A DNA stretch of 64,000 nt. Origin: Pseudomonadota bacterium. Its GTDB lineage: Bacteria; Pseudomonadota; Gammaproteobacteria; Acidithiobacillales; Acidithiobacillaceae. How positions within the stretch are numbered: position 1 is the stretch's first letter; each line of letters opens with the position of its first letter. The notes under the pieces were generated by a model that was not told where the DNA came from, searched no databases, and saw nothing but the letters and a program-made list of their open reading frames with translations. This document shows, piece by piece, positions 1-64,000 of this stretch. Both the position numbers and the translations under genes were made by a program. The stretch covers positions 1 through 64,000 of the forward strand of contig JAKARO010000007.1 of the NCBI GenBank assembly GCA_021821885.1, in the 5' to 3' direction.

Positions 1-373
1 AAATAGGAAGATACTCAGTGATTCGGCCGGCCGGGTGACTTCTGATTGTGTCTTTATAAAGCGCGTACGGCAATTCAAGCTGTTCGCGAACAGCCGCATT
101 GATGTCAGCAGAAACAGCGGCTCCGTGTCCGATTCCAAACTCTTTTTCAGACATGACAAGCCGGTACACACGAGGATGCTCGTCACGCTGCCAATCCCTT
201 GGATTGTCCACCATCTCCGGATCTTGAACGGCTCTCACGACTTCTCTGTACAAACCAAAGCTCAAAAGCCTGGAAAGAGCCGCGTTCAGCTCACCGTAGT
301 CGCCAAAGCCTGACGGCAGAATCCGGGCTTCAAGAGCCGACCTTGCCTGCCTTGCCTGCATTGCAGCAGCCAC
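1..373 (-). CDS. Hypothetical protein, partial, runs off the left edge
   Basis: An open frame on the minus strand is coding in style and continues past base 1, so the C-terminus is missing; about 124 codons are visible. Visible segments include GYGEL-like FGDYGELNAAL, REVVRAVQDPEM and EHPRVYRLVMSEKEF, a soluble and mixed-charge sequence with no signal peptide or membrane segment. I chose GTG at 373 because it lies 7 bases after the stop of the HTH gene upstream and has AGAGAG before it; ATG at 361 is an alternative. The two genes look co-transcribed and lie inside the element that ends at the tRNA-Arg fragment near 1014. I do not recognise the family. A replication, transfer or regulatory role is possible from the setting only. 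Confidence 0.55.
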   Translation of the reverse strand, partial: MAAAMQARQARSALEARILPSGFGDYGELNAALSRLLSFGLYREVVRAVQDPEMVDNPRDWQRDEHPRVYRLVMSEKEFGIGHGAAVSADINAAVREQLELPYALYKDTIRSHPAGRITEYLPI

Positions 374-379
374 GGCCGG

Positions 380-622
380 CTACTCTCTGCTTGCAGCCAT
401 CCTGGGGCGTCCGCGCTTTCGTCGTTCTTTCTGAGAAACGGGCGGGTTCATGATCTGTTCGACGATTCCGGGCGAGAACCGGGGGCCGACAAGTGTGCGA
501 ATCGGACGCGGCAAACGTCCGGCAGACACCAAATTTTGCAAAGTTTTTGGGGAGCAGCAAAAGAGTTTCGCGAGCTCAGAATACGAGAACAACAACACGT
601 CAGCGTTTTTTTCTGAAGTCAT
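380..622 (-). CDS. Small helix-turn-helix DNA-binding protein
   Basis: An 80-residue protein. Residues 13-45 (SYSELAKLFCCSPKTLQNLV) read as a winged or MerR/excisionase-type helix-turn-helix with a recognition helix after CSPKTL. The C-terminal 20 residues are very basic (KERRKRGRPRM), including an AT-hook-like RGRP motif. Such small HTH proteins typically regulate replication, excision or transfer of plasmids and integrative elements. The gene is the last leftward gene before the att-like tRNA fragment and is followed at once by another leftward gene. A role as an excisionase or control protein of the integrated element is inferred from position. An alternative is a plain transcriptional repressor of the neighbouring operon. 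Confidence 0.6.
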   Translation of the reverse strand: MTSEKNADVLLFSYSELAKLFCCSPKTLQNLVSAGRLPRPIRTLVGPRFSPGIVEQIMNPPVSQKERRKRGRPRMAASRE

Positions 623-966
623 GATTTTTTCCGATTTCCCGTCCCGCCACTATTTCCGCCGCACGCATTTTGTGCGGGCGAGGTGACACCAGGCGGGAGC
701 CAGGCCGGAACACAAGCGAAGCTTGTGCGTCACCTCTAGAAACAATACTAGCACGTGGCTCCGGCGCGGTCAAATTAGGCTACACACGATAGCGTTCGAA
801 CTTGAGCCCAGATTTTCGGCTCTGGCGCGACAATTCCGCGACACTCAGAGCGGGAAAGACCGGGAAACGGAAGGAATCATAAGGAAACGCTTGACGGCAA
901 GTATCTGATTTTGCGAGAATAAAAAAACGCCGGAAACGGCGCGGAACCCCAAAAATGCCCGTTTTT
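623..966. other. Non-coding end of an integrated element, rich in inverted repeats
   Basis: No convincing gene lies here. The stretch holds three inverted repeats: CCGCAC/GTGCGG at 659-664 and 672-677, an outer pair GAGGTGAC/GTCACCTC at 680-687 and 729-736, and an inner pair CACAAGC/GCTTGTG at 711-717 and 721-727. A fourth, CCAAAAA/TTTTTGG at 949-955 and 962-968, touches the tRNA fragment. Nested repeats next to an attachment site are what one expects of recombination, transfer-origin or replication sites of mobile elements. Nothing in the sequence says which. A TTGACG box at about 888 could be part of a rightward promoter, but no gene follows it. Confidence 0.45.
921..941 (-). terminator. 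Leftward intrinsic terminator
   Basis: Read on the minus strand, the sequence is CGCCG-TTTC-CGGCG followed by seven T. This is a textbook intrinsic terminator (stem 928-941, T run 927-921). It would stop transcripts entering the element from the right, from across the tRNA fragment. Confidence 0.7.
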
Positions 967-1014
967 GGCCTTCTAAGCCGTAGGTTGGGGGTTCGATTCC
1001 CTCTGGGCGCGCCA
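967..1014 (+). tRNA. 3' half of a tRNA-Arg(UCU) gene, an attachment-site scar
   Basis: The anticodon loop CTTCTAA (970-976, anticodon TCT at 972-974), the 3' anticodon stem GCCGT, the T arm with TTCGATT (992-998), the acceptor strand TGGGCGC, discriminator G and an encoded CCA (1012-1014) are all present. The 5' half (acceptor, D arm, 5' anticodon stem) is absent, and the bases just upstream form an unrelated hairpin. The fragment therefore cannot make a tRNA. Integrases commonly use the 3' half of a tRNA gene as the crossover core, rebuilding the tRNA at one end of the element and leaving this duplicate at the other. By polarity the element should lie to the left, with the intact tRNA gene at its far end outside this window. 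Confidence 0.8.
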
Positions 1015-1197
1015 AAAAATCAACATATTAGACGAGTCCCCAGGCCATCATAAACCCATTGTGGGGCACTCTTGGGACACCAGGCCACAAACCGTAGGCA
1101 CTCTTCAGCACCATGACCGCCGCCGGCAAGCTGGCCTTTGGCATCTTCGCGGCACTGCCCGAGTTCGAGCGCGAATTATGGCTGCGCGACCTGCTAG

Positions 1198-2041
1198 GGA
1201 AACTCTGGGCTGGCAGAAAATAGTCCCCAGCTTCGAGCGAAAAACAGGCCTGGCATCCATCTGACGACAAAAATCCCGGGTTTTTGCCCTCGGAGGCACA
1301 AAAAAGCGGCTTTTTGCCCTTTTTCTAACCGGATTCCCGACCGTTGGACGGACTCTGTCTGTAGACAGCATAACTTTCGTCGCAACAGATAGAAGTTGAC
1401 CAGGGCAAACAGCGCGGTCAGCTGGGCACCGTTCCTGGCCAGTCCCCGGTAACGGGTCTTGCGGTAGCCAAACGGACACTTCAGCACCCGGAAGGCATGT
1501 TCCCCGTGCGCCCGTAAGCGCACCACACTGCGGTTGAAGCGCCTGAGCGCCTGCAGTCCCGTTTTCTGGCCCGGATAGCGCCGCCGGGCGACGGCATCCT
1601 GAATCCCCCGATCTTCCGGCATTTCATGGACTGGGGGCAATCGTAGCCGCGGTCCGCCAGCACCGTCTTTTCGTCTCCGGTGACCAGGGCTTCCAGCACC
1701 GGATGGTCCGGGACGCTGGCCGCCGTGACTTCCACCGCCCCGATAATGCCTTGCGGATCCGTCGCCACACACGCCTTCATCCCAAAGTACCACTGGTTGC
1801 CTTTCTTCGTCTGGTGCATCTCCGGATCCCGGTTCCGATCCTGATTCCTGGTGGAACCCGGCGCGTAAATCACGGGTGGCGTCGACCATTTTGCCTTCCG
1901 CAAACACCACCCCCTCTCTCCCAGAACCGGTTGCACCTCCGCAAAAATGGCCGGGGCGAGTTGCTGCCTTTCCAGCAGGCGCCGGAATTTGGGGATGGCC
2001 GTCTCATCCGGGACAAAGCTTCGCCCCAGACCAGAGGTTCC
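1198..2041 (-). mobile_element. Decayed IS5-family element
   Basis: The ends GGAAACTCTGG (1198-1208) and, reversed, GGAACCTCTGG (2031-2041) form inverted repeats with one mismatch, and both ends are flanked by CTAG, the type of 4-bp target used by the IS5 subgroup. Inside on the minus strand are scattered, out-of-frame pieces of an IS5-type transposase: FVPDETAIPKFRRLLE (about 2015-1975), MHQTKKGNQWYFGMKA (about 1820-1770), VLADRGYD (about 1650) and HAFRVLKCPFGYRKTRYRG (about 1500-1440). The usual N-terminal 100 or so residues are missing, and the total length (844 bp) is shorter than a full IS5 (about 1.2 kb). It is an internally deleted, frameshifted relic. Confidence 0.7.
1330..2030 (-). 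pseudogene. IS5-family transposase, frameshifted and N-terminally deleted
   Basis: DDE transposase pieces occur in at least two frames. The block carrying MHQTKKGNQWYFGM and the DRGYD motif lies between about 1936 and 1600, while the C-terminal block with the conserved RARVEHPFRVLKRQFG-like region continues in another frame from about 1540 down. Before them, VPDETAIPKF (matching IS5 LPDRTTIMNF) is in a third phase relative to the start. No single reading gives a complete DDE set, so the element cannot make its own transposase. The gene points leftward, opposite to the recombinase remnant it interrupts. Confidence 0.7.
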
Positions 2042-2153
2042 CTAGCCAAAAGCCAGAACCAATTACGGCACGAAGAGAAGAAGGACCGCCCTTGGTGGCG
2101 ATTCTGGAGTGATTCTTGTGTATAAACCAAAGCCCGCCTAGGATAATGCCATT

Positions 2154-2492
2154 ATGCCCACCATCGATCGCATAGACGCAACGCGGGTAGTGATCTGCCT
2201 CAACGATCATCGTCCCGCTCATGTGCATGTGATACAAGGGGATTGTAGGGCAGTATTGATATTGCATTGCCCGGACGGGCCACCGGAGCTATGGGAGAAT
2301 ATCGGCTTTTCCAGAACGGAGATGCGTCATATTTTGGAAGAAAGCATATCCCGATTGGCGTTATTCTGTGGAGAGTGGGAGAGGCACCATGGACCAGATA
2401 GACAAAATTCTTGGGCGCGACTGGAAAGCGGCAGATCAGCGTGGACAGGAGACGCTTGCCGCTGGCCCACTGGCGGAGTCCGCCTACTATGA
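2154..2492 (+). CDS. DUF4160 domain protein
   Basis: The start MPTIDRIDATRVVICLNDHR with HVHV at residues 23-26 matches the DUF4160 pattern (MPTI....v.i..yf.dH.ppHfHV). The family core is 80-90 residues; here it ends near residue 83 and a further 30 residues read through into the next gene, which overlaps by about 100 bases. DUF4160 genes often sit directly before DUF2442 genes, as here, and the pair is widely suspected to be a toxin-antitoxin-like module, though the activity is not settled. The histidines near residue 19-25 are the family's only obvious functional candidates. Lies among mobile-element debris, which suits a stabilising module. Confidence 0.65.
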   Translation: MPTIDRIDATRVVICLNDHRPAHVHVIQGDCRAVLILHCPDGPPELWENIGFSRTEMRHILEESISRLALFCGEWERHHGPDRQNSWARLESGRSAWTGDACRWPTGGVRLL

Positions 2493-2823
2493 CCAACCCA
2501 CGGGAAAAATCGTGATCGAGCTGAACAACGGCGTTGGCCTGCATATCCCACCGGCATTGATTCAGGGCATGGAGAATGCCACCCCCGCAGATATGGCAGA
2601 GATCGTCATTGAAGGGCATGGCATTGGGTTACACTTCCCGCGACTGGATGCCGATCTGTACGTTCCTGCACTGGCGCGGGGGGTTCTCGGCACATCGGCC
2701 TGGATGCGCAGCCTTGGACGGAAAGGGGGTATATCGAAAAGCCCCGCCAAGGCAGAGGCAGCCAGAAGAAACGGACGGCTTGGCGGGCGTCCACCATCAA
2801 CAGAAAAGAAGGCTGAATCGTAA
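2389..2823 (+). CDS. DUF2442 domain protein
   Basis: A 144-residue protein with the DUF2442 fold signature: IVIELNNGVGLHIP at about residues 42-55, then GMENATPADMAEI and IGLHFPRLDADLYVPAL, and a basic C-terminal tail rich in Gly-Arg (RRNGRLGGRPP). I chose ATG 2389 because GGGAGAGG lies 5 bases upstream; a GTG at 2368 is also open. The basic tail suggests nucleic-acid or partner binding. It overlaps the DUF4160 gene and is presumably translated with it. In a toxin-antitoxin reading this would be the antitoxin or DNA-binding partner; that assignment is inference. Confidence 0.65.
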   Translation: MDQIDKILGRDWKAADQRGQETLAAGPLAESAYYDQPTGKIVIELNNGVGLHIPPALIQGMENATPADMAEIVIEGHGIGLHFPRLDADLYVPALARGVLGTSAWMRSLGRKGGISKSPAKAEAARRNGRLGGRPPSTEKKAES

Positions 2824-3187
2824 TACCCCGAAATAGCCTCTCAGTGATGCCAGAAGAACCAAGCAGAATCAGTAGATTGAGACTTCACCGCCCGCCGCCC
2901 ACGGGACGGAACGATGCAAAAGGTCTCCTGCACGTCCTCACAAATCCAACCAGCTCGATGATCTCTAATCATTCCACCTGACCTGCGCAAAAAGCCGCGC
3001 AGGTCAGTGAACTCAACCATCAAATTAAAGAGTAAAATCAATGTTAATACAGTTCGGAACTCCAGAGCAGCTAAGTTCGTTAGGTCAAGGAGTCTCTGAT
3101 TTGGCCCCCTGATATAATAGGCGAAAGAGCAGGCCCTTTCCAGGCGGCGCAAGTTGACCAAACGGGAACGCTTCCTGAACGGGATGG
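2824..3187. other. Gap with no recognisable gene
   Basis: This stretch is lower in GC than the core genome and has no frame that I recognise. A minus-strand frame (2841-3296) is open but shows no family motif, no convincing start and overlaps the peptidase fragment. It probably represents transferred or decayed sequence between mobile remnants. Confidence 0.4.
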
Positions 3188-3662
3188 ATGCTGTCGCAGG
3201 CGCGCGACGCCTGGAAAGGCACGTTGATGGCCGTCTTCCAGCCTGGGGAAGAAACAGCACAAGGCGCTCAGGCCATGATCGATGACGGCCTGTCAAAGCG
3301 ATTCCCGACCCCCGAGGTTGTGCTCGGGCAGCACGTCATGGTCGGTCCCTCCGGCAGCGTCGCGGGAAGCTCTGGCCCGATCACATCGGCGGCGGATAGC
3401 TTGCAAATCCGCCTGTTCGACCGTGGTGCGCACGGATCAATGCCGCAGGCAAGCATCGATCCCATTGTCATGGCAGCAGCGGTCGTCCTGCGGCTTCAGA
3501 CAATAGTGTCGCGTGAGGTCGCTGCAACCGACGCGGCGGTTGTCACCGTCGGCGTATTGCAGGCCGGAACAAAGGAAAACATCATCCCCGACGAGGCTAT
3601 TATCAAGCTCAATGTTCGGACATTCGATGCGAACGTGCGGAAGCATGTGCTTGCGGCGATCG
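3188..3662 (+). pseudogene. M20 amidohydrolase (hippurate-hydrolase-like) internal fragment
   Basis: The frame reads ARDAWKGTLMAVFQPGEE, then GQHVMVGPSGSVAGSSGPIT, GAHGSMPQ and GTKENIIPDEA, which are the central blocks of M20D aminoacylase/hippurate hydrolases (metal-binding Glu in QPGEE, dimerisation-domain HGSMPQ). The N-terminal zinc ligands (HxCGHD) and the whole C-terminal third are missing. At about 3663 the frame runs into the C-terminal coding part of a TnpB gene, so an IS605-group element or its deletion product replaced the rest. Not functional. Confidence 0.75.
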
Positions 3663-4001
3663 CAAAGGGGGACTGTCGGGCAGCCCGGACGCAAGGTCCG
3701 GAAAAAGGCGGGCCTCAACAGGGCCATTCTGGACCAGGGCTGGGGCACGCTGCTGCGCCTGCTGGAGTACAGGCTCCGGTGGCACGGCGGGATGCTGTTG
3801 CGGGTTCCGCCCGAATACACCTCGCAAACCTGTCCGGCCTGCGGCGTGGTGGATGCGGAAAATCGCAGGACCCAGGCCGTGTTCGCCTGTCAGCATTATG
3901 GGCACATGGACCATGCCGACGTGAACGCGGCAAAGAACATCCTCGCAAGAGGATTGCAGTCAACGGCGGGGCACGCCGGGGTAGCCTGTTTCGCGGCGTA
4001 A
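3663..4001 (+). pseudogene. tnpB: TnpB (IS200/IS605-group OrfB) C-terminal remnant
   Basis: The frame reads KAGLNRAILDQGWGTLLRLLE, VPPEYTSQTCPACG and HADVNAAKNILARG, the C-terminal zinc-ribbon and RuvC-III block of TnpB nucleases. The first two RuvC acidic residues lie in the missing N-terminal 250 or so residues, so it is inactive as a nuclease. The second zinc knuckle is damaged: the family has CxxCG, this copy has CQHYG, while the RuvC-III Asp (HADVNAAKN) is kept. The 5' boundary is fused to the peptidase fragment. The 3' end leads straight into the element's right end. Confidence 0.8.
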
Positions 4002-4108
4002 GCCGTGAAGTTGGCCGGAACCAAAGGGAACCGGCCAATCAAAGTGGCTGAAGTCAGGCCGCTGCTGGCAGGAAGGAATCCTCGTCCTTCAGGGCAAGGA
4101 GGATGTCA
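4002..4108 (+). mobile_element. Right end of an IS200/IS605-group element, possible omega-RNA scaffold
   Basis: Downstream of the tnpB stop come a hairpin GGCCGG/CCGGCC (about 4014-4036) and the typical right-end block with CCTCGTCCTTCAGGGCAAGG folding on itself and ending GGATGTCAA at about 4101-4109. In this group the 3' end of tnpB plus the right end is transcribed as the guide (omega) RNA scaffold. The bases that follow belong to the cupin gene. Confidence 0.6.
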
Positions 4109-4538
4109 AAGGATTGCTGAGATAGACCTCATCCGATACTGGCTCCATCCAGTCGACGGCTTTTCCATCCAGATATTCATTGATCGCCACATGCTGCATG
4201 GCAGTGGTGTCGGTCGCACCGTGCCAGTGTCGCCGACCGCAGTTGCACCAGATCAGATCGCCGGGACGAATCTCGGTTTTTGGGCCATTCTCGCACTGGG
4301 TCCAGCCCACACCCTGCGTCACTAGCAGGATCTGGCCCAACGGATGTGTATGCCAGTTGGTACGGGCACCCGGCTCGAAGTTTACGACTGCGACACCCAC
4401 GCGTGCGGGAGCCGGTGCGCTAAACCTCTTGTCGATGCGGACATCCCCTGTAAACCAGTCGCCAGATCCCTTGACCGGTTCGGCCGAGCCGGCACGATAG
4501 ACCTGCATATACCCAGCTGCTTTGTCTGTCCCATCCAT
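4089..4538 (-). CDS. Small cupin-domain protein ((R)-mandelonitrile-lyase-like)
   Basis: A 149-residue single-domain cupin. Cupin motif 1 is visible as PGARTNWHTHPLGQILLVT (two His and later Gln/Glu-type metal ligands) and motif 2 as RPGDLIWCNCGRRHWHGAT. The pattern WFTGDVRID near the start and LDGKAVDWMEPVSDE near the end match small cupins annotated as mandelonitrile-lyase-like or carboxymuconolactone-associated; the true substrate is unknown. ATG 4538 has AGGAGGAA 7 bases upstream. The last residues (about LTSSLP) are encoded by the IS605-group right end, so the native C-terminus has been replaced but the whole cupin fold remains. Probably metal-binding and cytoplasmic. Confidence 0.75.
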   Translation of the reverse strand: MDGTDKAAGYMQVYRAGSAEPVKGSGDWFTGDVRIDKRFSAPAPARVGVAVVNFEPGARTNWHTHPLGQILLVTQGVGWTQCENGPKTEIRPGDLIWCNCGRRHWHGATDTTAMQHVAINEYLDGKAVDWMEPVSDEVYLSNPLTSSLP

Positions 4539-4626
4539 GCTGATTTCCTCCTGCCTGTCCTGCCTGCCAAAACAGGCATTCTCACAATATCGGCATGTCG
4601 ATGCCAGACTGGTACTTCACATCGCC

Positions 4627-5095
4627 TATGCCCCGGCAGGACAGACTCCGGTGACCTGTACAGTTGGTGGCACCCGCCAGAAACTGTCAATGATCGCGAG
4701 CGTCACCAATCAGGGAAAAGCGCGCTGGATGATCATTGACGGGGCGTTCAGCGCGGACAGGCGGATTGAATTCATGGGCGCCCTGATCAGGGATGCTGGC
4801 AAAAAGGTATTCCTGATCCTGGACAGCTTGCGAGTCCATCACGGCAGGCCGGTGAAGAAATGGGCTGAAGAGCATAAAGAACAAATCGGGCTGTTCTACC
4901 TGCCGTTACAGTCCCGGACTGAACCCGGAGGAGCGTCTGAATGCTGACCTCAGGCATGCCATCAGCACCAGGGTTGGAGCCCGAACCAGGGCGAAGCTGC
5001 ACAATGCTGCCACTGCCCATATGACGGAACTGGAGCCATCACCTGAAAGAATCAAATCGTTCTTCCAGGACCCAAAGGTTCGTTATGCGGCATGA
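4627..5095 (+). pseudogene. IS630-family transposase C-terminal remnant
   Basis: The frame reads GARWMIIDGAFSADRRIEFM-like segments, AGKKVFLILDSLRVHHGRPV and LFYLPL, the DDE_3 core of IS630 transposases with the second Asp in LILDSLRVHH. At about 4920 the frame breaks: the expected SPELNPDE continues in another phase as LNPEERLNADLRHAI and ends SFFQDPKVRYAA at a TGA (5093-5095). The N-terminal half is missing. Dead remnant, oriented toward the core genes on the right. Confidence 0.8.
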
Positions 5096-5122
5096 AGACT
5101 TATTCGGGCCGGATCAATAGTA

Positions 5123-7360
5123 TCAGGACGCTCCAGACGTACTCCGTCCAAAAAGATGGACATCCTGCTGCTGGTGGGCCAGACGGAGGCCTTTGCGGAA
5201 AAGGGCCTCTACAGCCATCGAACGCAGTTCGGTCTGCACCGTGTAACTGGCGTTGCAGTCTGGAATATAGACCCGCAGGTAGAAAACCAGGGCATTCTCC
5301 GTAACATCCAGAAGCAGTGCCGTGGGGGGGAGTCCGCGGGGATCGTCCTGGAGGACCCCCGGGTGCTGCTGTCCCGCTGCCTCCAGAACATTCCGGACCG
5401 TATCGATATCGGCTGAATGTGCCAGCCGGAAGGGGATCATGAGCCGCAGTATACTGCTGGAATACATCCAGTTGGTAACCTGTCCCGAAATGAGCTCGGA
5501 ATTGGGGACAAAAACCTCGGTCCGGTCAAACGTCTGGATGAGGGTATAGCGGATGCCCAGTCTCTGGACATAGCCTTCCGCGGTTCCGACCTGGATCCAG
5601 TCTCCAACCCGGATTGGGCGTTCCAGCAGCAGGATGATCCCGGACACAAAATTGTTGACGATATTCTGGAGACCGAACCCGATCCCCACCGAAAGCGCAC
5701 CGGCGACAATGGCGAGATTCTGGAGTGCCACGCCTGCGGTTGAAAGTGCCACGATAAAAGCAATGGCAAAACCGAGATAACGGAGAATCGCAAGCAGCGA
5801 ATGGCGTGATCCGGTATCCATGTGTGCCAGAAAAAAGGAGTCACCTGAAAGTTTTTTCTGGACCCAGTTGTTCAGGTTGACCAGCAGGGCCATGAGAGCC
5901 AGGGCGAAGATCCACCGCACCGGCTGGATACTGAACCCTCCGATAGTGTAGCCGCGGGCCATATCCTTCCAGAGCAGGTGGAAAAAACTTTGCGGGACAC
6001 CCCAGACCACCAGCAGAATGAGAAGCGCCGCCAGCCAGACCAGGACATGGGCGAGAATCCGGATCCAGTGCAGCCAGGGCGCCACTTCCATGCCGGCCAG
6101 TCCAAATCCCTGGAGGACGCTGTCCAGCAGTACCGGCTTGCGGGCAGTATCGCCGTGACCCGAAGACTGGATCATCCAGGTAGAAAACAGGGCTGCCAGA
6201 AGGGCCAGCAGCGTAACGGTTCCCCCGGTGAACAGATAGTCTGCAAGATTGCCAAAGCCGGCCAGGTCAAGACAGGGAACCGCAACCGCCCAGACCGCGA
6301 CCGGCAGTTCCAGGATCCGGCGCCTGGGCAGGGATCCTGCGCCCGCCATCCGCCACACCAGCCATGGCACTACCGGGACCAGGGCCAGATGGATAAACAG
6401 TGACAGCGCAGTTCCCTGGAGCAGCACTACCGTTCCCCGGGGATCCAGCCACTGGTAAAGCTGCAGGGAAAGCACTGCGGACGCCAGCAGGCGGAACGGA
6501 TTCCGGGAGGCGCGGATCCTTTGCAGCTGTTCCCGTTCCGGTCCGCCGGGATTTTCCATCCGCTGCAGGAGCTTCCCGAAGCCCAGGGCAAGCACGGCAT
6601 TCACCATCCAGATGGCCAGAAGCAGGGTTACCAGCGGAGACCAGGCGCCACCCGCCCAGACCACCAGTGTGGTGACCAGAAAGGCAGACAGGTGGGACAG
6701 GGTCCGGCTGGCCGGCTGTTTCGCCGGGCGGAGAAACCGGACTCCGGCAAAGGTGGCGGCTCCCAGGGCAAGGGCCAGCAGAAAGATCGGGTTCTGGGGC
6801 AGGGGAGCGCCCTGGACGGTCAGCCAGAGCCGGTTTTCCTGGCCCCAGAATGCCTGGGGCAGATCCGCAAGATTCTGCAGCTGCCGGAGTATGCCGGCAT
6901 TTTTCTGGAACAGCTGCCGCGTATCCAGTGCAGCTTCCTGGCGCTGGAGAGCTGACAGGAGACGGGTGCCAGATGCCAGGAGTACCCGGCACGTGGCCGA
7001 ACGTGCATCGGCTGCCTTCTTCTGGGAAGCCAGCGAATTGCGGAGTGCCGTCAGGCTTCCCGGTTCTCCCGGTACCGGCTGGCCAAGCATGTGCAGCGAG
7101 CGGTTGAGACTCCCAAGAACACCTGCCTCTTCATGAACGCAGGCCGTGGACTGCCGGACGACATGCCGTGCCGAAATGGACCACTGTTTCAGCTGGAGGG
7201 ACGAAGGAGACGGACCCATCAGGTGCTGGTGGATGCTCCTCAGGAGGGTGGCGTTTTCCTTGAAGGAAGTGCTATCTACGCTGGCGGCGTGGACGCTGCA
7301 GGGAAGACCGAGAAACACCAGAAGCAGGACGGTCGGGACGCGGTTCCATAGGATGGCCAT
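5123..7360 (-). CDS. Large MscS-family mechanosensitive channel
   Basis: A 745-residue inner-membrane protein that would open under membrane tension to release solutes. ATG 7360 is chosen because AGGAG lies just upstream and the product starts with a clear signal peptide (ILWNRVPTVLLLVFLGLPCS, cleavage near VHA). Residues to about 190 are a periplasmic helical region, followed by roughly ten hydrophobic segments. The conserved pore and beta domain is near residues 540-640 with GALSVGIGFGLQNIVNNF and ERPIRVGDWIQVG. Size and layout resemble MscK/YbiO/MscM-type channels rather than the short MscS. The gene is alone, directly next to the IS630 remnant. The gating stimulus and any ion dependence cannot be read from sequence. 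Confidence 0.9.
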   Translation of the reverse strand: MAILWNRVPTVLLLVFLGLPCSVHAASVDSTSFKENATLLRSIHQHLMGPSPSSLQLKQWSISARHVVRQSTACVHEEAGVLGSLNRSLHMLGQPVPGEPGSLTALRNSLASQKKAADARSATCRVLLASGTRLLSALQRQEAALDTRQLFQKNAGILRQLQNLADLPQAFWGQENRLWLTVQGAPLPQNPIFLLALALGAATFAGVRFLRPAKQPASRTLSHLSAFLVTTLVVWAGGAWSPLVTLLLAIWMVNAVLALGFGKLLQRMENPGGPEREQLQRIRASRNPFRLLASAVLSLQLYQWLDPRGTVVLLQGTALSLFIHLALVPVVPWLVWRMAGAGSLPRRRILELPVAVWAVAVPCLDLAGFGNLADYLFTGGTVTLLALLAALFSTWMIQSSGHGDTARKPVLLDSVLQGFGLAGMEVAPWLHWIRILAHVLVWLAALLILLVVWGVPQSFFHLLWKDMARGYTIGGFSIQPVRWIFALALMALLVNLNNWVQKKLSGDSFFLAHMDTGSRHSLLAILRYLGFAIAFIVALSTAGVALQNLAIVAGALSVGIGFGLQNIVNNFVSGIILLLERPIRVGDWIQVGTAEGYVQRLGIRYTLIQTFDRTEVFVPNSELISGQVTNWMYSSSILRLMIPFRLAHSADIDTVRNVLEAAGQQHPGVLQDDPRGLPPTALLLDVTENALVFYLRVYIPDCNASYTVQTELRSMAVEALFRKGLRLAHQQQDVHLFGRSTSGAS

Positions 7361-7672
7361 CAGACAGTTCTCCTGATTTCCGTGGAAATGGGGAATGGAC
7401 ATGCCGGTGAAATCCTGCAGAAACCGGCTCCGGGTCCGGAAGACATGCAACGCCCGGGGCCAGCGGGTATTTCCGGAGACAGGCCTGTTCTGGCCACTGC
7501 TTTCAGGCGGGCCATACCGCATTTTGACCATCGCAACCCCACGCAGCGGCGCACAGGGATTTTCCTGGCCCTCCGGAACGGCGCCCGGAAACACTGGCGC
7601 TTGTTCCAGGAAAACGCCAGGCGAACCGGCAACCCGTACCCTGGCGACGACCGGTCCCCGGCCTCCGGGGAA
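7361..7672. other. Gap upstream of the MscS gene
   Basis: No convincing gene. Overlapping short frames exist on both strands but lack homology and start signals. It presumably holds the promoter of the leftward MscS gene; I see no clear -35/-10 pair. Confidence 0.4.
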
Positions 7673-8662
7673 TCAGTTCTGGCTGCCCGTCACTACCAGC
7701 CGTGCCCCACGGATCAGTACCGGCATGGCCAGCCGGTTCAGGACAGGCGGCAGTGCGGCCGGCTTCAGCAGCATTTTGACGGCCATTTCGAATGGGTAAT
7801 GCTTCCGGATCCATCCGGACATCCGTTTCCGGAACCCGCCGAAATCCCGGATGCCAAACTCCTGGCCGGGGTGGCTGGTCTCATAGGCGCATTTGACCGC
7901 CAGATAGCTGTCCTCCTGGTCAGCCTCGCTCACGCGGCGCCACAGTTCCCGCAGAATTTTCCAGCGGGAAATCCGTTCTTTTTTCTGGTATTCGCGAAAA
8001 AACCGCAGAAAGTACTTGTAATGATGCACTTCGTCTGCCCGGATGCGTGTGGCCAGACGCGAGAGAACAGGCTCGGGACTGGCATGCTGGATCATGGTGT
8101 AGAAGCTGGATGTGCCGGTTTCCACAACGCAGCGCGAAGCCATTTCCAGGGCCGGGGTAGGGCCAAGCAGGTCATAGCGGCAGAGAGGGGAATAGGCTTC
8201 TACAAAACGGGCATAGGCCTCATCCCAGCGGAATTCCGGCCAGACACGGAGCACATACTCCCGCAGGGCACGTCCATGCTGGACTTCTTCCGGTTCCCAT
8301 TCCTCGCCGAGCCAGGCGCTGGCCGCAGCATTCTGGCGGTAGTATTCCCGGAGATTGCGGGTATAGAGATCCGAAAGGGATTCCACAAAGGAGGCACCGG
8401 CCAGCAGATAGAACCAGTCCTGGCTGCCTGCGATGCGGGCGTGCTCGATATGGTCATACGGGATGTCCTCAAGGGACCACCGCGGATGGTGGGCGACGGG
8501 GGCCTTTCCTGCCAATTTTCCTCCCTTGCTGTCTCCGGCGCTAGCACGCCTGGCCAGTGCCCAGGCCTCCAGTCCGGCACTGGCAAAAGCGCTGTGCCGC
8601 TTCAGGCACTGGGAAGCACTGGACACCCGGTTTTCTTTTTCCAGGGGACAACTGTACGACAT
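7673..8662 (-). CDS. Ferritin-like diiron protein (acyl-ACP-desaturase-like)
   Basis: A 329-residue helical protein if ATG 8662 is used; the frame is open further upstream but the extra part is Pro/Arg-rich and non-conserved in look. Candidate diiron ligands are visible: E in GASFVESLSDLY, EEVQHGRALREYV (E-x-x-H) at about residues 115-130, E in CVVETGTSSFYTMI, and IRADEVHHYKYF (E-x-x-H) near residue 215. This four-helix E/ExxH ... E/ExxH arrangement is that of ferritin-like acyl-ACP desaturases and AurF-like oxygenases. The substrate is unknown; a lipid-modifying oxidase is plausible in an acidophile. It is divergent from the yciO gene. Confidence 0.65.
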   Translation of the reverse strand: MSYSCPLEKENRVSSASQCLKRHSAFASAGLEAWALARRASAGDSKGGKLAGKAPVAHHPRWSLEDIPYDHIEHARIAGSQDWFYLLAGASFVESLSDLYTRNLREYYRQNAAASAWLGEEWEPEEVQHGRALREYVLRVWPEFRWDEAYARFVEAYSPLCRYDLLGPTPALEMASRCVVETGTSSFYTMIQHASPEPVLSRLATRIRADEVHHYKYFLRFFREYQKKERISRWKILRELWRRVSEADQEDSYLAVKCAYETSHPGQEFGIRDFGGFRKRMSGWIRKHYPFEMAVKMLLKPAALPPVLNRLAMPVLIRGARLVVTGSQN

Positions 8663-9009
8663 TTTCCGGTAGACGCCCAAATTCCCATCCGCAGCACAGG
8701 ACTTTCCACGGCTGCTGGGCAGCAAACAGGACGGGGCGCCCCGTCCCGGGAGACCCGCCATTTCGGGTATTCCAGCGGGCCGGGAGGCGCTGGCGCCAGG
8801 GACCGGAGGCACCACCCTTCGTGCCGCCCGGTGGCCATGCCCGGTACGCCCAGGAGGTCCAGACCAGTCTGGCCACCCTGGGCGGCGAAACCGGATGGCA
8901 CGCGCCGCCACGGGCTGGAAGACGGTATTCCGGATGCCGGATGTCTGGTTACAGGCTCCCGGGTTGGGGTATCATTTGCCATTCTTCCGCATGGGTACAT
9001 TTACCGGAC
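8663..9009. other. Intergenic region between divergent genes
   Basis: Separates the leftward ferritin-like gene and the rightward yciO gene. A TATCAT box near 8979, with TTACAG about 15 bases before it, is a weak promoter candidate for yciO. No gene is supported, although the region is open in several frames because of its high GC. Confidence 0.35.
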
Positions 9010-9648
9010 GTGGCCAGCTGCCTGCACATCCATCCAGACAATCCCCAGGACCGCCTCATTGACCAGGCCGTGGACATGGCCAACCGGGGAGGGCTGCTGG
9101 TCTGTCCCACCGATACCTGCTATGCACTTGCCTGCAGGATTGATGCCCGGGCCGCCCAGGAACGTCTGCGGCTTATCCGCCAGCTAGATGTCCAGCACGA
9201 TCTTTCGCTCATGTTTTCCAGCATTTCCCAGCTGTCGGACTATGCCAAGCTCGACGACCGGTCCTTCCGCCTCGTCCGCCGTCTCCTTCCAGGGCCCTAT
9301 ACCCTGGTCCTCCCGGCAACCCGTGATGTGCCCCGCCGGCTTTCCTGCCCCCAGAAGCGCAGCATCGGGGTACGCATTCCGGGGGATCCCGTCTGCCAGG
9401 CCCTGCTGGCGCGGCTTGGAGAACCCCTCATGGGGTCCACCCTCCAGCTTCCTGGCATGGAACTTCCACTGACAGATCCGGATGAGATCTGCGAGCGGAC
9501 CCGCCAGCGCGTGGATCTGGTCCTGCTTGGCCGCGAGGGAAGACAGGAATGTTCGACGGTCCTGGACCTCTGTGCCTGGCCCCCCCGGGTGCTCCGCCAT
9601 GGGGCCGGGGGGCTGGAACCGCTGGAAGACACGGGAGTCCCGCTCTAG
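9010..9648 (+). CDS. yciO: YciO/YrdC/Sua5-family protein (threonylcarbamoyl-AMP synthase fold)
   Basis: A 212-residue member of the Sua5/YciO/YrdC fold, which in TsaC makes threonylcarbamoyl-AMP for the t6A modification of tRNAs decoding ANN codons. The start LHIHPDNPQ followed by GLLVCPTDTCYALAC is typical of the YciO branch, and KRSIGVRIPGDPVCQALL and the lysine/arginine-rich nucleotide site are present. I start at GTG 9010 because YciO proteins begin just before the HIHPDNP block. YciO proteins are paralogues of TsaC and much less active in E. coli, so the precise role is uncertain. It heads a rightward run with the M50 protease, trpS, scpA and scpB, an order common in gammaproteobacteria. 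Confidence 0.8.
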   Translation: MASCLHIHPDNPQDRLIDQAVDMANRGGLLVCPTDTCYALACRIDARAAQERLRLIRQLDVQHDLSLMFSSISQLSDYAKLDDRSFRLVRRLLPGPYTLVLPATRDVPRRLSCPQKRSIGVRIPGDPVCQALLARLGEPLMGSTLQLPGMELPLTDPDEICERTRQRVDLVLLGREGRQECSTVLDLCAWPPRVLRHGAGGLEPLEDTGVPL

Positions 9649-9680
9649 GTCAGCCCGGACGCCTCTGGTATACTTGGCCC

Positions 9681-10343
9681 ATGCCAGACATCGACAGCTT
9701 TCTCCGCCAGTTTGCGATCTGGGCTCTTCCGGTCCTTTTTGCCATTACGGTACATGAGGTGGCGCACGGCTGGGTGGCCTGGAAGCGCGGCGACCCCACC
9801 GCCATGCTCATGGGCCGGCTGACCCTGAATCCCCTGCGCCACATTGATCTTTTCGGGACCGTGCTGCTGCCCGCCGTCCTCCTGCTGTTCCATTCCCCGT
9901 TTCTCTTTGGCTACGCCAAACCCGTTCCGGTCAATTTTGAGGGCCTGCGGAATCCCAGAAGGGACATGGTACTCGTGGCCGTGGCCGGCCCTCTGGCAAA
10001 CCTGCTGATGGCCCTGTTCTGGACGGCCATCCTGTGGCTGGGTGCGCACCTGCCGGGGGTAATCGCCTATTTTGCCGAACCGATGGAACTCATGGGCCAG
10101 GCAGGTATCATCATCAATGTGGTTCTGTTCCTGTTCAACCTCATCCCCATTCCACCGCTGGACGGGGGAAGGGTAGCGGTGGGGCTGCTGCCCCCAAACG
10201 CCAGCGATATTCTGGCCCGGATTGAGCCCTACGGCTTCATCGTGCTGATCGTCCTCCTCTTTAGCGGTGTTCTGGGCCTGATCCTGGGCCCGCCCTTCGT
10301 CTTCATCCGCGATTTCTTCCTGCATCTGGGGGGGCTGATATGA
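9681..10343 (+). CDS. Site-2-protease-family (M50) membrane metalloprotease
   Basis: A 220-residue protein with about six membrane segments. The zinc site HEVAH is at about residues 21-25, and the second M50 motif NLIPIPPLDGGR (Asp ligand) is near residue 155, so both catalytic motifs are intact. It belongs to the short rhomboid-unlike M50B group typified by proteins next to trpS and scpA in many proteobacteria. Substrates are unknown. The stop overlaps the trpS start in ATGA, implying translational coupling. Confidence 0.9.
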   Translation: MPDIDSFLRQFAIWALPVLFAITVHEVAHGWVAWKRGDPTAMLMGRLTLNPLRHIDLFGTVLLPAVLLLFHSPFLFGYAKPVPVNFEGLRNPRRDMVLVAVAGPLANLLMALFWTAILWLGAHLPGVIAYFAEPMELMGQAGIIINVVLFLFNLIPIPPLDGGRVAVGLLPPNASDILARIEPYGFIVLIVLLFSGVLGLILGPPFVFIRDFFLHLGGLI

Positions 10344-11548
10344 CCAGCACCATTGTCTCGGGAATGCGGCCCACAGGGCGGCTGCATCTGGGACATTACC
10401 ATGGGGTTCTCAAAAACTGGGTGCGGCTGCAGGATACCCATGAATGCTACTATTTTGTTGCGGACTGGCACGCTCTTACCACCCACTACGAGAATCCCCG
10501 GGATACCGGGGGATTCTCGTGGGATCTGCTGGCGGAATGGCTTGCGGCCGGCGTTGATCCGGACAGGTCGGTCCTCTTCATCCAGAGCTGGGTGCCCCAG
10601 CATGCGGAACTGGCCCTGCTCCTCGGCATGATGGCCCCCCTGTCCTGGCTGGAAAGGGTGCCCAGCTTCAAGGACCAGCAGGAACAGCTGCGGGAGAGGG
10701 ATCTTGCCACCTACGGTTTTCTGGGCTACCCGCTGCTCATGACCGCGGACATCCTGCTGTACGGTGCGGACCAGGTCCCGGTGGGTGCGGACCAGGTCGC
10801 CCATCTGGAGATCAGCCGGGAACTTGCGCGGCGGTTTAACAGCTTTTATGGCCGTACGCCAGCAGATGCTGGCCGGCGGGAGGCAGGGCTCAGGCAGATG
10901 GGCAGGCGCGAGGCCCGTGCCTACGGCCATCTGCTGCAGCGTTTCCAGGAACAGGGCGATCTTCTGGCCCTGGAGGAAGCGGAGGTTCTGCTGAAGGATG
11001 CGGCGGGACTGGACAGCGGGACACGGGAACTTCTCCTGGCCCATCTTGCCGGAAAGGGACGCAGCATCCTCCGGGAACCGGAAGCCCTCCTCGCCGAAGC
11101 CGCCCGGATGCCCGGCCTTGATGGACGCAAGATGAGCAAGTCCTACGGCAACACCATTGGCCTGCGGGAATCCCCGGACAGTGTGCGCAAAAAGCTGCTG
11201 ACCATGCCCACCGATCCCGACCGCCGCGGGCGGAAGGATCCCGGCAATCCGGAAAAATGCCCGGTATGGCCTTTCCACCAGGTCTATTCCGGACCGGAAA
11301 CCCGGGCCTGGGTCATGGAAGGCTGCCGTACCGCAGGGATCGGGTGTGTGGACTGCAAGAACGCCCTTGCGGACCGGGTTCTGGAAGACCAGGCTCCTAT
11401 CCGGGAGCGGGCGGAATACTGGGCCGGACAGCCGGAAAAACTGCGGGAAATTGCCTGGAACGGGGCCCGCCGGGCCCGCCTCAGGGCGGAGGAAACCATG
11501 GAGCAGGTCCGCTCTGCCATGGGCCTGGATGCTGCTGTCCACCCCTGA
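10340..11548 (+). CDS. trpS: Tryptophanyl-tRNA synthetase
   Basis: Class Ic synthetase that charges tRNA-Trp. The HIGH-type motif is PTGRLHLGHYHG (residues 10-21) and the KMSKS motif is KMSKSYGN near residue 265. At 402 residues it is longer than the E. coli enzyme (about 334), as in the group of TrpRS that carry an insertion between the two motifs (roughly residues 185-240, helical and charged). Coupled to the M50 gene upstream and overlapped by scpA downstream. Confidence 0.95.
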   Translation: MTSTIVSGMRPTGRLHLGHYHGVLKNWVRLQDTHECYYFVADWHALTTHYENPRDTGGFSWDLLAEWLAAGVDPDRSVLFIQSWVPQHAELALLLGMMAPLSWLERVPSFKDQQEQLRERDLATYGFLGYPLLMTADILLYGADQVPVGADQVAHLEISRELARRFNSFYGRTPADAGRREAGLRQMGRREARAYGHLLQRFQEQGDLLALEEAEVLLKDAAGLDSGTRELLLAHLAGKGRSILREPEALLAEAARMPGLDGRKMSKSYGNTIGLRESPDSVRKKLLTMPTDPDRRGRKDPGNPEKCPVWPFHQVYSGPETRAWVMEGCRTAGIGCVDCKNALADRVLEDQAPIRERAEYWAGQPEKLREIAWNGARRARLRAEETMEQVRSAMGLDAAVHP

Positions 11549-12317
11549 GGAATCCGGAATCCGGGTCGAGGGGGAAAGGCTGGAACATCTGCCCGACGGG
11601 CTGTACGTGCCTCCCGATGCCCTTGAAATCTTCCTGGACCGTTTTTCTGGGCCACTGGACCTGCTGCTCTGGCTCATCCGGCGCAACCGCATGGATATCC
11701 GCAACATCCAGGTTGCGGAGGTCACCAGCCAGTACCTGGCCTATCTGGAAGAGGCACGCCGCCGCAATCTCGAACTCGCGTCGGACTATCTCCTCATGGC
11801 CGCATGGCTGGCGGAGATCAAGGCCAGAATCCTGCTCCCGGTTCCGCCCGCCAACGGAGACACGGACATGGATCCCCGTGAGGAACTGGCGCACCGCCTC
11901 GAACTGCTTGCCGAAATCCAGGGCCAGGCCCGTGCGCTGGACGCCCTCCCGCTCCTCGGACGGGACTTCTGGCTGCCGGCCGCGGTCCCACACGAGCGGT
12001 TGGCCGCGCCTACCCCCCATGCCGACCTGGCCATGCTGGCGACCGCCCTGCAGGTTCTCGCCCGACGTCCCCGGCCCGCCATTCCCGCAGGACACCAGAT
12101 TGCCAGCCCGGCTTTCAGCCTGCGCCAGCGCATGGGAGAACTGCTGGCCCTCTGCCAGTCTCTCCGCCGCCCGCTGGGAATCCTTGAGCTTCTGCCGGAC
12201 CAGCCGGACCGGATGCTCCTGGGTCTTTCCCTGCTGGCCGTTCTCGAACTGCTCCGCCAGCGGGCCCTCCGGCTTCTGCCGGGAGAGGACGGCAGCTGGG
12301 AGGTAATCCGGGTCTAG
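11529..12317 (+). CDS. scpA: Segregation and condensation protein A
   Basis: A 262-residue kleisin subunit that bridges the SMC heads in the condensin complex. The conserved core is visible: FSGPLDLLLWLIRRNRMDI, TSQYLAYLE and SDYLLMAAWLAEIKARILLP at about residues 38-105. The C-terminal winged-helix part ends at the stop. ATG 11529 overlaps the last 20 bases of trpS; a later start would lose part of the N-terminal extension only. scpB follows after 4 bases, so the two subunits are made together. No smc gene is in the window. Confidence 0.92.
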   Translation: MLLSTPEESGIRVEGERLEHLPDGLYVPPDALEIFLDRFSGPLDLLLWLIRRNRMDIRNIQVAEVTSQYLAYLEEARRRNLELASDYLLMAAWLAEIKARILLPVPPANGDTDMDPREELAHRLELLAEIQGQARALDALPLLGRDFWLPAAVPHERLAAPTPHADLAMLATALQVLARRPRPAIPAGHQIASPAFSLRQRMGELLALCQSLRRPLGILELLPDQPDRMLLGLSLLAVLELLRQRALRLLPGEDGSWEVIRV

Positions 12318-12321
12318 CGCC

Positions 12322-12849
12322 ATGCAGAGCCTGCCTCCCGTCCAGGAAGCCCTTCTCGCCATTCTCCTTGCCGCGGGCGGTCCCGTGGAACTTCCGCGTC
12401 TCGGAGCCATCCTGTCCAGATTCCATCCCGGCGTCCACTGGGAAGAGGCACTGGAAGAACTCTGCGCGACCGGCTGGGGGCCCATGGAACTCCTCCGGAC
12501 AGGGACCGTCTGCCATCTCCGGATCCGGGCCCGCCACGGTGCGCTGCTGGCGGCCATGGAGCTGCAGAAACCCCGGCCGCTCAGTCGTCCTGCCCTGGAA
12601 ACGCTGGCGGTGATCGCCTATCACCAGCCGGTCACCCGCCCGGAAATCGAGCACTGGCGGGGTGTAAGCCTGAGCCCGGGCATCCTGCAGCAGCTGCAGG
12701 ATCTCCAGTGGATTGAAACGGCCGGTACCCGGGACAGTCCTGGACGGCCGGCGCTCTGGACCACCACCCCGGAATTCCTGCGGCATTTTGGCCTGCCGGA
12801 CCTCGGGGCACTGCCAGCCGGCCTTTCTGGTCCGGAAAGCGCCCCGTAG
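12322..12849 (+). CDS. scpB: Segregation and condensation protein B
   Basis: A 175-residue partner of ScpA with two winged-helix domains. Recognisable are RPALETLAVIAYHQPVTRPE at about residues 93-112 and the following RGVS...LQDLQWIETAGTRDSPGRP block. The gene is close to normal length. In related genomes rluB usually follows scpB directly; here the sulfide:quinone oxidoreductase gene lies in between. Confidence 0.92.
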   Translation: MQSLPPVQEALLAILLAAGGPVELPRLGAILSRFHPGVHWEEALEELCATGWGPMELLRTGTVCHLRIRARHGALLAAMELQKPRPLSRPALETLAVIAYHQPVTRPEIEHWRGVSLSPGILQQLQDLQWIETAGTRDSPGRPALWTTTPEFLRHFGLPDLGALPAGLSGPESAP

Positions 12850-12861
12850 CGCCCCGATTGT

Positions 12862-12889
12862 GCAGGCCGCCCCTGTGGTGGCGGCCTGC
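12862..12889 (+). terminator. Stem-loop after scpB, probable terminator
   Basis: A perfect 10-bp inverted repeat GCAGGCCGCC / GGCGGCCTGC with an 8-base loop lies 12 bases after the scpB stop. There is no T run, so it may act as a weak or Rho-assisted terminator, or as a 3' stabilising hairpin. Confidence 0.5.
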
Positions 12890-12979
12890 CTCCCGGGCCA
12901 CCGGCCCGGCCGGCGCCCAAAGGCCAGGCACTGGCGGCTGGCCATAAGAAAAACTTCATTTCCGGTATGGGCAGCCGAT

Positions 12980-13008
12980 TTGACCTTGCCGCTTTCCTGG
13001 CGGATATT
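12980..13008 (+). promoter_or_regulatory. Promoter candidate for sqr
   Basis: TTGACC (12980-12985), a 17-base spacer and GATATT (13003-13008) form a reasonable sigma-70-type promoter about 100 bases before the sqr start. AAGGAG lies just before the start codon. With the hairpins on both sides it supports an independent sqr transcript. Confidence 0.4.
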
Positions 13009-13108
13009 TGGCAGGGTCAGGGATGGGTCTCCTGCTGGGTACTGTCAGGAGTAGGGGTGCTGTCCCGGCTGGCGATTCCGGGCATGGGCTACATCAACAA
13101 GGAGCTAG

Positions 13109-14419
<1,311 letters not shown>

Positions 14420-14452
14420 ACCGCCGCCTTTCCCCCGGTACCTTCCCGGGAG

Positions 14453-14489
14453 ACCATGGCCCCGCCCTGGAGCGGGGCCATGGTTTTTC
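14453..14489 (+). terminator. Intrinsic terminator after sqr
   Basis: ACCATGGCCCCG and CGGGGCCATGGT form a long perfect stem (14453-14484) followed by TTTTT. It lies between the sqr stop and rluB and isolates the two transcripts. Confidence 0.9.
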
Positions 14490-14530
14490 TGCCCTGGACC
14501 CGGAGATCCTGCCACAAAGTGGAGAAAGCA

Positions 14531-15376
14531 ATGGATGAAAAACTGCAGAAGGTCCTGGCCCGCCAGGGCGTCGGCTCCCGGCGTCTCATGGAGGAGTGGA
14601 TTGTGGCCGGACGGATTACGGTCAATGGCCAGATGGCGAAGCTGGGTGACCGGGTCACCAGCCAGGACAGCATCCAGGTGGACGGGCAGCCGTTGCGCGT
14701 CCCGGCCTGGGTCCGTCCACGCCTGCGGGTCCTGCGCTACCACAAGCCGGAAGGAGAAATCTGCACCCGGAACGATCCCGGAGAGCGGCCGACCGTGTTT
14801 GACCGCCTGCCAAGACTGCGGGGCAGCCGCTGGGTTTCTGTCGGACGGCTGGATATCAACTCCGAGGGACTGCTTCTGCTGACAAACGATGGCGATCTTG
14901 CCAATATTCTCATGCATCCGCGCAACCAGATGGAACGGGAATACGCCGTCCGGGTTCTGGGCACGCTCTCTCCGGAACAGGAGCAGAGCCTGCTCTCGGG
15001 AATCGAGCTGGAGGATGGCCCGGCCCGCTTCCTGCAGATTGAGGAAGCCGGAGGCGAAGGGGTCAACCACTGGTACCGCGTTACCCTGGCAGAAGGCCGG
15101 AACCGGGAGGTACGGCGGCTGTTTTCCGCTGCCGGGCTGACCGTGAGCCGGCTGATCCGGGTCCGCTATGGCCCCATCACCATGCCACGGCACCTGAAGA
15201 CCGGCTATTTTGAGGAACTCCCCGATCCGGAGCGGGAAGCCCTGCTCGCCGCTGCCGGCTGGACTCCGGAGGCGCGGCCAGAAAAAAACGGTGTTCCCGG
15301 GAGGGGCCTCCGGAAGGAGCCATCCCGCTCCCCGGCCTCCCCACGCCCCCATTCCGGGCGCAGAAGGCGCTCCTGA
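14531..15376 (+). CDS. rluB: 23S rRNA pseudouridine synthase (RluB/RsuA family)
   Basis: A 281-residue enzyme that converts a uridine of 23S rRNA (2605 in E. coli) to pseudouridine. The N-terminal S4 domain reads KLQKVLARQGVGSRRLMEEW, and the catalytic motif is VSVGRLDINSEGLLLLTNDG with the Asp in GRLD. RYHKPEGEICTRNDPEG-like residues near 85 and LMHPRN near 140 are typical. The C-terminal 40 residues are a basic, Pro-rich tail, common in RluB. I use ATG 14531, which has GGAGAAAG just before it. Confidence 0.9.
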   Translation: MDEKLQKVLARQGVGSRRLMEEWIVAGRITVNGQMAKLGDRVTSQDSIQVDGQPLRVPAWVRPRLRVLRYHKPEGEICTRNDPGERPTVFDRLPRLRGSRWVSVGRLDINSEGLLLLTNDGDLANILMHPRNQMEREYAVRVLGTLSPEQEQSLLSGIELEDGPARFLQIEEAGGEGVNHWYRVTLAEGRNREVRRLFSAAGLTVSRLIRVRYGPITMPRHLKTGYFEELPDPEREALLAAAGWTPEARPEKNGVPGRGLRKEPSRSPASPRPHSGRRRRS

Positions 15377-15384
15377 GCAGCGCC

Positions 15385-16056
15385 ATGCCGGAAAACTGGT
15401 CCGTCGTGTACCAGACCCTGCTGGAAGCTTTCGGTCCCCAGCACTGGTGGCCGGCCGATACCCCCCTGGAGGTGATGGTCGGAGCCATCCTGACCCAGAA
15501 CACCGCCTGGCGGAATGTGGAACAGGCCATTGCCCGCCTGAAGGCCTCGGGGAGCCTGGAGGTGCGGGCCATTCTGGAACGACCGGCAGAACAGCTGGAA
15601 CAGGATCTTCGTCCAGCAGGGTATTTCCGGGTCAAGGCGGTCCGTCTCCGCGCCCTCTGCCGTTTTCTTGAGCAGCAGGGCTGTGCGGAGGCGCCGGCAT
15701 CCCTGGCGGAGAAAGGAGATACGGCTTCCCTCCGCCAGCGGCTCCTGGACGTGCACGGGATCGGGGAGGAAACTGCCGACTCGATCCTGCTTTACGCCCT
15801 TGAAAAGCCCGTCATGGTGGTGGACGCCTATACCCGCCGGCTATCCCAGAGGATGGGCTGGAGCGGACCGCGGATTGCGTACGCCAGCCTGCAGAAGGAT
15901 GTCGACGCCGGACTGCCGCCAGGAGACACCGGGATCCGGAAAGAGCTGCACGCCCTCATCGTCCAGCTTGGCAAGGAATTCTGCCGGGCCCGGCCCCGCT
16001 GCCCCGGCTGTCCCCTGCAGAAACAGTGCGCCCATGGACGTCCGGTTTCCCACTGA
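15385..16056 (+). CDS. HhH-GPD DNA glycosylase, endonuclease-III-like with iron-sulfur loop
   Basis: A 223-residue base-excision repair protein. The front block MVGAILTQNTAWRNVEQAI and the helix-hairpin-helix VHGIGEETADSILLYALEKP followed by VVDAYTRR (catalytic Asp) identify the Nth/MutY superfamily. The C-terminal CRARPRCPGCPLQKQC motif would hold a [4Fe-4S] cluster. In classical Nth the HhH carries a catalytic Lys (LPGVGRKTA); here the equivalent position is Glu-Glu (GIGEETA), so it belongs to a different subgroup, with monofunctional activity or a different substrate range. Overlaps nfi downstream by 23 bases. Confidence 0.85.
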   Translation: MPENWSVVYQTLLEAFGPQHWWPADTPLEVMVGAILTQNTAWRNVEQAIARLKASGSLEVRAILERPAEQLEQDLRPAGYFRVKAVRLRALCRFLEQQGCAEAPASLAEKGDTASLRQRLLDVHGIGEETADSILLYALEKPVMVVDAYTRRLSQRMGWSGPRIAYASLQKDVDAGLPPGDTGIRKELHALIVQLGKEFCRARPRCPGCPLQKQCAHGRPVSH

Positions 16057-16732
16057 CCCCAGAGCCGCACGCCAGGCCCAGGAGCAGCTGCGTTCCCGGG
16101 TGTGCCTGTCCCCCCTGCCGGGATGGCCGGAACTGGTGGCGGGGCTGGACTGTGCCTTTCGGGAGAAGGGCCGGCAGATTGTGGGTGCCGCGGTCGTCAT
16201 GGACCGCAGGACGCGGAGAACCGTCGCAGAAAAAACCCTTTGGCTGGAAACGCCTTTTCCCTATGTCCCTGGCCTGCTTTCTTTCCGGGAGGGCCCGGTT
16301 CTTTATGAGCTGGTGCAGGCCCTGCGCCCGCAGCCGGAACTCCTGATGTTTGATGGGCAGGGTATTGCCCACCCGGCACGGCTCGGAATTGCCGCGCATC
16401 TTGGCGTGCTGCTGGATATTCCCAGCGTCGGGGTGGCCAAAAGCCGGCTGTACGGGGTGGCGGAGGAACCGGGAACCGCTGCGGGATCCTGGACCTCCCT
16501 GCATGGCCGGGAAGGAGAACTCGGGGTGCTGCTGCGCACGCGCGAACGGGTCCGGGCGGTATATGTGTCCCCCGGGCACCGCTGCAGCATCGACGATGCC
16601 CGCCGCCTGGTCCTGGACTGGAGTCTCGGGTGGCGGCTTCCGCATCCGCTCCATCTGGCGGACCGTCTGAGCCGCCGGGACCGGACCGCCTCAGCCGGCG
16701 TGTCCGGGAAGATGTCCCAGCAGATCCCTTGA
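16034..16732 (+). CDS. nfi: Endonuclease V
   Basis: A 232-residue endonuclease that nicks DNA near deaminated bases, mainly inosine. Family blocks are visible: VAGLDCAFREKG (first catalytic Asp), PYVPGLLSFREGP, LMFDGQGIAHPARLGIAAHLG (second Asp and the HPR block) and PSVGVAKSRLYG. ATG 16034 lies inside the last codons of the glycosylase gene, so the two repair enzymes are probably translated together. Its 3' end overlaps convergent hflD by about 42 bases. Confidence 0.93.
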   Translation: MDVRFPTDPRAARQAQEQLRSRVCLSPLPGWPELVAGLDCAFREKGRQIVGAAVVMDRRTRRTVAEKTLWLETPFPYVPGLLSFREGPVLYELVQALRPQPELLMFDGQGIAHPARLGIAAHLGVLLDIPSVGVAKSRLYGVAEEPGTAAGSWTSLHGREGELGVLLRTRERVRAVYVSPGHRCSIDDARRLVLDWSLGWRLPHPLHLADRLSRRDRTASAGVSGKMSQQIP

Positions 16733-17350
16733 CGCCTCGCAGAGCGCCCGCCGTTCCAGCAGGGTTTGGGGGAATGTCCCGCCACTCTGCCGCCACAGTA
16801 CGGCCGCCCGTACACCGGACAGCAGCAGGGTCCGGATTCTTGCGGTGTCCTCGTCCCGGGTCAGGAACCGGCTGTCTCCCGTGACAATGATCCGCGGGCG
16901 CAGCGTACCGATTCCCTCGGCATAGGTTTCGGCCAGTCCGGCCAGCACGCTCGGGTGGAGCATGTCGCCAAAATGGTCAATCTGCCTTCGGGCCTGTTCG
17001 ACCCCCCTGTGCAGCCGGTCGAGGGACGGGGGAGTCTGCAGCAGGCGTTTTCCCAGCCGGCCCAGGGCAAGGGTGTAGCGGAAGATCTCGGCCTCCCCGG
17101 CATGGCCTGGACCCCGGTGCAGGAAAGGACACATCTGCCGCAGGGGCCGGTGGAGTCCCAGGAGACCGCCCAGGGCCGAAATGCTGTCCGGGGCCTGCAG
17201 GGACAGGATACTCTGGATGCACAGGACCAGAAGGTGGCTGTCCGTGCGCCCCCGGTGGGCCATTTCCTGGACCTCCATGGCCGCACGGAGCATGCCGGCC
17301 AGGGCAAGGCAGCGGTCCTGGCGGCGCGCGGGAACGGGAAACAGCTGCAT
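16691..17350 (-). CDS. hflD: HflD family protein
   Basis: A 219-residue helical protein of the HflD family, known in E. coli as a peripheral membrane factor that affects the lambda lysogeny decision by binding CII. The family pattern is clear: RCLALAGMLRAAMEVQEMAH at the start, ALGGLLGLHRPL, RYTLALGRLGKRLL, and near the end RPRIIVTGDSRFL and VRAAVLWRQSGG. Its general cellular role is not known; in many bacteria it sits after mnmA, but here it follows glnD on the minus strand. The start at ATG 17350 fits the family length. Confidence 0.88.
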   Translation of the reverse strand: MQLFPVPARRQDRCLALAGMLRAAMEVQEMAHRGRTDSHLLVLCIQSILSLQAPDSISALGGLLGLHRPLRQMCPFLHRGPGHAGEAEIFRYTLALGRLGKRLLQTPPSLDRLHRGVEQARRQIDHFGDMLHPSVLAGLAETYAEGIGTLRPRIIVTGDSRFLTRDEDTARIRTLLLSGVRAAVLWRQSGGTFPQTLLERRALCEASRDLLGHLPGHAG

Positions 17351-17360
17351 GACCGCGGGT

Positions 17361-19844
17361 CTACCCGTGTCCGTGCGGGGGCTGGAGAACTTCCCGGAGT
17401 GCCGATTCCAGGGCTTTCCGCTCGGAAAGGGCGAGCTTCTTTCCCTGGCCGTTGCGGATAAAGAAGGTATCTTCCACCCGCTCTCCGAAGGTGGACACCT
17501 TGGCTCCAAAAATGCTGAATCCCAGCTCCCGCAGCGTTCCCCCAACCTGGTAGAGAAGCCCCATGCGGTCGGAGGCCCGCACTTCCAGCAGGGTATCCTG
17601 GACCAGTGCCCCATTATCAATCCGGATTTCGGCTGGAACACGGGCGAAGAAACGGTGCCGCGCATCCGGATGCCGCAATCCGAAACGGGGCTGGGCCGGG
17701 CGGCCCCCGTCCAGGACACGGTGCAGTTCCGTGGCCAGGGCCGCATGGGCGGCACTGCTGCGGGCATAGGCATGGGATTCGTCGAGCACAGTGAACGTGT
17801 CGAGGGCGTGGCCAGTGCTTCCCGTATCGATGCGGGCATCGACAATGTTGAGGGAATGGCGGTCCAGTACGCCGGCTATGTCCTCAAAAAGGCCGGAGCG
17901 GTCGGGCCCGTACACCAGGATCTGGTCGCCCTGGAGGGGATGGCGCCGGATGGCCACCAGGTAGTCCTGGCCGCCGTGTCCCAGAAGGGCCTCCGCCTGC
18001 CAGAGGAGTTCGTCCGCATCGTAGCGGAGGAAGTAGCTGCGGGGGAGCGCCTTCCAGATTTTCCGGAGCGGGGAGTGGCAACCCGGGGCGATGCGGGACA
18101 GGACCCAGGCTTCCCGCTGCCCCGCCACATTCAGGTCTTCTTCCTGGCCGGTGCCGGGTTTGGGGCTCCCGTCCAGGAGCTCCCAGGAAGCGGAAAACAG
18201 CTTGTAGAGCAGGCTGGCCTTCCAGGTGTTCCACAGGCCGGGATTGGTGGCCTGCATGTCGGCCACGGTCAGCAGGAGCAGGTACGCGAGCCGCTCACGG
18301 CTGCCGGCCCAGGCGGCAAAGCTGCGGATGGTCTGGGGATCGTCCAGGTCTCTCCGCTGGGATACGGTAGACATCTGCAGATGGGATTCCACCAGCCAGA
18401 CAGCGAGGGCGGTACCGTCCGGGGAAAAGTCCAGCGCATGGGCAAAACGGCGGAGGGCATCTGCCCCGATGCGGGAATGGTCTCCCCCGCGGCCCTTGCC
18501 GATGTCGTGGAACAGTCCCGCGAGGACCAGCAGGTCCGGGTGGCCAATGGCGGCCCACGCCTCGCGGACAGCCGCCGCGGGTGGATTGTGCCAGAGCAGG
18601 GCCATCTGCTCCAGGAGGAAAAGGGTATGCTGGTCGACGGTATAGACGTGAAAAAGATCGTGCTGGATCAGCCCGGATACCCGGGCAAAGGCCGGAATCA
18701 GCCGGCCAAGGATGCCACACTGGTGCAGCCACGACAGGATCCGGGAGGCCCGTGCCGGATTTTCAATGGCCTTTTTCCAGGCCTCACGGACTGCCGGATC
18801 CCGAAAGGCGGCGGAACTCCACTGCTGGCGGCGGGCGTAACTGCTGCGCAGAACCTGCGCCGGCAGTTCTGCCCCAACCTCGGCCAGTCCGGTCCATGCC
18901 TGCAGGAGGCCGGCCAGGCCGGCCGGTCCGGGGGAGGGGAGGGCGGGTGGCCGCCCCTCCGCCAGAAAGTGGGCAATCCCGTCCTCCACTACCGCAGAAA
19001 TCCGCAGAACGCTCGCAAACACCTGGTAGAGCCGCTGCATCATCCGTTCCGCGGCACTCCGGCCACCTTCCTCCCGGAAGCCCAGTTCCATGGCGGCCAC
19101 TTCCTGCATTTCCAGCCGCAGACGTTCTTCCGCCCGGCCACTATGGACGTGGAGGGCGATCCGGAGCCGGCCCAGAAAAGCCTGTGCCTGGGACAGCTGG
19201 CGCAGTTCGCGGGCATCGACCAGCCCCGCTTTCCGCAGTGCCGCAAGGACGGGATTCCCGAACAGGCTGCCCGCCATCCAGAGCAGGTGGTGGATGTCCC
19301 GCAGGCCCCCTGGACCTTCCTTCAGGTTGGGTTCCAGATGATAGGCGGTATCCCGGAAACGGCGGTGCCGCGCGTCCTGTTCCGCAAGCTTGGCAGCAAA
19401 AAAAGCGACCGGAGTCCAGGGAGGAGACGCCACAAGCGCTCCGCGCAGCGTCCGCAGCAGCCGGCGGTCCCCGGCGATAGGGCGCATTTCAAGCAGTGTG
19501 GTGGCGATGCCCTGGTCCGACCGGGCGGCCGAGAGGGTGTCCTCGACGGTCCGGACGGCATGCCCGAGGCGCCGTCCACTCCCGTCCCAGGCAGCGGTAA
19601 AAAACCGCTGGAGAAAACTTTCCTGGGCCGCATCCGGCGTTGCGGACGCAAGGACCAGGAGATCGATGTCCGAGTAGGGAAACAGGGCCCGGCGGCCATA
19701 TCCCCCGACCGCGAGCAGACAGAGACCGGTTGTGGCCCCCTGGGCCTGCCAGAGCGCCACCAGCCAGGCATCCATCTGCCCCGAAAAGCGGTGCAGCCGC
19801 GCCTCGACGCCTCCGCTTCCGGGAAATCCGGGCAGAGGGGGCAT
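17361..19844 (-). CDS. glnD: PII uridylyltransferase / uridylyl-removing enzyme
   Basis: An 827-residue bifunctional nitrogen sensor that adds UMP to PII proteins when glutamine is low and removes it when glutamine is high. In order: nucleotidyltransferase domain with GGYGRRALFPYSDIDLLVL near residue 45-65, the linker block LEPNLKEGPGGLRDIHHLLW, an HD domain with LFHDIGKGRGGDHS near 450, and two C-terminal ACT domains starting at DRSGLFEDIAGVL and DRMGLLYQVGGTL. It is a little shorter than typical GlnD (860-900), mostly at the N-terminus. hflD follows after 10 bases; map lies upstream with a 77-base gap. Confidence 0.95.
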   Translation of the reverse strand: MPPLPGFPGSGGVEARLHRFSGQMDAWLVALWQAQGATTGLCLLAVGGYGRRALFPYSDIDLLVLASATPDAAQESFLQRFFTAAWDGSGRRLGHAVRTVEDTLSAARSDQGIATTLLEMRPIAGDRRLLRTLRGALVASPPWTPVAFFAAKLAEQDARHRRFRDTAYHLEPNLKEGPGGLRDIHHLLWMAGSLFGNPVLAALRKAGLVDARELRQLSQAQAFLGRLRIALHVHSGRAEERLRLEMQEVAAMELGFREEGGRSAAERMMQRLYQVFASVLRISAVVEDGIAHFLAEGRPPALPSPGPAGLAGLLQAWTGLAEVGAELPAQVLRSSYARRQQWSSAAFRDPAVREAWKKAIENPARASRILSWLHQCGILGRLIPAFARVSGLIQHDLFHVYTVDQHTLFLLEQMALLWHNPPAAAVREAWAAIGHPDLLVLAGLFHDIGKGRGGDHSRIGADALRRFAHALDFSPDGTALAVWLVESHLQMSTVSQRRDLDDPQTIRSFAAWAGSRERLAYLLLLTVADMQATNPGLWNTWKASLLYKLFSASWELLDGSPKPGTGQEEDLNVAGQREAWVLSRIAPGCHSPLRKIWKALPRSYFLRYDADELLWQAEALLGHGGQDYLVAIRRHPLQGDQILVYGPDRSGLFEDIAGVLDRHSLNIVDARIDTGSTGHALDTFTVLDESHAYARSSAAHAALATELHRVLDGGRPAQPRFGLRHPDARHRFFARVPAEIRIDNGALVQDTLLEVRASDRMGLLYQVGGTLRELGFSIFGAKVSTFGERVEDTFFIRNGQGKKLALSERKALESALREVLQPPHGHG

Positions 19845-19921
19845 CCGGAAAGCGTACGGCAGGGCGCCGGCCCCTGGACCGCACCCCGGAGGGACAGGGT
19901 TCTCCGCGGCGGGAGTCCTGT

Positions 19922-20731
19922 TCAGAGAGGCTCTCCGGGAAGCCGGGTCAGCACCTCATGCCCGGTTTCCGTAACCAGTACCGTGTGCTCCCACTGGGCA
20001 GATGGGCTGTGGTCTTTGGTAACCACCGTCCAGCCGTCTGGCAGGGACTTGATGTGGCGCTTGCCGGCGTTGATCATGGGCTCGACCGTAAAGGTCATCC
20101 CCGGCACCAGGACCATGCCTTCTCCGGGGCTGCCATAGTGCAGGATCTGGGGCTCGTCGTGGAAGAGGCGGCCAATTCCGTGGCCACAGAATTCCCGGAC
20201 GACAGAGCAGTGCTGCGCTTCGGCATAGCTCTGGATGGCGTGGCCGATATCGCCCAGGGTTGCACCGGGCCGGACTACGGCAATGCCGCGGACCATGCTT
20301 TCATGGGCCACCTCCACGACCCGCCGGGCCCGCAGCGGGGGTTCCCCGACCAGAAACATCCGGCTGCTGTCGCCGTGGAACCCGTCCTTGATGACGGTAA
20401 CGTCGATGTTGAGAATGTCCCCGTCCTTCAGTACCCGGTCGCCTGGAATGCCATGGCAGATGACGTGGTTCAGGGAGATGCACACCGACCTGGGAAAGGG
20501 TGGATATTCCGGGGACGGCTGGTAATTGAGCGGGGCCGGAACCGCATCCAGTGTATCCACGATGTACTCATGGCAGATGCGGTCCAGTTCGCCGGTGGTA
20601 ATGCCGGCCCGCACATGCCCGGCGATCATTTGCAGAACCTGGGCGGTCAGCTGGCCGGCCACCCGCATCTTTTCGATTTCTTCGGGGGTGTGGATATGGA
20701 CCGGGGGTCTGGCTTGGGCGCGTCGCAACAT
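19922..20731 (-). CDS. map: Methionine aminopeptidase, type I
   Basis: A 269-residue dimetal hydrolase that removes initiator Met from nascent proteins. All five metal ligands can be placed: Asp in LNIDVTVIKDGFHGDSSRMF (two), His in EFCGHGIGRLFHDEP, Glu in MTFTVEPMIN and Glu in QWEHTVLV. The length is that of a standard type Ia enzyme. It is followed by glnD, a pairing seen in many proteobacteria, although rpsB-tsf are not next to it here. Confidence 0.96.
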   Translation of the reverse strand: MLRRAQARPPVHIHTPEEIEKMRVAGQLTAQVLQMIAGHVRAGITTGELDRICHEYIVDTLDAVPAPLNYQPSPEYPPFPRSVCISLNHVICHGIPGDRVLKDGDILNIDVTVIKDGFHGDSSRMFLVGEPPLRARRVVEVAHESMVRGIAVVRPGATLGDIGHAIQSYAEAQHCSVVREFCGHGIGRLFHDEPQILHYGSPGEGMVLVPGMTFTVEPMINAGKRHIKSLPDGWTVVTKDHSPSAQWEHTVLVTETGHEVLTRLPGEPL

Positions 20732-20751
20732 GGCAAAACTCCTGCAGGAAT

Positions 20752-21450
20752 TCAGAACAGCAGCGTCTCTGGAACGGTTACCGCCATACTATCAGGACTG
20801 GTCCGGGTCCGGTAGGCAAGGACCTCCACCCCCCGTTCCCGGGCCTGGCGCAGGGCCGTGCCGTAGCCGGGATCGATGGCATCCGCGGGGGCAAACCCGC
20901 GGCCATCCTCGCGGCCCACCAGAAACAGCATTACCCCCCGGCCCCCGTGGCGAACCACCTCTTCCAGGGCCTGAAGGTGGCGCAGGGCACGGCGGCTGAC
21001 AGCATCCGGAAAGCGTACCACTCCGTCCGCCTCGAGCATTGTGCAGGACTTGACCTCGACATGCGCGGGCGGCAGAAAGGGATCTTCCAGCAGAATGTCC
21101 ACCCGTTCCCGCTCGCCATAGCGGACCTCGCGGCGCAGCCGCCCATAGCCGGCGAGTTCCGGAATGTTCCCGGCGGCGATCGCTTCGGCCGCTATGGCAT
21201 TTGGACGCTGGGTATGGACACAGACCCAGGACCGGCCACTCCAGTACAGCTCCCACGTCCAGGGAAGACGGCGCCCCGGCCGGTCGCTGCGCGAAAGCAG
21301 GACAGGGTGGCCTGGCTCCGCACAGCTGCGCATGCTGCCGGTATTCGGACAGTGCGCGGTGACCACCTGGCCCCCGGCCAGTTCACAGTCGGCCAGAAAA
21401 CGCTGGTAGCGCCGCAGCAGGGTCGCCTGTACAAGCTCCGGAAAATCCAT
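20752..21450 (-). CDS. sfsA: SfsA family nuclease
   Basis: A 232-residue protein of the SfsA family (sugar fermentation stimulation protein in E. coli, with an OB-like N-terminal part and a PD-(D/E)xK nuclease fold). The conserved blocks are VTAHCPNTGSMRSCAEPG, ERVDILLEDPFLPPAHVEVKSCTM (catalytic D and E-x-K) and PDAVSRRALRHLQALEE. The biological substrate is not settled. The gene is upstream of map with a 20-base gap and divergent from the TehA-type transporter gene. Confidence 0.92.
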   Translation of the reverse strand: MDFPELVQATLLRRYQRFLADCELAGGQVVTAHCPNTGSMRSCAEPGHPVLLSRSDRPGRRLPWTWELYWSGRSWVCVHTQRPNAIAAEAIAAGNIPELAGYGRLRREVRYGERERVDILLEDPFLPPAHVEVKSCTMLEADGVVRFPDAVSRRALRHLQALEEVVRHGGRGVMLFLVGREDGRGFAPADAIDPGYGTALRQARERGVEVLAYRTRTSPDSMAVTVPETLLF

Positions 21451-21678
21451 GTGCGGGAGCGTACCCTGTTCACCCGCCTCCTGTCTGCCCCCGGGAAGGG
21501 ATGTCTGCAGTACTTCCGGAAAGGCCGACCGGACGGGCAGAGCGGTGCCGGAGCGGAATGGCGTGAAGCCGTGGCTCCCGGAAATCCGGAAAACTGGTCT
21601 ATAAATAGGTATGCACCATTAGAGTCCATATCCCGTCCCGTACAGTCTTGCCAGAAATCCCTGCAGGGAGGATTCTCG
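21451..21678. promoter_or_regulatory. Divergent promoter region, sfsA and the TehA/SLAC1 gene
   Basis: The rightward half carries an AT-rich island around 21597-21632 (TATAAATAGGTATGC and TAGAGT), which contrasts with the GC-rich flanks and probably holds the transporter promoter. GGAGG lies 8 bases before the ATG at 21679. No gene is seen. Confidence 0.4.
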
Positions 21679-22851
21679 ATGCCGTTCCTGTCGGCCCTTC
21701 CCGGACGCGATCCCCGTGAGGTGGTGCGCCGGTTTACGCCCAACTGGTTCGCGGCCTGCATGGGTACGGGGATCCTGGCGCTGATGCTGGACGTTTTTCC
21801 CTATGGAGGGGGGCTGCAGGTACTGGCCGCCCGGGGACTCTGGAGCCTCAACATCCTCCTTTTCCTGCTTTTCAGCCTCCTGTTTGCCGGACGGGCCCTG
21901 TTCCACCCAGAAGGCTTCCGGCGCCTGTTTGGCCATCCTGTGCAGTCCCTGTATCTCGGGGCCATTCCCATGGGCCTGGCCACGATTGTCAACGGCCTTC
22001 TGCTGCTCTGGCCCCCGGAGGGGTCTATCCTGGTGGCCGCACATCTCCTCTGGTGGCTGGATGTGCTGCTGTCCGTGGCCTCCGTCCTCCTGGTCCCTTT
22101 CTTCATGTTCACCAGCCAGCGGCACAGCATCGACCAGATGACCGGAGCCTGGCTTCTGCCCGTGGTTCCCCCGGAGGTGGCCGCGGCCAGTGGCGGTCTC
22201 CTTGCGCTACATCTCCCGGCCGCCGCGGCCCAGGACACCGTCTATGCCAGCTATGTCCTGTGGTCCGTATCCGTACTGCTGGCCATGGGAATTCTGGCGA
22301 TTCTCCTCCTGCGCCTTGCCCTCCACAAGCTTCCCCACCGGGACATGGCCGTTTCGGCCTGGCTGCCGCTGGGCCCTCTCGGTACGGGAGCCATGGGAAT
22401 GTTGACCCTGGGAAACGCAGATGCCGCCGTTTTCCCGGAACGGCTCCACGCGCTGGCCCAGTTTGCCCAGACGGGCGGCGTACTGGTGGCCCTGGTGCTG
22501 TGGGGGTTCGGCCTCTGGTGGATGGCCATGGCCATTCTTTTTACCCTGCGCTACCTGCGGGAGGGGCTGCCCTTCAACATGGGGTGGTGGGGATTCACGT
22601 TTCCGCTTGGGGTGTTCAGTGCGGCCACCTTCCTGCTGGCGGGAAAGACCGGATTCTGGGTATTTTCCCCCCTGGCCACGGGCTTTACCGTCCTGCTCGC
22701 GTTCTTCTGGATCCTGGTGGCCTGGAAGAGCTTCCCTGGCCTGTGGACGGGCAGCCTCTTCCAGGCGCCCTGTCTCTCCCCGGAAACCGGCATGCTGGAG
22801 CCGGAATGTGCCGCAGCGGCTACGGTTCCCCCCGGTGGGGACGGTCCCTGA
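21679..22851 (+). CDS. TehA/SLAC1/SSU1-family anion or sulfite exporter
   Basis: A 390-residue membrane protein with about ten hydrophobic helices. The opening FTPNWFAACMGTGILALML is the signature first helix of the voltage-dependent anion channel family (plant SLAC1, bacterial TehA, fungal sulfite pump Ssu1). Later NMGWWGFTFPLGVFSAATF near residue 305 is the conserved ninth-helix block. In a sulfur oxidiser, sulfite efflux is a plausible role, but TehA homologues also move other anions, so the substrate is inferred only. The gene has its own start signal and overlaps convergent gluQ by 32 bases. Confidence 0.85.
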   Translation: MPFLSALPGRDPREVVRRFTPNWFAACMGTGILALMLDVFPYGGGLQVLAARGLWSLNILLFLLFSLLFAGRALFHPEGFRRLFGHPVQSLYLGAIPMGLATIVNGLLLLWPPEGSILVAAHLLWWLDVLLSVASVLLVPFFMFTSQRHSIDQMTGAWLLPVVPPEVAAASGGLLALHLPAAAAQDTVYASYVLWSVSVLLAMGILAILLLRLALHKLPHRDMAVSAWLPLGPLGTGAMGMLTLGNADAAVFPERLHALAQFAQTGGVLVALVLWGFGLWWMAMAILFTLRYLREGLPFNMGWWGFTFPLGVFSAATFLLAGKTGFWVFSPLATGFTVLLAFFWILVAWKSFPGLWTGSLFQAPCLSPETGMLEPECAAAATVPPGGDGP

Positions 22852-23755
22852 CCGCCGGCTCCGGCAGGCGCGGGACACAGCCTGCGGACGGAAAGCGCTC
22901 CAGGGCCCATTCTTTCCAGTGCTGCGCTGGGGCGCCCCGCAGCGTCCCCGGCACTGCCCATCCAAGGTGGCGCAGACTGGATTCCCAGGCGCCGCCGGGA
23001 TCCGCTGCGGTCCAGCCAGCGGCACCTGCACTTTTGGAAAGCTTGCGTCCCTGGCCATCACGAACAAGGGGCAGATGTCCCCAGACGGGGTGCGGGAAAC
23101 CCAGCAGCGACTGCAGATGGCGCTGCTGGGGGGTCATGGACAGCAGGTCCTCGCCGCGGAAGACCTCGGTCACCCCCTGGGCCGCATCGTCCACTACCGA
23201 TGCCAGCAGATAGGCGTGATATCCATCGGCCCGCAGCACCACCGGTGGTGTCTCCGGGAGCGCGGCCGCACAGATCCCGAGACAGCGGTCTTCCCAGGGA
23301 CCAGGGTCCATGTCCCCGAACCGCAGCCTCCAGGACCTGGGCCGGCGCACGTTCCGGCCCGCACAGGGGCAGATGCCCCGGCCTGCGGCCAGATCCCGCC
23401 GGGTACAGGCACAGGGGTAGACGGCTGCCTGCCGGACCAGCTGCTGCAGGGCCGCATCATAGGCGTCCCGCCGCCCGGACTGCCACAGGACGGGGCCATC
23501 CCATTCGAGCCCGAGGGATTCCAGCTGCTGCTGTATGGCCGTGGCCGCCCCGGGACGGACGCGGGCGCCGTCCACATCCTCGATGCGCAGAAGCCAGGAC
23601 CCTCCCTGGCTCCGCGCACTGAGATAACTGCCGATAGCCGTCGCAACCGATCCTGCGTGCAGGGGGCCTGAAGGACTGGGCGCGAAACGTCCCACGGCAC
23701 GCACACGGTCCGGGTGGGACTGCCTGTCTGGGGTTTCAGAATCTGTCGCCTGCAT
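22820..23755 (-). CDS. gluQ: Glutamyl-Q tRNA(Asp) synthetase
   Basis: A 311-residue GluRS paralogue that lacks the anticodon-binding domain and attaches glutamate to the queuosine base of tRNA-Asp. The HIGH-type motif is FAPSPSGPLHAGS (residues 24-36), the zinc site is spread over CACTRRDL and GICPCAGR, and the KMSKS equivalent is KLSKSAGA near residue 245. The length and missing C-terminal domain separate it from real GluRS. Divergent from thiL with about 100 bases between. Confidence 0.93.
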   Translation of the reverse strand: MQATDSETPDRQSHPDRVRAVGRFAPSPSGPLHAGSVATAIGSYLSARSQGGSWLLRIEDVDGARVRPGAATAIQQQLESLGLEWDGPVLWQSGRRDAYDAALQQLVRQAAVYPCACTRRDLAAGRGICPCAGRNVRRPRSWRLRFGDMDPGPWEDRCLGICAAALPETPPVVLRADGYHAYLLASVVDDAAQGVTEVFRGEDLLSMTPQQRHLQSLLGFPHPVWGHLPLVRDGQGRKLSKSAGAAGWTAADPGGAWESSLRHLGWAVPGTLRGAPAQHWKEWALERFPSAGCVPRLPEPAVRDRPHRGEP

Positions 23756-23855
23756 AGGGGGACCGCCTGAGGGACCGGCACCCGCTCCGAAGGGAAAATT
23801 TCAGACCAGCAGTCCGGGATGGAGTATACTGCTGCATTTTACAGGCAGACAGGAC

Positions 23856-24860
23856 ATGACCGCAAAAGAATTTGCCCTGATCAGCACGCTGCACCGGATC
23901 CTGAAGCCGGCCGGGGACGATATCCTGACCGGGATCGGGGACGATGCGGCGGTTGTGGCGACCGGCGGCCATCCGCTGGCCGCCTGCACCGACACCCTGG
24001 TCGCCGGCCGGCATTTCTTTCCGGAAGTGCCGGCTTCCGATCTTGCGTGGAAAAGCCTCGCGGTCAACCTGAGCGACCTGGCGGCCATGGGAGCCGCGCC
24101 GCAGTGGGCCCTGCTGAACCTGGTCCTGCCTGCCGGCCTGCCGGCAGCCGAAAACTGGGTGGAGGATTTTGCCCATGGATGGGAGTGTCTGGCCAGACGC
24201 TGGAATGTCCGTCTGGTGGGTGGAGACACTGTGGCGAGTGATGGCCCCCTCACGGTGACGGTTACGGCGCTGGGACTCCTGGAGGGGCCAGCGATGCTGC
24301 GCTCCGGGGCGAGGCCCGGGGACGAGATCTGGGTCAGCGGATGCCTGGGAGACGCCGCCATCGCCCTGGATCTGGAGCGCCGGCGCCGCCCCGGAGGGTC
24401 CGTACCTGCTCCAGGAAGCCCGGAAGCATGCCTCGAGGAACGGCGCCTGCGGCCGGTTCCCAGGATCGCCCTGGGGATGCGTGCGCGCGCCCTCGGGGTC
24501 CGCTGTGCCCAGGATGTCTCGGACGGTTTTCTCGCGGACCTCGGCCATATCCTCAGGGCTTCGGGGGTCAGCGCCGAAATTGATGCCGGAGCCCTTCCCC
24601 TCAGTCCCGCGGCCGCCTCCTACTGTGCCGGAAACTGGGAGGCAATCCTCCAGTACCCCCTGACCGGAGGCGATGACTACGAACTGCTCCTCTGCCTGCC
24701 TTCCGCACTGGGGCCACGTCTCCTCGCCGAGGCCGCGGCCTGCGGAACCCGGGTGACCCGGGTAGGACGGATCCTGGCCGACCCCGGACCTCCGGCGCTG
24801 TTCTGGCAGGGCCGGGCGTATCCGCTGCCGGAATCGGGCGGGCACGAGCATGCATTCTGA
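23856..24860 (+). CDS. thiL: Thiamine-monophosphate kinase
   Basis: A 334-residue kinase that makes thiamine diphosphate, the cofactor needed by the PDH E1 encoded further right. Visible motifs are TGIGDDAAVV (metal-binding Asp pair), KSLAVNLSDLAAMGA, RLVGGDTVASDGPLTV and AQDVSDGFLADLGHI; the order and length match ThiL. A TATACT box at about 23824 fits a promoter just upstream, and GACAGGAC precedes the ATG. pncC overlaps the end by 11 bases. nusB and ribH, often found upstream, are not here. Confidence 0.94.
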   Translation: MTAKEFALISTLHRILKPAGDDILTGIGDDAAVVATGGHPLAACTDTLVAGRHFFPEVPASDLAWKSLAVNLSDLAAMGAAPQWALLNLVLPAGLPAAENWVEDFAHGWECLARRWNVRLVGGDTVASDGPLTVTVTALGLLEGPAMLRSGARPGDEIWVSGCLGDAAIALDLERRRRPGGSVPAPGSPEACLEERRLRPVPRIALGMRARALGVRCAQDVSDGFLADLGHILRASGVSAEIDAGALPLSPAAASYCAGNWEAILQYPLTGGDDYELLLCLPSALGPRLLAEAAACGTRVTRVGRILADPGPPALFWQGRAYPLPESGGHEHAF

Positions 24861-25728
24861 GCGGGGCGCTCCCTTCACCCTCTGTCTTCCCTACCGGCCG
24901 GCCGCGCTGCCCATGGCCCAGCGGCTTGCCACCTGGGGGAGGCTCGCCGGCGTGTCCGTCCGGATTGTCCTGGCAGAATCCCTTGCAGAAATCCCCGCTC
25001 CTGCGGTGGCTCTTGGCGATTTTCCCGGTCTCGACGCCTGGAGAGGAGACGGGAAAGAATTTCTGGACCCGCTGGACTGGCCGGCCCTTTCACGGTGGGC
25101 CAGAACGGCCTGGCCGCTGCCGGCCTTCCCGCGCACGCGCTTTTCGGCGGACGCCCCGCTGACCCTGCCGGGCGAAGAATGGACCGCGCCGGACGGCCCG
25201 GGGCTGGACCTGGAACTGGCCCCGCCCGAATGGGCGCTCCTCCAGGCCGCCCGTGCGAGAGGGCTCAGCCTGTCGACCGCCGAATCCTGTACCGCCGGTG
25301 GCGTCGCTGTCCGCCTGGCCGCCCTGCCGGGGTCTTCCTCTGTCCTCTTCGCTGGCCATGTGGTCTACAGCAACCTGGCCAAGGAAAAAATGCTCGGGGT
25401 CCGTCCCCGTACCCTCCAGCAGCATGGAGCCGTCTCCGAGCCGGTCGTGGCCGAAATGCTGGCCGGAGCCCTGTGCCACAGCGATCTCGCCATCGCCATC
25501 AGCGGCATCGCCGGGCCGGGTGGTGCAGTTCCCGGAAAGCCGGTCGGCACGGTCTGTCTTGGGTGGGGCTTCCGGGACCAGGCCCGGGAGGTCCGGACCC
25601 TGCATTTCCCGGGAGACCGCTGGGCGGTGCAGCAGGGTGCCGGCACCATGGTCCTCGGGGGACTGCTCGGACTGCTGGCCCCGGACGGCCACATCCCGGG
25701 CATTCCCGCCCATCCCCATGGCCGGTAG
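24850..25728 (+). CDS. pncC: PncC/CinA-C nicotinamide-nucleotide amidase with N-terminal extension
   Basis: The C-terminal 165 residues are a complete CinA-C/PncC domain, which deamidates nicotinamide mononucleotide in the NAD salvage cycle: [64 protein letters not shown]. The N-terminal 125 residues are unusual: they are neither the MoCF-type CinA domain (too short, no MoCF motifs) nor anything I recognise, though they are Pro/Ala/Leu-rich and mention no membrane helix. The gene overlaps thiL and precedes recA, the familiar cinA-recA order. Confidence 0.85.
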
Positions 25729-25742
25729 CGCCGCCTGTCCCC

Positions 25743-25766
25743 AAAAGCCGGGGCCCGGTTTTTTGG
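25743..25766 (+). terminator. Terminator-like hairpin after pncC, overlapping the recA promoter
   Basis: AAAAGCCGGG-GC-CCCGGTTTTTT is a compact GC-rich stem with a T run 14 bases after the pncC stop. The T run merges with the -35 region of the recA promoter. Confidence 0.65.
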
Positions 25767-25791
25767 CCATTGCCCGATCCTCGGGTAGAAT
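25763..25791 (+). promoter_or_regulatory. recA promoter candidate
   Basis: TTGGCC (25763-25768), a 17-base spacer and TAGAAT (25786-25791) precede recA by 35 bases, and GGAGG lies before the ATG. I see no CTG-N10-CAG LexA box overlapping it, so SOS control of the E. coli type is not supported by sequence. Confidence 0.5.
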
Positions 25792-25826
25792 GTGCGGGCA
25801 GACCACCCCGACGGAGGAAGTACAGG

Positions 25827-26867
25827 ATGGATGAGCACCGCAGCAAGGCCCTCGCAGCAGCCCTGTCCCAGATCGACAGGCAGTTTGGCAAGGGAGCCAT
25901 CATGCGCTTCGGCGAGCAGAACGCCGTCCGGGACATTTCTGTCTATTCTACGGGTTCACTGGGGCTGGATCTCGCGCTCGGGGTCGGTGGCCTGCCCAGG
26001 GGGCGCGTGGTGGAAATCTACGGGCCGGAGTCCTCCGGCAAGACTACCCTGACCCTCCACGCCATTGCCAGCTGCCAGGCCGCGGGCGGGACAGCCGCCT
26101 TCATCGATGCCGAGCACGCCCTTGATCCCGGCTATGCCCAGAAACTGGGTGTCGATCTGGAAAATCTGCTCATCTCCCAGCCCGATACCGGGGAACAGGC
26201 CCTGGAGATTGCGGACATGCTGGTACGGTCGGGTGCGGTCGATCTCATTGTGGTGGACTCCGTCGCGGCCCTGACACCCAAGGCGGAAATCGAGGGCGAG
26301 ATGGGCGACTCCCATGTGGGCCTGCAGGCGCGCCTCATGAGCCAGGCGCTGCGCAAGCTGACCGCCAACATCGCCCGGACCAACACCCTGGTGATCTTTA
26401 TCAACCAGATCCGCATGAAAATCGGCGTGATGTACGGCAGCCCAGAAACCACGACCGGTGGCAATGCCCTCAAGTTCTATGCCTCCGTGCGCCTGGATAT
26501 CCGGCGCATCGGATCCATAAAGAAGGGCGACGAGATCCTGGGCAGCGATACCCGGGTCAAGGTTGTCAAGAACAAGGTCGCTCCCCCTTTCCGGGAGGCC
26601 GAATTTGCCATCTACTACGGCGAGGGCATTTCCCGGCTGTCGGAGCTTGTGGATCTGGGGGTCCGGTTCGGGATTGTCGAGAAAAGTGGCGCCTGGTACA
26701 GCTACCGGGGCGACCGCATCGGCCAGGGGAAAGAAAACGCCCGCCTGTATTTCCGGGAACATCCGGAACGGGCAAAAGAAGTGGAGGAACAGGTCCGTGC
26801 GGCGGCCAGCGGCCAGCCCCTGGCCTTCACCGAAGAGGTGGCCCCTGCGCTGGAGGAAGCCGACTGA
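25827..26867 (+). CDS. recA: Recombinase A
   Basis: A 346-residue strand-exchange protein. Walker A is GPESSGKTT near residue 66, Walker B is [21 protein letters not shown], and the L1/L2 DNA-binding loops include [18 protein letters not shown] and [20 protein letters not shown]. The acidic C-terminal tail ([11 protein letters not shown]) is typical. Standard length. recX begins at or before the recA stop, so expression of recombinase and modulator is coupled, and alaS follows, the same order reported for Acidithiobacillus and many other proteobacteria. Confidence 0.98.
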
Positions 26868-27337
26868 AGCCGGCCCCGGGGGACGCCCGGTCCGCCGCGG
26901 AGGCGGCGGCGCTGCGCCTGCTGGCCCGGCGTGAATACGCCAGGGCGGAGCTGTACCGGCGCCTCCGGGAGCGGGGGTTCGACTCCGGGACGATAGATGC
27001 CGTGCTGGAAGACCTGGCGACCCGCGGGCTGCTGAGCGATGCCCGCTTCCGGGAGGCCCGGCTCCGTACCCGGGCAGGCCGGGGACAGGGACCGCTCCTG
27101 GTCCGCCGCGACTGGCGCATGGCCGGTGCCGACGCCCAGGCGGGGGAGGCCCTGCTGCGGGAAACGGACTGGATGGAAGTCGCCCGCCATACCCTGGAAC
27201 GCCGTTTTGGCAGGAACCGCCCGGACAGCCGCCAGGAACTGGCCCGCCAGGCCAGATTCCTTGAGGCGCGAGGCTTTCCGCCAGCCATTGTCCAGCGGGT
27301 TCTCCGGCTGTCTGCCAGCGAGGACGGATCCGTCTGA
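26864..27337 (+). CDS. recX: RecX regulatory protein, non-canonical start
   Basis: RecX binds RecA filaments and limits their growth. The homologous frame starts near 26864 and reads [20 protein letters not shown], then [10 protein letters not shown] and [20 protein letters not shown], matching the first helical repeats of RecX. No ATG, GTG or TTG exists in frame from the recA end to 27002. A GTG at 27002 would drop the first 46 residues, including the most conserved repeat. The frame opens with CTG at 26864, overlapping the recA TGA, with GGAGGAAG just upstream. I take this as a rare CTG start with translational coupling (157 residues); start uncertain, identity firm. Confidence 0.8.
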
Positions 27338-27379
27338 ACAACCGGAAACAAGAGTTTTGACCAGCGCACAGGGAGTGCC

Positions 27380-30019
27380 ATGAAGTCTGCAGCCATCCGA
27401 ACCGCCTTTCTGGATTTTTTTGCCCGGCAGGGGCACACGATTGTGCCCAGCAGCCCCCTGGTGCCCAGAAATGATCCTACCCTGCTGTTTACCAATGCCG
27501 GAATGGTCCAGTTCAAGGATACGTTCCTGGGCCTGGAACCGCGGCCCTACACGCGTGCCGTTTCCACCCAGCGCTGCATGCGGGCGGGCGGCAAGCATAA
27601 CGATCTCGAAAATGTTGGCTATACCGCCCGGCACCACACCTTTTTCGAAATGCTCGGCAACTTTTCCTTTGGAGACTACTTCAAGCGCGATGCGATCCGC
27701 TTTGCCTGGTCCTTCCTGACCGGAACCCTCGGTCTGCCTCCCGAAAAGCTCTGGGTAACCGTGTACGAGAGGGACGACGAGGCGGCCGCCCTCTGGCTAG
27801 ATGAAATGGGTATCGATCCCGCACGGTTTTCGCGCTGTGGCGAAAAAGACAACTTCTGGAGCATGGGGGACACCGGGCCCTGCGGGCCCTGCTCGGAAAT
27901 TTTTTACGACCACGGTCCGGACATTCCGGGAGGACCTCCCGGAAGCCCCGATGCGGATGGCGACCGCTACATCGAAATCTGGAATCTGGTCTTCATGCAG
28001 TTCGACCGCGACCGGCATGGGACGCTGACCCCCCTGCCCAAGCCGTCCGTAGACACCGGCATGGGGCTCGAGCGGCTGGCCGCGGTACTGCAGGGGGTCC
28101 ACAACAATTACGATACCGACCTGTTCCTGCCGCTGATTTCCGCTGCCGCAGACCTCGCCGGCATCCGCTATGGAGCCGGTCCGGACCAGGATACCAGCCT
28201 CCGGGTACTGGCAGACCACATTCGGGCCTGCAGCTTCCTGATCGCGGATGGCGTGCATCCCGGCAATGACGGGCGCGACTATGTGCTGCGGCGGATCATC
28301 CGCCGTGCCGTACGCCACGGACGCAAACTTGGCCTGGAAAAACCCTTTTTCCACCTGCTGGTCCCGCCCCTGGCCGAAAGCATGGGAGACGCCTATCCGG
28401 AACTGCGCCAGTTCCAGGCAGAAATCATGCGCCTGCTCCAGCGGGAAGAGGTCCGTTTCCGCGAGACCCTGGAGCGTGGACTCGAGCTTCTGGACGAATC
28501 CGTCGCTGCCCTTTCCCCGGGAACCCCCATCCCGGGCACAGTCATCTTCCGGCTTTCCGATACGTATGGATTTCCGGTCGACCTGACGGCCGATATTGCC
28601 CGGGAACGGGGGCTGGAAATGGACATGGACGGGTTCGGGGCAGCCCTGCAGGAGCAGCGGGAACGCTCCCGTTCCGCCTGGGCCGGCAGTGGGGCGGTAC
28701 GGGCGGAAAAGGTCTATCATGATCTCGCCATGGAGCTGCCGGCTACCGAGTTTCTGGGCTACGGTGGCTGCGATGGCGCCGGACGCGTCCTCGCCCTCAT
28801 ACGGGACGGGGAAAGGGTAGAACTGCTCGGCGAGGGAGAAACCGGGGCCATCGTTCTGGACCAGACCCCTTTCTATGGCGAGTCGGGGGGCCAGGCCGGG
28901 GACCGGGGATGGCTCTGGCATGGCCAGGAGATCCGTTTCCGGGTTGACGATACCCGGAAGCCCGTGGGGGGACTGCATGTCCACACCGGCGTCGTGGAAA
29001 ACGGTGCGATTTCCCGTGGGGACATCCTGCAGGCCGGAGTCGATGCGGAAGCCAGGGCAGCGACAGCCGCACACCATTCTGCGACCCACCTCCTGCATGC
29101 CGTTCTTCGCCATGTCCTTGGCAGCCATGTACAGCAGAAGGGATCCCTCGTCACGGCCGAGCGCCTGCGTTTCGATTTCAGCCACCCTGAGGCCCCCACT
29201 CCGGAACAGCTGCGCACGATTGAATGGGAGGTCAACGCGGCTATCCGGTCCAACGTGACGGCCGAAACCCGTATCCTGCCCCTGACAGAAGCCCGGGCGC
29301 TCGGTGCCATGGCCCTCTTTGGCGAAAAATACGGGGATGAGGTACGGGTAGTGGCCATGGGTAGCCATTCCCTGGAATTTTGTGGCGGTACCCATGTGCA
29401 GGCGGTGGGGGAAATCGGCGTGTTCCGGCTTCTCTCGGAATCGGCCGTGGCCGCCGGCATCCGCCGGATTGAGGCGGTTGCCGGCGGCGTAGCCATTCAC
29501 GCCATCCAGGCTGATGAGGATCGGCTCCGGGTGGCGGCCGGAATGCTCCGGGCGGCACCGGCAGAACTAGACCAGCGTCTGTCCCAGACCCTGGAGCGGC
29601 TGCGGCAGCTCGAAAAAGCCCTTGAGCAGAGCGGTCGGGAGCGGGCCCAGGCCGCAGGAGCCAGCCTGGCGGAAAGGGCAGAGGACATATCCGGCGTACG
29701 GGTCCTGCTCCAGTCCCTGGATGGCATGGACGCCCGATCCCTGCGCGACGTCCTGGACCGGCTGCGCAGCGAACTGCCTTCCGGCGTGATTGCCCTGGCC
29801 GGCGTGGATCAGGGAAAGGTCGCCCTTGTCACCGCGGTGAGCCGGGATCTGGTAGGGAAAGTCCACGCCGGGGAACTGGTCAACGTGATTGCCACCCCCC
29901 TGGGAGGCCGGGGAGGAGGGCGCCCGGACATGGCCCAGGCTGGTGCCGGGGACGCCTCCGGACTGGCGACCGCCCTGCAGAACGCCCGCGAATGGCTGGG
30001 CCAGCGTTTGGGCGCCTGA
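27380..30019 (+). CDS. alaS: Alanyl-tRNA synthetase
   Basis: An 879-residue class II synthetase with its editing domain. Features in order: [17 protein letters not shown] and [15 protein letters not shown] (motif 1 and 2 region) at the start, [15 protein letters not shown] near 305, editing-site [17 protein letters not shown] near 570 and [13 protein letters not shown] near 670 (zinc ligands H, H, C, H), and the C-terminal coiled coil plus DHHA1-type domain ending [11 protein letters not shown]. Full length. GGGAG lies before the ATG. A secreted thioredoxin-fold gene starts right at its stop codon. Confidence 0.97.
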
Positions 30020-30637
30020 ATGGAACCGGCCACGGGGATATGCCCGGGGAATCTTTCCCGCCGGATCCGGCGGCTGGCGTGGGCACTGCTGTCTGCGGTG
30101 CTGGTGACCGGGATTCCGGCTGTCCAGGCCAAACCGGCGCCCACGCCGGCGCAGCTCTGGAACCGGATTCTTCCCCACCGGCTGGCCTACATCCAGATCG
30201 GCCATTCCGGCCCGGTCATCTACGACTTCCAGGATCCGGACTGTCCTCCATGCCATGCCCTGTATAAAAGCGAAATGCCGCTGGTCCGGGCACACCGGCT
30301 GACCGTGCGCTATGTGCCCGTAGCGTTTCTCACGAAGGCAAGCGCCGCCGAGGCGGCTGCATGGCTGCAGGCCCCGGACCCGCAGCAGGCACTTGAGCAC
30401 TTCGAGACCCGGATCGGCGCAGCACTGCGAAAGCAGAACTTCCGGTCCATGCCGCAGGCAGCCCCCACCAGACGGACCCGCAGGGCACTCAAACACAATC
30501 TCCGGATGATGGAACAGCTGGGCTTCGAGGGAACCCCTGCCATACTCTACTTTCTCCGGAACGGCAGGATCGGCGCCTTTCCGGGATATGTTTCAGAAAA
30601 GGAGCTGGCCGCAAGGCTTCCCCGCATGAAACCCTGA
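30020..30637 (+). CDS. Periplasmic thioredoxin-fold protein, DsbC/DsbG-like
   Basis: A 205-residue exported protein. An N-terminal signal sequence (LAWALLSAVLVTGIPAVQA) precedes the mature part. The redox motif is CPPC in YDFQDPDCPPCHAL at about residue 78, and the cis-Pro loop is FEGTPAILYF near residue 172. The order thioredoxin motif, helical insert, TP-cis-Pro fits the DsbG/DsbC/DsbA-like group, but the N-terminal dimerisation domain of DsbC/G is nearly absent (only about 40 residues). A disulfide isomerase or reductase role in the periplasm is likely. Starts directly after the alaS stop. Confidence 0.82.
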   Translation: MEPATGICPGNLSRRIRRLAWALLSAVLVTGIPAVQAKPAPTPAQLWNRILPHRLAYIQIGHSGPVIYDFQDPDCPPCHALYKSEMPLVRAHRLTVRYVPVAFLTKASAAEAAAWLQAPDPQQALEHFETRIGAALRKQNFRSMPQAAPTRRTRRALKHNLRMMEQLGFEGTPAILYFLRNGRIGAFPGYVSEKELAARLPRMKP

Positions 30638-30667
30638 ATTCCCCTGCTCCGCACAGGAGAACGAGCG

Positions 30668-30727
30668 ATGAATGCCGGCATAATCCTCGAGTCCGTGCTG
30701 ACCTGTCCGCACTGCGGTTTTTCCCGG
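30668..30727 (+). pseudogene. Small zinc-ribbon gene, 5' part, cut by the ISL3 transposon
   Basis: After AGGAGA, ATG 30668 begins MNAGIILESVLTCPHCGFS. This matches the start of a small conserved protein family, known to me as ending GDCCVFCSYG, with two CxxC knuckles. The frame is broken exactly at the left end of the ISL3-type element (30728). The 3' part resumes at 34398. The coding frame continues into the element for 30 codons only by chance. Confidence 0.75.
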
Positions 30728-30754
30728 GGATATCCGTTTTCCGTGATTGAAATG
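30728..30754 (+). repeat. Left terminal inverted repeat of the ISL3 element
   Basis: Begins GGATATCCG and ends TGATTGAAATG. Pairs with 34363-34389, 22 of 27 positions identical. The 8 bases before it, TTTCCCGG, are the left target-site duplicate. Confidence 0.85.
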
Positions 30755-30866
30755 CCGTGTCGTGGCATCGATGGCCTAGTGGCGCAAAAGCGTGTTGAGT
30801 GATTGATGCAAGTGTCATGTATTGCTATCATAAAGCCGTGTTCAATGATTGTTGGAGTGCAGCAAC

Positions 30867-31673
30867 ATGACCCTCTTTGATGCGCTTGGCTTCCGATGGG
30901 ACAGATCGGCAGTGCCGACTTCCGCACCGGCTCACTCGCTTGAGCGGGTCTGCTTCCGCTTTCACAAGATGCTGCCTGAGTTCGTCTGGGATGCTGCGGT
31001 GCTCGAAGGCAATCCCTTGACCTTCCCCGAGGTCAAGACACTGCTGGACGGCGTGACTGTCGGTGGCCGCAGGATTTCCGATCAGGAGCAAATTCTGAAC
31101 CTTGCGGAAAGCTCCAGGCGCCTTCTGGCGATGGTCAAGAGCGGTCAGTTCTCTCTTTCCAGGACTGTATTCATCGAACTGAACGGCATCGTTGCCCGCA
31201 AGGAAGCCCTGGAATGGGGCATGTTCCGTGGCGAAGGGCAGGAGACGAACTACACGCCGGATGTGGGACTCGGCGAGCGTGGACGCTATACGCCGCTGCC
31301 GACGCTCCCTGGCGCACCGGAACTGAACCGGGTATTCAGCGCAGGCGTGACAGTCCTACAGGAGTGCGAGCCATTCGAGCGTGCAACAGCCTTCTTTCTG
31401 TTCGGAGCTTTGCAGCAGTTCTTCTTCGACGGCAACAAGCGGACTTCACGCTTCATGATGAACGGCGTGCTCATGTCGCATGGCATCGACGCCATCAGCG
31501 TTCCTGCTGCCAGGGCGCAGGAATTCAACGAGAAGATGGTGCGCTTCTATCTCTCGAAGGACGCCACGGAGATGATAGATTTCCTCGCCGGGTGCCACCC
31601 GGATGCAGAGGCAATTCTTCTGCCGCCCGAAGAAGATCGAAACCACGACAGTGGAATGGAGCCGCAATCATGA
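30867..31673 (+). CDS. Fic-fold protein lacking the catalytic His
   Basis: A 268-residue Fic-domain protein. Fic enzymes transfer AMP or related groups to target proteins using HPFx(D/E)GNGR. Here the motif reads QFFFDGNKRTSRF near residues 182-194, so the catalytic His is Gln while the phosphate-binding DGN-K-R is intact. An upstream VLEGNPLT at about residues 51-58 aligns with the inhibitory helix motif (S/T)xxxE(G/N), but the Ser/Thr is Ala. ATG 30867 is used; GGAG lies 10 bases before it. The gene is first in the ISL3 element. It is either inactive for AMPylation or uses another chemistry, or acts by binding. Confidence 0.8.
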   Translation: MTLFDALGFRWDRSAVPTSAPAHSLERVCFRFHKMLPEFVWDAAVLEGNPLTFPEVKTLLDGVTVGGRRISDQEQILNLAESSRRLLAMVKSGQFSLSRTVFIELNGIVARKEALEWGMFRGEGQETNYTPDVGLGERGRYTPLPTLPGAPELNRVFSAGVTVLQECEPFERATAFFLFGALQQFFFDGNKRTSRFMMNGVLMSHGIDAISVPAARAQEFNEKMVRFYLSKDATEMIDFLAGCHPDAEAILLPPEEDRNHDSGMEPQS

Positions 31674-31814
31674 ACTTGACCAGGTTTACTGACAGAATGC
31701 CGAACCCCATGAGCATGACCAGGTATTGATCTACCAGAACGCGCCGCAGTGCTCCGCCTGTAATCGCGTAGCGATTTAGGGGGTGGTGAAGCGGCGCTAT
31801 CGCCCACGGGGCGG
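31674..31814. other. Short gap downstream of the Fic gene
   Basis: The first 55 bases repeat the wording ATGA(A/G)C..GACCAGG(T) twice (31670 and 31709 areas), a short imperfect direct repeat. No gene. This is part of the transposon cargo. Confidence 0.3.
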
Positions 31815-32075
31815 TCATTCCGGTCTCTCCTGCTGCGCGATGTATTGTTTGAGCATGGACAATGGCGCTCCGCCAACAGTCAAAATGCAGTAGCTGCGGC
31901 TCCAGCTCCAGAATGCTGGCTTGCTCCAATAATACTGTTTCAGGTGTGTGGCGAACTCTTTGCGCAGCAATCGGCTGGTGACAGTCTTAAGATTGTTCAC
32001 AAAGGCAGATGGCAACACCTTTGGGGTCAACGCCAGGAGCTGATGCACATGATATGACGACTGATCTCGAACTGA
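31815..32075 (-). pseudogene. tnpA: IS200-type transposase (TnpA) C-terminal fragment
   Basis: The minus frame reads SSYHVHQLLALTPKVLPSAF, LKTVTSRLLRKEFATHLKQY and GGAPLSMLKQYIAQQERPE, the second half of a Y1 (HUH) single-strand transposase; the HUH pair (HVH) and the catalytic Tyr helix (KQYIAQQ) are kept. The N-terminal third is replaced by unrelated sequence, so the open frame to 32393 is a false extension. A remnant of an IS200/IS605-group insertion within the ISL3 cargo. Confidence 0.7.
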
Positions 32076-32319
32076 CGAAAGAGCAGGAGGCGATGTTCCA
32101 ACCGGGCTGCTTCGTGGCCCTGCATCCTGACAGCAAACACCCGGTGCTGGCCGCGTTGGGAAGATCGTCAGCCGCAAGGGCGGCGAGATGCTGGTCGAAT
32201 TCTTCAACGACGAACTGATCGGCAAAACCGGGTTCAGCACGATCCCGCCTGGCCATTGGGGGCCGGTGCCGGAGTTCTTTGTCGAGGAATATAGCCTCTG
32301 GCCAAGAAGCGCGGCATGA
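32054..32319 (+). pseudogene. Unknown small gene with a frameshift
   Basis: From ATG 32054 (MTTDLELTKEQEAMFQPGCF) the first frame runs about 33 codons to HPDSKHPVLA and then degenerates. The frame one base over continues in coding style as KIVSRKGGEMLVEFFNDELI and GHWGPVPEFFVEEYSLWPRS to a stop at 32319. A one-base change near 32155 explains this. The joined product would be about 88 residues, unknown to me. It overlaps the 5' end of the tnpA fragment on the other strand. Confidence 0.5.
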
Positions 32320-32373
32320 AGATGTTTCGCAATCTCATGGCTGGGGTTACACGGCAGCCACGGAGGGCAGGGC

Positions 32374-32469
32374 ATGACCACCGAACAGGCCATTCAGGCC
32401 GGCGATCCGGTTGCTGCGACGGCGGCAACGATTCTGGCTACTCAGCCCGCACAACAGTATTGGGACTAA
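32374..32469 (+). CDS. Tiny open frame, 31 residues
   Basis: ATG 32374 follows GGAGGGCAGGG and encodes MTTEQAIQAGDPVAATAATI and a short tail ending at 32469, 3 bases before the next start. The ribosome site and spacing suggest it is translated, perhaps as a leader or small partner of the next gene. No homology known to me. Confidence 0.4.
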   Translation: MTTEQAIQAGDPVAATAATILATQPAQQYWD

Positions 32470-32472
32470 TCC

Positions 32473-32946
32473 ATGACCACGACCACGCTATGCAGTGCCA
32501 ACGATCTGGCGAAACGCCTTCTTCCGGGCAGCGATTTCGATACGGCCAATGCTTTTGCGGTCAGTCACGTTTCCGCCGCCATCGAAAATTTTGCAGAGTG
32601 GAAGTCTCTCAACCGCACGAGCGCATGGATCGACCTAGAAGCCATCGTGCGTGAAGTGCGCGAGATGAATATGTCCTGGCAAAGCAAGGACGCCATCGTG
32701 GGCGCATTGCAGACCGCGCAGAACGCATCCTTTGCCTGCGAATGGGCGCTGCCTGGGTTCAAGTTCAATGAGTCCGGCTTTCTGGCTGCAGGAGCGCATG
32801 AGGCACCGTTCACCTGCAAGTATTGCGGAATTCCAAGCTGGATTGATTCGTCCGACCAATCGCCACCACCTGACTACTGCCATGAGATCGACCACGGCAT
32901 GGTAGAAGATTGGGCCATGTTCGGCTCCCGTCCGGCAGAGTCATGA
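32473..32946 (+). CDS. Unknown protein, 157 residues, cysteine/histidine cluster
   Basis: A soluble protein with a helical N-terminal part (NDLAKRLLPG, AIVREVREMNMSWQSKDAI) and a C-terminal metal-site candidate: CKYCGIPSWID near residue 116 followed by CHEIDHGM near 136. The C-x2-C and C-H-x3-H groups could bind one zinc, as in small HNH-like or zinc-finger modules, but I see no convincing HNH. It lies directly before the transposase (3-base gap) and is presumably co-expressed with it. Could be an accessory transposition protein or cargo. Not recognised. Confidence 0.6.
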   Translation: MTTTTLCSANDLAKRLLPGSDFDTANAFAVSHVSAAIENFAEWKSLNRTSAWIDLEAIVREVREMNMSWQSKDAIVGALQTAQNASFACEWALPGFKFNESGFLAAGAHEAPFTCKYCGIPSWIDSSDQSPPPDYCHEIDHGMVEDWAMFGSRPAES

Positions 32947-32949
32947 GTC

Positions 32950-34359
32950 ATGCCCGCGAATATTCTGAATCTGCCCTGCTACAAGGTACTTGGCATCCAA
33001 GAGAACGAACACGACTACCACGTTGACGTTGAAGCAGCGGAACCGCCCAAATCATGTCCACACTGCCAGTCGAACAACCTCGTAGGCTTTGGTCGCCGGG
33101 AACAGATGGTCAAAGACCTGCCGATGCACGGGCGGCGTGTTGGCCTCTACATCAACACCCGGCGCTATCAATGCCGGGGTTGCGGAAAGACGTTCTATGA
33201 ACCGCTACCAGAGATCGACGATAAGCGGCTGATGACCAGGCGGCTGGCGCAGTGGATGGGCAAGCAGGCTATAAAGCGCACCTTCGCCAGCATCGCGGAA
33301 GAGGCCGGTTGTACGGAGTTCACTGTCCGGTCGGTATTCAGCGACTATGTGAATGAGCTGGAAAAGACGATCCGATTCGAGACCCCGAAGTGGATGGGCA
33401 TTGATGAAATCCATCTCATCAAGCCGCGTGGTGTCATCACCAGCATCCAGAACAACACCATCGTCGAGCTACTGGCGAACCGCAACAAGGAAACCGTGGT
33501 GCGCTTCCTGCACCACCTGGAAGGCAAGGAGCGCATCCAGTACGTCGCCATGGATATGTGGACGCCCTACCGCGACGCGGTGCAGGCGGTCATTCCTGAC
33601 GCCCGCATCGTCATCGACAAGTTCCACATCGTCCGCATGGCGAATGACGCCGTGGAGAAGGTCAGGAAGAGCTTGCGCGAACAACTGACGCCCAGGCAGC
33701 GCCGGGGCCTGATGCACGATCGCTTCGTGTTGCTCAAGCGCGAGCGCGACCTGAACGACAAGGAACGGTTGAACCTGGACGGCTGGACGAAGAACTACCC
33801 GGAGATTGGTGAAGCCTACCGGCTCAAGGAGCAGTTCTTCGGCGTCTACGATGCCTCGTCACCAGACGAGGCACAGGCCAAGTTCATCCAGTGGCAGAAG
33901 AGTATTCCGTCCGAAATTGCAGACGCCTTTGCCGATATCGGGCGGGCGTGGGGCAATTGGACGATGCCGATCCTCAATTACTTCAATCATCCCGTCACCA
34001 ACGCCTACACCGAGAGTCTAAACAGCCTGATCCGGGTGATGAATCGTCTTGGCCGGGGCTACAGCTTCGAGGCGCTACGGGCCAAGATTCTGTTTGCGGA
34101 AGGGGCGCACAAGCTGTCCAGGCCGAAGTTTGAGCGCAAGGAACGTCGGAAGGCGGAACCGGAGCCAGACATGATGTACGGACTACCCGGTAACTTCAAG
34201 AGCTTCGAGACGGGTGAATCATTGGTACGCATAGTGCCGAAACCGGCTCCCGAGCCGAGGCCCTACACCCCGAAATCAACCGATGCTGAAAAGCCGGAGA
34301 AAAACTATGGAGCAGACATTTCAGCACTGATCCGCATGATCGAAAACGGTGAGCTATGA
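32950..34359 (+). CDS. ISL3-family transposase
   Basis: A 469-residue DDE transposase. The N-terminal zinc ribbon CPHCQSNN...YQCRGCGKTF (residues 36-75) and an HTH region are followed by the catalytic core: first Asp in KWMGIDEIHLI near 155, second in VAMDMWTPYRDAVQ near 205, and Glu in HPVTNAYTESLNSLIRVMN near 355. The SNxxES-type ending is characteristic of ISL3. The C-terminal 60 residues are Pro-rich and basic-acidic. All catalytic residues are intact, so the transposon may still be active. The right inverted repeat begins 4 bases after the stop. Confidence 0.93.
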   Translation: MPANILNLPCYKVLGIQENEHDYHVDVEAAEPPKSCPHCQSNNLVGFGRREQMVKDLPMHGRRVGLYINTRRYQCRGCGKTFYEPLPEIDDKRLMTRRLAQWMGKQAIKRTFASIAEEAGCTEFTVRSVFSDYVNELEKTIRFETPKWMGIDEIHLIKPRGVITSIQNNTIVELLANRNKETVVRFLHHLEGKERIQYVAMDMWTPYRDAVQAVIPDARIVIDKFHIVRMANDAVEKVRKSLREQLTPRQRRGLMHDRFVLLKRERDLNDKERLNLDGWTKNYPEIGEAYRLKEQFFGVYDASSPDEAQAKFIQWQKSIPSEIADAFADIGRAWGNWTMPILNYFNHPVTNAYTESLNSLIRVMNRLGRGYSFEALRAKILFAEGAHKLSRPKFERKERRKAEPEPDMMYGLPGNFKSFETGESLVRIVPKPAPEPRPYTPKSTDAEKPEKNYGADISALIRMIENGEL

Positions 34360-34362
34360 ACC

Positions 34363-34389
34363 CGTTTCAATCACGAAAATCGGACAGCC
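34363..34389 (+). repeat. Right terminal inverted repeat of the ISL3 element
   Basis: Complementary to 30728-30754 with 22 of 27 matches. The following 8 bases, TTTCCTGG, are the right target-site duplicate. Confidence 0.85.
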
Positions 34390-34468
34390 TTTCCTGGAAG
34401 CAGGGCATGCCAACCGATGCCTGCCAGTTCTACCAGGAGTGTCCATCCTGCCACACCCTGTTGCTGCG
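34390..34468 (+). pseudogene. Small zinc-ribbon gene, 3' part
   Basis: The frame resumes after the target duplicate as KQGMPTDACQFYQECPSCHT and LLLRP, giving the second CxxC knuckle of the gene begun at 30668. Across the element the reading is CGFS-RKQGMPTDACQ, in frame. The usual C-terminal GDCCVFCSYG block is absent: the frame runs into the 3' end of acs and stops after a few codons. The gene was thus already shortened, or its end was lost together with neighbouring sequence. Confidence 0.65.
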
Positions 34469-34470
34469 TC

Positions 34471-36402
<1,932 letters not shown>

Positions 36403-36464
36403 GGGCAGTTCCATCGTTGCAAAAAACGGGTTTATGGTACACCCCGCGGGGCAATATTCCCTAG

Positions 36465-38993
36465 CTAGCGGTACCAGAAAATACTGCTGTTTTCCAGGGG
36501 AATCCGGCACAGCGGATGGCAGGGAACGATGCGGGGGGTATACACCTCCGGAGAACGGGCCGCAGGAACATCGCAGCGGTAGGTGAAGCCGTTGGTGGCT
36601 CCGGTCAGCGCCTCCCCGCGGACCATGGAATGGATTTCGGCTCCCCCCCCAGGCTCGGAATTTTCGGCATAGAGCTGGACGTCCACGGCGTCTGGCCCGA
36701 TATCATCCAGATAGACATGCATCTGGAAATGGTGGGTTTCTCCGTCGGTCTCCCGGTGCAGCTCTCCGAAGCGCAGGCTCTGCCAGTGGTCATGGAGTCG
36801 CTCCTGCCAGGCCGAAATGCTGGCTCTTGCCTCGGGGCCGCTGCGTTCCTGCAGCATTCCGGCGGCAGGGAGATACAGGTCGCGGACGTATTCCTGGAGC
36901 ATCCGGTTGCTGCTGAACCGTGGCGTAAGCTGGGCCATGCTTTCCCGCATCCGGGATATCCAGCCGCAGGGACATCCGTTGGCATCCCGGCCCTGGTAGA
37001 AGAGAGGAATCACTTCCTCTTCCAGCTGCCGGTACAGGGTACCGGCCTCCTCCCAGTCCCAGGCCGGATCCCCGTCGTGCTCCTGCCGGTCCCCAATCGC
37101 CCAGCCGAGTTCCGGAGAATAGGCCTCGGCCCACCATCCGTCGAGTTCGGAAAGGTTGAGTCCGCCGTTGACCAGCACCTTCATACCGCTTGTACCACTG
37201 GCCTCCCATGGACGGCGGGGTGTGTTGATCCAGAGATCGACCCCCTGGACCAGCTGTTCGGCAACGAGCATGTCGTAATCGGCGATAAAGACAATCCGGC
37301 CGAAGAGGTCAGGATGCTGGCGGATAAACCGGGTCCACTCCTCGATCATCTGTTTTCCCGTCCCGTCCTGTGGATGGGCCTTGCCGGCTATGAGCATCTG
37401 GACAGGATAGTGGGGATTGGACAGGATCCGGTGCAGCCTGTCCGGATCGGCCAGCAGCAGGTTGGGCCGCTTGTATGCCGTAAAGCGGCGCGCAAATCCG
37501 ATGGTCAGGGTATTCGGATCCAGGGCAGAACGGGCGGCCTCCAGCTCTGGCTGGGGGCGGTGCGCGGCGGCCAGCTGGCGCTGGAGGTGCTCCCGCGCAA
37601 ACCGGATTGCATTCCGCCGCGACACGCTGCGCAGGTTCCAGAGTTCCCGGTCGCTGGCTGCCCGGAACTGCTCCGAGATTTTTTCCAGATCCCCCGTCCA
37701 GCGCGACTGGCCACACCGCCGGGCCCAGAGGGCATCCGCCTCCGCGGAGTCCCAGGACGGTACATGGACGCCATTGGTTACCGATATCACGGGCACTTCG
37801 GCAATGGGCCAGCGGGGGAAAAGGGGCTGGAACAGGCGCCGGCTGACCTCGCCATGGAGGCGGCTGACCCCATTCACCAGGATACTGCCGCGGACCGCAA
37901 GCCAGGCCATGTTGAAGGGTTCTTCAGGATCGCCAGGATTTTCCCGGCCCAGGGCCAGCACCTGTCCGATTTCAATCCCGAACGTCTGTGGGGCTCCCTC
38001 GACATAGCGCGCAAGAAGATCCGGGTCGAAACGGTCAAATCCGGCGGCGACCGGCGTATGGGTGGTAAACACATTGCCCGCCCGGGTCGCGTTCAGGGCT
38101 TCCGGAAAACTGGTTCCGTGGTCGTGCATGTGGCTGAAGGCCCTGGCCAGAATGGCGAAGGCCGCATGCCCCTCATTAAGATGGCAGATGTCTGGCGCAA
38201 CGCCAAGGCGGCGCAGGAGCATCCATCCACCGATGCCGAGGCAGATTTCCTGCTGGAGCCGCATCTCCGGTCCCCCACCGTACAGCTCGGCGGTTATGCC
38301 CCGGTCGGCGGGACTGTTCAGGGGGTCGTTGCTGTCGAGGAGGTAGAGGCGGACCCGGCCTACCTGTACCTGCCAGGCCCGCAGGGCCACGGATCGCCCG
38401 GGGAAGGGAATGTCCACGCGCAGCCACTGGCCCTCGTGGTCACGCACAGGGGTAACGGGCAGCTGGGTAGGGTCGTTGTAGGGGTACAGTTCCAGCTGCC
38501 GGCCAGCATCGTCCAGACTCTGGCGGAAATAGCCCTGCTGCCAGAGCAGGCCAATGCCGGTCATCGGGATGCCGAGGTCACTGGCCGTTTTCAGGCAGTC
38601 TCCGGCAAGGATGCCGAGTCCGCCCGAATAGACCGGAAGCGCCTCGGAAAGTCCGAATTCCATGCTGAAATAGGCGACTTTCCGGAAAGGAGGCTGCGCG
38701 TATTTTTTCTGGAACCAGCCCTGGGCCTGCAGGTCTGCCCGCAGCCGTTCCAGGTGGCTTTGCAGCAGGGCAAGAAACTTTTCGTCCCGGGATAGCCGGT
38801 CCAGGGTTTCCGTATCCATGTTCTGGAGAATCAGCCAGGGATTGCGGGTCGCATTCCAGAGCTCCGGGGCAATCTGCCGCCAGAGAATATCGGCGGCATA
38901 GCTCCAGGACCAGCGCAGGTCCATGGCCAGTTCTGTCAGGCCCGTGAGGGAATCGGGCATCTGGGGAAGCAGGTAGCTGGGGGCAATATTCAT
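36465..38993 (-). CDS. glgP: Alpha-glucan (glycogen) phosphorylase
   Basis: An 842-residue GT35 enzyme that releases glucose-1-phosphate from glycogen or maltodextrin. Family blocks: AYFSMEFGLSEALPVYSGGLG near 110, HLNEGHAAFAIL near 285, TTHTPVAAGFDRF near 325, and the pyridoxal-phosphate lysine region RRPWEASGTSGMKVLVNGGL near 605. The N-terminal DUF3417-type segment LRWSWSYAADILWRQI marks the subgroup with an N-terminal extension found in bacteria and archaea. ATG 38993 is preceded by GGAG; the TTG two codons earlier is less likely. It heads a glgP-acs pair. Confidence 0.94.
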   Translation of the reverse strand: MNIAPSYLLPQMPDSLTGLTELAMDLRWSWSYAADILWRQIAPELWNATRNPWLILQNMDTETLDRLSRDEKFLALLQSHLERLRADLQAQGWFQKKYAQPPFRKVAYFSMEFGLSEALPVYSGGLGILAGDCLKTASDLGIPMTGIGLLWQQGYFRQSLDDAGRQLELYPYNDPTQLPVTPVRDHEGQWLRVDIPFPGRSVALRAWQVQVGRVRLYLLDSNDPLNSPADRGITAELYGGGPEMRLQQEICLGIGGWMLLRRLGVAPDICHLNEGHAAFAILARAFSHMHDHGTSFPEALNATRAGNVFTTHTPVAAGFDRFDPDLLARYVEGAPQTFGIEIGQVLALGRENPGDPEEPFNMAWLAVRGSILVNGVSRLHGEVSRRLFQPLFPRWPIAEVPVISVTNGVHVPSWDSAEADALWARRCGQSRWTGDLEKISEQFRAASDRELWNLRSVSRRNAIRFAREHLQRQLAAAHRPQPELEAARSALDPNTLTIGFARRFTAYKRPNLLLADPDRLHRILSNPHYPVQMLIAGKAHPQDGTGKQMIEEWTRFIRQHPDLFGRIVFIADYDMLVAEQLVQGVDLWINTPRRPWEASGTSGMKVLVNGGLNLSELDGWWAEAYSPELGWAIGDRQEHDGDPAWDWEEAGTLYRQLEEEVIPLFYQGRDANGCPCGWISRMRESMAQLTPRFSSNRMLQEYVRDLYLPAAGMLQERSGPEARASISAWQERLHDHWQSLRFGELHRETDGETHHFQMHVYLDDIGPDAVDVQLYAENSEPGGGAEIHSMVRGEALTGATNGFTYRCDVPAARSPEVYTPRIVPCHPLCRIPLENSSIFWYR

Positions 38994-39091
38994 GGGCAAA
39001 CTCCGGACAGGGCCTTGCGGCCGGCGGGGTAAACGGTTTCCCCGGTTTCATTCTAGCCGAATATGGCCGGGCGCCGCTCCTGCCGCCGGAA

Positions 39092-39100
39092 TGCTATACT
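39092..39100 (+). promoter_or_regulatory. Extended -10 promoter for the dehydrogenase gene
   Basis: TGCTATACT (extended -10 with TATACT at 39095-39100) lies 30 bases before the ATG at 39130. A clear -35 is lacking, which extended -10 promoters tolerate. Confidence 0.5.
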
Positions 39101-39129
39101 CACGCGCATGCAGACTTGGGAAAACTGCC

Positions 39130-40518
39130 ATGCCGATCCATGAAACCGACCTTCTCGCCATTGGTGCGGGAGGAGGGGCCTATCCGGCCGCCTTCCGTGT
39201 CGCACAGGCCGGAAAACGGGTAGTCCTGGTCGATCCCCGGGGTGCCATGGGCGGCAACTGCCTGTACGACGGGTGCATTCCTTCCAAGGCCGTGCGGGAA
39301 ACGGCCGGACTGTACATGGACTGGCAGCGGTTCGCGCGGCTGGGGCTGCCCGGGAATGTCCGGCCGGATTACGGGGCGGTTGTCCGGCACAAGGATGCCA
39401 TACAGGAACGCCGTTATGCCCAGCATGCGCAGGAGCTGGCCACGCTTTCCGCTTCTGCGGACATACGTCTGGTCTGCGGCGTAGCCCGGCTGGTGGATCC
39501 CCATACCGTCCGGGTAGAGTCCAGCCTCGGGGAAGAAATGTTCCGCTGCGGCTCTATCCTGATCGCCAGCGGCTCCGAAATCTCCGTCCCTCCGGTCCCT
39601 GGTGCCGGGCTCTGTCTCACGAGCCACGACCTGTACCGTCCGCAGCCTGCCCTGCAGTCCCTGCCGGAACACCTGTGCGTCATCGGTGGAGGCTACATAG
39701 GTCTCGAAACCGCCAGTTTTCTTGCCGCACTGGGCTCCCGGGTGACGCTGCTCCAGAAGGGAGACCAGGTCCTGAACGGGATGGATCCGGGAATGGTACG
39801 GCTTCTGGTCCCCCTGCTGCACCCCAGGATCCGGATCCTGACCGGGGTAGAGGTGGTAGAGATCGTGGCCACGGAAACGGGCCGGCGGGTCCATTACCGG
39901 CAGAACGGGCAACCGCAGTCGGTCGACGCCGATGCGGTCCTGATGGCGGCCGGGCGCCGGCCAGTAATCCCCGAAGGTACCGAGGCCATTGGTATCACGA
40001 CCGCAAGGACTGGCATCCTGGTGGGCCCCACCCTGCAGACCCGGTTTCCGCACATCTACGCCTGCGGGGATGCCAATGGCCGGGTTCCGCTGTTCCATGC
40101 AGCCGTCCGCCAGTCCCTGGTGGCCGCGCACAACATCCTGGGCGGGCACCGGCCACTGGACCAGGCAGATTTCGCCACTGTTCCCACCACCATTTTTACC
40201 ATGCCGGCGGCCGCCTATATTGGCCGGACCCCGGGACGGCCGGACGCCGGGCCGCTGGTGGAGGGCAGTTACGCCTTTTCTGGCGATGCCCGTGCGCAGA
40301 TTCTGGAACGCACGGAGGGGGAAATCCGCCTGTTCTTCGAACCCGGGAGCCTGCGCCTCGCCGGGGCCTGGGTGGTGGGCATTGATGCAGGACAGCTGGT
40401 GGGCCAGATCGGGACCGCCCTCGCCGGGGGGATGACCGCCTACCAGCTGGCCGCCTTTGCCGACCAGCACCCCATGGCGTCCGAAGGGATCGGAAAGGCA
40501 GCCCGAAGCCTTTTCTGA
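39130..40518 (+). CDS. Dihydrolipoyl-dehydrogenase-like disulfide oxidoreductase (E3 candidate)
   Basis: A 462-residue class I flavoprotein disulfide reductase. The FAD site is LLAIGAGGGAYPAAFRVAQ, the redox pair is GGNCLYDGCIPSKAV (C-x4-C), the NAD site is CVIGGGYIGLETASFLAALG and the second FAD motif is IYACGDANGRVPLFHAA. The His-Glu catalytic pair of true E3 (HAHPTLSE) is not obvious: the C-terminal part reads IDAGQLVGQIGTALAGGMTA, where the His is replaced. It could be the E3 of the PDH complex encoded 14 kb away, the only such gene in the window, or a related mercuric- or thiol-reductase-like enzyme. Only plus-strand gene in this block. Confidence 0.75.
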   Translation: MPIHETDLLAIGAGGGAYPAAFRVAQAGKRVVLVDPRGAMGGNCLYDGCIPSKAVRETAGLYMDWQRFARLGLPGNVRPDYGAVVRHKDAIQERRYAQHAQELATLSASADIRLVCGVARLVDPHTVRVESSLGEEMFRCGSILIASGSEISVPPVPGAGLCLTSHDLYRPQPALQSLPEHLCVIGGGYIGLETASFLAALGSRVTLLQKGDQVLNGMDPGMVRLLVPLLHPRIRILTGVEVVEIVATETGRRVHYRQNGQPQSVDADAVLMAAGRRPVIPEGTEAIGITTARTGILVGPTLQTRFPHIYACGDANGRVPLFHAAVRQSLVAAHNILGGHRPLDQADFATVPTTIFTMPAAAYIGRTPGRPDAGPLVEGSYAFSGDARAQILERTEGEIRLFFEPGSLRLAGAWVVGIDAGQLVGQIGTALAGGMTAYQLAAFADQHPMASEGIGKAARSLF

Positions 40519-40540
40519 AGCGGAATCCGGGAACCACAGG

Positions 40541-41983
40541 CTACTCCCGCTCCGGCGTCTTCTCCAGGTCCAGGATCTCCAGCCGGTTGGTCCCTCCGGG
40601 ATGTCCAGGGCCCGGTCCCTGGGTGAGAATGGCCAGCCCGCGGGTAACCCCGCGGGCCCCCAGCCAGGTACGGGCGGCCATTTCCCAGCCCTGCTCCCCG
40701 GGATCCATGTGGACCGGATGGACACCATAGTAGAAGCAGAGCCTCTGGCAGACGGCTTCGGAACGGCAGAGGGCAAGAATCCAGGTTTTCAGGCGGAAGC
40801 GGGAGATGCGGACCGCGGTAGCTCCGCTTTCCGTGGGTGCGAGAACAAAACGCGGATGGAGCATGCGGGCCGCAGCCTGCACGTCGCAGGCGATGACCGA
40901 TTCGACCAGCCGGGTGGAAGAGGCCGCTGCCACACAGGGCGGGTCCTCTTGCTGGAGCCCGGATCCCTCCACCCCTGCCGCAATGCGGACCAGCATCCGG
41001 ACGCTGTCCACCGGATGTGCCCCGATGGCGGACTCCTCGGAAAGCATGACGCCATCGGTCCCGTCGAGAATGGCGTTGGCCACGTCCGTCACTTCGGCCC
41101 GGGTAGGACGGCTGTTCTGGACCATGGACTCGAGCATCTGGGTGGCGGTAATGGCGGCCTTTCCGGCCCGGCGGGCCTCGCGGACCAGACGTTTCTGGAG
41201 GACGGCAATGCCGTGGATGGGGGTTTCTACACCCAGGTCTCCCCGGGCCACCATGATACCGTCTGCCTGGCGGAGAATGTCCCGGAGGTTCAGGAGGGCC
41301 TTCCGCCGCTCGATCTTGGCCACAAGGAACGGACTGTACCCCAGCCGCCGGGCTTCCTCGCGCACTTTCTGGACATCCCCGCCCGTTTCCACAAAGGAGA
41401 TCCCAAGGGCATCGATACCCATGGGGAGAACCCCCGCCAGCAGTTCCAGGTCGCGCTGCGTGACCCCCCCTTCAAGGAGTTCGACTCCGGGAAGATTGAC
41501 ACCCTTGCGCGACCGCAGCATTCCCCCAGAAACCACCCGGCAGAGCAGGCCCTCCTGGTCTGCGGATTCCAGGCGCAGGCGGATAAATCCGTCGGCCAGA
41601 TAGACCGGATCGCCCCGGCGCAGGGGTCTCGCCAGCTCCGGCAGTTCCATCGGGACCAGGATCCGGCCGTTTTCTTCCGCAAAAAAGCCAGGACTGAGCA
41701 GGACCTGCGCACCCCGCCGGAGAAACAGCGGTTCCGGGAGCTCACCTATCCGGATTTTGGGTCCTGGCAGATCCGCGAGGATCGCAACCCGGCGGCCGAG
41801 TGTCTGCGCGGCATCCCGGATCCGCCGGATGCGGGCCTGCTGCGCGGCGGGTTCCCCGTGGGCCAGGTTGATCCTGGCCACGTTCATCCCGGCCCGGACC
41901 ATGCGCGTAAGCACCTGCGGGGAATCCGAGGCCGGGCCGATGGTACAGATGATCCGGGTGCGCTGCCGCGCCAGGCCCTTCAT
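40541..41983 (-). CDS. pyk: Pyruvate kinase
   Basis: A 480-residue glycolytic enzyme (PEP + ADP to pyruvate + ATP). Blocks: RTRIICTIGPASDSPQVL at the start, MNVARINLAHGEP, ILADLPGPKIRIGE, KIERRKALLNL, GIMVARGDLGVETP and KAAITATQMLESMV. The sequence around the active-site Lys and the Mg-binding Glu/Asp (E in KIER, D in ARGDLG) is intact. It is shorter in regulation motifs at the C-terminus, as in several proteobacteria. Start ATG 41983 overlaps the aldolase stop in ATGA. Upstream in-frame ORF is GC-rich noise. Confidence 0.94.
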   Translation of the reverse strand: MKGLARQRTRIICTIGPASDSPQVLTRMVRAGMNVARINLAHGEPAAQQARIRRIRDAAQTLGRRVAILADLPGPKIRIGELPEPLFLRRGAQVLLSPGFFAEENGRILVPMELPELARPLRRGDPVYLADGFIRLRLESADQEGLLCRVVSGGMLRSRKGVNLPGVELLEGGVTQRDLELLAGVLPMGIDALGISFVETGGDVQKVREEARRLGYSPFLVAKIERRKALLNLRDILRQADGIMVARGDLGVETPIHGIAVLQKRLVREARRAGKAAITATQMLESMVQNSRPTRAEVTDVANAILDGTDGVMLSEESAIGAHPVDSVRMLVRIAAGVEGSGLQQEDPPCVAAASSTRLVESVIACDVQAAARMLHPRFVLAPTESGATAVRISRFRLKTWILALCRSEAVCQRLCFYYGVHPVHMDPGEQGWEMAARTWLGARGVTRGLAILTQGPGPGHPGGTNRLEILDLEKTPERE

Positions 41984-42903
41984 GGGGCCCGGTTCTCCAG
42001 GAGGGCGCAGGCCTCCTCCAGATCCCGGTTCCCGACAACCAGGGCGTGAATCGCCCGGCACAGGGCTACGGCTTCCGGCTGGGACCGCTGGTGCACGTTG
42101 CGGCCGGTCGCGCACCCCGCAGTTCCACCCTCGTGCAGCTGTCCGTACAGGGTGCGCAGAAAATCCCTGGCCGTGGTACCCGGCCCCCCCGCGCAAAGGA
42201 CCTGGGTGCGTCCGGCCGCCGCAACCGCCTCGCCCAACAGCTGCCCCTCGGCCTCTCCGCGGGTGTTCAGGGGAGGATTGACCTTGACAAAATCGGCGCC
42301 CAGACAGGCCGCGAGACCGGCGGCGCCGGCGACCAGATGGGAATCCCGTTCCCGGTCCCCCACGGCCTCACCGCGGGGGTAGGCCCAGATCACCGCCAGA
42401 AGGCCCTCCTGGTGGGCCGCATGGACCAGCCGGGCCGCCTCGGACAGCATGGCCGCCTCATGCCGGGAACCAGGATAGATGGTGTAGCCGACACCGGTGA
42501 TCCGGAGCCCGGAGTAGCGGATGAACTCAAGGACCTGGCCCATGTCCTGCCACTGCAGGCTGAGCGGATCCGGGGCGGTTTTCGGCAGGAGGTTGGTCCT
42601 GCTGTTCAGCTTCAGCAGATACGGAATGTCCGGATAGTCCATTCCGTAGCGGGCCACCAGTCCCATCTGGGTCGCAAAACAGCCCACCGGTGCCTCACTG
42701 GCGATCCGGAACAGGTGTTCCGGATCGGCATCGTCGGCCGCAGTGTCCCCACCGACAAAATCGTCGTTCAGGTGCTCGGCTTTCTGGTCCCCCGCCATGA
42801 GAAAGAGCCTCCGGCTTTCCTGCGTGACCAGGTGGTAGTGCTCCTCCCAGCGATGGCGGGCAGACAGCGGGATGCCTGCCGGGGCAGCGGGTATCAGGTC
42901 CAT
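41980..42903 (-). CDS. fbaB: Class I fructose-bisphosphate aldolase (DeoC/FbaB type)
   Basis: A 307-residue Schiff-base aldolase. Typical archaeal/FbaB-type features: LFLMAGDQKAEHLNDDF near residue 34, PYLLKLNSRTNL near 93 (a conserved Lys), VGYTIYPGSRHEA near 140, ADFVKVNPPL near 205 (the candidate Schiff-base Lys, in VKV) and LCAGGPGTTARDFL near 235 (phosphate-binding GGP). It would cleave or build fructose-1,6-bisphosphate; direction depends on PfkB and phosphatase activity. It overlaps pyk by four bases and lies 3 bases after the oxidoreductase gene, so the three form one operon. Confidence 0.9.
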   Translation of the reverse strand: MDLIPAAPAGIPLSARHRWEEHYHLVTQESRRLFLMAGDQKAEHLNDDFVGGDTAADDADPEHLFRIASEAPVGCFATQMGLVARYGMDYPDIPYLLKLNSRTNLLPKTAPDPLSLQWQDMGQVLEFIRYSGLRITGVGYTIYPGSRHEAAMLSEAARLVHAAHQEGLLAVIWAYPRGEAVGDRERDSHLVAGAAGLAACLGADFVKVNPPLNTRGEAEGQLLGEAVAAAGRTQVLCAGGPGTTARDFLRTLYGQLHEGGTAGCATGRNVHQRSQPEAVALCRAIHALVVGNRDLEEACALLENRAP

Positions 42904-42906
42904 GGG

Positions 42907-43961
42907 TCAGGCCTCCTGGGGATGCGCGCCAGATTCCTGGCAGAAATGGCGGTGCAGGGCGTCGGTGGTGGCGGCCACGAGGGGATGCAGGGAAGGGGTG
43001 AGCCGGGGCTGGCTGCCAAACTGCATGCCCGCAAGATCGGGAGCCGTTGCGTGCATCTGGATAGCGAGTCCAATGGTGTTCACCAGTTCTCCTGTGGTCG
43101 GCCCACCCAGTACCTGGCCCCCGAGCAGCTGCAGGGAGCCCGCGGCAAAAAGAACACGGCAGTACAGTTCTACCGTACCCGGCAGGGCAGCCGGGTGGTG
43201 GTCCGGCATCCGGGCCTCTCCCACCAGAATGGGAAATCCCTCCCGCTCGGCCTGGGCCTGGGTCATTCCGGCCACGCCAAAAGCGAGACCATCAATCTGG
43301 CTTGCATAGATGCTCACGGTTCCCGCATTGTGCCGGGACTGGCGCAGGGCATAGAGGTTCATGCCGGCAATCCTTCCCTCGGCCGCGGCCTGCGAGGCAA
43401 TCAGCGCATGGTTGGCCCGCCGGGTAAAAAAATCCTGCTTGTGGGCGCAGTCTCCGACAGCAAAGACCCGCGGATCTTCCAGACTGCGCTGGAAGCCATC
43501 AACCCAGACCCCGCCAGACCGGCTGAGAGCCAGTCCCATGTCCCTCGCAAGGTCCACCCGGGGCCGCACCCCGATGGCAATGAGGACGCCATCCACCTCC
43601 AGGGGATCGCGGCCGGACAGTACCACCCGGCCGACACGGGCCGGATCCCCACCGGGCTGCAGGGCTTCCACCCGAACCCCCACATGGACCTGGATCCCCC
43701 GCTGCCGGAGACGCTGTTCCACAGCCAGCGAGGCATCCGTATCAAAGGCGGACTGCATCAGGTGGGGCTGCATCTCCACCAGATGGACCTCGATCCCCCG
43801 CTTGCGGATCTCATCCGCAAATTCAACGCCGATAAAGCCGCCACCAATGATCGCCAGTTTCCGGATGCCGGGAATGACCGTACTGAACAGCCGCTCCAGA
43901 TAGTCATACTCCTTGCGGATGCTGAACACTCCCCCGAGCCCGGTACCTTCGATGGGAGGAA
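42907..43961 (-). pseudogene. FAD-dependent NAD(P)H oxidoreductase, C-terminal part (cut by the IS1595 transposon)
   Basis: This is the 3' three quarters of a CoA-disulfide-reductase/NADH-oxidase-type flavoprotein. Visible are KLAIIGGGFIGVEFADEI (NAD site) near the junction, DGVLIAIGVRPRVDLA, and VFAVGDCAHKQDFFTRR (second FAD motif) and TTGELVNTIGLAI. The N-terminal part lies at 48060-48396 beyond the transposon. Removing 43970-48059 plus one 8-bp target repeat joins TGAENF to IPPIEGTGLGG in frame and gives a 463-residue protein. As it stands the open frame could only start at an internal ATG (43929) and yields no FAD-binding half. The insertion splits the pfkB-fbaB-pyk operon. Confidence 0.88.
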
Positions 43962-43969
43962 TAAAATTT
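43962..43969 (+). repeat. Left target-site duplication of the IS1595 transposon
   Basis: TAAAATTT, identical to 48060-48067. The AT-rich 8-bp repeat is typical of IS1595-family targets. Confidence 0.93.
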
Positions 43970-43993
43970 GGGATTTATATACTTGACTACCTG
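43970..43993 (+). repeat. Terminal inverted repeat, vsr end of the IS1595 transposon
   Basis: GGGATTTATATACTTGAC plus six bases; pairs with the reverse complement of 48036-48059 at 21 of 24 positions. It lies between the vsr stop (43987, inside the repeat) and the target duplicate, so the vsr coding end overlaps the repeat. Confidence 0.92.
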
Positions 43994-44442
43994 CCAGCCG
44001 ATGGCGGGATGGCCCGGAATGCCCCGCGTCCAAAGCGCAGCCACCGTGCCGCCCTGTTGGCCGTTGCATCCAGCGTGCGCGGCTTGAGTGCGCATTCCCA
44101 CACGATCAGCACCCGCCAGCCCAACGTGCGGAGTTCCGCGATCTGACTGCGGTCCCGCTCCTGATTCCTGGCGATCTTCGCCCGCCAATACTCGACGTTG
44201 CTGGCTGGCATCCGGCATCTGCTGCAACCGTGCCAGTGCCATTGACACCCATGCACAAAAACAACCGCGCGATGCCCCGGCAACACCAGATCGGGCGTGC
44301 CCGGCAAAGTGGCGCGATGCAGCCGGTAGCGCAGCCCGCGCGCAAACAACGCCTTGCGCAGCGCCAGTTCGGGCGCAGTGTCTTTCGCCCGAATGCGCGC
44401 CATGATTCGGCTGCGGGTGGCCGTGTCGACGGTATCGGTCAT
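43987..44442 (-). CDS. vsr: Very short patch repair endonuclease
   Basis: A 151-residue Vsr endonuclease, which nicks next to T:G mismatches made by deamination of 5-methylcytosine. Family blocks: TRSRIMARIRAKDTAPELAL, LRYRLHRATLPGTPDLVLPG (catalytic Asp in GTPD), VFVHGCQWHWHGC (metal-binding CxWH-type cluster) and ARNQERDRSQIAELRTLGW, VLIVWECAL. It protects against the mutagenic cost of the linked C5 methyltransferase. It is the last gene of the transposon operon and its stop lies within the terminal repeat. Confidence 0.95.
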   Translation of the reverse strand: MTDTVDTATRSRIMARIRAKDTAPELALRKALFARGLRYRLHRATLPGTPDLVLPGHRAVVFVHGCQWHWHGCSRCRMPASNVEYWRAKIARNQERDRSQIAELRTLGWRVLIVWECALKPRTLDATANRAARWLRFGRGAFRAIPPSAGR

Positions 44443-44454
44443 AGATACGGGCGT

Positions 44455-44766
44455 TCAAGGGGAGGGGTCCACCCACGACCAGCCCTCATTCTCGACGATT
44501 TGATTCTCGCGCAGCATCCGCCACCCCAGGCGTAGCGATTCTGGCCGTGAAGGGGCCGATACCGTGCCTATCGTGCGCTGGATGGTTCCGCCACCCCACT
44601 TGAACCGAAGCGTAACGCGCGATCCTCCATCAACCGGAGAAAGCGCCAGGGATACCGTCACGATGCCGCCCGACTTCGTGCGCATCTTGCGCAACTCGGC
44701 TCCGCCGGCCGCTTTATCCTGTTCCAGGGCGGCTAAGCGATTCTTCGATGGGGGAAACGACCGCAT
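44455..44766 (-). CDS. Unknown 103-residue protein in the RM operon
   Basis: A small protein with a charged N-terminus (RSFPPSKNRLAALEQDKAAG), a beta-rich centre (GIVTVSLALSPVDGGSRVTLRF) and a short Trp-containing tail. It shows no HTH, so it is probably not a classic restriction controller (C protein). It sits 7 bases after the endonuclease and 12 before vsr, so it is translated with both. Function unknown; may be a subunit of the endonuclease or a modulator. Confidence 0.6.
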   Translation of the reverse strand: MRSFPPSKNRLAALEQDKAAGGAELRKMRTKSGGIVTVSLALSPVDGGSRVTLRFKWGGGTIQRTIGTVSAPSRPESLRLGWRMLRENQIVENEGWSWVDPSP

Positions 44767-44773
44767 CAGCGAG

Positions 44774-45754
44774 TTACTCCAAGAAGTGGATTTTCAGGCT
44801 TGGGTCCGTCTCGTGCTCGTCGATTAACTCATTGTAACGGGCGACGAACTCGCCAACCTTTATCCGCCGATCACCGGGCTTGAACAAGCTCAGTTCGAAC
44901 ATATTGGTGGCAATGAACTGCTCGATCTCGAAGATGTCGATACGGCTACCGATCTCGATGTCCTCTGCCAGCGCCTCCGCGACCGCCACGCGGGAATAGA
45001 TGGTTACGATGATGGGCCGCAAACCGTGGCTCAGATTCTCTTTGCACTTCTGCATCAGGAGCGCGGCTGGTGCCGTCGTGACGTGAATGCATACGTCGTT
45101 CAACAAAAAGTCGCCGTGTCGCCCTCCGGCGTCGTTCTGATTTGCGCCGTGATGGCGGGCGGGATCGACACCCAACACCAAGTCGAGCTTCGCGCCGATC
45201 AGGTGTTGCGCAAGCGTGCCGGCGAAATTGAACCCTTGTTGCTGGCGCTGGCGATCCTCGGCCTGCTTCATCAAATGTCGGACCATAGCGCGCAGCCCGA
45301 GCGACGGGTCCAGCTTCAACTCAAACGGCTTGGCGGCGAAGAACTCGCGGACCTTTTCAAGCCAGAACTCCATCAACTCCGGAAGATCGAGGGCGTCATC
45401 AGCCTGGAGTGTGTTCAAAAACTCGATATAGACACGCATATGCTGCGGTGCGCCCCGGTTGGTCCTGCCGACTTCTGTTCCGAGCGACTTGTCGATGCCG
45501 TGGGCCTTGAGGATTTTGTTGATATTCGACCCGCTCAGGTTCTTGACCTGTGTTCCGGCGTCCGCCAGAAAATCATCTGGATTGAGCGGGAACATTGGAG
45601 CCTTGCTCATGAGCGTGTGGGTGATAATCAGGCCCACCCCAAGCGAGCCTTTCCGGCGAAAGTCCGTCTCTGACGCCTTCTTGTGGGTGTTGGCCGCAAT
45701 GAACGCGTCAAATCGTCGACGCAACGCAGCTTTTGACAAACTGGCGTCCGACAT
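44774..45754 (-). CDS. Presumed type II restriction endonuclease (DUF4928-like)
   Basis: A 326-residue protein next to a C5 methyltransferase. From memory it resembles DUF4928 proteins, which accompany such methyltransferases. The segment NDAGGRHGDFLLNDVCIHVT near residue 225-245 could be a PD-(D/E)xK-like core (D in GDFLL, E/H-type partner less clear), followed by HVTTAPAALLMQKCKENL. The N-terminal half is helical with RRRFDAFIAANTHKKASETD at the start, plausible for DNA binding. It overlaps nothing and is 3 bases from the methyltransferase stop. Restriction activity is inferred from context, not shown. Confidence 0.65.
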   Translation of the reverse strand: MSDASLSKAALRRRFDAFIAANTHKKASETDFRRKGSLGVGLIITHTLMSKAPMFPLNPDDFLADAGTQVKNLSGSNINKILKAHGIDKSLGTEVGRTNRGAPQHMRVYIEFLNTLQADDALDLPELMEFWLEKVREFFAAKPFELKLDPSLGLRAMVRHLMKQAEDRQRQQQGFNFAGTLAQHLIGAKLDLVLGVDPARHHGANQNDAGGRHGDFLLNDVCIHVTTAPAALLMQKCKENLSHGLRPIIVTIYSRVAVAEALAEDIEIGSRIDIFEIEQFIATNMFELSLFKPGDRRIKVGEFVARYNELIDEHETDPSLKIHFLE

Positions 45755-45757
45755 GAG

Positions 45758-47023
45758 CTATTCCGCCGCTTCGGCGACAGCGTAAACGGGATTTGCGACA
45801 AGTGCGGGTTCGATCAAGTGCCGCGCAAGCCAGGAAACAACCGGGACAGCGACGCCATCACCGGCAAGATGATAGGCGTCGTTGTATCGCGCCGGAAGGA
45901 TGTACGAATCTGGGATGCCCATGAGCCGCGCCGCTTCGCGCGACGACAGCAACCGACTCCTGATTTTCTGCCCCTCGACAACAATGATGATCTGACGGCT
46001 TGAGCCGCCAGCCGGCGTGCGGAGACAGCCCGCCACATCATCGAAGCGAACTTCCGCCCGCTGCCTCTTAACACCCTGATCGTCCAAGCGCGTGCGCTTG
46101 TAGATTGTGCCAACGATCTTCACTTTGGACTTCTTCGCCGCCTTCACCTTTTCCAGATTGATCGGCGTCATCATGGACAAAAGCTGCCGCGTCTCCAAAG
46201 CGGAGTGCCATTCAACGCTTGTCGGCTCATCCTCAATGATGTCGACCAAACGCGCGACACGAGCCGGAGCGTCCGGCAAACGAAGCCAAAGCCAACGCTT
46301 GCGCGCCGCCTCATCCAGAAGGTCAAAGGACATGCCAAAGGCTTCCGGGTGCCACGGAGCGACCGGCGTTGCGCAAACAAGATCGGCGGGAGGGTGGATG
46401 CCATCGGCGAAGCCGACAATGAACAGCCGGGGCCGAGATTGCGGCACGAATTGCGCGGCATCAATCACTAACGGAGCGAAGCGATAGCCCTCGCCGGCTA
46501 ATGCGCCGCAGATCACCGCCATGTCGCGGCCTTCATGCGACGTGATCGCGCCATAGACGTTTTCCAGCACAATGATGCGTGGTGCCCGATGTTCCGCCCG
46601 CAGACCCTGGACAAGTCGCCAGAACTCCCAAAACATCCCCGAGCGTTCGCCTTTCAGGCCCGCGCCGTTGCCGGCCAGGGAAAGGTCTTGGCAGGGAAAC
46701 GATGCCCACGCCAGGTGCGCTTGCCCCGGAAGGTCTGCAACCGCAACCTTGGCGATGTCGTCGACCACAAGTTCGTCGGAATCTTGAAAATTGCGCTGAT
46801 AAGCGCACGCCTTGCTTTCGTCGATGTCGTTGGCGAAACGGCATGACCAGCCGGGGCCAAGGCCGATGCGGGCCATGCCGCCGCCCGCGAAAAACTCGTA
46901 GAAATGCAAAGGGGCGGCTGCGCCGGCAACTGCCTGCGCGAGCGCTGTCCGGCGACCAGGACGGTACGCCAGCACTCGATCCAATGTTCGATCCAGCGTG
47001 TGAAGCCGCGAATCCTGTTTCAT
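45758..47023 (-). CDS. C5 DNA cytosine methyltransferase
   Basis: A 421-residue methyltransferase that makes 5-methylcytosine. Motif I is YEFFAGGGMARIGLG, motif IV is ASFPCQDLSLAGNG with the catalytic Cys of PCQ, motif VI is IIVLENVYG, motif VIII is QFVPQSRPRLFIVG and motif X is near HLAGDGVAVPVVSWL. The target-recognition part lies between about residues 245 and 345; the recognition site cannot be read from sequence. The presence of Vsr suggests that methylated C lies in a context such as CCWGG or a similar T:G-repair site, but that is inference. The start overlaps the transposase stop in ATGA. Confidence 0.94.
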   Translation of the reverse strand: MKQDSRLHTLDRTLDRVLAYRPGRRTALAQAVAGAAAPLHFYEFFAGGGMARIGLGPGWSCRFANDIDESKACAYQRNFQDSDELVVDDIAKVAVADLPGQAHLAWASFPCQDLSLAGNGAGLKGERSGMFWEFWRLVQGLRAEHRAPRIIVLENVYGAITSHEGRDMAVICGALAGEGYRFAPLVIDAAQFVPQSRPRLFIVGFADGIHPPADLVCATPVAPWHPEAFGMSFDLLDEAARKRWLWLRLPDAPARVARLVDIIEDEPTSVEWHSALETRQLLSMMTPINLEKVKAAKKSKVKIVGTIYKRTRLDDQGVKRQRAEVRFDDVAGCLRTPAGGSSRQIIIVVEGQKIRSRLLSSREAARLMGIPDSYILPARYNDAYHLAGDGVAVPVVSWLARHLIEPALVANPVYAVAEAAE

Positions 47024-48000
47024 ACGAACTCTCCCGTGAGATTGGCGTAGGTCAGGCGCACGCCGAGCGTCTTGCCGATAAGGGCGTCGATTCGATCCAT
47101 CGTATGAACCCGCACATTTCCTTCGTTGAGCCGGTAGGCGAATTCATCGACATAGCGTTGCATGTGCTTCTGGCTGAACTGGTGATAGACGCCGTAGAAA
47201 CCGCGTTTGAGCACCGCCCACACGCTTTCGATGCCGTTGGTGTGGGCCATTCCGTCCACGAATTGCTTGGCGCTGTGATTGACGGACCTGTGGTGGTAAG
47301 CCGGCACGTCAAGCGGCAGGCCGACTTTCGGCAGATTTTGGTAGGCGGCGTGCTCGTCGGTGCAGAGTGTCGTTCCCGGCGCGACGTTGGCGAAGATATG
47401 GCCGGTGATTTCTTCGGTCGTGGTGCCATCCAGAACAACCGCTTTCACATGTCCGTCACGCTCGCGCATGCCAAGAACGCCGGTCTTGCCAACCGTGCCT
47501 CGTCCCTTCTTGAGCTTCTTCGATTCGTGCTTGTTGGCCTCTTTGCCGCCGATGTAGGTTTCGTCGGCTTCGACGATCCCTGACAGGAAACCGCCATCGC
47601 TGCCTGCTCCGCCGCCGCAGGCTTCGCGCAGCCGTTGGAGCATGAACCACGCGGTCTTTTGCGTCACGCCGATTTCCTTGGAGAGTTGGAGTGACGACAC
47701 GCCCTTGCGCGATGTGACCAACAGGTAGATTGCGTACAGCCACTTATCGAGGGGCACATGGGAACGCTCGAAAATCGTCCCGGTACGCACGGTGAAATCC
47801 TCCTTGCAGGAGAGACAACGGAAATAGCCCTCGATCTTGCGGGTTTGGATGCGCTCGACGCTGCCACAATGCGGGCAAATGGGCTTTCCGTGCCAGCGAC
47901 GTTCCTCGATATGCAAGCGAGCAGCGCGTTCATCAGGGAACTTTTTGAGGAATTCGTAGGCGCTGATGGTTACTTTCTTGGTCATCTCGCTTATCCGCAT
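47020..48000 (-). CDS. IS1595-family transposase
   Basis: A 326-residue DDE-type (ISXO2-like) transposase. The N-terminal zinc ribbon CPHCGSVERIQ...YFRCLSCKEDF is followed by an HTH (SSLQLSKEIGVTQKTAWFML). The catalytic core starts with GIVEADETYIGGKEANKHESK (first Asp/Glu), then second Asp in TLCTDEHAAYQNL and NGIESVWAVLKRGFYGVYHQ (Glu-type third residue, N-E pair typical of the family). An ATG at 47985 is an alternative start. It is first in the transposon operon and translationally coupled to the methyltransferase. Confidence 0.93.
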   Translation of the reverse strand: MRISEMTKKVTISAYEFLKKFPDERAARLHIEERRWHGKPICPHCGSVERIQTRKIEGYFRCLSCKEDFTVRTGTIFERSHVPLDKWLYAIYLLVTSRKGVSSLQLSKEIGVTQKTAWFMLQRLREACGGGAGSDGGFLSGIVEADETYIGGKEANKHESKKLKKGRGTVGKTGVLGMRERDGHVKAVVLDGTTTEEITGHIFANVAPGTTLCTDEHAAYQNLPKVGLPLDVPAYHHRSVNHSAKQFVDGMAHTNGIESVWAVLKRGFYGVYHQFSQKHMQRYVDEFAYRLNEGNVRVHTMDRIDALIGKTLGVRLTYANLTGEFV

Positions 48001-48017
48001 CGAGTCACGATAGGCGT

Positions 48018-48046
48018 AGATTACTCCCTTCGCGCCAGGGTGTCAA
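48018..48046 (-). promoter_or_regulatory. Promoter candidate inside the transposase-end repeat
   Basis: Read leftward, TTGACA (48046-48041) lies within the terminal repeat; a 17-base spacer leads to TAATCT (48023-48018). It would drive the transposase and the whole RM operon. The -10 is a poor match, so confidence is moderate. Confidence 0.4.
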
Positions 48047-48059
48047 GTATATAATTCCC
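48036..48059 (-). repeat. Terminal inverted repeat, transposase end of the IS1595 transposon
   Basis: Complement of 43970-43993 with 21 of 24 matches; the core TTATATACTTGAC is perfect. Confidence 0.92.
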
Positions 48060-48067
48060 TAAAATTT
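48060..48067 (+). repeat. Right target-site duplication of the IS1595 transposon
   Basis: TAAAATTT, identical to 43962-43969. Confidence 0.93.
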
Positions 48068-48396
48068 TCGGCGCCAGTCGCCAGGATCAGGCGGTCCCAG
48101 ACAATCTCTCCGCCATCCTGGAGCCTGGCCCTCCGGTTTCCCCGGTCGACGGAAACCACCATTCCGGTACGGAGCCGGCCACCCGCCGAGAGCAGGGGAG
48201 CGCGACCGGCCAGGTCCTCGTCGGTACCTCCCAGGGTTCCGAAAATGTAGGGTATGCCGCAGGGAATGACCGCATCTTCCTCCGGCCGGACGACGAGGAC
48301 CCGTTTTCCTGGCCAGAAACGGGCGGCCGTCATTCCGGCCATCATCCCGGCCGGTCCGCCGCCTACCACCAGCACATCCGTTGCCGTTTCCGCCAC
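48060..48396 (-). pseudogene. FAD-dependent NAD(P)H oxidoreductase, N-terminal part
   Basis: GTG 48396, preceded by a purine-rich GGCGGGAGC, begins VAETATDVLVVGGGPAGMMA, the FAD-binding Rossmann motif. EEDAVIPCGIPYIFGTLGG at about residue 40 places a Cys where CoA-disulfide reductases and NADH oxidases have their single redox Cys. The coding stops inside the transposon end after TGAENF. The rest of the gene is at 42907-43961. The start is 29 bases after the pfkB stop, so it belonged to the MFS-pta-pfkB-oxidoreductase-fbaB-pyk operon. Confidence 0.88.
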
Positions 48397-48424
48397 GCTC
48401 CCGCCCTCCCCTGACCGGCCACCC

Positions 48425-49390
48425 TCAGATATCGAGGGATGCCACTTCCACGCCCCGCAGAAGATGGCTGATCCCGTTGCGCGAAAAAATCGCCGTTCCT
48501 GGTTCCGCTGCAGTTCCGCTGCCACAGGCCACACCGAGGCGCAGGCATTCTTCCTCCCGGTATCCCCGGGAAAAGGCCGCCACCAGTCCGCCGACCATGG
48601 AATCCCCCGCACCAACCGTGGAACGCACGGAAATCTTTGGCGCCTTTGCAAAAAAACTTCCCTCCGGTCCCACCAGCAGGGCTCCCTGGGCACCAAGGGA
48701 AACACAGACGTAGTGCACCCCCTTGCCCTGAAGGCCGCGCGCCGCTTCTGCTACATCCTCCAGCCGCGGCAGCTCGCGGCCAGACAGCATGGAAAGCTCA
48801 TAGGCATTGGGCTTGATCAGGAACGGGGCCTGCCGGAGGGCAAAATCCATGGCCGGGCCGTGGGCATCCAGAACGGTCCTGGCCCCCTGGCGGTGCAGGG
48901 CTTCCATGAGTTCCCCATAGAAGTTGTCGGGCACGCCGGGGGGGAGGGAACCTGTCAGGACGGCGTAACCGCTGGCGGCCAGGCGCAGGACCTGTTCACG
49001 GACTTCCGCGAGGGCGACCGGTGAAACATAGGGGCCAATTCCGGTCACCTCATACTGCACTGGTGGCTGCCCCTGCAGAATGGTCGCATTGATGCGCGTT
49101 TCCCCCGCCACGGTCACGCAGCGGGAATCGTCGAGGGCGTGTTCCAGCAGCCTCTGGAGCAGCCCGCCGACCTGTCCGGCAGCAATACAGCAGCTGTGTG
49201 CAGGGACCATCAGTTCCTTGAGCGCACGGGCGACGTTGATGCCGTTTCCGCCGGGATCGTACCGGGCGCTTGTGGCATGGTTTTTCTGGTCGGGGACCAG
49301 GCGATCCACCTCATAGCTGACATCCACGGCGGGATTCAGGGTCAGGGCGACGATTTCCGGCTGCACGGCCGGGGCCGTTTCCGTCCGCAC
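48425..49390 (-). CDS. PfkB-family sugar-phosphate kinase (phosphofructokinase-2/LacC type)
   Basis: A 321-residue ribokinase-fold kinase. The substrate-binding PGGNGINVARALKEL is near residue 47 and the ATP/anion-hole signature TVGAGDSMVGGLVAAFS is near 262 (catalytic Asp in GAGD). VALTLNPAVDVSYEVD at the start is the LacC/FruK/PfkB-2 hallmark, so the substrate is a phosphorylated hexose such as fructose-6-phosphate, fructose-1-phosphate or tagatose-6-phosphate. In this glycolytic setting fructose-6-phosphate is most likely. Two bases separate it from pta upstream. Confidence 0.88.
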   Translation of the reverse strand: MRTETAPAVQPEIVALTLNPAVDVSYEVDRLVPDQKNHATSARYDPGGNGINVARALKELMVPAHSCCIAAGQVGGLLQRLLEHALDDSRCVTVAGETRINATILQGQPPVQYEVTGIGPYVSPVALAEVREQVLRLAASGYAVLTGSLPPGVPDNFYGELMEALHRQGARTVLDAHGPAMDFALRQAPFLIKPNAYELSMLSGRELPRLEDVAEAARGLQGKGVHYVCVSLGAQGALLVGPEGSFFAKAPKISVRSTVGAGDSMVGGLVAAFSRGYREEECLRLGVACGSGTAAEPGTAIFSRNGISHLLRGVEVASLDI

Positions 49391-49392
49391 CC

Positions 49393-50358
49393 TCAGGCCT
49401 TTTTCCCGGCATGCCCATAGTGGACCAGCGCAGCGAGGGCGGAAGACACCAGCCGGGCCCGTGGAGGGTCGGCACGGGAGGTGAGTATGACCGGCACCTG
49501 GGCGCCCAGCACAATGCCCGCCAGGGTTGCACCGGCCATGTATTCCAGGTCCTTGGCGAGGATGTTGCCCGAAACAAGATCCGGAACAAGAAGGATGTCC
49601 ACCTCTCCAGAAACCGGGCTGCGGATCCCCTTGATCTCGGCAGAATGGGCGGAGATGGCGTTATCGAAAGCAAGGGGACCATCCACCAGGGCGTGGCGGA
49701 TCTGTCCCCGGTCGCCCATTTTGGCCAGACAGGCGGCATCCACGGTCGAAACAATGGCGGGGTTGACCGTCTCTATGGCCGACAGCACGGCCGCCTTCGG
49801 ACATTCCACGCCGAGCAGGCGGGCCAGGTCCACCGCATTCTGCAGGATGGCCGCCTTGGTCAGGAGGTCCGGGGCAATATTGATCGCGGCATCGGTAATG
49901 AGCAGGAGCTTGTAGTAGCTTTTCAGCTCCGTGACAAAGACATGGGAGAGCCGCCGGCCAGTCCGCAGGCGGGCGAGGATGGGGTGCAGGAAATCATCGC
50001 TGTGGATGTGTCCCTTCATGAGGGCCTGCACTTCCCCTTTTTCCACCATCTGCACCGCCAGTTCGGCAGCCGCCTCCCCATTTTCTGCGTGGACGATCCG
50101 GAAATTTGGGCAGGACCCGTGATCCATTCCAATGTCCTGGAGCATCGCGCGAATCCGCTCCGCATCGCCAATCAGGACCGGTTCCACAATGCTCTGGAGC
50201 CGTGCCTCACAGGCACCGCGAAGAACTTCTTCCTGGGCGGCATCCACCACCGCGACCGGAATGTCGTCCAGGGGGGCCACGGCTTCCAGCAGGGCATCAA
50301 AATGGGAAAAGGGCCCGGCGCTCTCCGCGGGGCCAGGTCCGTTCCGCTCCGGGATCAT
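49393..50358 (-). CDS. Phosphate acetyl/butyryltransferase-type enzyme
   Basis: A 321-residue phosphate acyltransferase that exchanges CoA for phosphate on an acyl group; with acetate kinase it would link acetyl-CoA to acetate and ATP. AAGGAGGAG precedes ATG 50358. Recognisable parts: IPVAVVDAAQEEVLRGACEA, VQALMKGHIHSDDFLHPIL near 140, SIETVNPAIVSTVDAACLAKM-like near 215 and SGNILAKDLEYMAGATLAGIV near 275. This form lacks the N-terminal domains of E. coli Pta and resembles Ptb-like enzymes, so acetyl versus butyryl preference is open. Overlaps the MFS gene by four bases. Confidence 0.88.
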   Translation of the reverse strand: MIPERNGPGPAESAGPFSHFDALLEAVAPLDDIPVAVVDAAQEEVLRGACEARLQSIVEPVLIGDAERIRAMLQDIGMDHGSCPNFRIVHAENGEAAAELAVQMVEKGEVQALMKGHIHSDDFLHPILARLRTGRRLSHVFVTELKSYYKLLLITDAAINIAPDLLTKAAILQNAVDLARLLGVECPKAAVLSAIETVNPAIVSTVDAACLAKMGDRGQIRHALVDGPLAFDNAISAHSAEIKGIRSPVSGEVDILLVPDLVSGNILAKDLEYMAGATLAGIVLGAQVPVILTSRADPPRARLVSSALAALVHYGHAGKKA

Positions 50359-51830
50359 GACTCCTCCTTTCTGCCGCCGGAAGGCTTCGCCGCGCCATCC
50401 TCCCGGCTCTCCGGCCTGTGCCGGCCCAGGAGGGAGAGGGCGCCATGATGCTCTTCCAGGGTAAGTCCATGGCCTTCCACGCGGAAAGTATAGGTCAGGA
50501 TCGCACCGGCGGCGCTGACCAGAACCATGGCCAGCAGGACGGTGCCCACACCGGCGGCATTCTGCAGGAGGGGAAGGGCAAATACGCTCAGGGTGGCGCC
50601 CATCTTCGCGGCTGCGGCCGCGAAACCGGCTCCGAAGGCGCGCACCTCCGTAGGATACATTTCGGCCGGGAGGATGAAGGTTGTTGCGTTGGGCCCGAGA
50701 GTCATGCTGATGTTGTACGCGCCAAATGCGCCCAGAATGGCTGCGACCGTCCAGTTCCCGGCATTCCCCAGCCACAGGACCAGCATGCCGATACACATCC
50801 CCCAGAAGCCCCAGACCTGCATCTGTATCCGCCCAAAGCGGGGAACCAGCCAGAGCGCTCCCAGGGCACCGGCCAGCAGGAAGAGGTCCGCAACCCCGCT
50901 ATGCAGGGTATTCTCCCAGTCCCACCCCAGAAGGCGGTGGGTGCCTTTGCCTGGATGGATCGCCCCGAGGAGAAGGGTCGTGAACAGCCCTACGCCATAG
51001 GTGGCAATATCCATGAGAAACCAGGGCAGGGTTACCAGCAGGGTACGGCGGCGGTATGCACGGGAAAAAATCGCGGTCCAGTGCCGGGTACGCTCCTGGG
51101 GCAGGCGGCTCACGTGGTGCCGGTGGCTGCCGAGTTCGCTGGCCATACGCCGGAGCAGGAGGCGTTTTTCCGGGACAAACCGGCCGAGAATCTCGGCGGC
51201 TTCCCGGTTTTTTCCCCTGGCCATCAGCCAGCGCACGCTTTCCGGCATGCGCCACCGGGCCACAATATAGGGAAGAACGAGCACCGCCTGGAACGCCATC
51301 AGCCACCGCCACGGCTCGGGGAGCGGCGACGTCCTGGCCAGGAGTTCCAGGGCCAGTCCCGCTGTCAGCACCATGCCGGCTGGCTGGAGGGCAATGCTGG
51401 CGGCCATCATCCGGCCGCGGTGGTTCTGGGGCATAAATTCTGAAATGTAGCTGCTGCCAACCGGAAAATCTCCGCCGATGCCCATGCCCAGCAGCAGTTC
51501 CCCTACCACCAGTACGGGAGCGCTGGGAGCAAGGGCCACCAGCAGGGCAGAGAACAGCAGCCAGACCATGTTGCCAATCAGTACGGGCCGGCGTCCAAAG
51601 CGGTCGGCAAGACGCCCTTCCACAAGCGCCCCCAGGACGGTGCCCCCCATCAGGGTTGCGCCGGCCAGTCCCACCAGCGCCGGGGAAAGATGGAACTGCG
51701 GAATGAGGAGCGGCAGTCCGGCTCCGAGGGCCACCATGCTGGCGCCGCTCAGCAGGGTCCCGGCGGTGGACAGGATCCAGAGCCGGTAGTGGACCGGGCC
51801 AAGAGGAGCACTGTCGAGCAGGGCCGTCAT
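50355..51830 (-). CDS. MFS transporter, sugar/phosphate-permease type
   Basis: A 491-residue major facilitator with about twelve membrane helices. The family loop motifs are RLADRFGRRPVLIG after helix 2 and PESVRWLMARGKNREAAEIL after helix 6, both typical of the sugar-porter and phosphate/aromatic-acid:H+ groups; GIGGDFPVGSSYISEFMPQNHRG near residue 120 resembles phosphate and organic-acid permeases. Substrate unknown. I start at ATG 51830 because the upstream frame (TTG 51896) gives a His-rich non-membrane extension; neither start has a good ribosome site. Ends overlapping the pta start. Confidence 0.85.
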   Translation of the reverse strand: MTALLDSAPLGPVHYRLWILSTAGTLLSGASMVALGAGLPLLIPQFHLSPALVGLAGATLMGGTVLGALVEGRLADRFGRRPVLIGNMVWLLFSALLVALAPSAPVLVVGELLLGMGIGGDFPVGSSYISEFMPQNHRGRMMAASIALQPAGMVLTAGLALELLARTSPLPEPWRWLMAFQAVLVLPYIVARWRMPESVRWLMARGKNREAAEILGRFVPEKRLLLRRMASELGSHRHHVSRLPQERTRHWTAIFSRAYRRRTLLVTLPWFLMDIATYGVGLFTTLLLGAIHPGKGTHRLLGWDWENTLHSGVADLFLLAGALGALWLVPRFGRIQMQVWGFWGMCIGMLVLWLGNAGNWTVAAILGAFGAYNISMTLGPNATTFILPAEMYPTEVRAFGAGFAAAAAKMGATLSVFALPLLQNAAGVGTVLLAMVLVSAAGAILTYTFRVEGHGLTLEEHHGALSLLGRHRPESREDGAAKPSGGRKEES

Positions 51831-52040
51831 GGCCGCATGGTGGGGATGCGCGGCAGATGTCCGGAACCGCCGGTGGTGCGTGCCAGAATTCGACAACCGG
51901 GTACCCCTTCTCTGTCTGGAGTTCCCCCATTATAACCCCGGGAAGGGTTCCGGATCCCAGAGGGCAGGATGCAGCGGCTGTGGCCCCCCGCGAACTCCGG
52001 CCACTCCCGCCATGGCCGTATCCAGGCCTGGCAGAAGCGT
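51831..52040. other. Gap between the MFS and Nramp genes
   Basis: No gene supported. Probably contains the promoter for the MFS-pta-pfkB-oxidoreductase-fbaB-pyk operon. A leftward reading near 51930 has AT-rich CCCCCATTATAACC, a -10 candidate (TTATAA), about 100 bases before the MFS start. Confidence 0.35.
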
Positions 52041-53297
52041 TCAGAGCCCGGTGAGACTGGTGATGGCGCTGTAAATTCCCAGACCCGAGCTGACCGCTGC
52101 GACCACCGCCACGACCCAGAGATATCCCCCCTGCAGACGGTGTCCCTCGGGGAGGGCACGGACGCCCAGGACGATGAGAAAACCGATAACGAGAGGCAGC
52201 AGCAGGGCATTCATGACTTCCACCCCGATGTTCAGGGAGACCAGATCCGGAATAAAGACCACGGCGAGAGTTCCCCCCAGCAGCACGGCAGCATAGGTTC
52301 CGTAGAACCAGGGAGCTTCCCGCGGATGGTACTCCAGGGAATGCCGGAAACCCGTAACCTCGCCCCATCCCCAGGCAGTGGCCAGGGTGGCGACAATCGC
52401 CGCCACCATCCCGGCACCAACAATGCCCAGGGAAAAGACGGTTTTCCCCCAGAAGTCCCCAAGAAAGGGGGTAATGGCTTCAGAAAGCTGCTGTACCGTA
52501 TCCAGGGAAACACTGGTTTTTCCGGAACCAATCGTCGCGGCGGTGGCTACCAGAACCGCCGCCATGACCATCTGGGTAATCAGGGAGCCGATGGCGGTAT
52601 CCCAGCGTGCGTGGCGGTAATCCTCCGGCCGCAGTCCCTTGTCCGCCACAGCGGACTGCTGGTAAAAGACCATCCACGGCATGATCACCGCTCCGATGTT
52701 CGCGGCCACCAGCAGAAGATAGCCACGGTCCGCAAACGGGACCTGTCCAAGACCCGCTGCCATGGCTGCCGGGTCTGGATGGCTGGCCCAGGCAATGCCA
52801 AAAAATACCAGCTCGAACAGTCCCAGGATCAGGGCAATCCGCTCCACCCGGCGATAGGATCCGGTCACGACAATGGTCATCAGGGCCGCTGCTCCCAGCA
52901 GAACACCCACAAAGCGGGGCAGCCCATAGAGTTCGCTGACACCGGCCAGACCGGAAAACTCCGACAGCAGGGCGCCGGCACTGGCAACACTGAGTCCGGT
53001 TACCGAGACATAGGCCCAGAAGGGCCCCAGAGTTTCCCGGATCAGTTCCCCATGCCCCTTGCCGGTAAATATCCCCAGCCGGACGGTCAGCTCCTGGACC
53101 AGATAGAGGATGGGAATGAGCACTATCTGCAGCAGCAGAAGACGGTACCCCCAGAGGGCACCGCTCTGTGCGGCGGTAATGACACTGCCCACCTCGGTAT
53201 CGGCCAGCATGACCACCAGCCCGGGACCCAGAACGGCGAGAAAGGCAGACTTCCGCAATGGGGTCTGAAGAGAAGCTTCCGGGGTACCTGTGTTCAT
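52041..53297 (-). CDS. Nramp-family metal transporter, atypical metal-site motifs
   Basis: A 418-residue membrane protein with about eleven helices and the Nramp fold. Helix 1 reads VLGPGLVVMLADTEVGSVI, where the usual DPGN is DTEV, keeping only the Asp. Helix 6 reads ANIGAVIMPWMVFYQQ, where the usual MPHN is MPWM, keeping the Met. VQELTVRLGIFTGKGHGELI follows helix 2-3 as in the family. These substitutions place it outside the classic Mn/Fe importers and near divergent Nramp clades whose substrate may differ (Mn, Fe, or Mg-type). A Fur-like site upstream argues for iron or manganese control. Upstream neighbour in the same direction is ackA, more than 90 bases away. Confidence 0.85.
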   Translation of the reverse strand: MNTGTPEASLQTPLRKSAFLAVLGPGLVVMLADTEVGSVITAAQSGALWGYRLLLLQIVLIPILYLVQELTVRLGIFTGKGHGELIRETLGPFWAYVSVTGLSVASAGALLSEFSGLAGVSELYGLPRFVGVLLGAAALMTIVVTGSYRRVERIALILGLFELVFFGIAWASHPDPAAMAAGLGQVPFADRGYLLLVAANIGAVIMPWMVFYQQSAVADKGLRPEDYRHARWDTAIGSLITQMVMAAVLVATAATIGSGKTSVSLDTVQQLSEAITPFLGDFWGKTVFSLGIVGAGMVAAIVATLATAWGWGEVTGFRHSLEYHPREAPWFYGTYAAVLLGGTLAVVFIPDLVSLNIGVEVMNALLLPLVIGFLIVLGVRALPEGHRLQGGYLWVVAVVAAVSSGLGIYSAITSLTGL

Positions 53298-53335
53298 GCG
53301 GATATTAACCCTGACTGATGCTGTCCATTGATGGG

Positions 53336-53364
53336 AATGATTATCATATACATTATGATTGTCA
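53336..53364. promoter_or_regulatory. Fur-like operator upstream of the Nramp gene
   Basis: AATGATTATCATATACATTATGATTGTC-type sequence (two pieces: AATGATTATCATATACATTA at 53336 and TTATGATTGTC at 53354) contains overlapping inverted repeats of NATWAT-like hexamers, AT-rich in a GC-rich genome. It lies about 40 bases before the leftward Nramp start (53297), where a repressor would block the promoter. By sequence, Fur or Mur; DtxR-type sites look different. Confidence 0.65.
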
Positions 53365-53393
53365 ACCGGAACGTGCGGCGGACGGCAAAAAAG

Positions 53394-54560
53394 TCAGGAC
53401 TGCAGCAGGCGCCAGGTATGGCGGGCAATGACCAGGTCTTCGTCGGTCGGAATACGGAGGATCTCTACCGGGCTTCCCGGCCGGGACAGCCGCTCCGACT
53501 GGCCTTCATTGGCGGCAGCATCCAGCTGGAGTCCCAGCCCTTCGAGCGGCCGGCAGACGCTCCGGCGGATGGCCGGAGCATTCTCGCCAATTCCCCCGGT
53601 AAACACGAGACAGTCCAGTCCGCCCAGTACCGCCATCAGGCTGCCCACGGCCTTGCGGATACTGTAGGCAAAAATCCCTATGGCCTCTGCGGCATGGGGC
53701 TCCCCGTCCTGCTGTCCCAGCAGGGTCTGCATGTCGCCACTGATCCCCGAAATTCCGAGAAGGCCGGAAAGATGGTTCAGCAGCCTTTCCAGCTGGGACC
53801 CATTGTACCCTTTTTCCTCCATGAGGTAGAGCAGAACCCCAGGATCCAGGTCTCCGGACCGGGTGCTCATGACCACCCCTCCCATGGGCGTCAGTCCCAT
53901 GGTGGTGTCCTGGCAGTGTCCGTCCCGGACGGCGGCAAGACTTGCGCCATTCCCAAGATGGGCAATAATGGTCCGGTTTTTTCCTCCATCGGGCAGGCGG
54001 GAAAGAACATATTCGTAGGAAAGCCCGTGAAAACCGTATTTCCGTACTCCCTCATGCCACAGGTTGCGGGGCAGGGGATAGCGGGCGGCTGTGTCCGGTA
54101 TGGTCTGGTGGAATGCCGTATCCAGACAGGCGGCCTGGGGAATGTCCGGCCACGAGGCGGCGACGGCCTCGATGGCGGCGATTTCCGGGGGAAGATGCAG
54201 GGGCGCAAAGGGCAGGGCCGCATGCAGCTGCCGGATCCTGCTGTCATCCAGCAGACAGTGCTGCCGCAGTGCCGGCCCCCCGGACACCACCCGGTGACCC
54301 ACCGCAACCGGGTGCGGAAGGTGTTCCCGGCCGAGCAGGGCAAAAAGGGCATCCAGTGCGGCCTGGTGGTGCAGGAATTCCCCCTGCCAGTTCTGCTCGC
54401 GGTTCTCCCGCTGGATCCACATCCGGCCATGACTCTGGCCTATCCGCTCCATTGCCCCCCGGACCACAAGCCTTTCTCCCGCCCCCATGTCATACAGCGC
54501 AAATTTCAGGGAAGACGAGCCACTGTTGATGCACAGGACCACTTCTACACCTGCAGCCAT
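53394..54560 (-). CDS. ackA: Acetate kinase
   Basis: A 388-residue kinase that interconverts acetyl-phosphate/ADP and acetate/ATP. Blocks: VLCINSGSSSLKFALYD at the start, RKYGFHGLSYEYVLSRL near 180, IIAHLGNGASLAAVRDG near 205, TGGIGENAPAIRRSVC near 330. It overlaps the pdhC end by 16 bases, so it belongs to the ppsA/gpmI/pdh transcription direction as its last gene. Its partner pta lies 3 kb further on, after the MFS gene, as a separate unit. Confidence 0.95.
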   Translation of the reverse strand: MAAGVEVVLCINSGSSSLKFALYDMGAGERLVVRGAMERIGQSHGRMWIQRENREQNWQGEFLHHQAALDALFALLGREHLPHPVAVGHRVVSGGPALRQHCLLDDSRIRQLHAALPFAPLHLPPEIAAIEAVAASWPDIPQAACLDTAFHQTIPDTAARYPLPRNLWHEGVRKYGFHGLSYEYVLSRLPDGGKNRTIIAHLGNGASLAAVRDGHCQDTTMGLTPMGGVVMSTRSGDLDPGVLLYLMEEKGYNGSQLERLLNHLSGLLGISGISGDMQTLLGQQDGEPHAAEAIGIFAYSIRKAVGSLMAVLGGLDCLVFTGGIGENAPAIRRSVCRPLEGLGLQLDAAANEGQSERLSRPGSPVEILRIPTDEDLVIARHTWRLLQS

Positions 54561-55630
54561 TCCGGATCCCTCAGGCGCTGGGCAAGACGGTCCAGGAACC
54601 GGGCCGCATCGGCGCCAAAAATGACCCTGTGGTCACAGCTCAGGGTGAAATCGGCGCGCCCGTCTTCCTGGGAGGCAGCGACGGCAAGGATGGCCGAGGC
54701 CCCCACGGGCACAATGGCATCAAAGCGGCGAACCACCGGAAAAACCCCCAGATTGGACAGGTAGAACGTGGCACCGGAATAATCTTCCGGACGCAGGCGT
54801 CCCCTGCGGATCTTGCCAAGCAGAATCCGCCAGTCCTCCGACAGCTCCGGGACGCCCCGGCGGGCGGTGTCCCGGAGCACGGGCGTTACCAGACCATCGC
54901 CGGTGTCTACGGCAATCCCCACATCCACCCGCTCGCGGCGGGCCACTCCACGCCGGGTCCAGGCATGGTTGAACCAGGGATCCTCGGACACGGTAAGGGC
55001 ACAGGCCCGGGCCAGCGCCAGGGTCAGACTGATCCGGGCCCCCCTGGCCGCGTTCTGTAACGGGAACACGGGCAGCTCGGCGCTGATCTGGAATGAGGGT
55101 GTCCGCAGGGTTGCCTCCATATTGCGGGCCACCGCTGTCCGCATGGGCCGGAGGGGTTCCAGAACATGGGGAGGACCCCAGCGGAGATCCACATCCGGGC
55201 CCTGCAGAAAGGACGCCAGAACCTCCCGTCCCTGGACCGTTTCCGGGGAACCCGGCAGCATCCGGGACAGATCCACCCCGGGAGCATGGGCCAGGACGCG
55301 GGCAGGGGGCGAAACCAGCGGGTCCGGCTGCCGTAACCCTTCCGGTACGGAACCGGAGGAGACGGACGGCACCGGCGTCTCCAGCTCTTCGAGGCTATCG
55401 GCGATATACCCGATCACCGACCGGACCGGAAGGTCCTGGTCCGGTTCGCACAGGGGACCGGCCAGAAAACCGTCCTGGAAGGCCTCGACGTCCAGGATGG
55501 CCTTGTCCGTTTCCACCTCGGCAAGGACATCGCCTTTCTGTACCCGATCCCCGGGACGCAGGTTCCAGCGCGCCAGGCGGCCCGCCGTTATCGTATCCGA
55601 CAGAATCGGCATGGTAACAGGATGTTTCAT
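54545..55630 (-). CDS. pdhC: Pyruvate dehydrogenase E2, dihydrolipoyl acetyltransferase
   Basis: A 361-residue core subunit of the PDH complex. One lipoyl domain with the modified Lys in VLAEVETDKAILDVEAF (residue about 40), a short peripheral-subunit-binding region (PARVLAHAPGVDLSRMLPG) near 135, then the catalytic domain. The active-site motif reads SCDHRVIFGADAARF instead of the usual DHRxxDG: the His is kept, the Asp is Phe, as I recall from plastid and cyanobacterial-type E2 where it is Tyr. The inner domain is short (about 210 residues). Overlaps pdhB in ATGA. Confidence 0.9.
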   Translation of the reverse strand: MKHPVTMPILSDTITAGRLARWNLRPGDRVQKGDVLAEVETDKAILDVEAFQDGFLAGPLCEPDQDLPVRSVIGYIADSLEELETPVPSVSSGSVPEGLRQPDPLVSPPARVLAHAPGVDLSRMLPGSPETVQGREVLASFLQGPDVDLRWGPPHVLEPLRPMRTAVARNMEATLRTPSFQISAELPVFPLQNAARGARISLTLALARACALTVSEDPWFNHAWTRRGVARRERVDVGIAVDTGDGLVTPVLRDTARRGVPELSEDWRILLGKIRRGRLRPEDYSGATFYLSNLGVFPVVRRFDAIVPVGASAILAVAASQEDGRADFTLSCDHRVIFGADAARFLDRLAQRLRDPEWLQV

Positions 55631-56619
55631 CGCAGATTTCCTGATCCGGACACCAGATTGCGGGCGGCCTGCACTACCGTGTCCGGCCGGGGAATGCTCG
55701 CTGCTTCCAGGTCGGGGCTGAAGGGGGTAGGCAGATTGATCCCCCCCACCCGGCGCACCGGCGCATCGAGAAAATAAAAGCACCGTTCCTGCAGGGTCGC
55801 GGCCAGCTCGGCCCCGGCCCCGGCAAAAACGCAGTCTTCTTCCACAACAAGGCACCGGTGCGTCTTCTGGACGGAACCCTGACAGGTCTCCCAGTCGACC
55901 GGAGACAGGCTTCGCAGATCAATGACTTCCATCCCGATGCCCATTCCGGCGAGAATGCCGGCGGCTTCGAGGGCTACCTCTACCATCCGGGAATAGGCGA
56001 TGCAGGTCAGTGTCTGGCCCTCACGGACGGTTTTTGCCTGGTGCAGCGGGGGAGGGGGAAGCGTTTCGTCCACAGGGCCCTTGCGGAAATAGAGGAGTTC
56101 ATGCTCAAGGACAATCAGGGGATCATCGCTGCGGATAGCCTGGCGCAACTGCCAGAAAGCATCCTGCGGCGTCGACGGCACCACCATGCGCAGCCCGGGC
56201 ACATTCATCAGGGTATGCTCCAGACGCTGGGAGTGCTGGGCCCCGAGCTGCCGGGCTACCCCTCCGGGCATGCGGACCGTCAGGGCCATGGGAAACTGTC
56301 CCCCGGACATGAACGGGATCTTGGCGGCCATATTGATGAGAGCGTCCAGCGCCAGCAGTGCAAAATTGACAGTCATGATTTCCACCACCGGCCGCAGGCC
56401 AAGCATGGCAGCCCCCACGCCCAGACCGGTAAAACTGTTCTCGGAAATGGGCGTATCGCGAACCCGCCATTCGCCATATTTGGCCATCAGTCCTTCGGTT
56501 ACCCGATAGGTCCCACCAAAGAGACCGACGTCCTCCCCCAAGACAAGGACACTGTCGTCGCTGTCCATTTCGAGGTCGAGTGCCCGGTGCAGGGCCTGCC
56601 AGTACAGCAGGCCGGTCAT
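55627..56619 (-). CDS. pdhB: Pyruvate dehydrogenase E1 beta subunit
   Basis: A 330-residue subunit. Family blocks: ALDLEMDSDDSVLVLGEDVGLFGGTYRVTEGL-type start (positions 12-43), RDTPISENSFTGLGVGAAM near 55, VVPSTPQDAFWQLRQAI near 150 and VEVIDLRSLSPVDWET near 230. It forms a heterotetramer with E1 alpha and binds the thiamine ring. Its start overlaps pdhA by four bases and its end overlaps pdhC, giving a tightly coupled alpha-beta-E2 set. Confidence 0.95.
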   Translation of the reverse strand: MTGLLYWQALHRALDLEMDSDDSVLVLGEDVGLFGGTYRVTEGLMAKYGEWRVRDTPISENSFTGLGVGAAMLGLRPVVEIMTVNFALLALDALINMAAKIPFMSGGQFPMALTVRMPGGVARQLGAQHSQRLEHTLMNVPGLRMVVPSTPQDAFWQLRQAIRSDDPLIVLEHELLYFRKGPVDETLPPPPLHQAKTVREGQTLTCIAYSRMVEVALEAAGILAGMGIGMEVIDLRSLSPVDWETCQGSVQKTHRCLVVEEDCVFAGAGAELAATLQERCFYFLDAPVRRVGGINLPTPFSPDLEAASIPRPDTVVQAARNLVSGSGNLR

Positions 56620-57683
56620 GTTGGCTCTCTCCCAAAAAACCGCTCACCCCGCCGGTTGCACCGGAAAGCCGCCCACGCGTCCTGAAGATCCGGTGCCGGC
56701 GCCTGCCTGGCGAATTCCAGGGCCTCCTGTACTTCCTGTACGGTTTCCTGCTCCAGACGGGTGAAACAGTCTCCCTCCAGGTGCCCCTGGGTCCGGCAGT
56801 ACTCGCCGAAACTGGCAATACAGTCCGGACCTGGGCATGCAGCCTGCCAGTGGCCTTCCAGGGAGCCGGACAGGCCGCTCTCCAGGAACTGGATGGGGTC
56901 ACGGGCCCGGTAGGCCTCGACTTCTCCAGCCGGGCGGTAGGCACCAGAATCGGCCATGGAATGGCCACGATACCGGTAGGTCTCCAGCTCCAGAAGCTGA
57001 GGACCATCACCCGCACGTACGCGCTCCAGGGCCCGGCGGGCCGCCCCATGTACGGCAAGCACATCCATTCCGTTCTCCCGGACGGCCGGAATGCCATAGG
57101 CACAGGCGCGCCGGTAGACTTCCACCACGGCAGAGTGCCGGTGGATTTCAGTTCCAATCTGGTAGCGGTTGTTTTCACAGACAAACAGGACCGGCAGTTT
57201 CCAGAGGGCCGCCATGTTCAGGGATTCATGGAAAGTGCCCTGATTGACCGCACCATCCCCAAAAAAGCAGATGACGGCCTCCGGAAGCCGGCGGTAAGCG
57301 ACCGCATAGGCGGCACCAATGGCAAGGGGAAAGGTTTCCCCAACAATGGCAACGCCCCCCAGGAAACGGTGTTCCCGGCTGAACAGGTGCATGGAACCAC
57401 CCATTCCGGCGCTGACCCCGGCCTTTTTCCCCATAAGTTCAGCCATGATTTCCCTGGCCGGCAGACCCCGAACCAGGGCGTGGACGTGCTCCCGGTAGGT
57501 GCTGACGACATGGTCTCCCGGTTCCGCGGCGTGCAGGACACCCACCGCAACGGCTTCCTCACCGGGATACAGGTGGAGAAAACCCGAAATGCTGCCTGTG
57601 GCATACTCCCGCGCGGCCGCCTCCTCAAAAGTCCTGGCCAGCAGCATCTGGCGCAGCATCCACAGCAGGCCGGTCCTATCCAT
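56616..57683 (-). CDS. pdhA: Pyruvate dehydrogenase E1 alpha subunit
   Basis: A 355-residue thiamine-diphosphate-dependent subunit. The ThDP motif is CFFGDGAVNQGTFHESLNMA with the closing NN in VCENNRYQIG, near residues 165-200. YPGEEAVAVGVLHA and GGSMHLFSREHRFLGG are the conserved earlier blocks and RYRGHSMADSGAYR near 275 is the phosphorylation-loop region in mitochondrial homologues. ATG 57683 lies 7 bases inside the end of the small upstream gene (57676). It is the first E1/E2 gene of the cluster. Confidence 0.95.
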   Translation of the reverse strand: MDRTGLLWMLRQMLLARTFEEAAAREYATGSISGFLHLYPGEEAVAVGVLHAAEPGDHVVSTYREHVHALVRGLPAREIMAELMGKKAGVSAGMGGSMHLFSREHRFLGGVAIVGETFPLAIGAAYAVAYRRLPEAVICFFGDGAVNQGTFHESLNMAALWKLPVLFVCENNRYQIGTEIHRHSAVVEVYRRACAYGIPAVRENGMDVLAVHGAARRALERVRAGDGPQLLELETYRYRGHSMADSGAYRPAGEVEAYRARDPIQFLESGLSGSLEGHWQAACPGPDCIASFGEYCRTQGHLEGDCFTRLEQETVQEVQEALEFARQAPAPDLQDAWAAFRCNRRGERFFGREPT

Positions 57684-57867
57684 GGGTGGCAGTTCCAGGC
57701 CGGAATCCGTCCATGGCCTTGGGCCACAGTGCAGGAGGCAGCAGGGCAGAAGTGTCTCCGGTTCTCCCCATAAGCGGCACGAACAGGCCGACCCCGCAGG
57801 GATCTGTTGCCTCCGGGCGTTCCGTCCACTGGCAGATTTCAGGGAGGTTTTCCGGCATGGAATCCAT
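57676..57867 (-). CDS. Small unknown gene in front of pdhA (63 residues)
   Basis: ATG 57867 has AGGAG 8 bases upstream, better than the pdhA signal itself, and the stop overlaps the pdhA start region. The product begins MDSMPENLPEICQWTERPEA and ends GFRPGTATHG; it is Pro-rich with 2 Cys and 2 Trp, no membrane segment. I do not recognise it. Translational coupling to pdhA is likely, so it may be a leader or a small accessory protein. A chance ORF cannot be excluded. Confidence 0.5.
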   Translation of the reverse strand: MDSMPENLPEICQWTERPEATDPCGVGLFVPLMGRTGDTSALLPPALWPKAMDGFRPGTATHG

Positions 57868-57909
57868 GGCATTTCTCCTGTACATGGGGCGGAGGAATCC
57901 TCTGGCTTT

Positions 57910-59466
57910 CTAGCCCGGGGCACGATGGAGAAGGAGGCTGTGTCCTGCCATTTCCAGGGGTTTCTGCAGGCCCAGCAAATCCAGCACCGTGGGCGCGATG
58001 TCGGCCAGACCACCACCTGTGGCCAGATGCACGTCCGGCTCTCCAATGAGCAGGAAGGGCACCGGATAGGCGGTATGCCGGGTATGGGGCTCGCCCGTCC
58101 GGGGATCCACCATTTCGTCGCAGTTGCCGTGGTCGGCCGTGAGCAGGATCCGGTATCCCTCCGCCCGGGCCGCCTGGACCACCCGGTGGAACTGCAGGTC
58201 CAGGGTCTCCACAGCACGGACGATAGCCGGAATGTTCGCCGTGTGGCCTACCATGTCCCCATTGGCAAAATTCACCAGCAAGAAGGAATAGCGGCCACTG
58301 CGCACTGCGGCGATCACCTGGTCCGCAACCGCAGGTGCCGACATTTCCGGCTGGAGGTCGTAGGTGGTGACCGGCGGGGAAGGAACGATTTTCCGGTCTT
58401 CCCCTGGAAAGGGCGGTTCCCGCCCGCCATTGAAAAAATAGGTCACATGGGCATATTTTTCGGTCTCTGCGCAGTGGAACTGGCCAAGACCGGCATGGCT
58501 CAGCACTTCGGCCAGAACCTGCCGCGGAATCTCGGACGGAAAGAGCACGGGGAAGGGATACTCGTCGTTGTAAGGGGTCATGCACAGTACCGGCCGCGCG
58601 GGTTCCTCTCCACGGTCAAAGTGGCTGAACGTGGGCATGGAGACCGCAGCGCTCAGCTGGCGCATGCGGTCGGAACGGAAATTGAAGAAGAAAACCGGTT
58701 CGTCCGGCGCGATCCGGGCCTGCCGTGCGTCACCCAGTACCGTCGGCTGGATGAACTCATCGCCGCCATCCCGGTTCCACCCGTCGTGGATGGCGGCCTC
58801 CGCGCTCCTGGCCGGAATTCCCTCCCCAAGACAGTACGCCGCCCACGCCTTCCCGGTCCGTTCCCAGTGTCCTGCCCGGTCCATTGCGTAATAGCGCCCA
58901 CAGACCGTGGCCAGGCTCCCCCGGCCGAGTCCGGCCAGCACTTCCTCCACCTGATGGGCAAAGCCGTCGGCACTGCGGGGCGGGGTATCCCTGCCGTCGG
59001 TAATCATGTGGATGACGGGCTCCATGCCGGCCTCTACCACAAGCGGCAGGATTGCAAGAAGGTGGCCGATATGGGAATGGACTCCGCCATCGGAGACCAT
59101 ACCGACCAGATGGAGCCGTTTTCCCGGGTGGAGAAATTTTTTCCAGGCTTCCAGGCGGGAAAAGCTGCCATCGGCCAGGGCATCGGCAATCCGCAGCAGG
59201 TCCTGCTTCAGGATACGGCCGGATCCGAGGGTCAGGTGCCCCACCTCGGAGTTGCCAAACTGTCCGTCGGGCAGGCCAACCGCCCGGCCAGAGGCCTGCA
59301 GCACGGTATGCTGGCTGCAGGCAAAGTAGTGGTCCAGGTGCGGGGTCCGGGCCTGGGCCCAGCCATTGAAGGCCCGCGCCGGATTGACCCCGAATCCGTC
59401 AAAAATGACCAGAACAACCTTTTTTCCCGGCACGGCTTCCCCCTTGTCCAGAATCTGCCGGTCCAT
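57910..59466 (-). CDS. gpmI: 2,3-bisphosphoglycerate-independent phosphoglycerate mutase
   Basis: A 518-residue Mn-dependent mutase (3PG to 2PG) of the alkaline-phosphatase fold. Blocks: VVLVIFDGFGVN (first metal Asp), LPDGQFGNSEVGHLTLGSGR (phosphoserine nucleophile Ser in NSEVGH), SDGGVHSHIGHLLA, ITDGRDTPPRS, NFANGDMVGHTAN, TADHGNCDEM and HTRHTAYPVPFLL near the C-terminus. ATG 59466 avoids overlap with ppsA; the longer frame (59550) would overlap it by 47 bases. It follows ppsA by 37 bases, so the pair supports the PEP end of the pathway. Confidence 0.95.
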   Translation of the reverse strand: MDRQILDKGEAVPGKKVVLVIFDGFGVNPARAFNGWAQARTPHLDHYFACSQHTVLQASGRAVGLPDGQFGNSEVGHLTLGSGRILKQDLLRIADALADGSFSRLEAWKKFLHPGKRLHLVGMVSDGGVHSHIGHLLAILPLVVEAGMEPVIHMITDGRDTPPRSADGFAHQVEEVLAGLGRGSLATVCGRYYAMDRAGHWERTGKAWAAYCLGEGIPARSAEAAIHDGWNRDGGDEFIQPTVLGDARQARIAPDEPVFFFNFRSDRMRQLSAAVSMPTFSHFDRGEEPARPVLCMTPYNDEYPFPVLFPSEIPRQVLAEVLSHAGLGQFHCAETEKYAHVTYFFNGGREPPFPGEDRKIVPSPPVTTYDLQPEMSAPAVADQVIAAVRSGRYSFLLVNFANGDMVGHTANIPAIVRAVETLDLQFHRVVQAARAEGYRILLTADHGNCDEMVDPRTGEPHTRHTAYPVPFLLIGEPDVHLATGGGLADIAPTVLDLLGLQKPLEMAGHSLLLHRAPG

Positions 59467-59503
59467 CGGCCCCGTCAGGGTCCGCCGGCGAACGTTCTGC
59501 CGT

Positions 59504-61921
59504 TCAGGCCCGGCTGCCGCGTCCAAGGGCCTTTTCAATTTCCAGGACATGGCGGGTAGTGGCCAGCACGGTATCCGGATTCAGGCTCATCGAATCAATG
59601 CCTTCCCGGACAAGGAACTCCGCCATTTCCGGATAGTCGGAAGGCGCCTGTCCGCACAGGCCCGAATGGATCCCGTTCCGGCGGCATCCTTCTACCGCAA
59701 GACGGATCATGGCCAGGACCGCACCGTCCCGCTCATCGTAATCGAAGGCTACCACCTCGGAGTCCCGGTCCACCCCAAGCGTCAGCTGGGTCAGGTCATT
59801 GCTGCCGATGGAAAAGCCATCGAAGCGCCGCGCAAATTCGTCAATCAGCACCACATTGCTGGGCACCTCGCACATGGCATAGATTTCAAGGCCTTCCTCC
59901 CCCCGTTTCAGCCCATATTCCGCCATCCTGGCCAGGACGGCGTCAGCCTCCCCAAGACGGCGCACAAAAGGGATCATGAGAATGACATTGTCCAGTCCCA
60001 TCTCGCCGCGGACCCGCGCCATGGCGAGGCACTCCAGGCGGAAGCCTTCCGCATAGGCCGGATGGGCATAGCGGGAAGCCCCGCGGAATCCCAGCATGGG
60101 ATTGGCTTCGGAAGGCTCAAACCATTTTCCGCCCAGAAGGGCGGCATATTCGTTGGACTTGAAATCGGACATGCGGACGACCACGGGCCGCGGATGGAAC
60201 GCTGCGGCAATGGTTCCCACCCCTTCGGACAGTTTCTGGACAAAAAAATCTTCCGGCCTGGCATAACCGGCCGACAGTTTCTGCACCTGGGCCCGGACCG
60301 TCTGGTCCGGGATCCGCTCGGGATGCAGCAGGGCCAGCGGATGGGCCCGGATGGCATTGGCGATGATAAATTCCATGCGGGCCAGACCGACGCCATCGTT
60401 GGGCAGGGCCTGGATCTGGAATGCAAGGTCCGGGTCGCCCAGGTTGATCATGATCCTGGTTACGGGCCGTGCCAGGTGGGAAAGATCTGTTTTCTCCACC
60501 CGGAAAGGCAGTTGTCCTTCGTAAATAGCCCCGGTCTCTCCCCCGGCACAGGAAACGGTGACCATATCCCCGGTTTTGACCTGGGAAAGGATACCGGCCG
60601 ATCCAACAACAGCCGGAATGCCCAGTTCCCGGGCCACAATCGCGGCATGGCAGGTGCGTCCCCCACGCCCGGTGACAATGGCTGCCGCCTTTTTCATGAC
60701 CGGTTCCCAGTCGGGCGTCGTGCTGTCCGCCACCAGGACCTCTCCGGGCTGGAATTCATCGAGATGGTGAAGATCCGGGATTATCCGGACCCGGCCGGAG
60801 GCAATCCTGCTGCCAACCGCCCGTCCGGTGGCGATCTGCCGTCCGTTTCCTTCCAGGTGATACTCCTCAAGAATCTGGCCTTTCCGCTGGGAAGCCACGG
60901 TTTCCGGTCTGGCCTGGACTACATACAGCAGGCCGTCCTTTCCGTCCTTGGCCCACTCCATGTCCATGGGGCGGGGCTCGCCCACCTTTTCGGAATAGTG
61001 GCGCTCGATTTCCATGGCATAGCCCGCGAGGGTCAGGACCTCGCCATCGCTGAGGCAGAAGCGCTCCTGCTCCGCCTGGGGGGTGGCAAGATTCCGGGTC
61101 CCCTGGCGGGTGTCGCCGGAACTGTAAACCATTTTGAGCCTTTTGCTGCCCAGTGACCGCCGCAGGACCGCCTTCCGTCCCCGCAGGTATGCGGGCTTGA
61201 AGACATAGAACTCGTCGGGATTGACCGCTCCCTGTACAACGTTTTCGCCCAGGCCCCAGGCTCCCGTGACAAAAACCACATTCCGGAATCCGGTTTCCGT
61301 ATCCAGGGAAAACATGACACCGCTGCTGGCCAGGTCGGAACGCACCATTTTCATGATGCCGATGGACAGGGCGACCCGGAAATGGTCAAACCCCTGGTCC
61401 ATCCGGTAATGGATGGCCCGGTCAGTGAACAGGCTCGCGAAGCAGCGGCGGCAGGCATCAAGCAGTTCGGCTTCGCCCCGCACATTCAGAAAAGTATCCT
61501 GCTGGCCGGCAAAACTCGCCGTCGGGAGATCTTCGGCGGTTGCCGAGGAACGGACCGCTACCGACAGGTCCTCACCATATTCCTGGCGCAGACGGGCATA
61601 GGCATCCAGAATTTCCGAACGGAGCGTTTCCGGCAGGGGAGCCGAATAGACCAGGCTCCTGGCCTCTGCGCCCCGGCGGGCCAGATCTCCGACATCTTCC
61701 GCGTCAAGGCCGTCCAGGGCTGCCCGCAGCGGCTCCCACACGCCCGCAGCCTCCAGGGTCTCCCGGTAGGCTTCTGCTGTTATGGCAAAGCCGTTCGGAA
61801 CGCGAACACCCAAAGGTCCCAGTTCCCGGTACATTTCCCCGAGCGAGGCGTTTTTCCCGCCCACCAGGGGAACGTCCCCAATTCCGATTTCCTCAAAGAA
61901 GCGGATAAAGCGGTAGGACAT
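59504..61921 (-). CDS. ppsA: Phosphoenolpyruvate synthase
   Basis: An 805-residue enzyme that makes PEP from pyruvate and ATP. The N-terminal ATP-grasp part begins VPLVGGKNASLGEMYREL and includes SFAGQQDTFLNVRG near 145. The phosphohistidine is in GRGGRTCHAAIVARELG near 430, and the C-terminal PEP/pyruvate domain has EFIIANAIRAHPLALLHP near 525 and GICGQAPSDYP-like CGQAPSDYPEMAEFLV near 760 with the catalytic Cys. Full length. Next to pyk, gpmI and pdh it indicates regulated flow both ways between pyruvate and PEP. Confidence 0.97.
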   Translation of the reverse strand: MSYRFIRFFEEIGIGDVPLVGGKNASLGEMYRELGPLGVRVPNGFAITAEAYRETLEAAGVWEPLRAALDGLDAEDVGDLARRGAEARSLVYSAPLPETLRSEILDAYARLRQEYGEDLSVAVRSSATAEDLPTASFAGQQDTFLNVRGEAELLDACRRCFASLFTDRAIHYRMDQGFDHFRVALSIGIMKMVRSDLASSGVMFSLDTETGFRNVVFVTGAWGLGENVVQGAVNPDEFYVFKPAYLRGRKAVLRRSLGSKRLKMVYSSGDTRQGTRNLATPQAEQERFCLSDGEVLTLAGYAMEIERHYSEKVGEPRPMDMEWAKDGKDGLLYVVQARPETVASQRKGQILEEYHLEGNGRQIATGRAVGSRIASGRVRIIPDLHHLDEFQPGEVLVADSTTPDWEPVMKKAAAIVTGRGGRTCHAAIVARELGIPAVVGSAGILSQVKTGDMVTVSCAGGETGAIYEGQLPFRVEKTDLSHLARPVTRIMINLGDPDLAFQIQALPNDGVGLARMEFIIANAIRAHPLALLHPERIPDQTVRAQVQKLSAGYARPEDFFVQKLSEGVGTIAAAFHPRPVVVRMSDFKSNEYAALLGGKWFEPSEANPMLGFRGASRYAHPAYAEGFRLECLAMARVRGEMGLDNVILMIPFVRRLGEADAVLARMAEYGLKRGEEGLEIYAMCEVPSNVVLIDEFARRFDGFSIGSNDLTQLTLGVDRDSEVVAFDYDERDGAVLAMIRLAVEGCRRNGIHSGLCGQAPSDYPEMAEFLVREGIDSMSLNPDTVLATTRHVLEIEKALGRGSRA

Positions 61922-62006
61922 GTGTGGTCTCCTGCAAATCAGGGCGCCAGGTCTTTTTCAACATAGCCACGCCGCAGGAGAAGGGCAAGTACCTGCCGCC
62001 GCCACT

Positions 62007-62963
62007 CTAGGCCCCGCTCCGGAGAATTCGCAGCTCCTGTTCGCGTGCCCTGTCTTCCCAGGAAATCCGGAGTTCGGGCAGGGGCCTGCCCAGCAGTCCT
62101 TCCAGCCGGGATATCTCCGGCCGGTAAATCCCGACCAGAAAATTCCGGGCCTCCGGGTCCAACGGTGGCTTCCTTTTTTTCTGCAGGAAAAGTTTCCTCC
62201 AGATATATTCTCCCCAGGCGCGGGGGAAATAGTGTTCCCCGATGTTCCGGCTCAGGGGGTGGGAGGCGAGCCGCCGCGCCCACTCTCCCCGCGGGGCAGC
62301 GTAGTGGTTGTGGGCCACCTGGTAATCCATCCGGGAGCAGGGCCCGGGAGACACGTCCAGGAAGGCTGCGATGGATTCCAGCACCCCCTTGGGGTCCCGT
62401 TTCAGGGATTCCAGAAACACGATTTTGACCCGTTCCGGGGAAAACAGCTGCTGATAGCGCTGTATCTGCTCATGATAGAGACCCAGTTCCACATACAGCT
62501 GCGATATCCCCCATCCTTTTTCCATGGCCTCCCAGTCCGTCTTCAGGGCTTCCAGAAAAGGCAGATCGGTCACCCCCTCGTTGAAATCCATCAGGTACTG
62601 CGCATGGGCCCGCTGCACCGGGTCCCGGAGGATCACAAGGATGCGGGCATCGGGGGAACGCTCGCGGATTTCGTGGGCGGCACGTGAAGACCAGAGATAC
62701 GAGGGACTTGCATCTCCCCGGTAGCGGTACGAAGAATGGTCGCGATACAGGGCCAGATAGTCCTGTTCCGCCGCAATATAGGGGAACAGGTGGGCCCTGT
62801 CGGGGGGAGGAGCAGGATGCACGAAATAGTGCGGTTCCTTCATCTCCGGAAAGAAAATATCCGGATGCTGTTTCAGGTAGGCATAGAGGGAAGTCGTCCC
62901 GCTCTTGACGGCACCGACAATATAAAGGTTTGGCCAGCTACCGGACGGAGAAGCCGGTCTCAT
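62007..62963 (-). CDS. Sulfotransferase-family protein
   Basis: A 318-residue PAPS-dependent sulfotransferase fold. The 5'-phosphosulfate loop is LYIVGAVKSGTTSLYAYLKQ near residue 13-32, and the 3'-phosphate motif is RILVILRDPVQRAHAQYLMD near 115. KEPHYFVHPAPPPDR and SPSYLWSSRAA are the intervening blocks seen in heparan/lipid sulfotransferase-like bacterial proteins. The acceptor is unknown: an exopolysaccharide, lipid or small molecule. Genes for PAPS supply are not in the window. It stands between ppsA and dapE, 85 bases before ppsA. Confidence 0.88.
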   Translation of the reverse strand: MRPASPSGSWPNLYIVGAVKSGTTSLYAYLKQHPDIFFPEMKEPHYFVHPAPPPDRAHLFPYIAAEQDYLALYRDHSSYRYRGDASPSYLWSSRAAHEIRERSPDARILVILRDPVQRAHAQYLMDFNEGVTDLPFLEALKTDWEAMEKGWGISQLYVELGLYHEQIQRYQQLFSPERVKIVFLESLKRDPKGVLESIAAFLDVSPGPCSRMDYQVAHNHYAAPRGEWARRLASHPLSRNIGEHYFPRAWGEYIWRKLFLQKKRKPPLDPEARNFLVGIYRPEISRLEGLLGRPLPELRISWEDRAREQELRILRSGA

Positions 62964-63272
62964 GGACGGACCACGGCAGCGGCGCCAGCCGGGCTTCCAT
63001 CCGGAGATGCGGACGGCCGGGAATACCGGTGTTGCGGGACGCGAAAAGGCATCTGGATTTCACGGTAGGCGATCATGGCATCGTCAACTCCTGCAGTACC
63101 TGCATTTCATAGTATGGACTATTGTTCCGGTTCCCGGGTTCCTTTTGGACCGTGTGGTGGCGACCGTTGCTGCCCGGGCACGTCCCGCCCCAGGGCGGAG
63201 GTAGCGGCAGGGAATTTGCCCGGCATGGAGGGGCAGAAGGAAAGGCCCTGCCCCGGAGAGCCGCGTCCGGCT
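62964..63272. other. Gap upstream of the sulfotransferase gene
   Basis: No gene supported. An AT-rich patch with inverted repeat ATAGT-ATGG-ACTAT (about 63109-63122) may be part of the leftward promoter or an operator. GGGGCAG/CTGCCCC at about 63232-63256 is a hairpin that could end the dapE transcript, but it has no T run. Confidence 0.35.
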
Positions 63273-64000
63273 TCAGGTCCCGTCTCCGGCAAGGATCTGG
63301 CCAAGTACCGCAGCATATACGGCCTGCAGCCGCTCCAGCTCCGCAACCGGAACATGTTCGTTGATTTTGTGTATGCTCGAGTTGACCGGCCCAAGTTCGA
63401 TCACGTCTCCTCCCAGCTGCGCAATAAAGCGCCCATCAGAGGTGCCCCCGCCGGTGGAAAGATCCGCTTCGCGGCCCAGTACCTGCCGCAGGGCAGTCTG
63501 TACGGCTTCCACCAGGCGGCCGGGCGGCGTGTGGAAGGGCGGTCCGGAAAGCTGCCAGACCAGGTCATGGCGCAGACCCTCGCGTTCCAGGACCGAGGCC
63601 ACGGTTTTTTCCAGTAATTCCACGGAAGACGCCGGGGAAAAGCGGAAATTGAACGTCACGTCCAGATGTCCTGGAATGACATTGGTTGCTCCCGTGCCTC
63701 CCTGAATGTTGGAAATCTGCAGCCGGGTCGGGGGGAAATCCGGGCTGCCGGCATCCCATTCCCGTTCCGTAAGCTCAAGAAGGGCCCGCAGGGCACGGTG
63801 TATGGGATTTTCGGCCTTTTCCGGATAGGCGATATGCCCCTGGATACCAAAGATCCGCAACTGGGCGTTCAGCGATCCCCGACGGCCGTTCTTGATCACG
63901 TCCCCCAGGCGATGCTCCGAGGAGGGCTCGCCGACCAGGCACCAGTCGATGCGCTCCCCCCGTTCCCGGAGCCAGTCCACCACATGCCGGGTACCGTGGG
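63273..64000 (-). CDS. dapE: Succinyl-diaminopimelate desuccinylase, partial (5' end outside)
   Basis: About 242 residues of an M20 peptidase-family enzyme, cut at the right edge so the N-terminal zinc ligands (HxDxVP) are not visible. Present are GTRHVVDWLRERG, CLVGEPSS (the catalytic Glu-type block), IKNGRRGSLNAQLRIFGIQG with GHIAYP, GGTGATNVIP, FNFRFSP and LSTGGGTSDGRFIAQLG (zinc-binding Asp/His region of DapE). It makes LL-diaminopimelate for lysine and peptidoglycan. dapE-type GGTSDGRF plus FGxxGHxAYP separate it from aminoacylases such as the fragment at 3188. Confidence 0.93.
   Translation of the reverse strand, partial: HGTRHVVDWLRERGERIDWCLVGEPSSEHRLGDVIKNGRRGSLNAQLRIFGIQGHIAYPEKAENPIHRALRALLELTEREWDAGSPDFPPTRLQISNIQGGTGATNVIPGHLDVTFNFRFSPASSVELLEKTVASVLEREGLRHDLVWQLSGPPFHTPPGRLVEAVQTALRQVLGREADLSTGGGTSDGRFIAQLGGDVIELGPVNSSIHKINEHVPVAELERLQAVYAAVLGQILAGDGT

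Follow-up and report, generated by a model that had tools for sequence, protein, structure and literature searches.

The window analysed here, a stretch of 64,000 nucleotides from a bacterium of the Acidithiobacillaceae, contains a segment in which the genes of a probable type II restriction-modification (RM) system lie directly behind a transposase gene. This raises the question of whether the segment is one mobile unit and, if so, what joins the RM genes to the transposase.

The element, its ends and its insertion site

The segment is a whole IS1595-family transposon of 4,090 bp (43970..48059, minus strand). Its 24-bp ends, GGGAATTATATACTTGACACCCTG and GGGATTTATATACTTGACTACCTG, are identical at 21 of 24 positions; the terminal inverted repeat next to the transposase gene (48036..48059, minus strand) is also found in 70 related elements, and its counterpart lies on the Vsr side (43970..43993, plus strand). 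An 8-bp target duplication, TAAAATTT, is present letter for letter at both flanks (43962..43969 and 48060..48067). The IS1595 family is defined by inverted ends starting with GG and by 8-bp target duplications (PMC8101967), and both are found here. These ends and the perfect duplication, together with five leftward genes spaced by -4, 3, 7 and 12 bases and an ATGA overlap at the first junction, had been reported in a preliminary description, and all are confirmed to the base.

The transposon splits a gene for an FAD/NAD oxidoreductase, the 5' part (48068..48396, minus strand) and 3' part (42907..43961, minus strand) of which regain a single reading frame when the flanks are joined in silico. 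A search for empty sites had been proposed in the preliminary description, and five relatives indeed carry the oxidoreductase gene unbroken across the insertion site (74-76% identity). The element is present in one copy in its own genome. All 70 related elements have matching ends and a duplication (perfect over 8 bp in 69, 90% A+T), and none of 40 shuffled flanks yielded such a combination. The same description had held that ends not conserved elsewhere would point to a coincidence of neighbouring insertions. That explanation is refuted, because the joined flanks restore the reading frame, the site is uninterrupted in relatives, a single duplication brackets the element, the ends are kept in other copies, and one of these, L121, has the same gene order.

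With four cargo genes and one transposase inside one pair of ends, the element has the make-up of a transporter IS (tIS). Named examples, such as tISCpe8/MTnSag1, are given with lincomycin resistance and mobilisation cargo where PMC5704250 cites Siguier et al. (2009). They resemble the present element in transposase domains, GGG ends, 8-bp duplications and cargo placed behind the transposase within one end pair, whereas here a probable RM operon is the cargo, and the protein encoded first in it bears a transposase-linked peptide. The papers searched contained no description of RM cargo in IS1595 elements or of the peptide; passengers of the RM or methylase kind may have been mentioned before.

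The operon and its cargo enzymes

The five leftward reading frames encode, in order, a transposase, a methyltransferase, a DUF4928 protein, a small protein and Vsr. The assignments in the preliminary description agree with Pfam, NCBIfam and PADLOC, which identify an IS1595 transposase with its Zn ribbon, a C5 methylase, a DUF4928/REase_II protein and a Vsr. The transposase (326 aa; 47020..48000, minus strand) has Zn_ribbon_IS1595 and DDE_Tnp_IS1595 domains, with matches to PF12762 (146.4 bits), PF12760 (38.7 bits) and NF033547 (203.6, cut-off 75). Its residues D146, D215, N255 and K265 are unchanged across 18 aligned relatives, and we take these columns to be the catalytic D, D, N and K of the IS1595 family. 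The C5-cytosine DNA methyltransferase (421 aa; 45758..47023, minus strand; PF00145, TIGR00675) retains the motifs FPCQ, ENV and SRPRLF, and its catalytic fold begins at about residue 38, where its alignment to HhaI also starts.

The DUF4928 protein (326 aa; 44774..45754, minus strand; PF16280, 174.7 bits; PADLOC REase_II, 110 bits) is probably a type II restriction endonuclease, judging from family annotation, and DUF4928 genes adjoin related methyltransferase genes on plasmids. It has no relatives in viral contigs and no match among solved structures, and its single-sequence structure model (pLDDT 41) was too low in confidence for use. The 103-aa small protein (44455..44766, minus strand) has no family match in Pfam, NCBIfam or PADLOC and is a recurrent neighbour of C5 RM genes, its homologues sitting behind methyltransferase or restriction endonuclease genes on plasmids of Xanthomonas, Azonexus and Polaromonas. 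The last gene encodes a Vsr mismatch endonuclease (151 aa; 43987..44442, minus strand; PF03852; TIGR00632, 146.9 bits against a cut-off of 97.85), and a vsr gene thereby accompanies the C5 methyltransferase gene within the transposon. Vsr acts on T:G mismatches that arise from deamination of 5-methylcytosine. In the methylate-cut-repair package proposed earlier, the role of Vsr is more likely T:G mismatch correction than the repair of cuts.

Translational coupling of the methyltransferase cargo to the transposase in one operon is supported, the methyltransferase start overlapping the transposase stop in ATGA. A weak promoter-like pair, TTGACA-17-TAATCT (48018..48046, minus strand), has its first hexamer within the terminal repeat. 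Pairs scoring at least 9/12 occur in 59 of the 70 elements, against a mean best score of 7.7 in shuffles, TTGAC itself being repeat sequence; the first hexamer stands at a constant place in most of these 59. A stricter promoter scan did not return the pair among its matches.

The RM genes are tied to the transposon here, as first described, but the methyltransferase-DUF4928-Vsr trio also occurs without a transposase. The P. aeruginosa plasmid pNECK1 (NZ_MK047609) has the same order at 62%, 49% and 47% identity; it lacks the transposase, the peptide tag described below and the 103-aa gene between DUF4928 and Vsr, and its methyltransferase starts three codons upstream of the region shared with the transposon enzyme. 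RM genes moved by IS transposases, through flanking IS copies or within transposon-like structures, are known from PaeR7I (PMC3031569) and from the PluTI and Rhizobium cases that this paper cites. Those cases need two flanking IS copies or other carriers, whereas here transposase and cargo form one operon within one end pair.

Genome contigs supplied 25 of the related elements that are non-redundant, and at least 13 of these carry genes for DNA methyltransferases or restriction enzymes, which belong to unrelated types. Among 69 first downstream reading frames with 150 aa or more, Pfam matched N6_N4_Mtase (19), D12 (11), C5 (6), N6_Mtase (4), P63C (9) and KilA-N (5), and RM pairs include EcoRI_methylase with GmrSD/HNH, Dam with PDDEXK_11, and an N4/N6 methyltransferase with MvaI_BcnI. 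Two sister elements on IMG/VR contigs, L121 and L127, resemble the present one in their IS1595 transposase (57-58%), tagged C5 methyltransferase (55-56%) and conserved ends; in L121, which is bounded by perfect 25-bp inverted ends, the transposase gene is followed by genes for the tagged C5 methyltransferase, a restriction enzyme and Vsr. Both differ in having a REase_II of family PDLC03501 in place of DUF4928, which was seen behind no other IS1595 transposase among the related elements examined. The idea of a self-contained unit stands in part: this is a real IS1595 element with one operon, but the five-gene set is not fixed, the cargo being swapped while the transposase module is constant.

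A peptide at the N-terminus of the methyltransferase

Residues 1-38 of the methyltransferase (46910..47023, minus strand) form a tag that is recognised by a free-peptide HMM and absent from homologues; it contains the motif LDRTLDRVLAYRP (46958-46996, minus strand), with the consensus LDxIxDxVLxYRP. In sister elements the motif occurs in a free basic peptide of 40-65 aa, where a Lys/Arg-rich tail follows it, and the peptide gene in most cases runs into the stop codon of the transposase gene; other elements have the motif fused to unrelated cargo that acts on DNA. The sharing of this peptide, an unexpected feature, was absent from the preliminary description. The free peptides have zero Pfam matches, and all their PHROG matches are non-significant. 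Against an HMM of 74 free peptides the methyltransferase tag scores 19.7 bits, while 7,100 shuffles reached at most 7.1, and it is the top match of the tag profile over 398 genomes. The second match, L401, is without a transposase and was rejected as a chance match. C5 homologues outside the transposon begin at residue 40-41, that is, without the tag, and the best tag score among 28 chromosomal C5 copies lacking a transposase is 1.3 bits.

The HMM built from free peptides alone picks up seven cargo N-termini, from the C5, N4/N6, P63C and Beta_protein families, and a second tag HMM adds 12, chiefly Dam, DinD-like and RhuM. Homologues outside the transposon again begin past the tag (Dam at 42, P63C at 27-50, N4/N6 at 23-38). 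By patterns that were set after viewing the sequences and have a false-positive rate of 0.13% on shuffles, a tag is recognisable in only 27 of the 71 large genes that stand first in the cargo; no tag is evident on the cargo of the nearest transposases, L004 (78%) and L006 (74%). Homology among the three tag types was unsupported by hhalign (probability 2%), as was a single homologous family of F-type and Y-type tags by profile comparison. On the transposase tree the tag type changes 2 times (18-26 when permuted) and the cargo type 23 times.

Possible roles of the peptide

We consider it probable (about 0.7) that this is an IS1595 transporter IS in which a fixed transposase-plus-peptide module carries exchangeable cargo fused behind the peptide. 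As the sequences show, the transposase and the ends are a mobile module; the gene that comes second in it encodes a short peptide, overlaps the stop of the transposase gene and stands free in minimal relatives. Here the peptide is joined in frame to the C5 methyltransferase, and the other genes of a presumed type II RM operon and Vsr come next; across relatives the peptide keeps to the transposase lineage, whereas the cargo attached to it varies. A single promoter in the end next to the transposase may drive all five genes. The methyltransferase would protect DNA and DUF4928 would cut it where unmethylated, giving phage defence and a penalty on loss of the element, with Vsr limiting 5mC-to-T mutation. 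Least certainly, the peptide may bind the transposase or its DNA complex and might thereby bring DNA-binding or DNA-modifying cargo to the transposition complex, such cargo standing where the free peptide has its basic tail; docking of this kind would account for the finding that nearly all cargo proteins act on DNA.

The findings suggest a transposon family in which one adaptor, linked to the transposase, is shared and the DNA-modifying enzymes attached to it are interchangeable. A bolder version, tentative at less than even odds, holds that in this IS1595 clade the adaptor binds its own transposase and recruits DNA-acting proteins (RM methyltransferases, antirepressor-like proteins), which would work within the transposition complex, for instance by methylating or protecting transposon and target in transit.

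The tag might instead be a left-over. Because the start of the old small ORF is translationally coupled to the transposase, cargo could have been captured in frame behind it and now carry a functionless extension. Of 81 Y-type cases, 74 have the ATGA overlap, which fits such a history, as does the part of the cargo without a tag, and the modelled structure, a low-confidence helix (residues 4-17) and a disordered linker ahead of the methyltransferase fold, would tolerate a passive extension. Constraint on a start site, however, would affect the nucleotides next to it, whereas conservation extends over residues of about 8-24; codons at conserved positions are near saturation (effective codons 4.2 for Leu, 3.3 for Pro), and therefore selection has acted on the protein. 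L10, D15, V17 and Y20 are also retained between fused copies whose methyltransferases are 55% identical, and we regard a functionless left-over as unlikely.

If the tag served not transposase binding but the expression or stability of its cargo, for instance as a degradation, regulatory or control signal that holds back restriction after transfer, it would suit the timing control that RM systems need. Methyltransferase expression also looks switchable in two sister elements, because out-of-frame repeat tracts lie between the start or tag and the enzyme. The tag nevertheless also marks cargo outside RM systems (P63C, KilA-N, DinD-like) and exists free, unattached to any cargo enzyme, and its type tracks the transposase lineage, so we give this account little credence. 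Addiction alone could account for RM genes in an IS family, the tag being incidental: many mobile elements bear RM genes, stabilisation by addiction has been discussed for RM systems, others of which were shown to cause post-segregational killing and to move by way of ISs (PMC3031569), and PIN/VapC genes stand behind the transposase in more distant plasmid relatives. From the literature it is plausible that the RM genes would stabilise this element by addiction, as the preliminary description proposed, but selfish cargo as the whole explanation is doubtful, leaving the protein-level conservation of a shared peptide and the P63C and KilA-N cargo unaccounted for.

Under the preferred reading, a fixed module with exchangeable cargo, the element represents a self-contained route for type II RM systems to move between genomes, within a transposon clade that repeatedly took up unrelated methyltransferases. 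The common N-terminal peptide offers a testable handle on how cargo is chosen, expressed or deployed. Should this peptide tether cargo to the transposase, modification of DNA would belong to the way the element transposes and would not be a passive passenger.

The transposon and its relatives

The IS1595-family transposon at 43970-48059 carries five leftward genes, and its layout is as the preliminary description proposed, with ORF positions matched, spacings of -4, 3, 7 and 12, agreement between the 24-bp ends at 21/24 positions, and an 8-bp target duplication, TAAAATTT, in two identical copies. In-silico fusion of the flanks, keeping one duplication copy, regains one oxidoreductase ORF, and this gene is intact across the insertion point in five relatives (74-76% identity); the insertion is therefore real. 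The transposase is present as one copy in the host genome (1.74 Mb, 43 contigs), with two weaker matches elsewhere there. In the same genome, a 120-aa ORF representing an IS1595 Zn-ribbon fragment is directly followed by genes for another C5 methyltransferase (MTase), Vsr and an EcoRII-C-type endonuclease; this stretch (L087, G000:C32:30000-37594, at 3594-7223) is possibly the remnant of a second such element.

The window element is one of a class rather than an isolated case. A genome-collection scan with its transposase yielded 80 related loci, and viral-contig scans added many more. Counting as elements those with matching ends and a duplication of at least 7/8 bp, 70 loci were obtained, the window among them, with 69 perfect duplications; the combination of ends and duplication was reproduced in 0/40 trials with shuffled flanks. 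The duplications are 90% A+T, and the elements span 1.2 to 4.1 kb. More distant IS1595 transposases occur on Roseomonas and Methylobacterium plasmids (L403:3977-6456 and L407:757-3310); behind them comes a hypothetical gene, then a PIN/VapC gene and a small gene.

Encoded proteins and cargo diversity

The window transposase matches PF12760 and PF12762 and scores above the NF033547 cut-off. Family matches identify the second protein as a C5 MTase, the third as DUF4928, a PADLOC type II restriction enzyme, and the fifth as Vsr, which points to a putative restriction-modification (RM) function. Family searches assigned no family to the fourth (103 aa, 44455-44766); it is probably an accessory of C5 RM systems, because its plasmid homologues, from Xanthomonas hyacinthi, Azonexus hydrophilus (in a system with NgoMIV) and Polaromonas, lie directly 3' of the MTase or restriction endonuclease gene. 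The P. aeruginosa plasmid pNECK1 has the same MTase, DUF4928 and Vsr trio but lacks the transposase.

Of the 48 genome-collection elements, 23 are a single IS of about 1.45 kb; one 1.45-kb relative with a downstream ORF of ~100 aa (L020-L052) exceeds 20 copies in one gammaproteobacterial MAG. With those 23 set aside, at least 13/25 elements have cargo genes for a DNA methyltransferase or for restriction, namely Eco57I-type (L004), N6 types (L006, L074), EcoRI-type with GmrSD/HNH (L008), an REase_II match (L040), N4/N6 types (L044, L045, L082, L083; MvaI/BcnI also in L045), C5 (L046) and Dam (L070, L075, L079; PDDEXK_11 also in L070 and L079). Across 69 first downstream ORFs of at least 150 aa, in loci whose right end is in some cases unproven, the Pfam families were N6_N4 (19), D12 (11), P63C (9), C5 (6), KilA-N (5) and N6 (4). 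Relatives on viral-classed IMG/VR contigs (L118-L197, L222-L362) commonly carry a free peptide, described below, and in some the cargo is PAPS-reductase-like or other.

Two sister elements from IMG/VR resemble the window element. In L121, perfect 25-bp inverted ends, at which no duplication is visible, enclose genes for transposase, tagged C5 MTase, REase_II and Vsr in this order; L127 has the first three, and its right end lies at the contig edge. In two relatives a repeat tract separates the MTase from the start or tag: 15 perfect copies of the 8-bp CAGCCGAA in L046 (2980-3101) and 9 perfect copies of the 7-bp CAAGCCG in L008 (5931-5993). Copy number decides the frame: with the numbers now present, the upstream start and the MTase are in different frames, and with other numbers they share one, so these sequences suggest phase-variable MTases.

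An N-terminal peptide shared with a separate gene

In the window MTase, HhaI-like homology starts at residue 38, and plasmid homologues (~60% identity) begin at residue 40-41. The preceding N-terminal tag recurs in sister elements as a separate gene of 40-65 codons; this gene overlaps the stop of the transposase, and its product has the tag motif followed by a basic tail (MKTPPELDRIADKVLSYRPKPKTKAAKRRKRRDQ in L183, for instance). The window MTase scored 19.7 bits with an HMM trained on 74 such free peptides; the highest scores were 7.1 among 7,100 shuffled N-termini and 4.4 among internal segments. The HMM also matched cargo of L127 and L121 (C5), L128 and L016 (N4/N6), L015 (P63C) and L014 (Beta_protein). 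Among 28 MTase homologues in 398 genomes, the tag was absent (best 1.3 bits) and the fetched flanks held no IS1595 transposase. The free-peptide profile found two matches in these genomes, the window MTase (E = 4.8e-4) and another rejected as a chance match.

A second tag type, LDMxFDEALxRF, likewise occurs both free and fused, to Dam, DinD-like and RhuM proteins; homology between the types is not demonstrable. Plasmid homologues of Dam, P63C and N4/N6 cargo mostly start after the tag. By patterns that were drawn up once the sequences had been inspected, and that gave a false-positive rate of 0.13% on shuffles, 44/71 large first ORFs have no tag.

Inheritance and possible role of the peptide

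Codon use at conserved tag positions is near saturation (effective codons: Leu1 4.2, Val8 3.0, Pro13 3.3), so that the tag is conserved as amino acids and not as DNA. Mapped onto a 94-row transposase tree (200 permutations), tag type changes twice over 61 tagged rows (permuted 18-26) and cargo class 23 times over 60 cargo rows (permuted 32-41); for the 27 fused rows alone, the changes number 2 and 13, respectively. Judged from this tree, the tag is part of the transposition module, and the cargo behind it is exchanged.

The five genes form one operon that would be transcribed from its transposase side; as weak evidence for this, the terminal repeat at that end contains a TTGACA-like hexamer. 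The AlphaFold model of the window MTase places a helix at residues 4-17 (low confidence), then a disordered linker and the MTase fold. The tag might be a passive leader remaining from gene capture, or it might serve as an expression or stability signal. We tentatively favour, at a probability of roughly 0.35-0.4, contact of the peptide with the transposase or its DNA complex, because the tag tracks the transposase lineage and is selected as protein, and because DNA-binding cargo replaces the basic tail of the free peptide.

The window element belongs to the IS1595 family and to the "transporter IS" kind (PMC5704250, PMC8101967), and RM genes are already known on IS-flanked or transposon-like units (PMC3031569). 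A literature search, which did not extend to the family-defining 2009 paper, found nothing on RM cargo of IS1595 elements or on the peptide. A peptide that may act as an adaptor is a new reading, and one worth testing.
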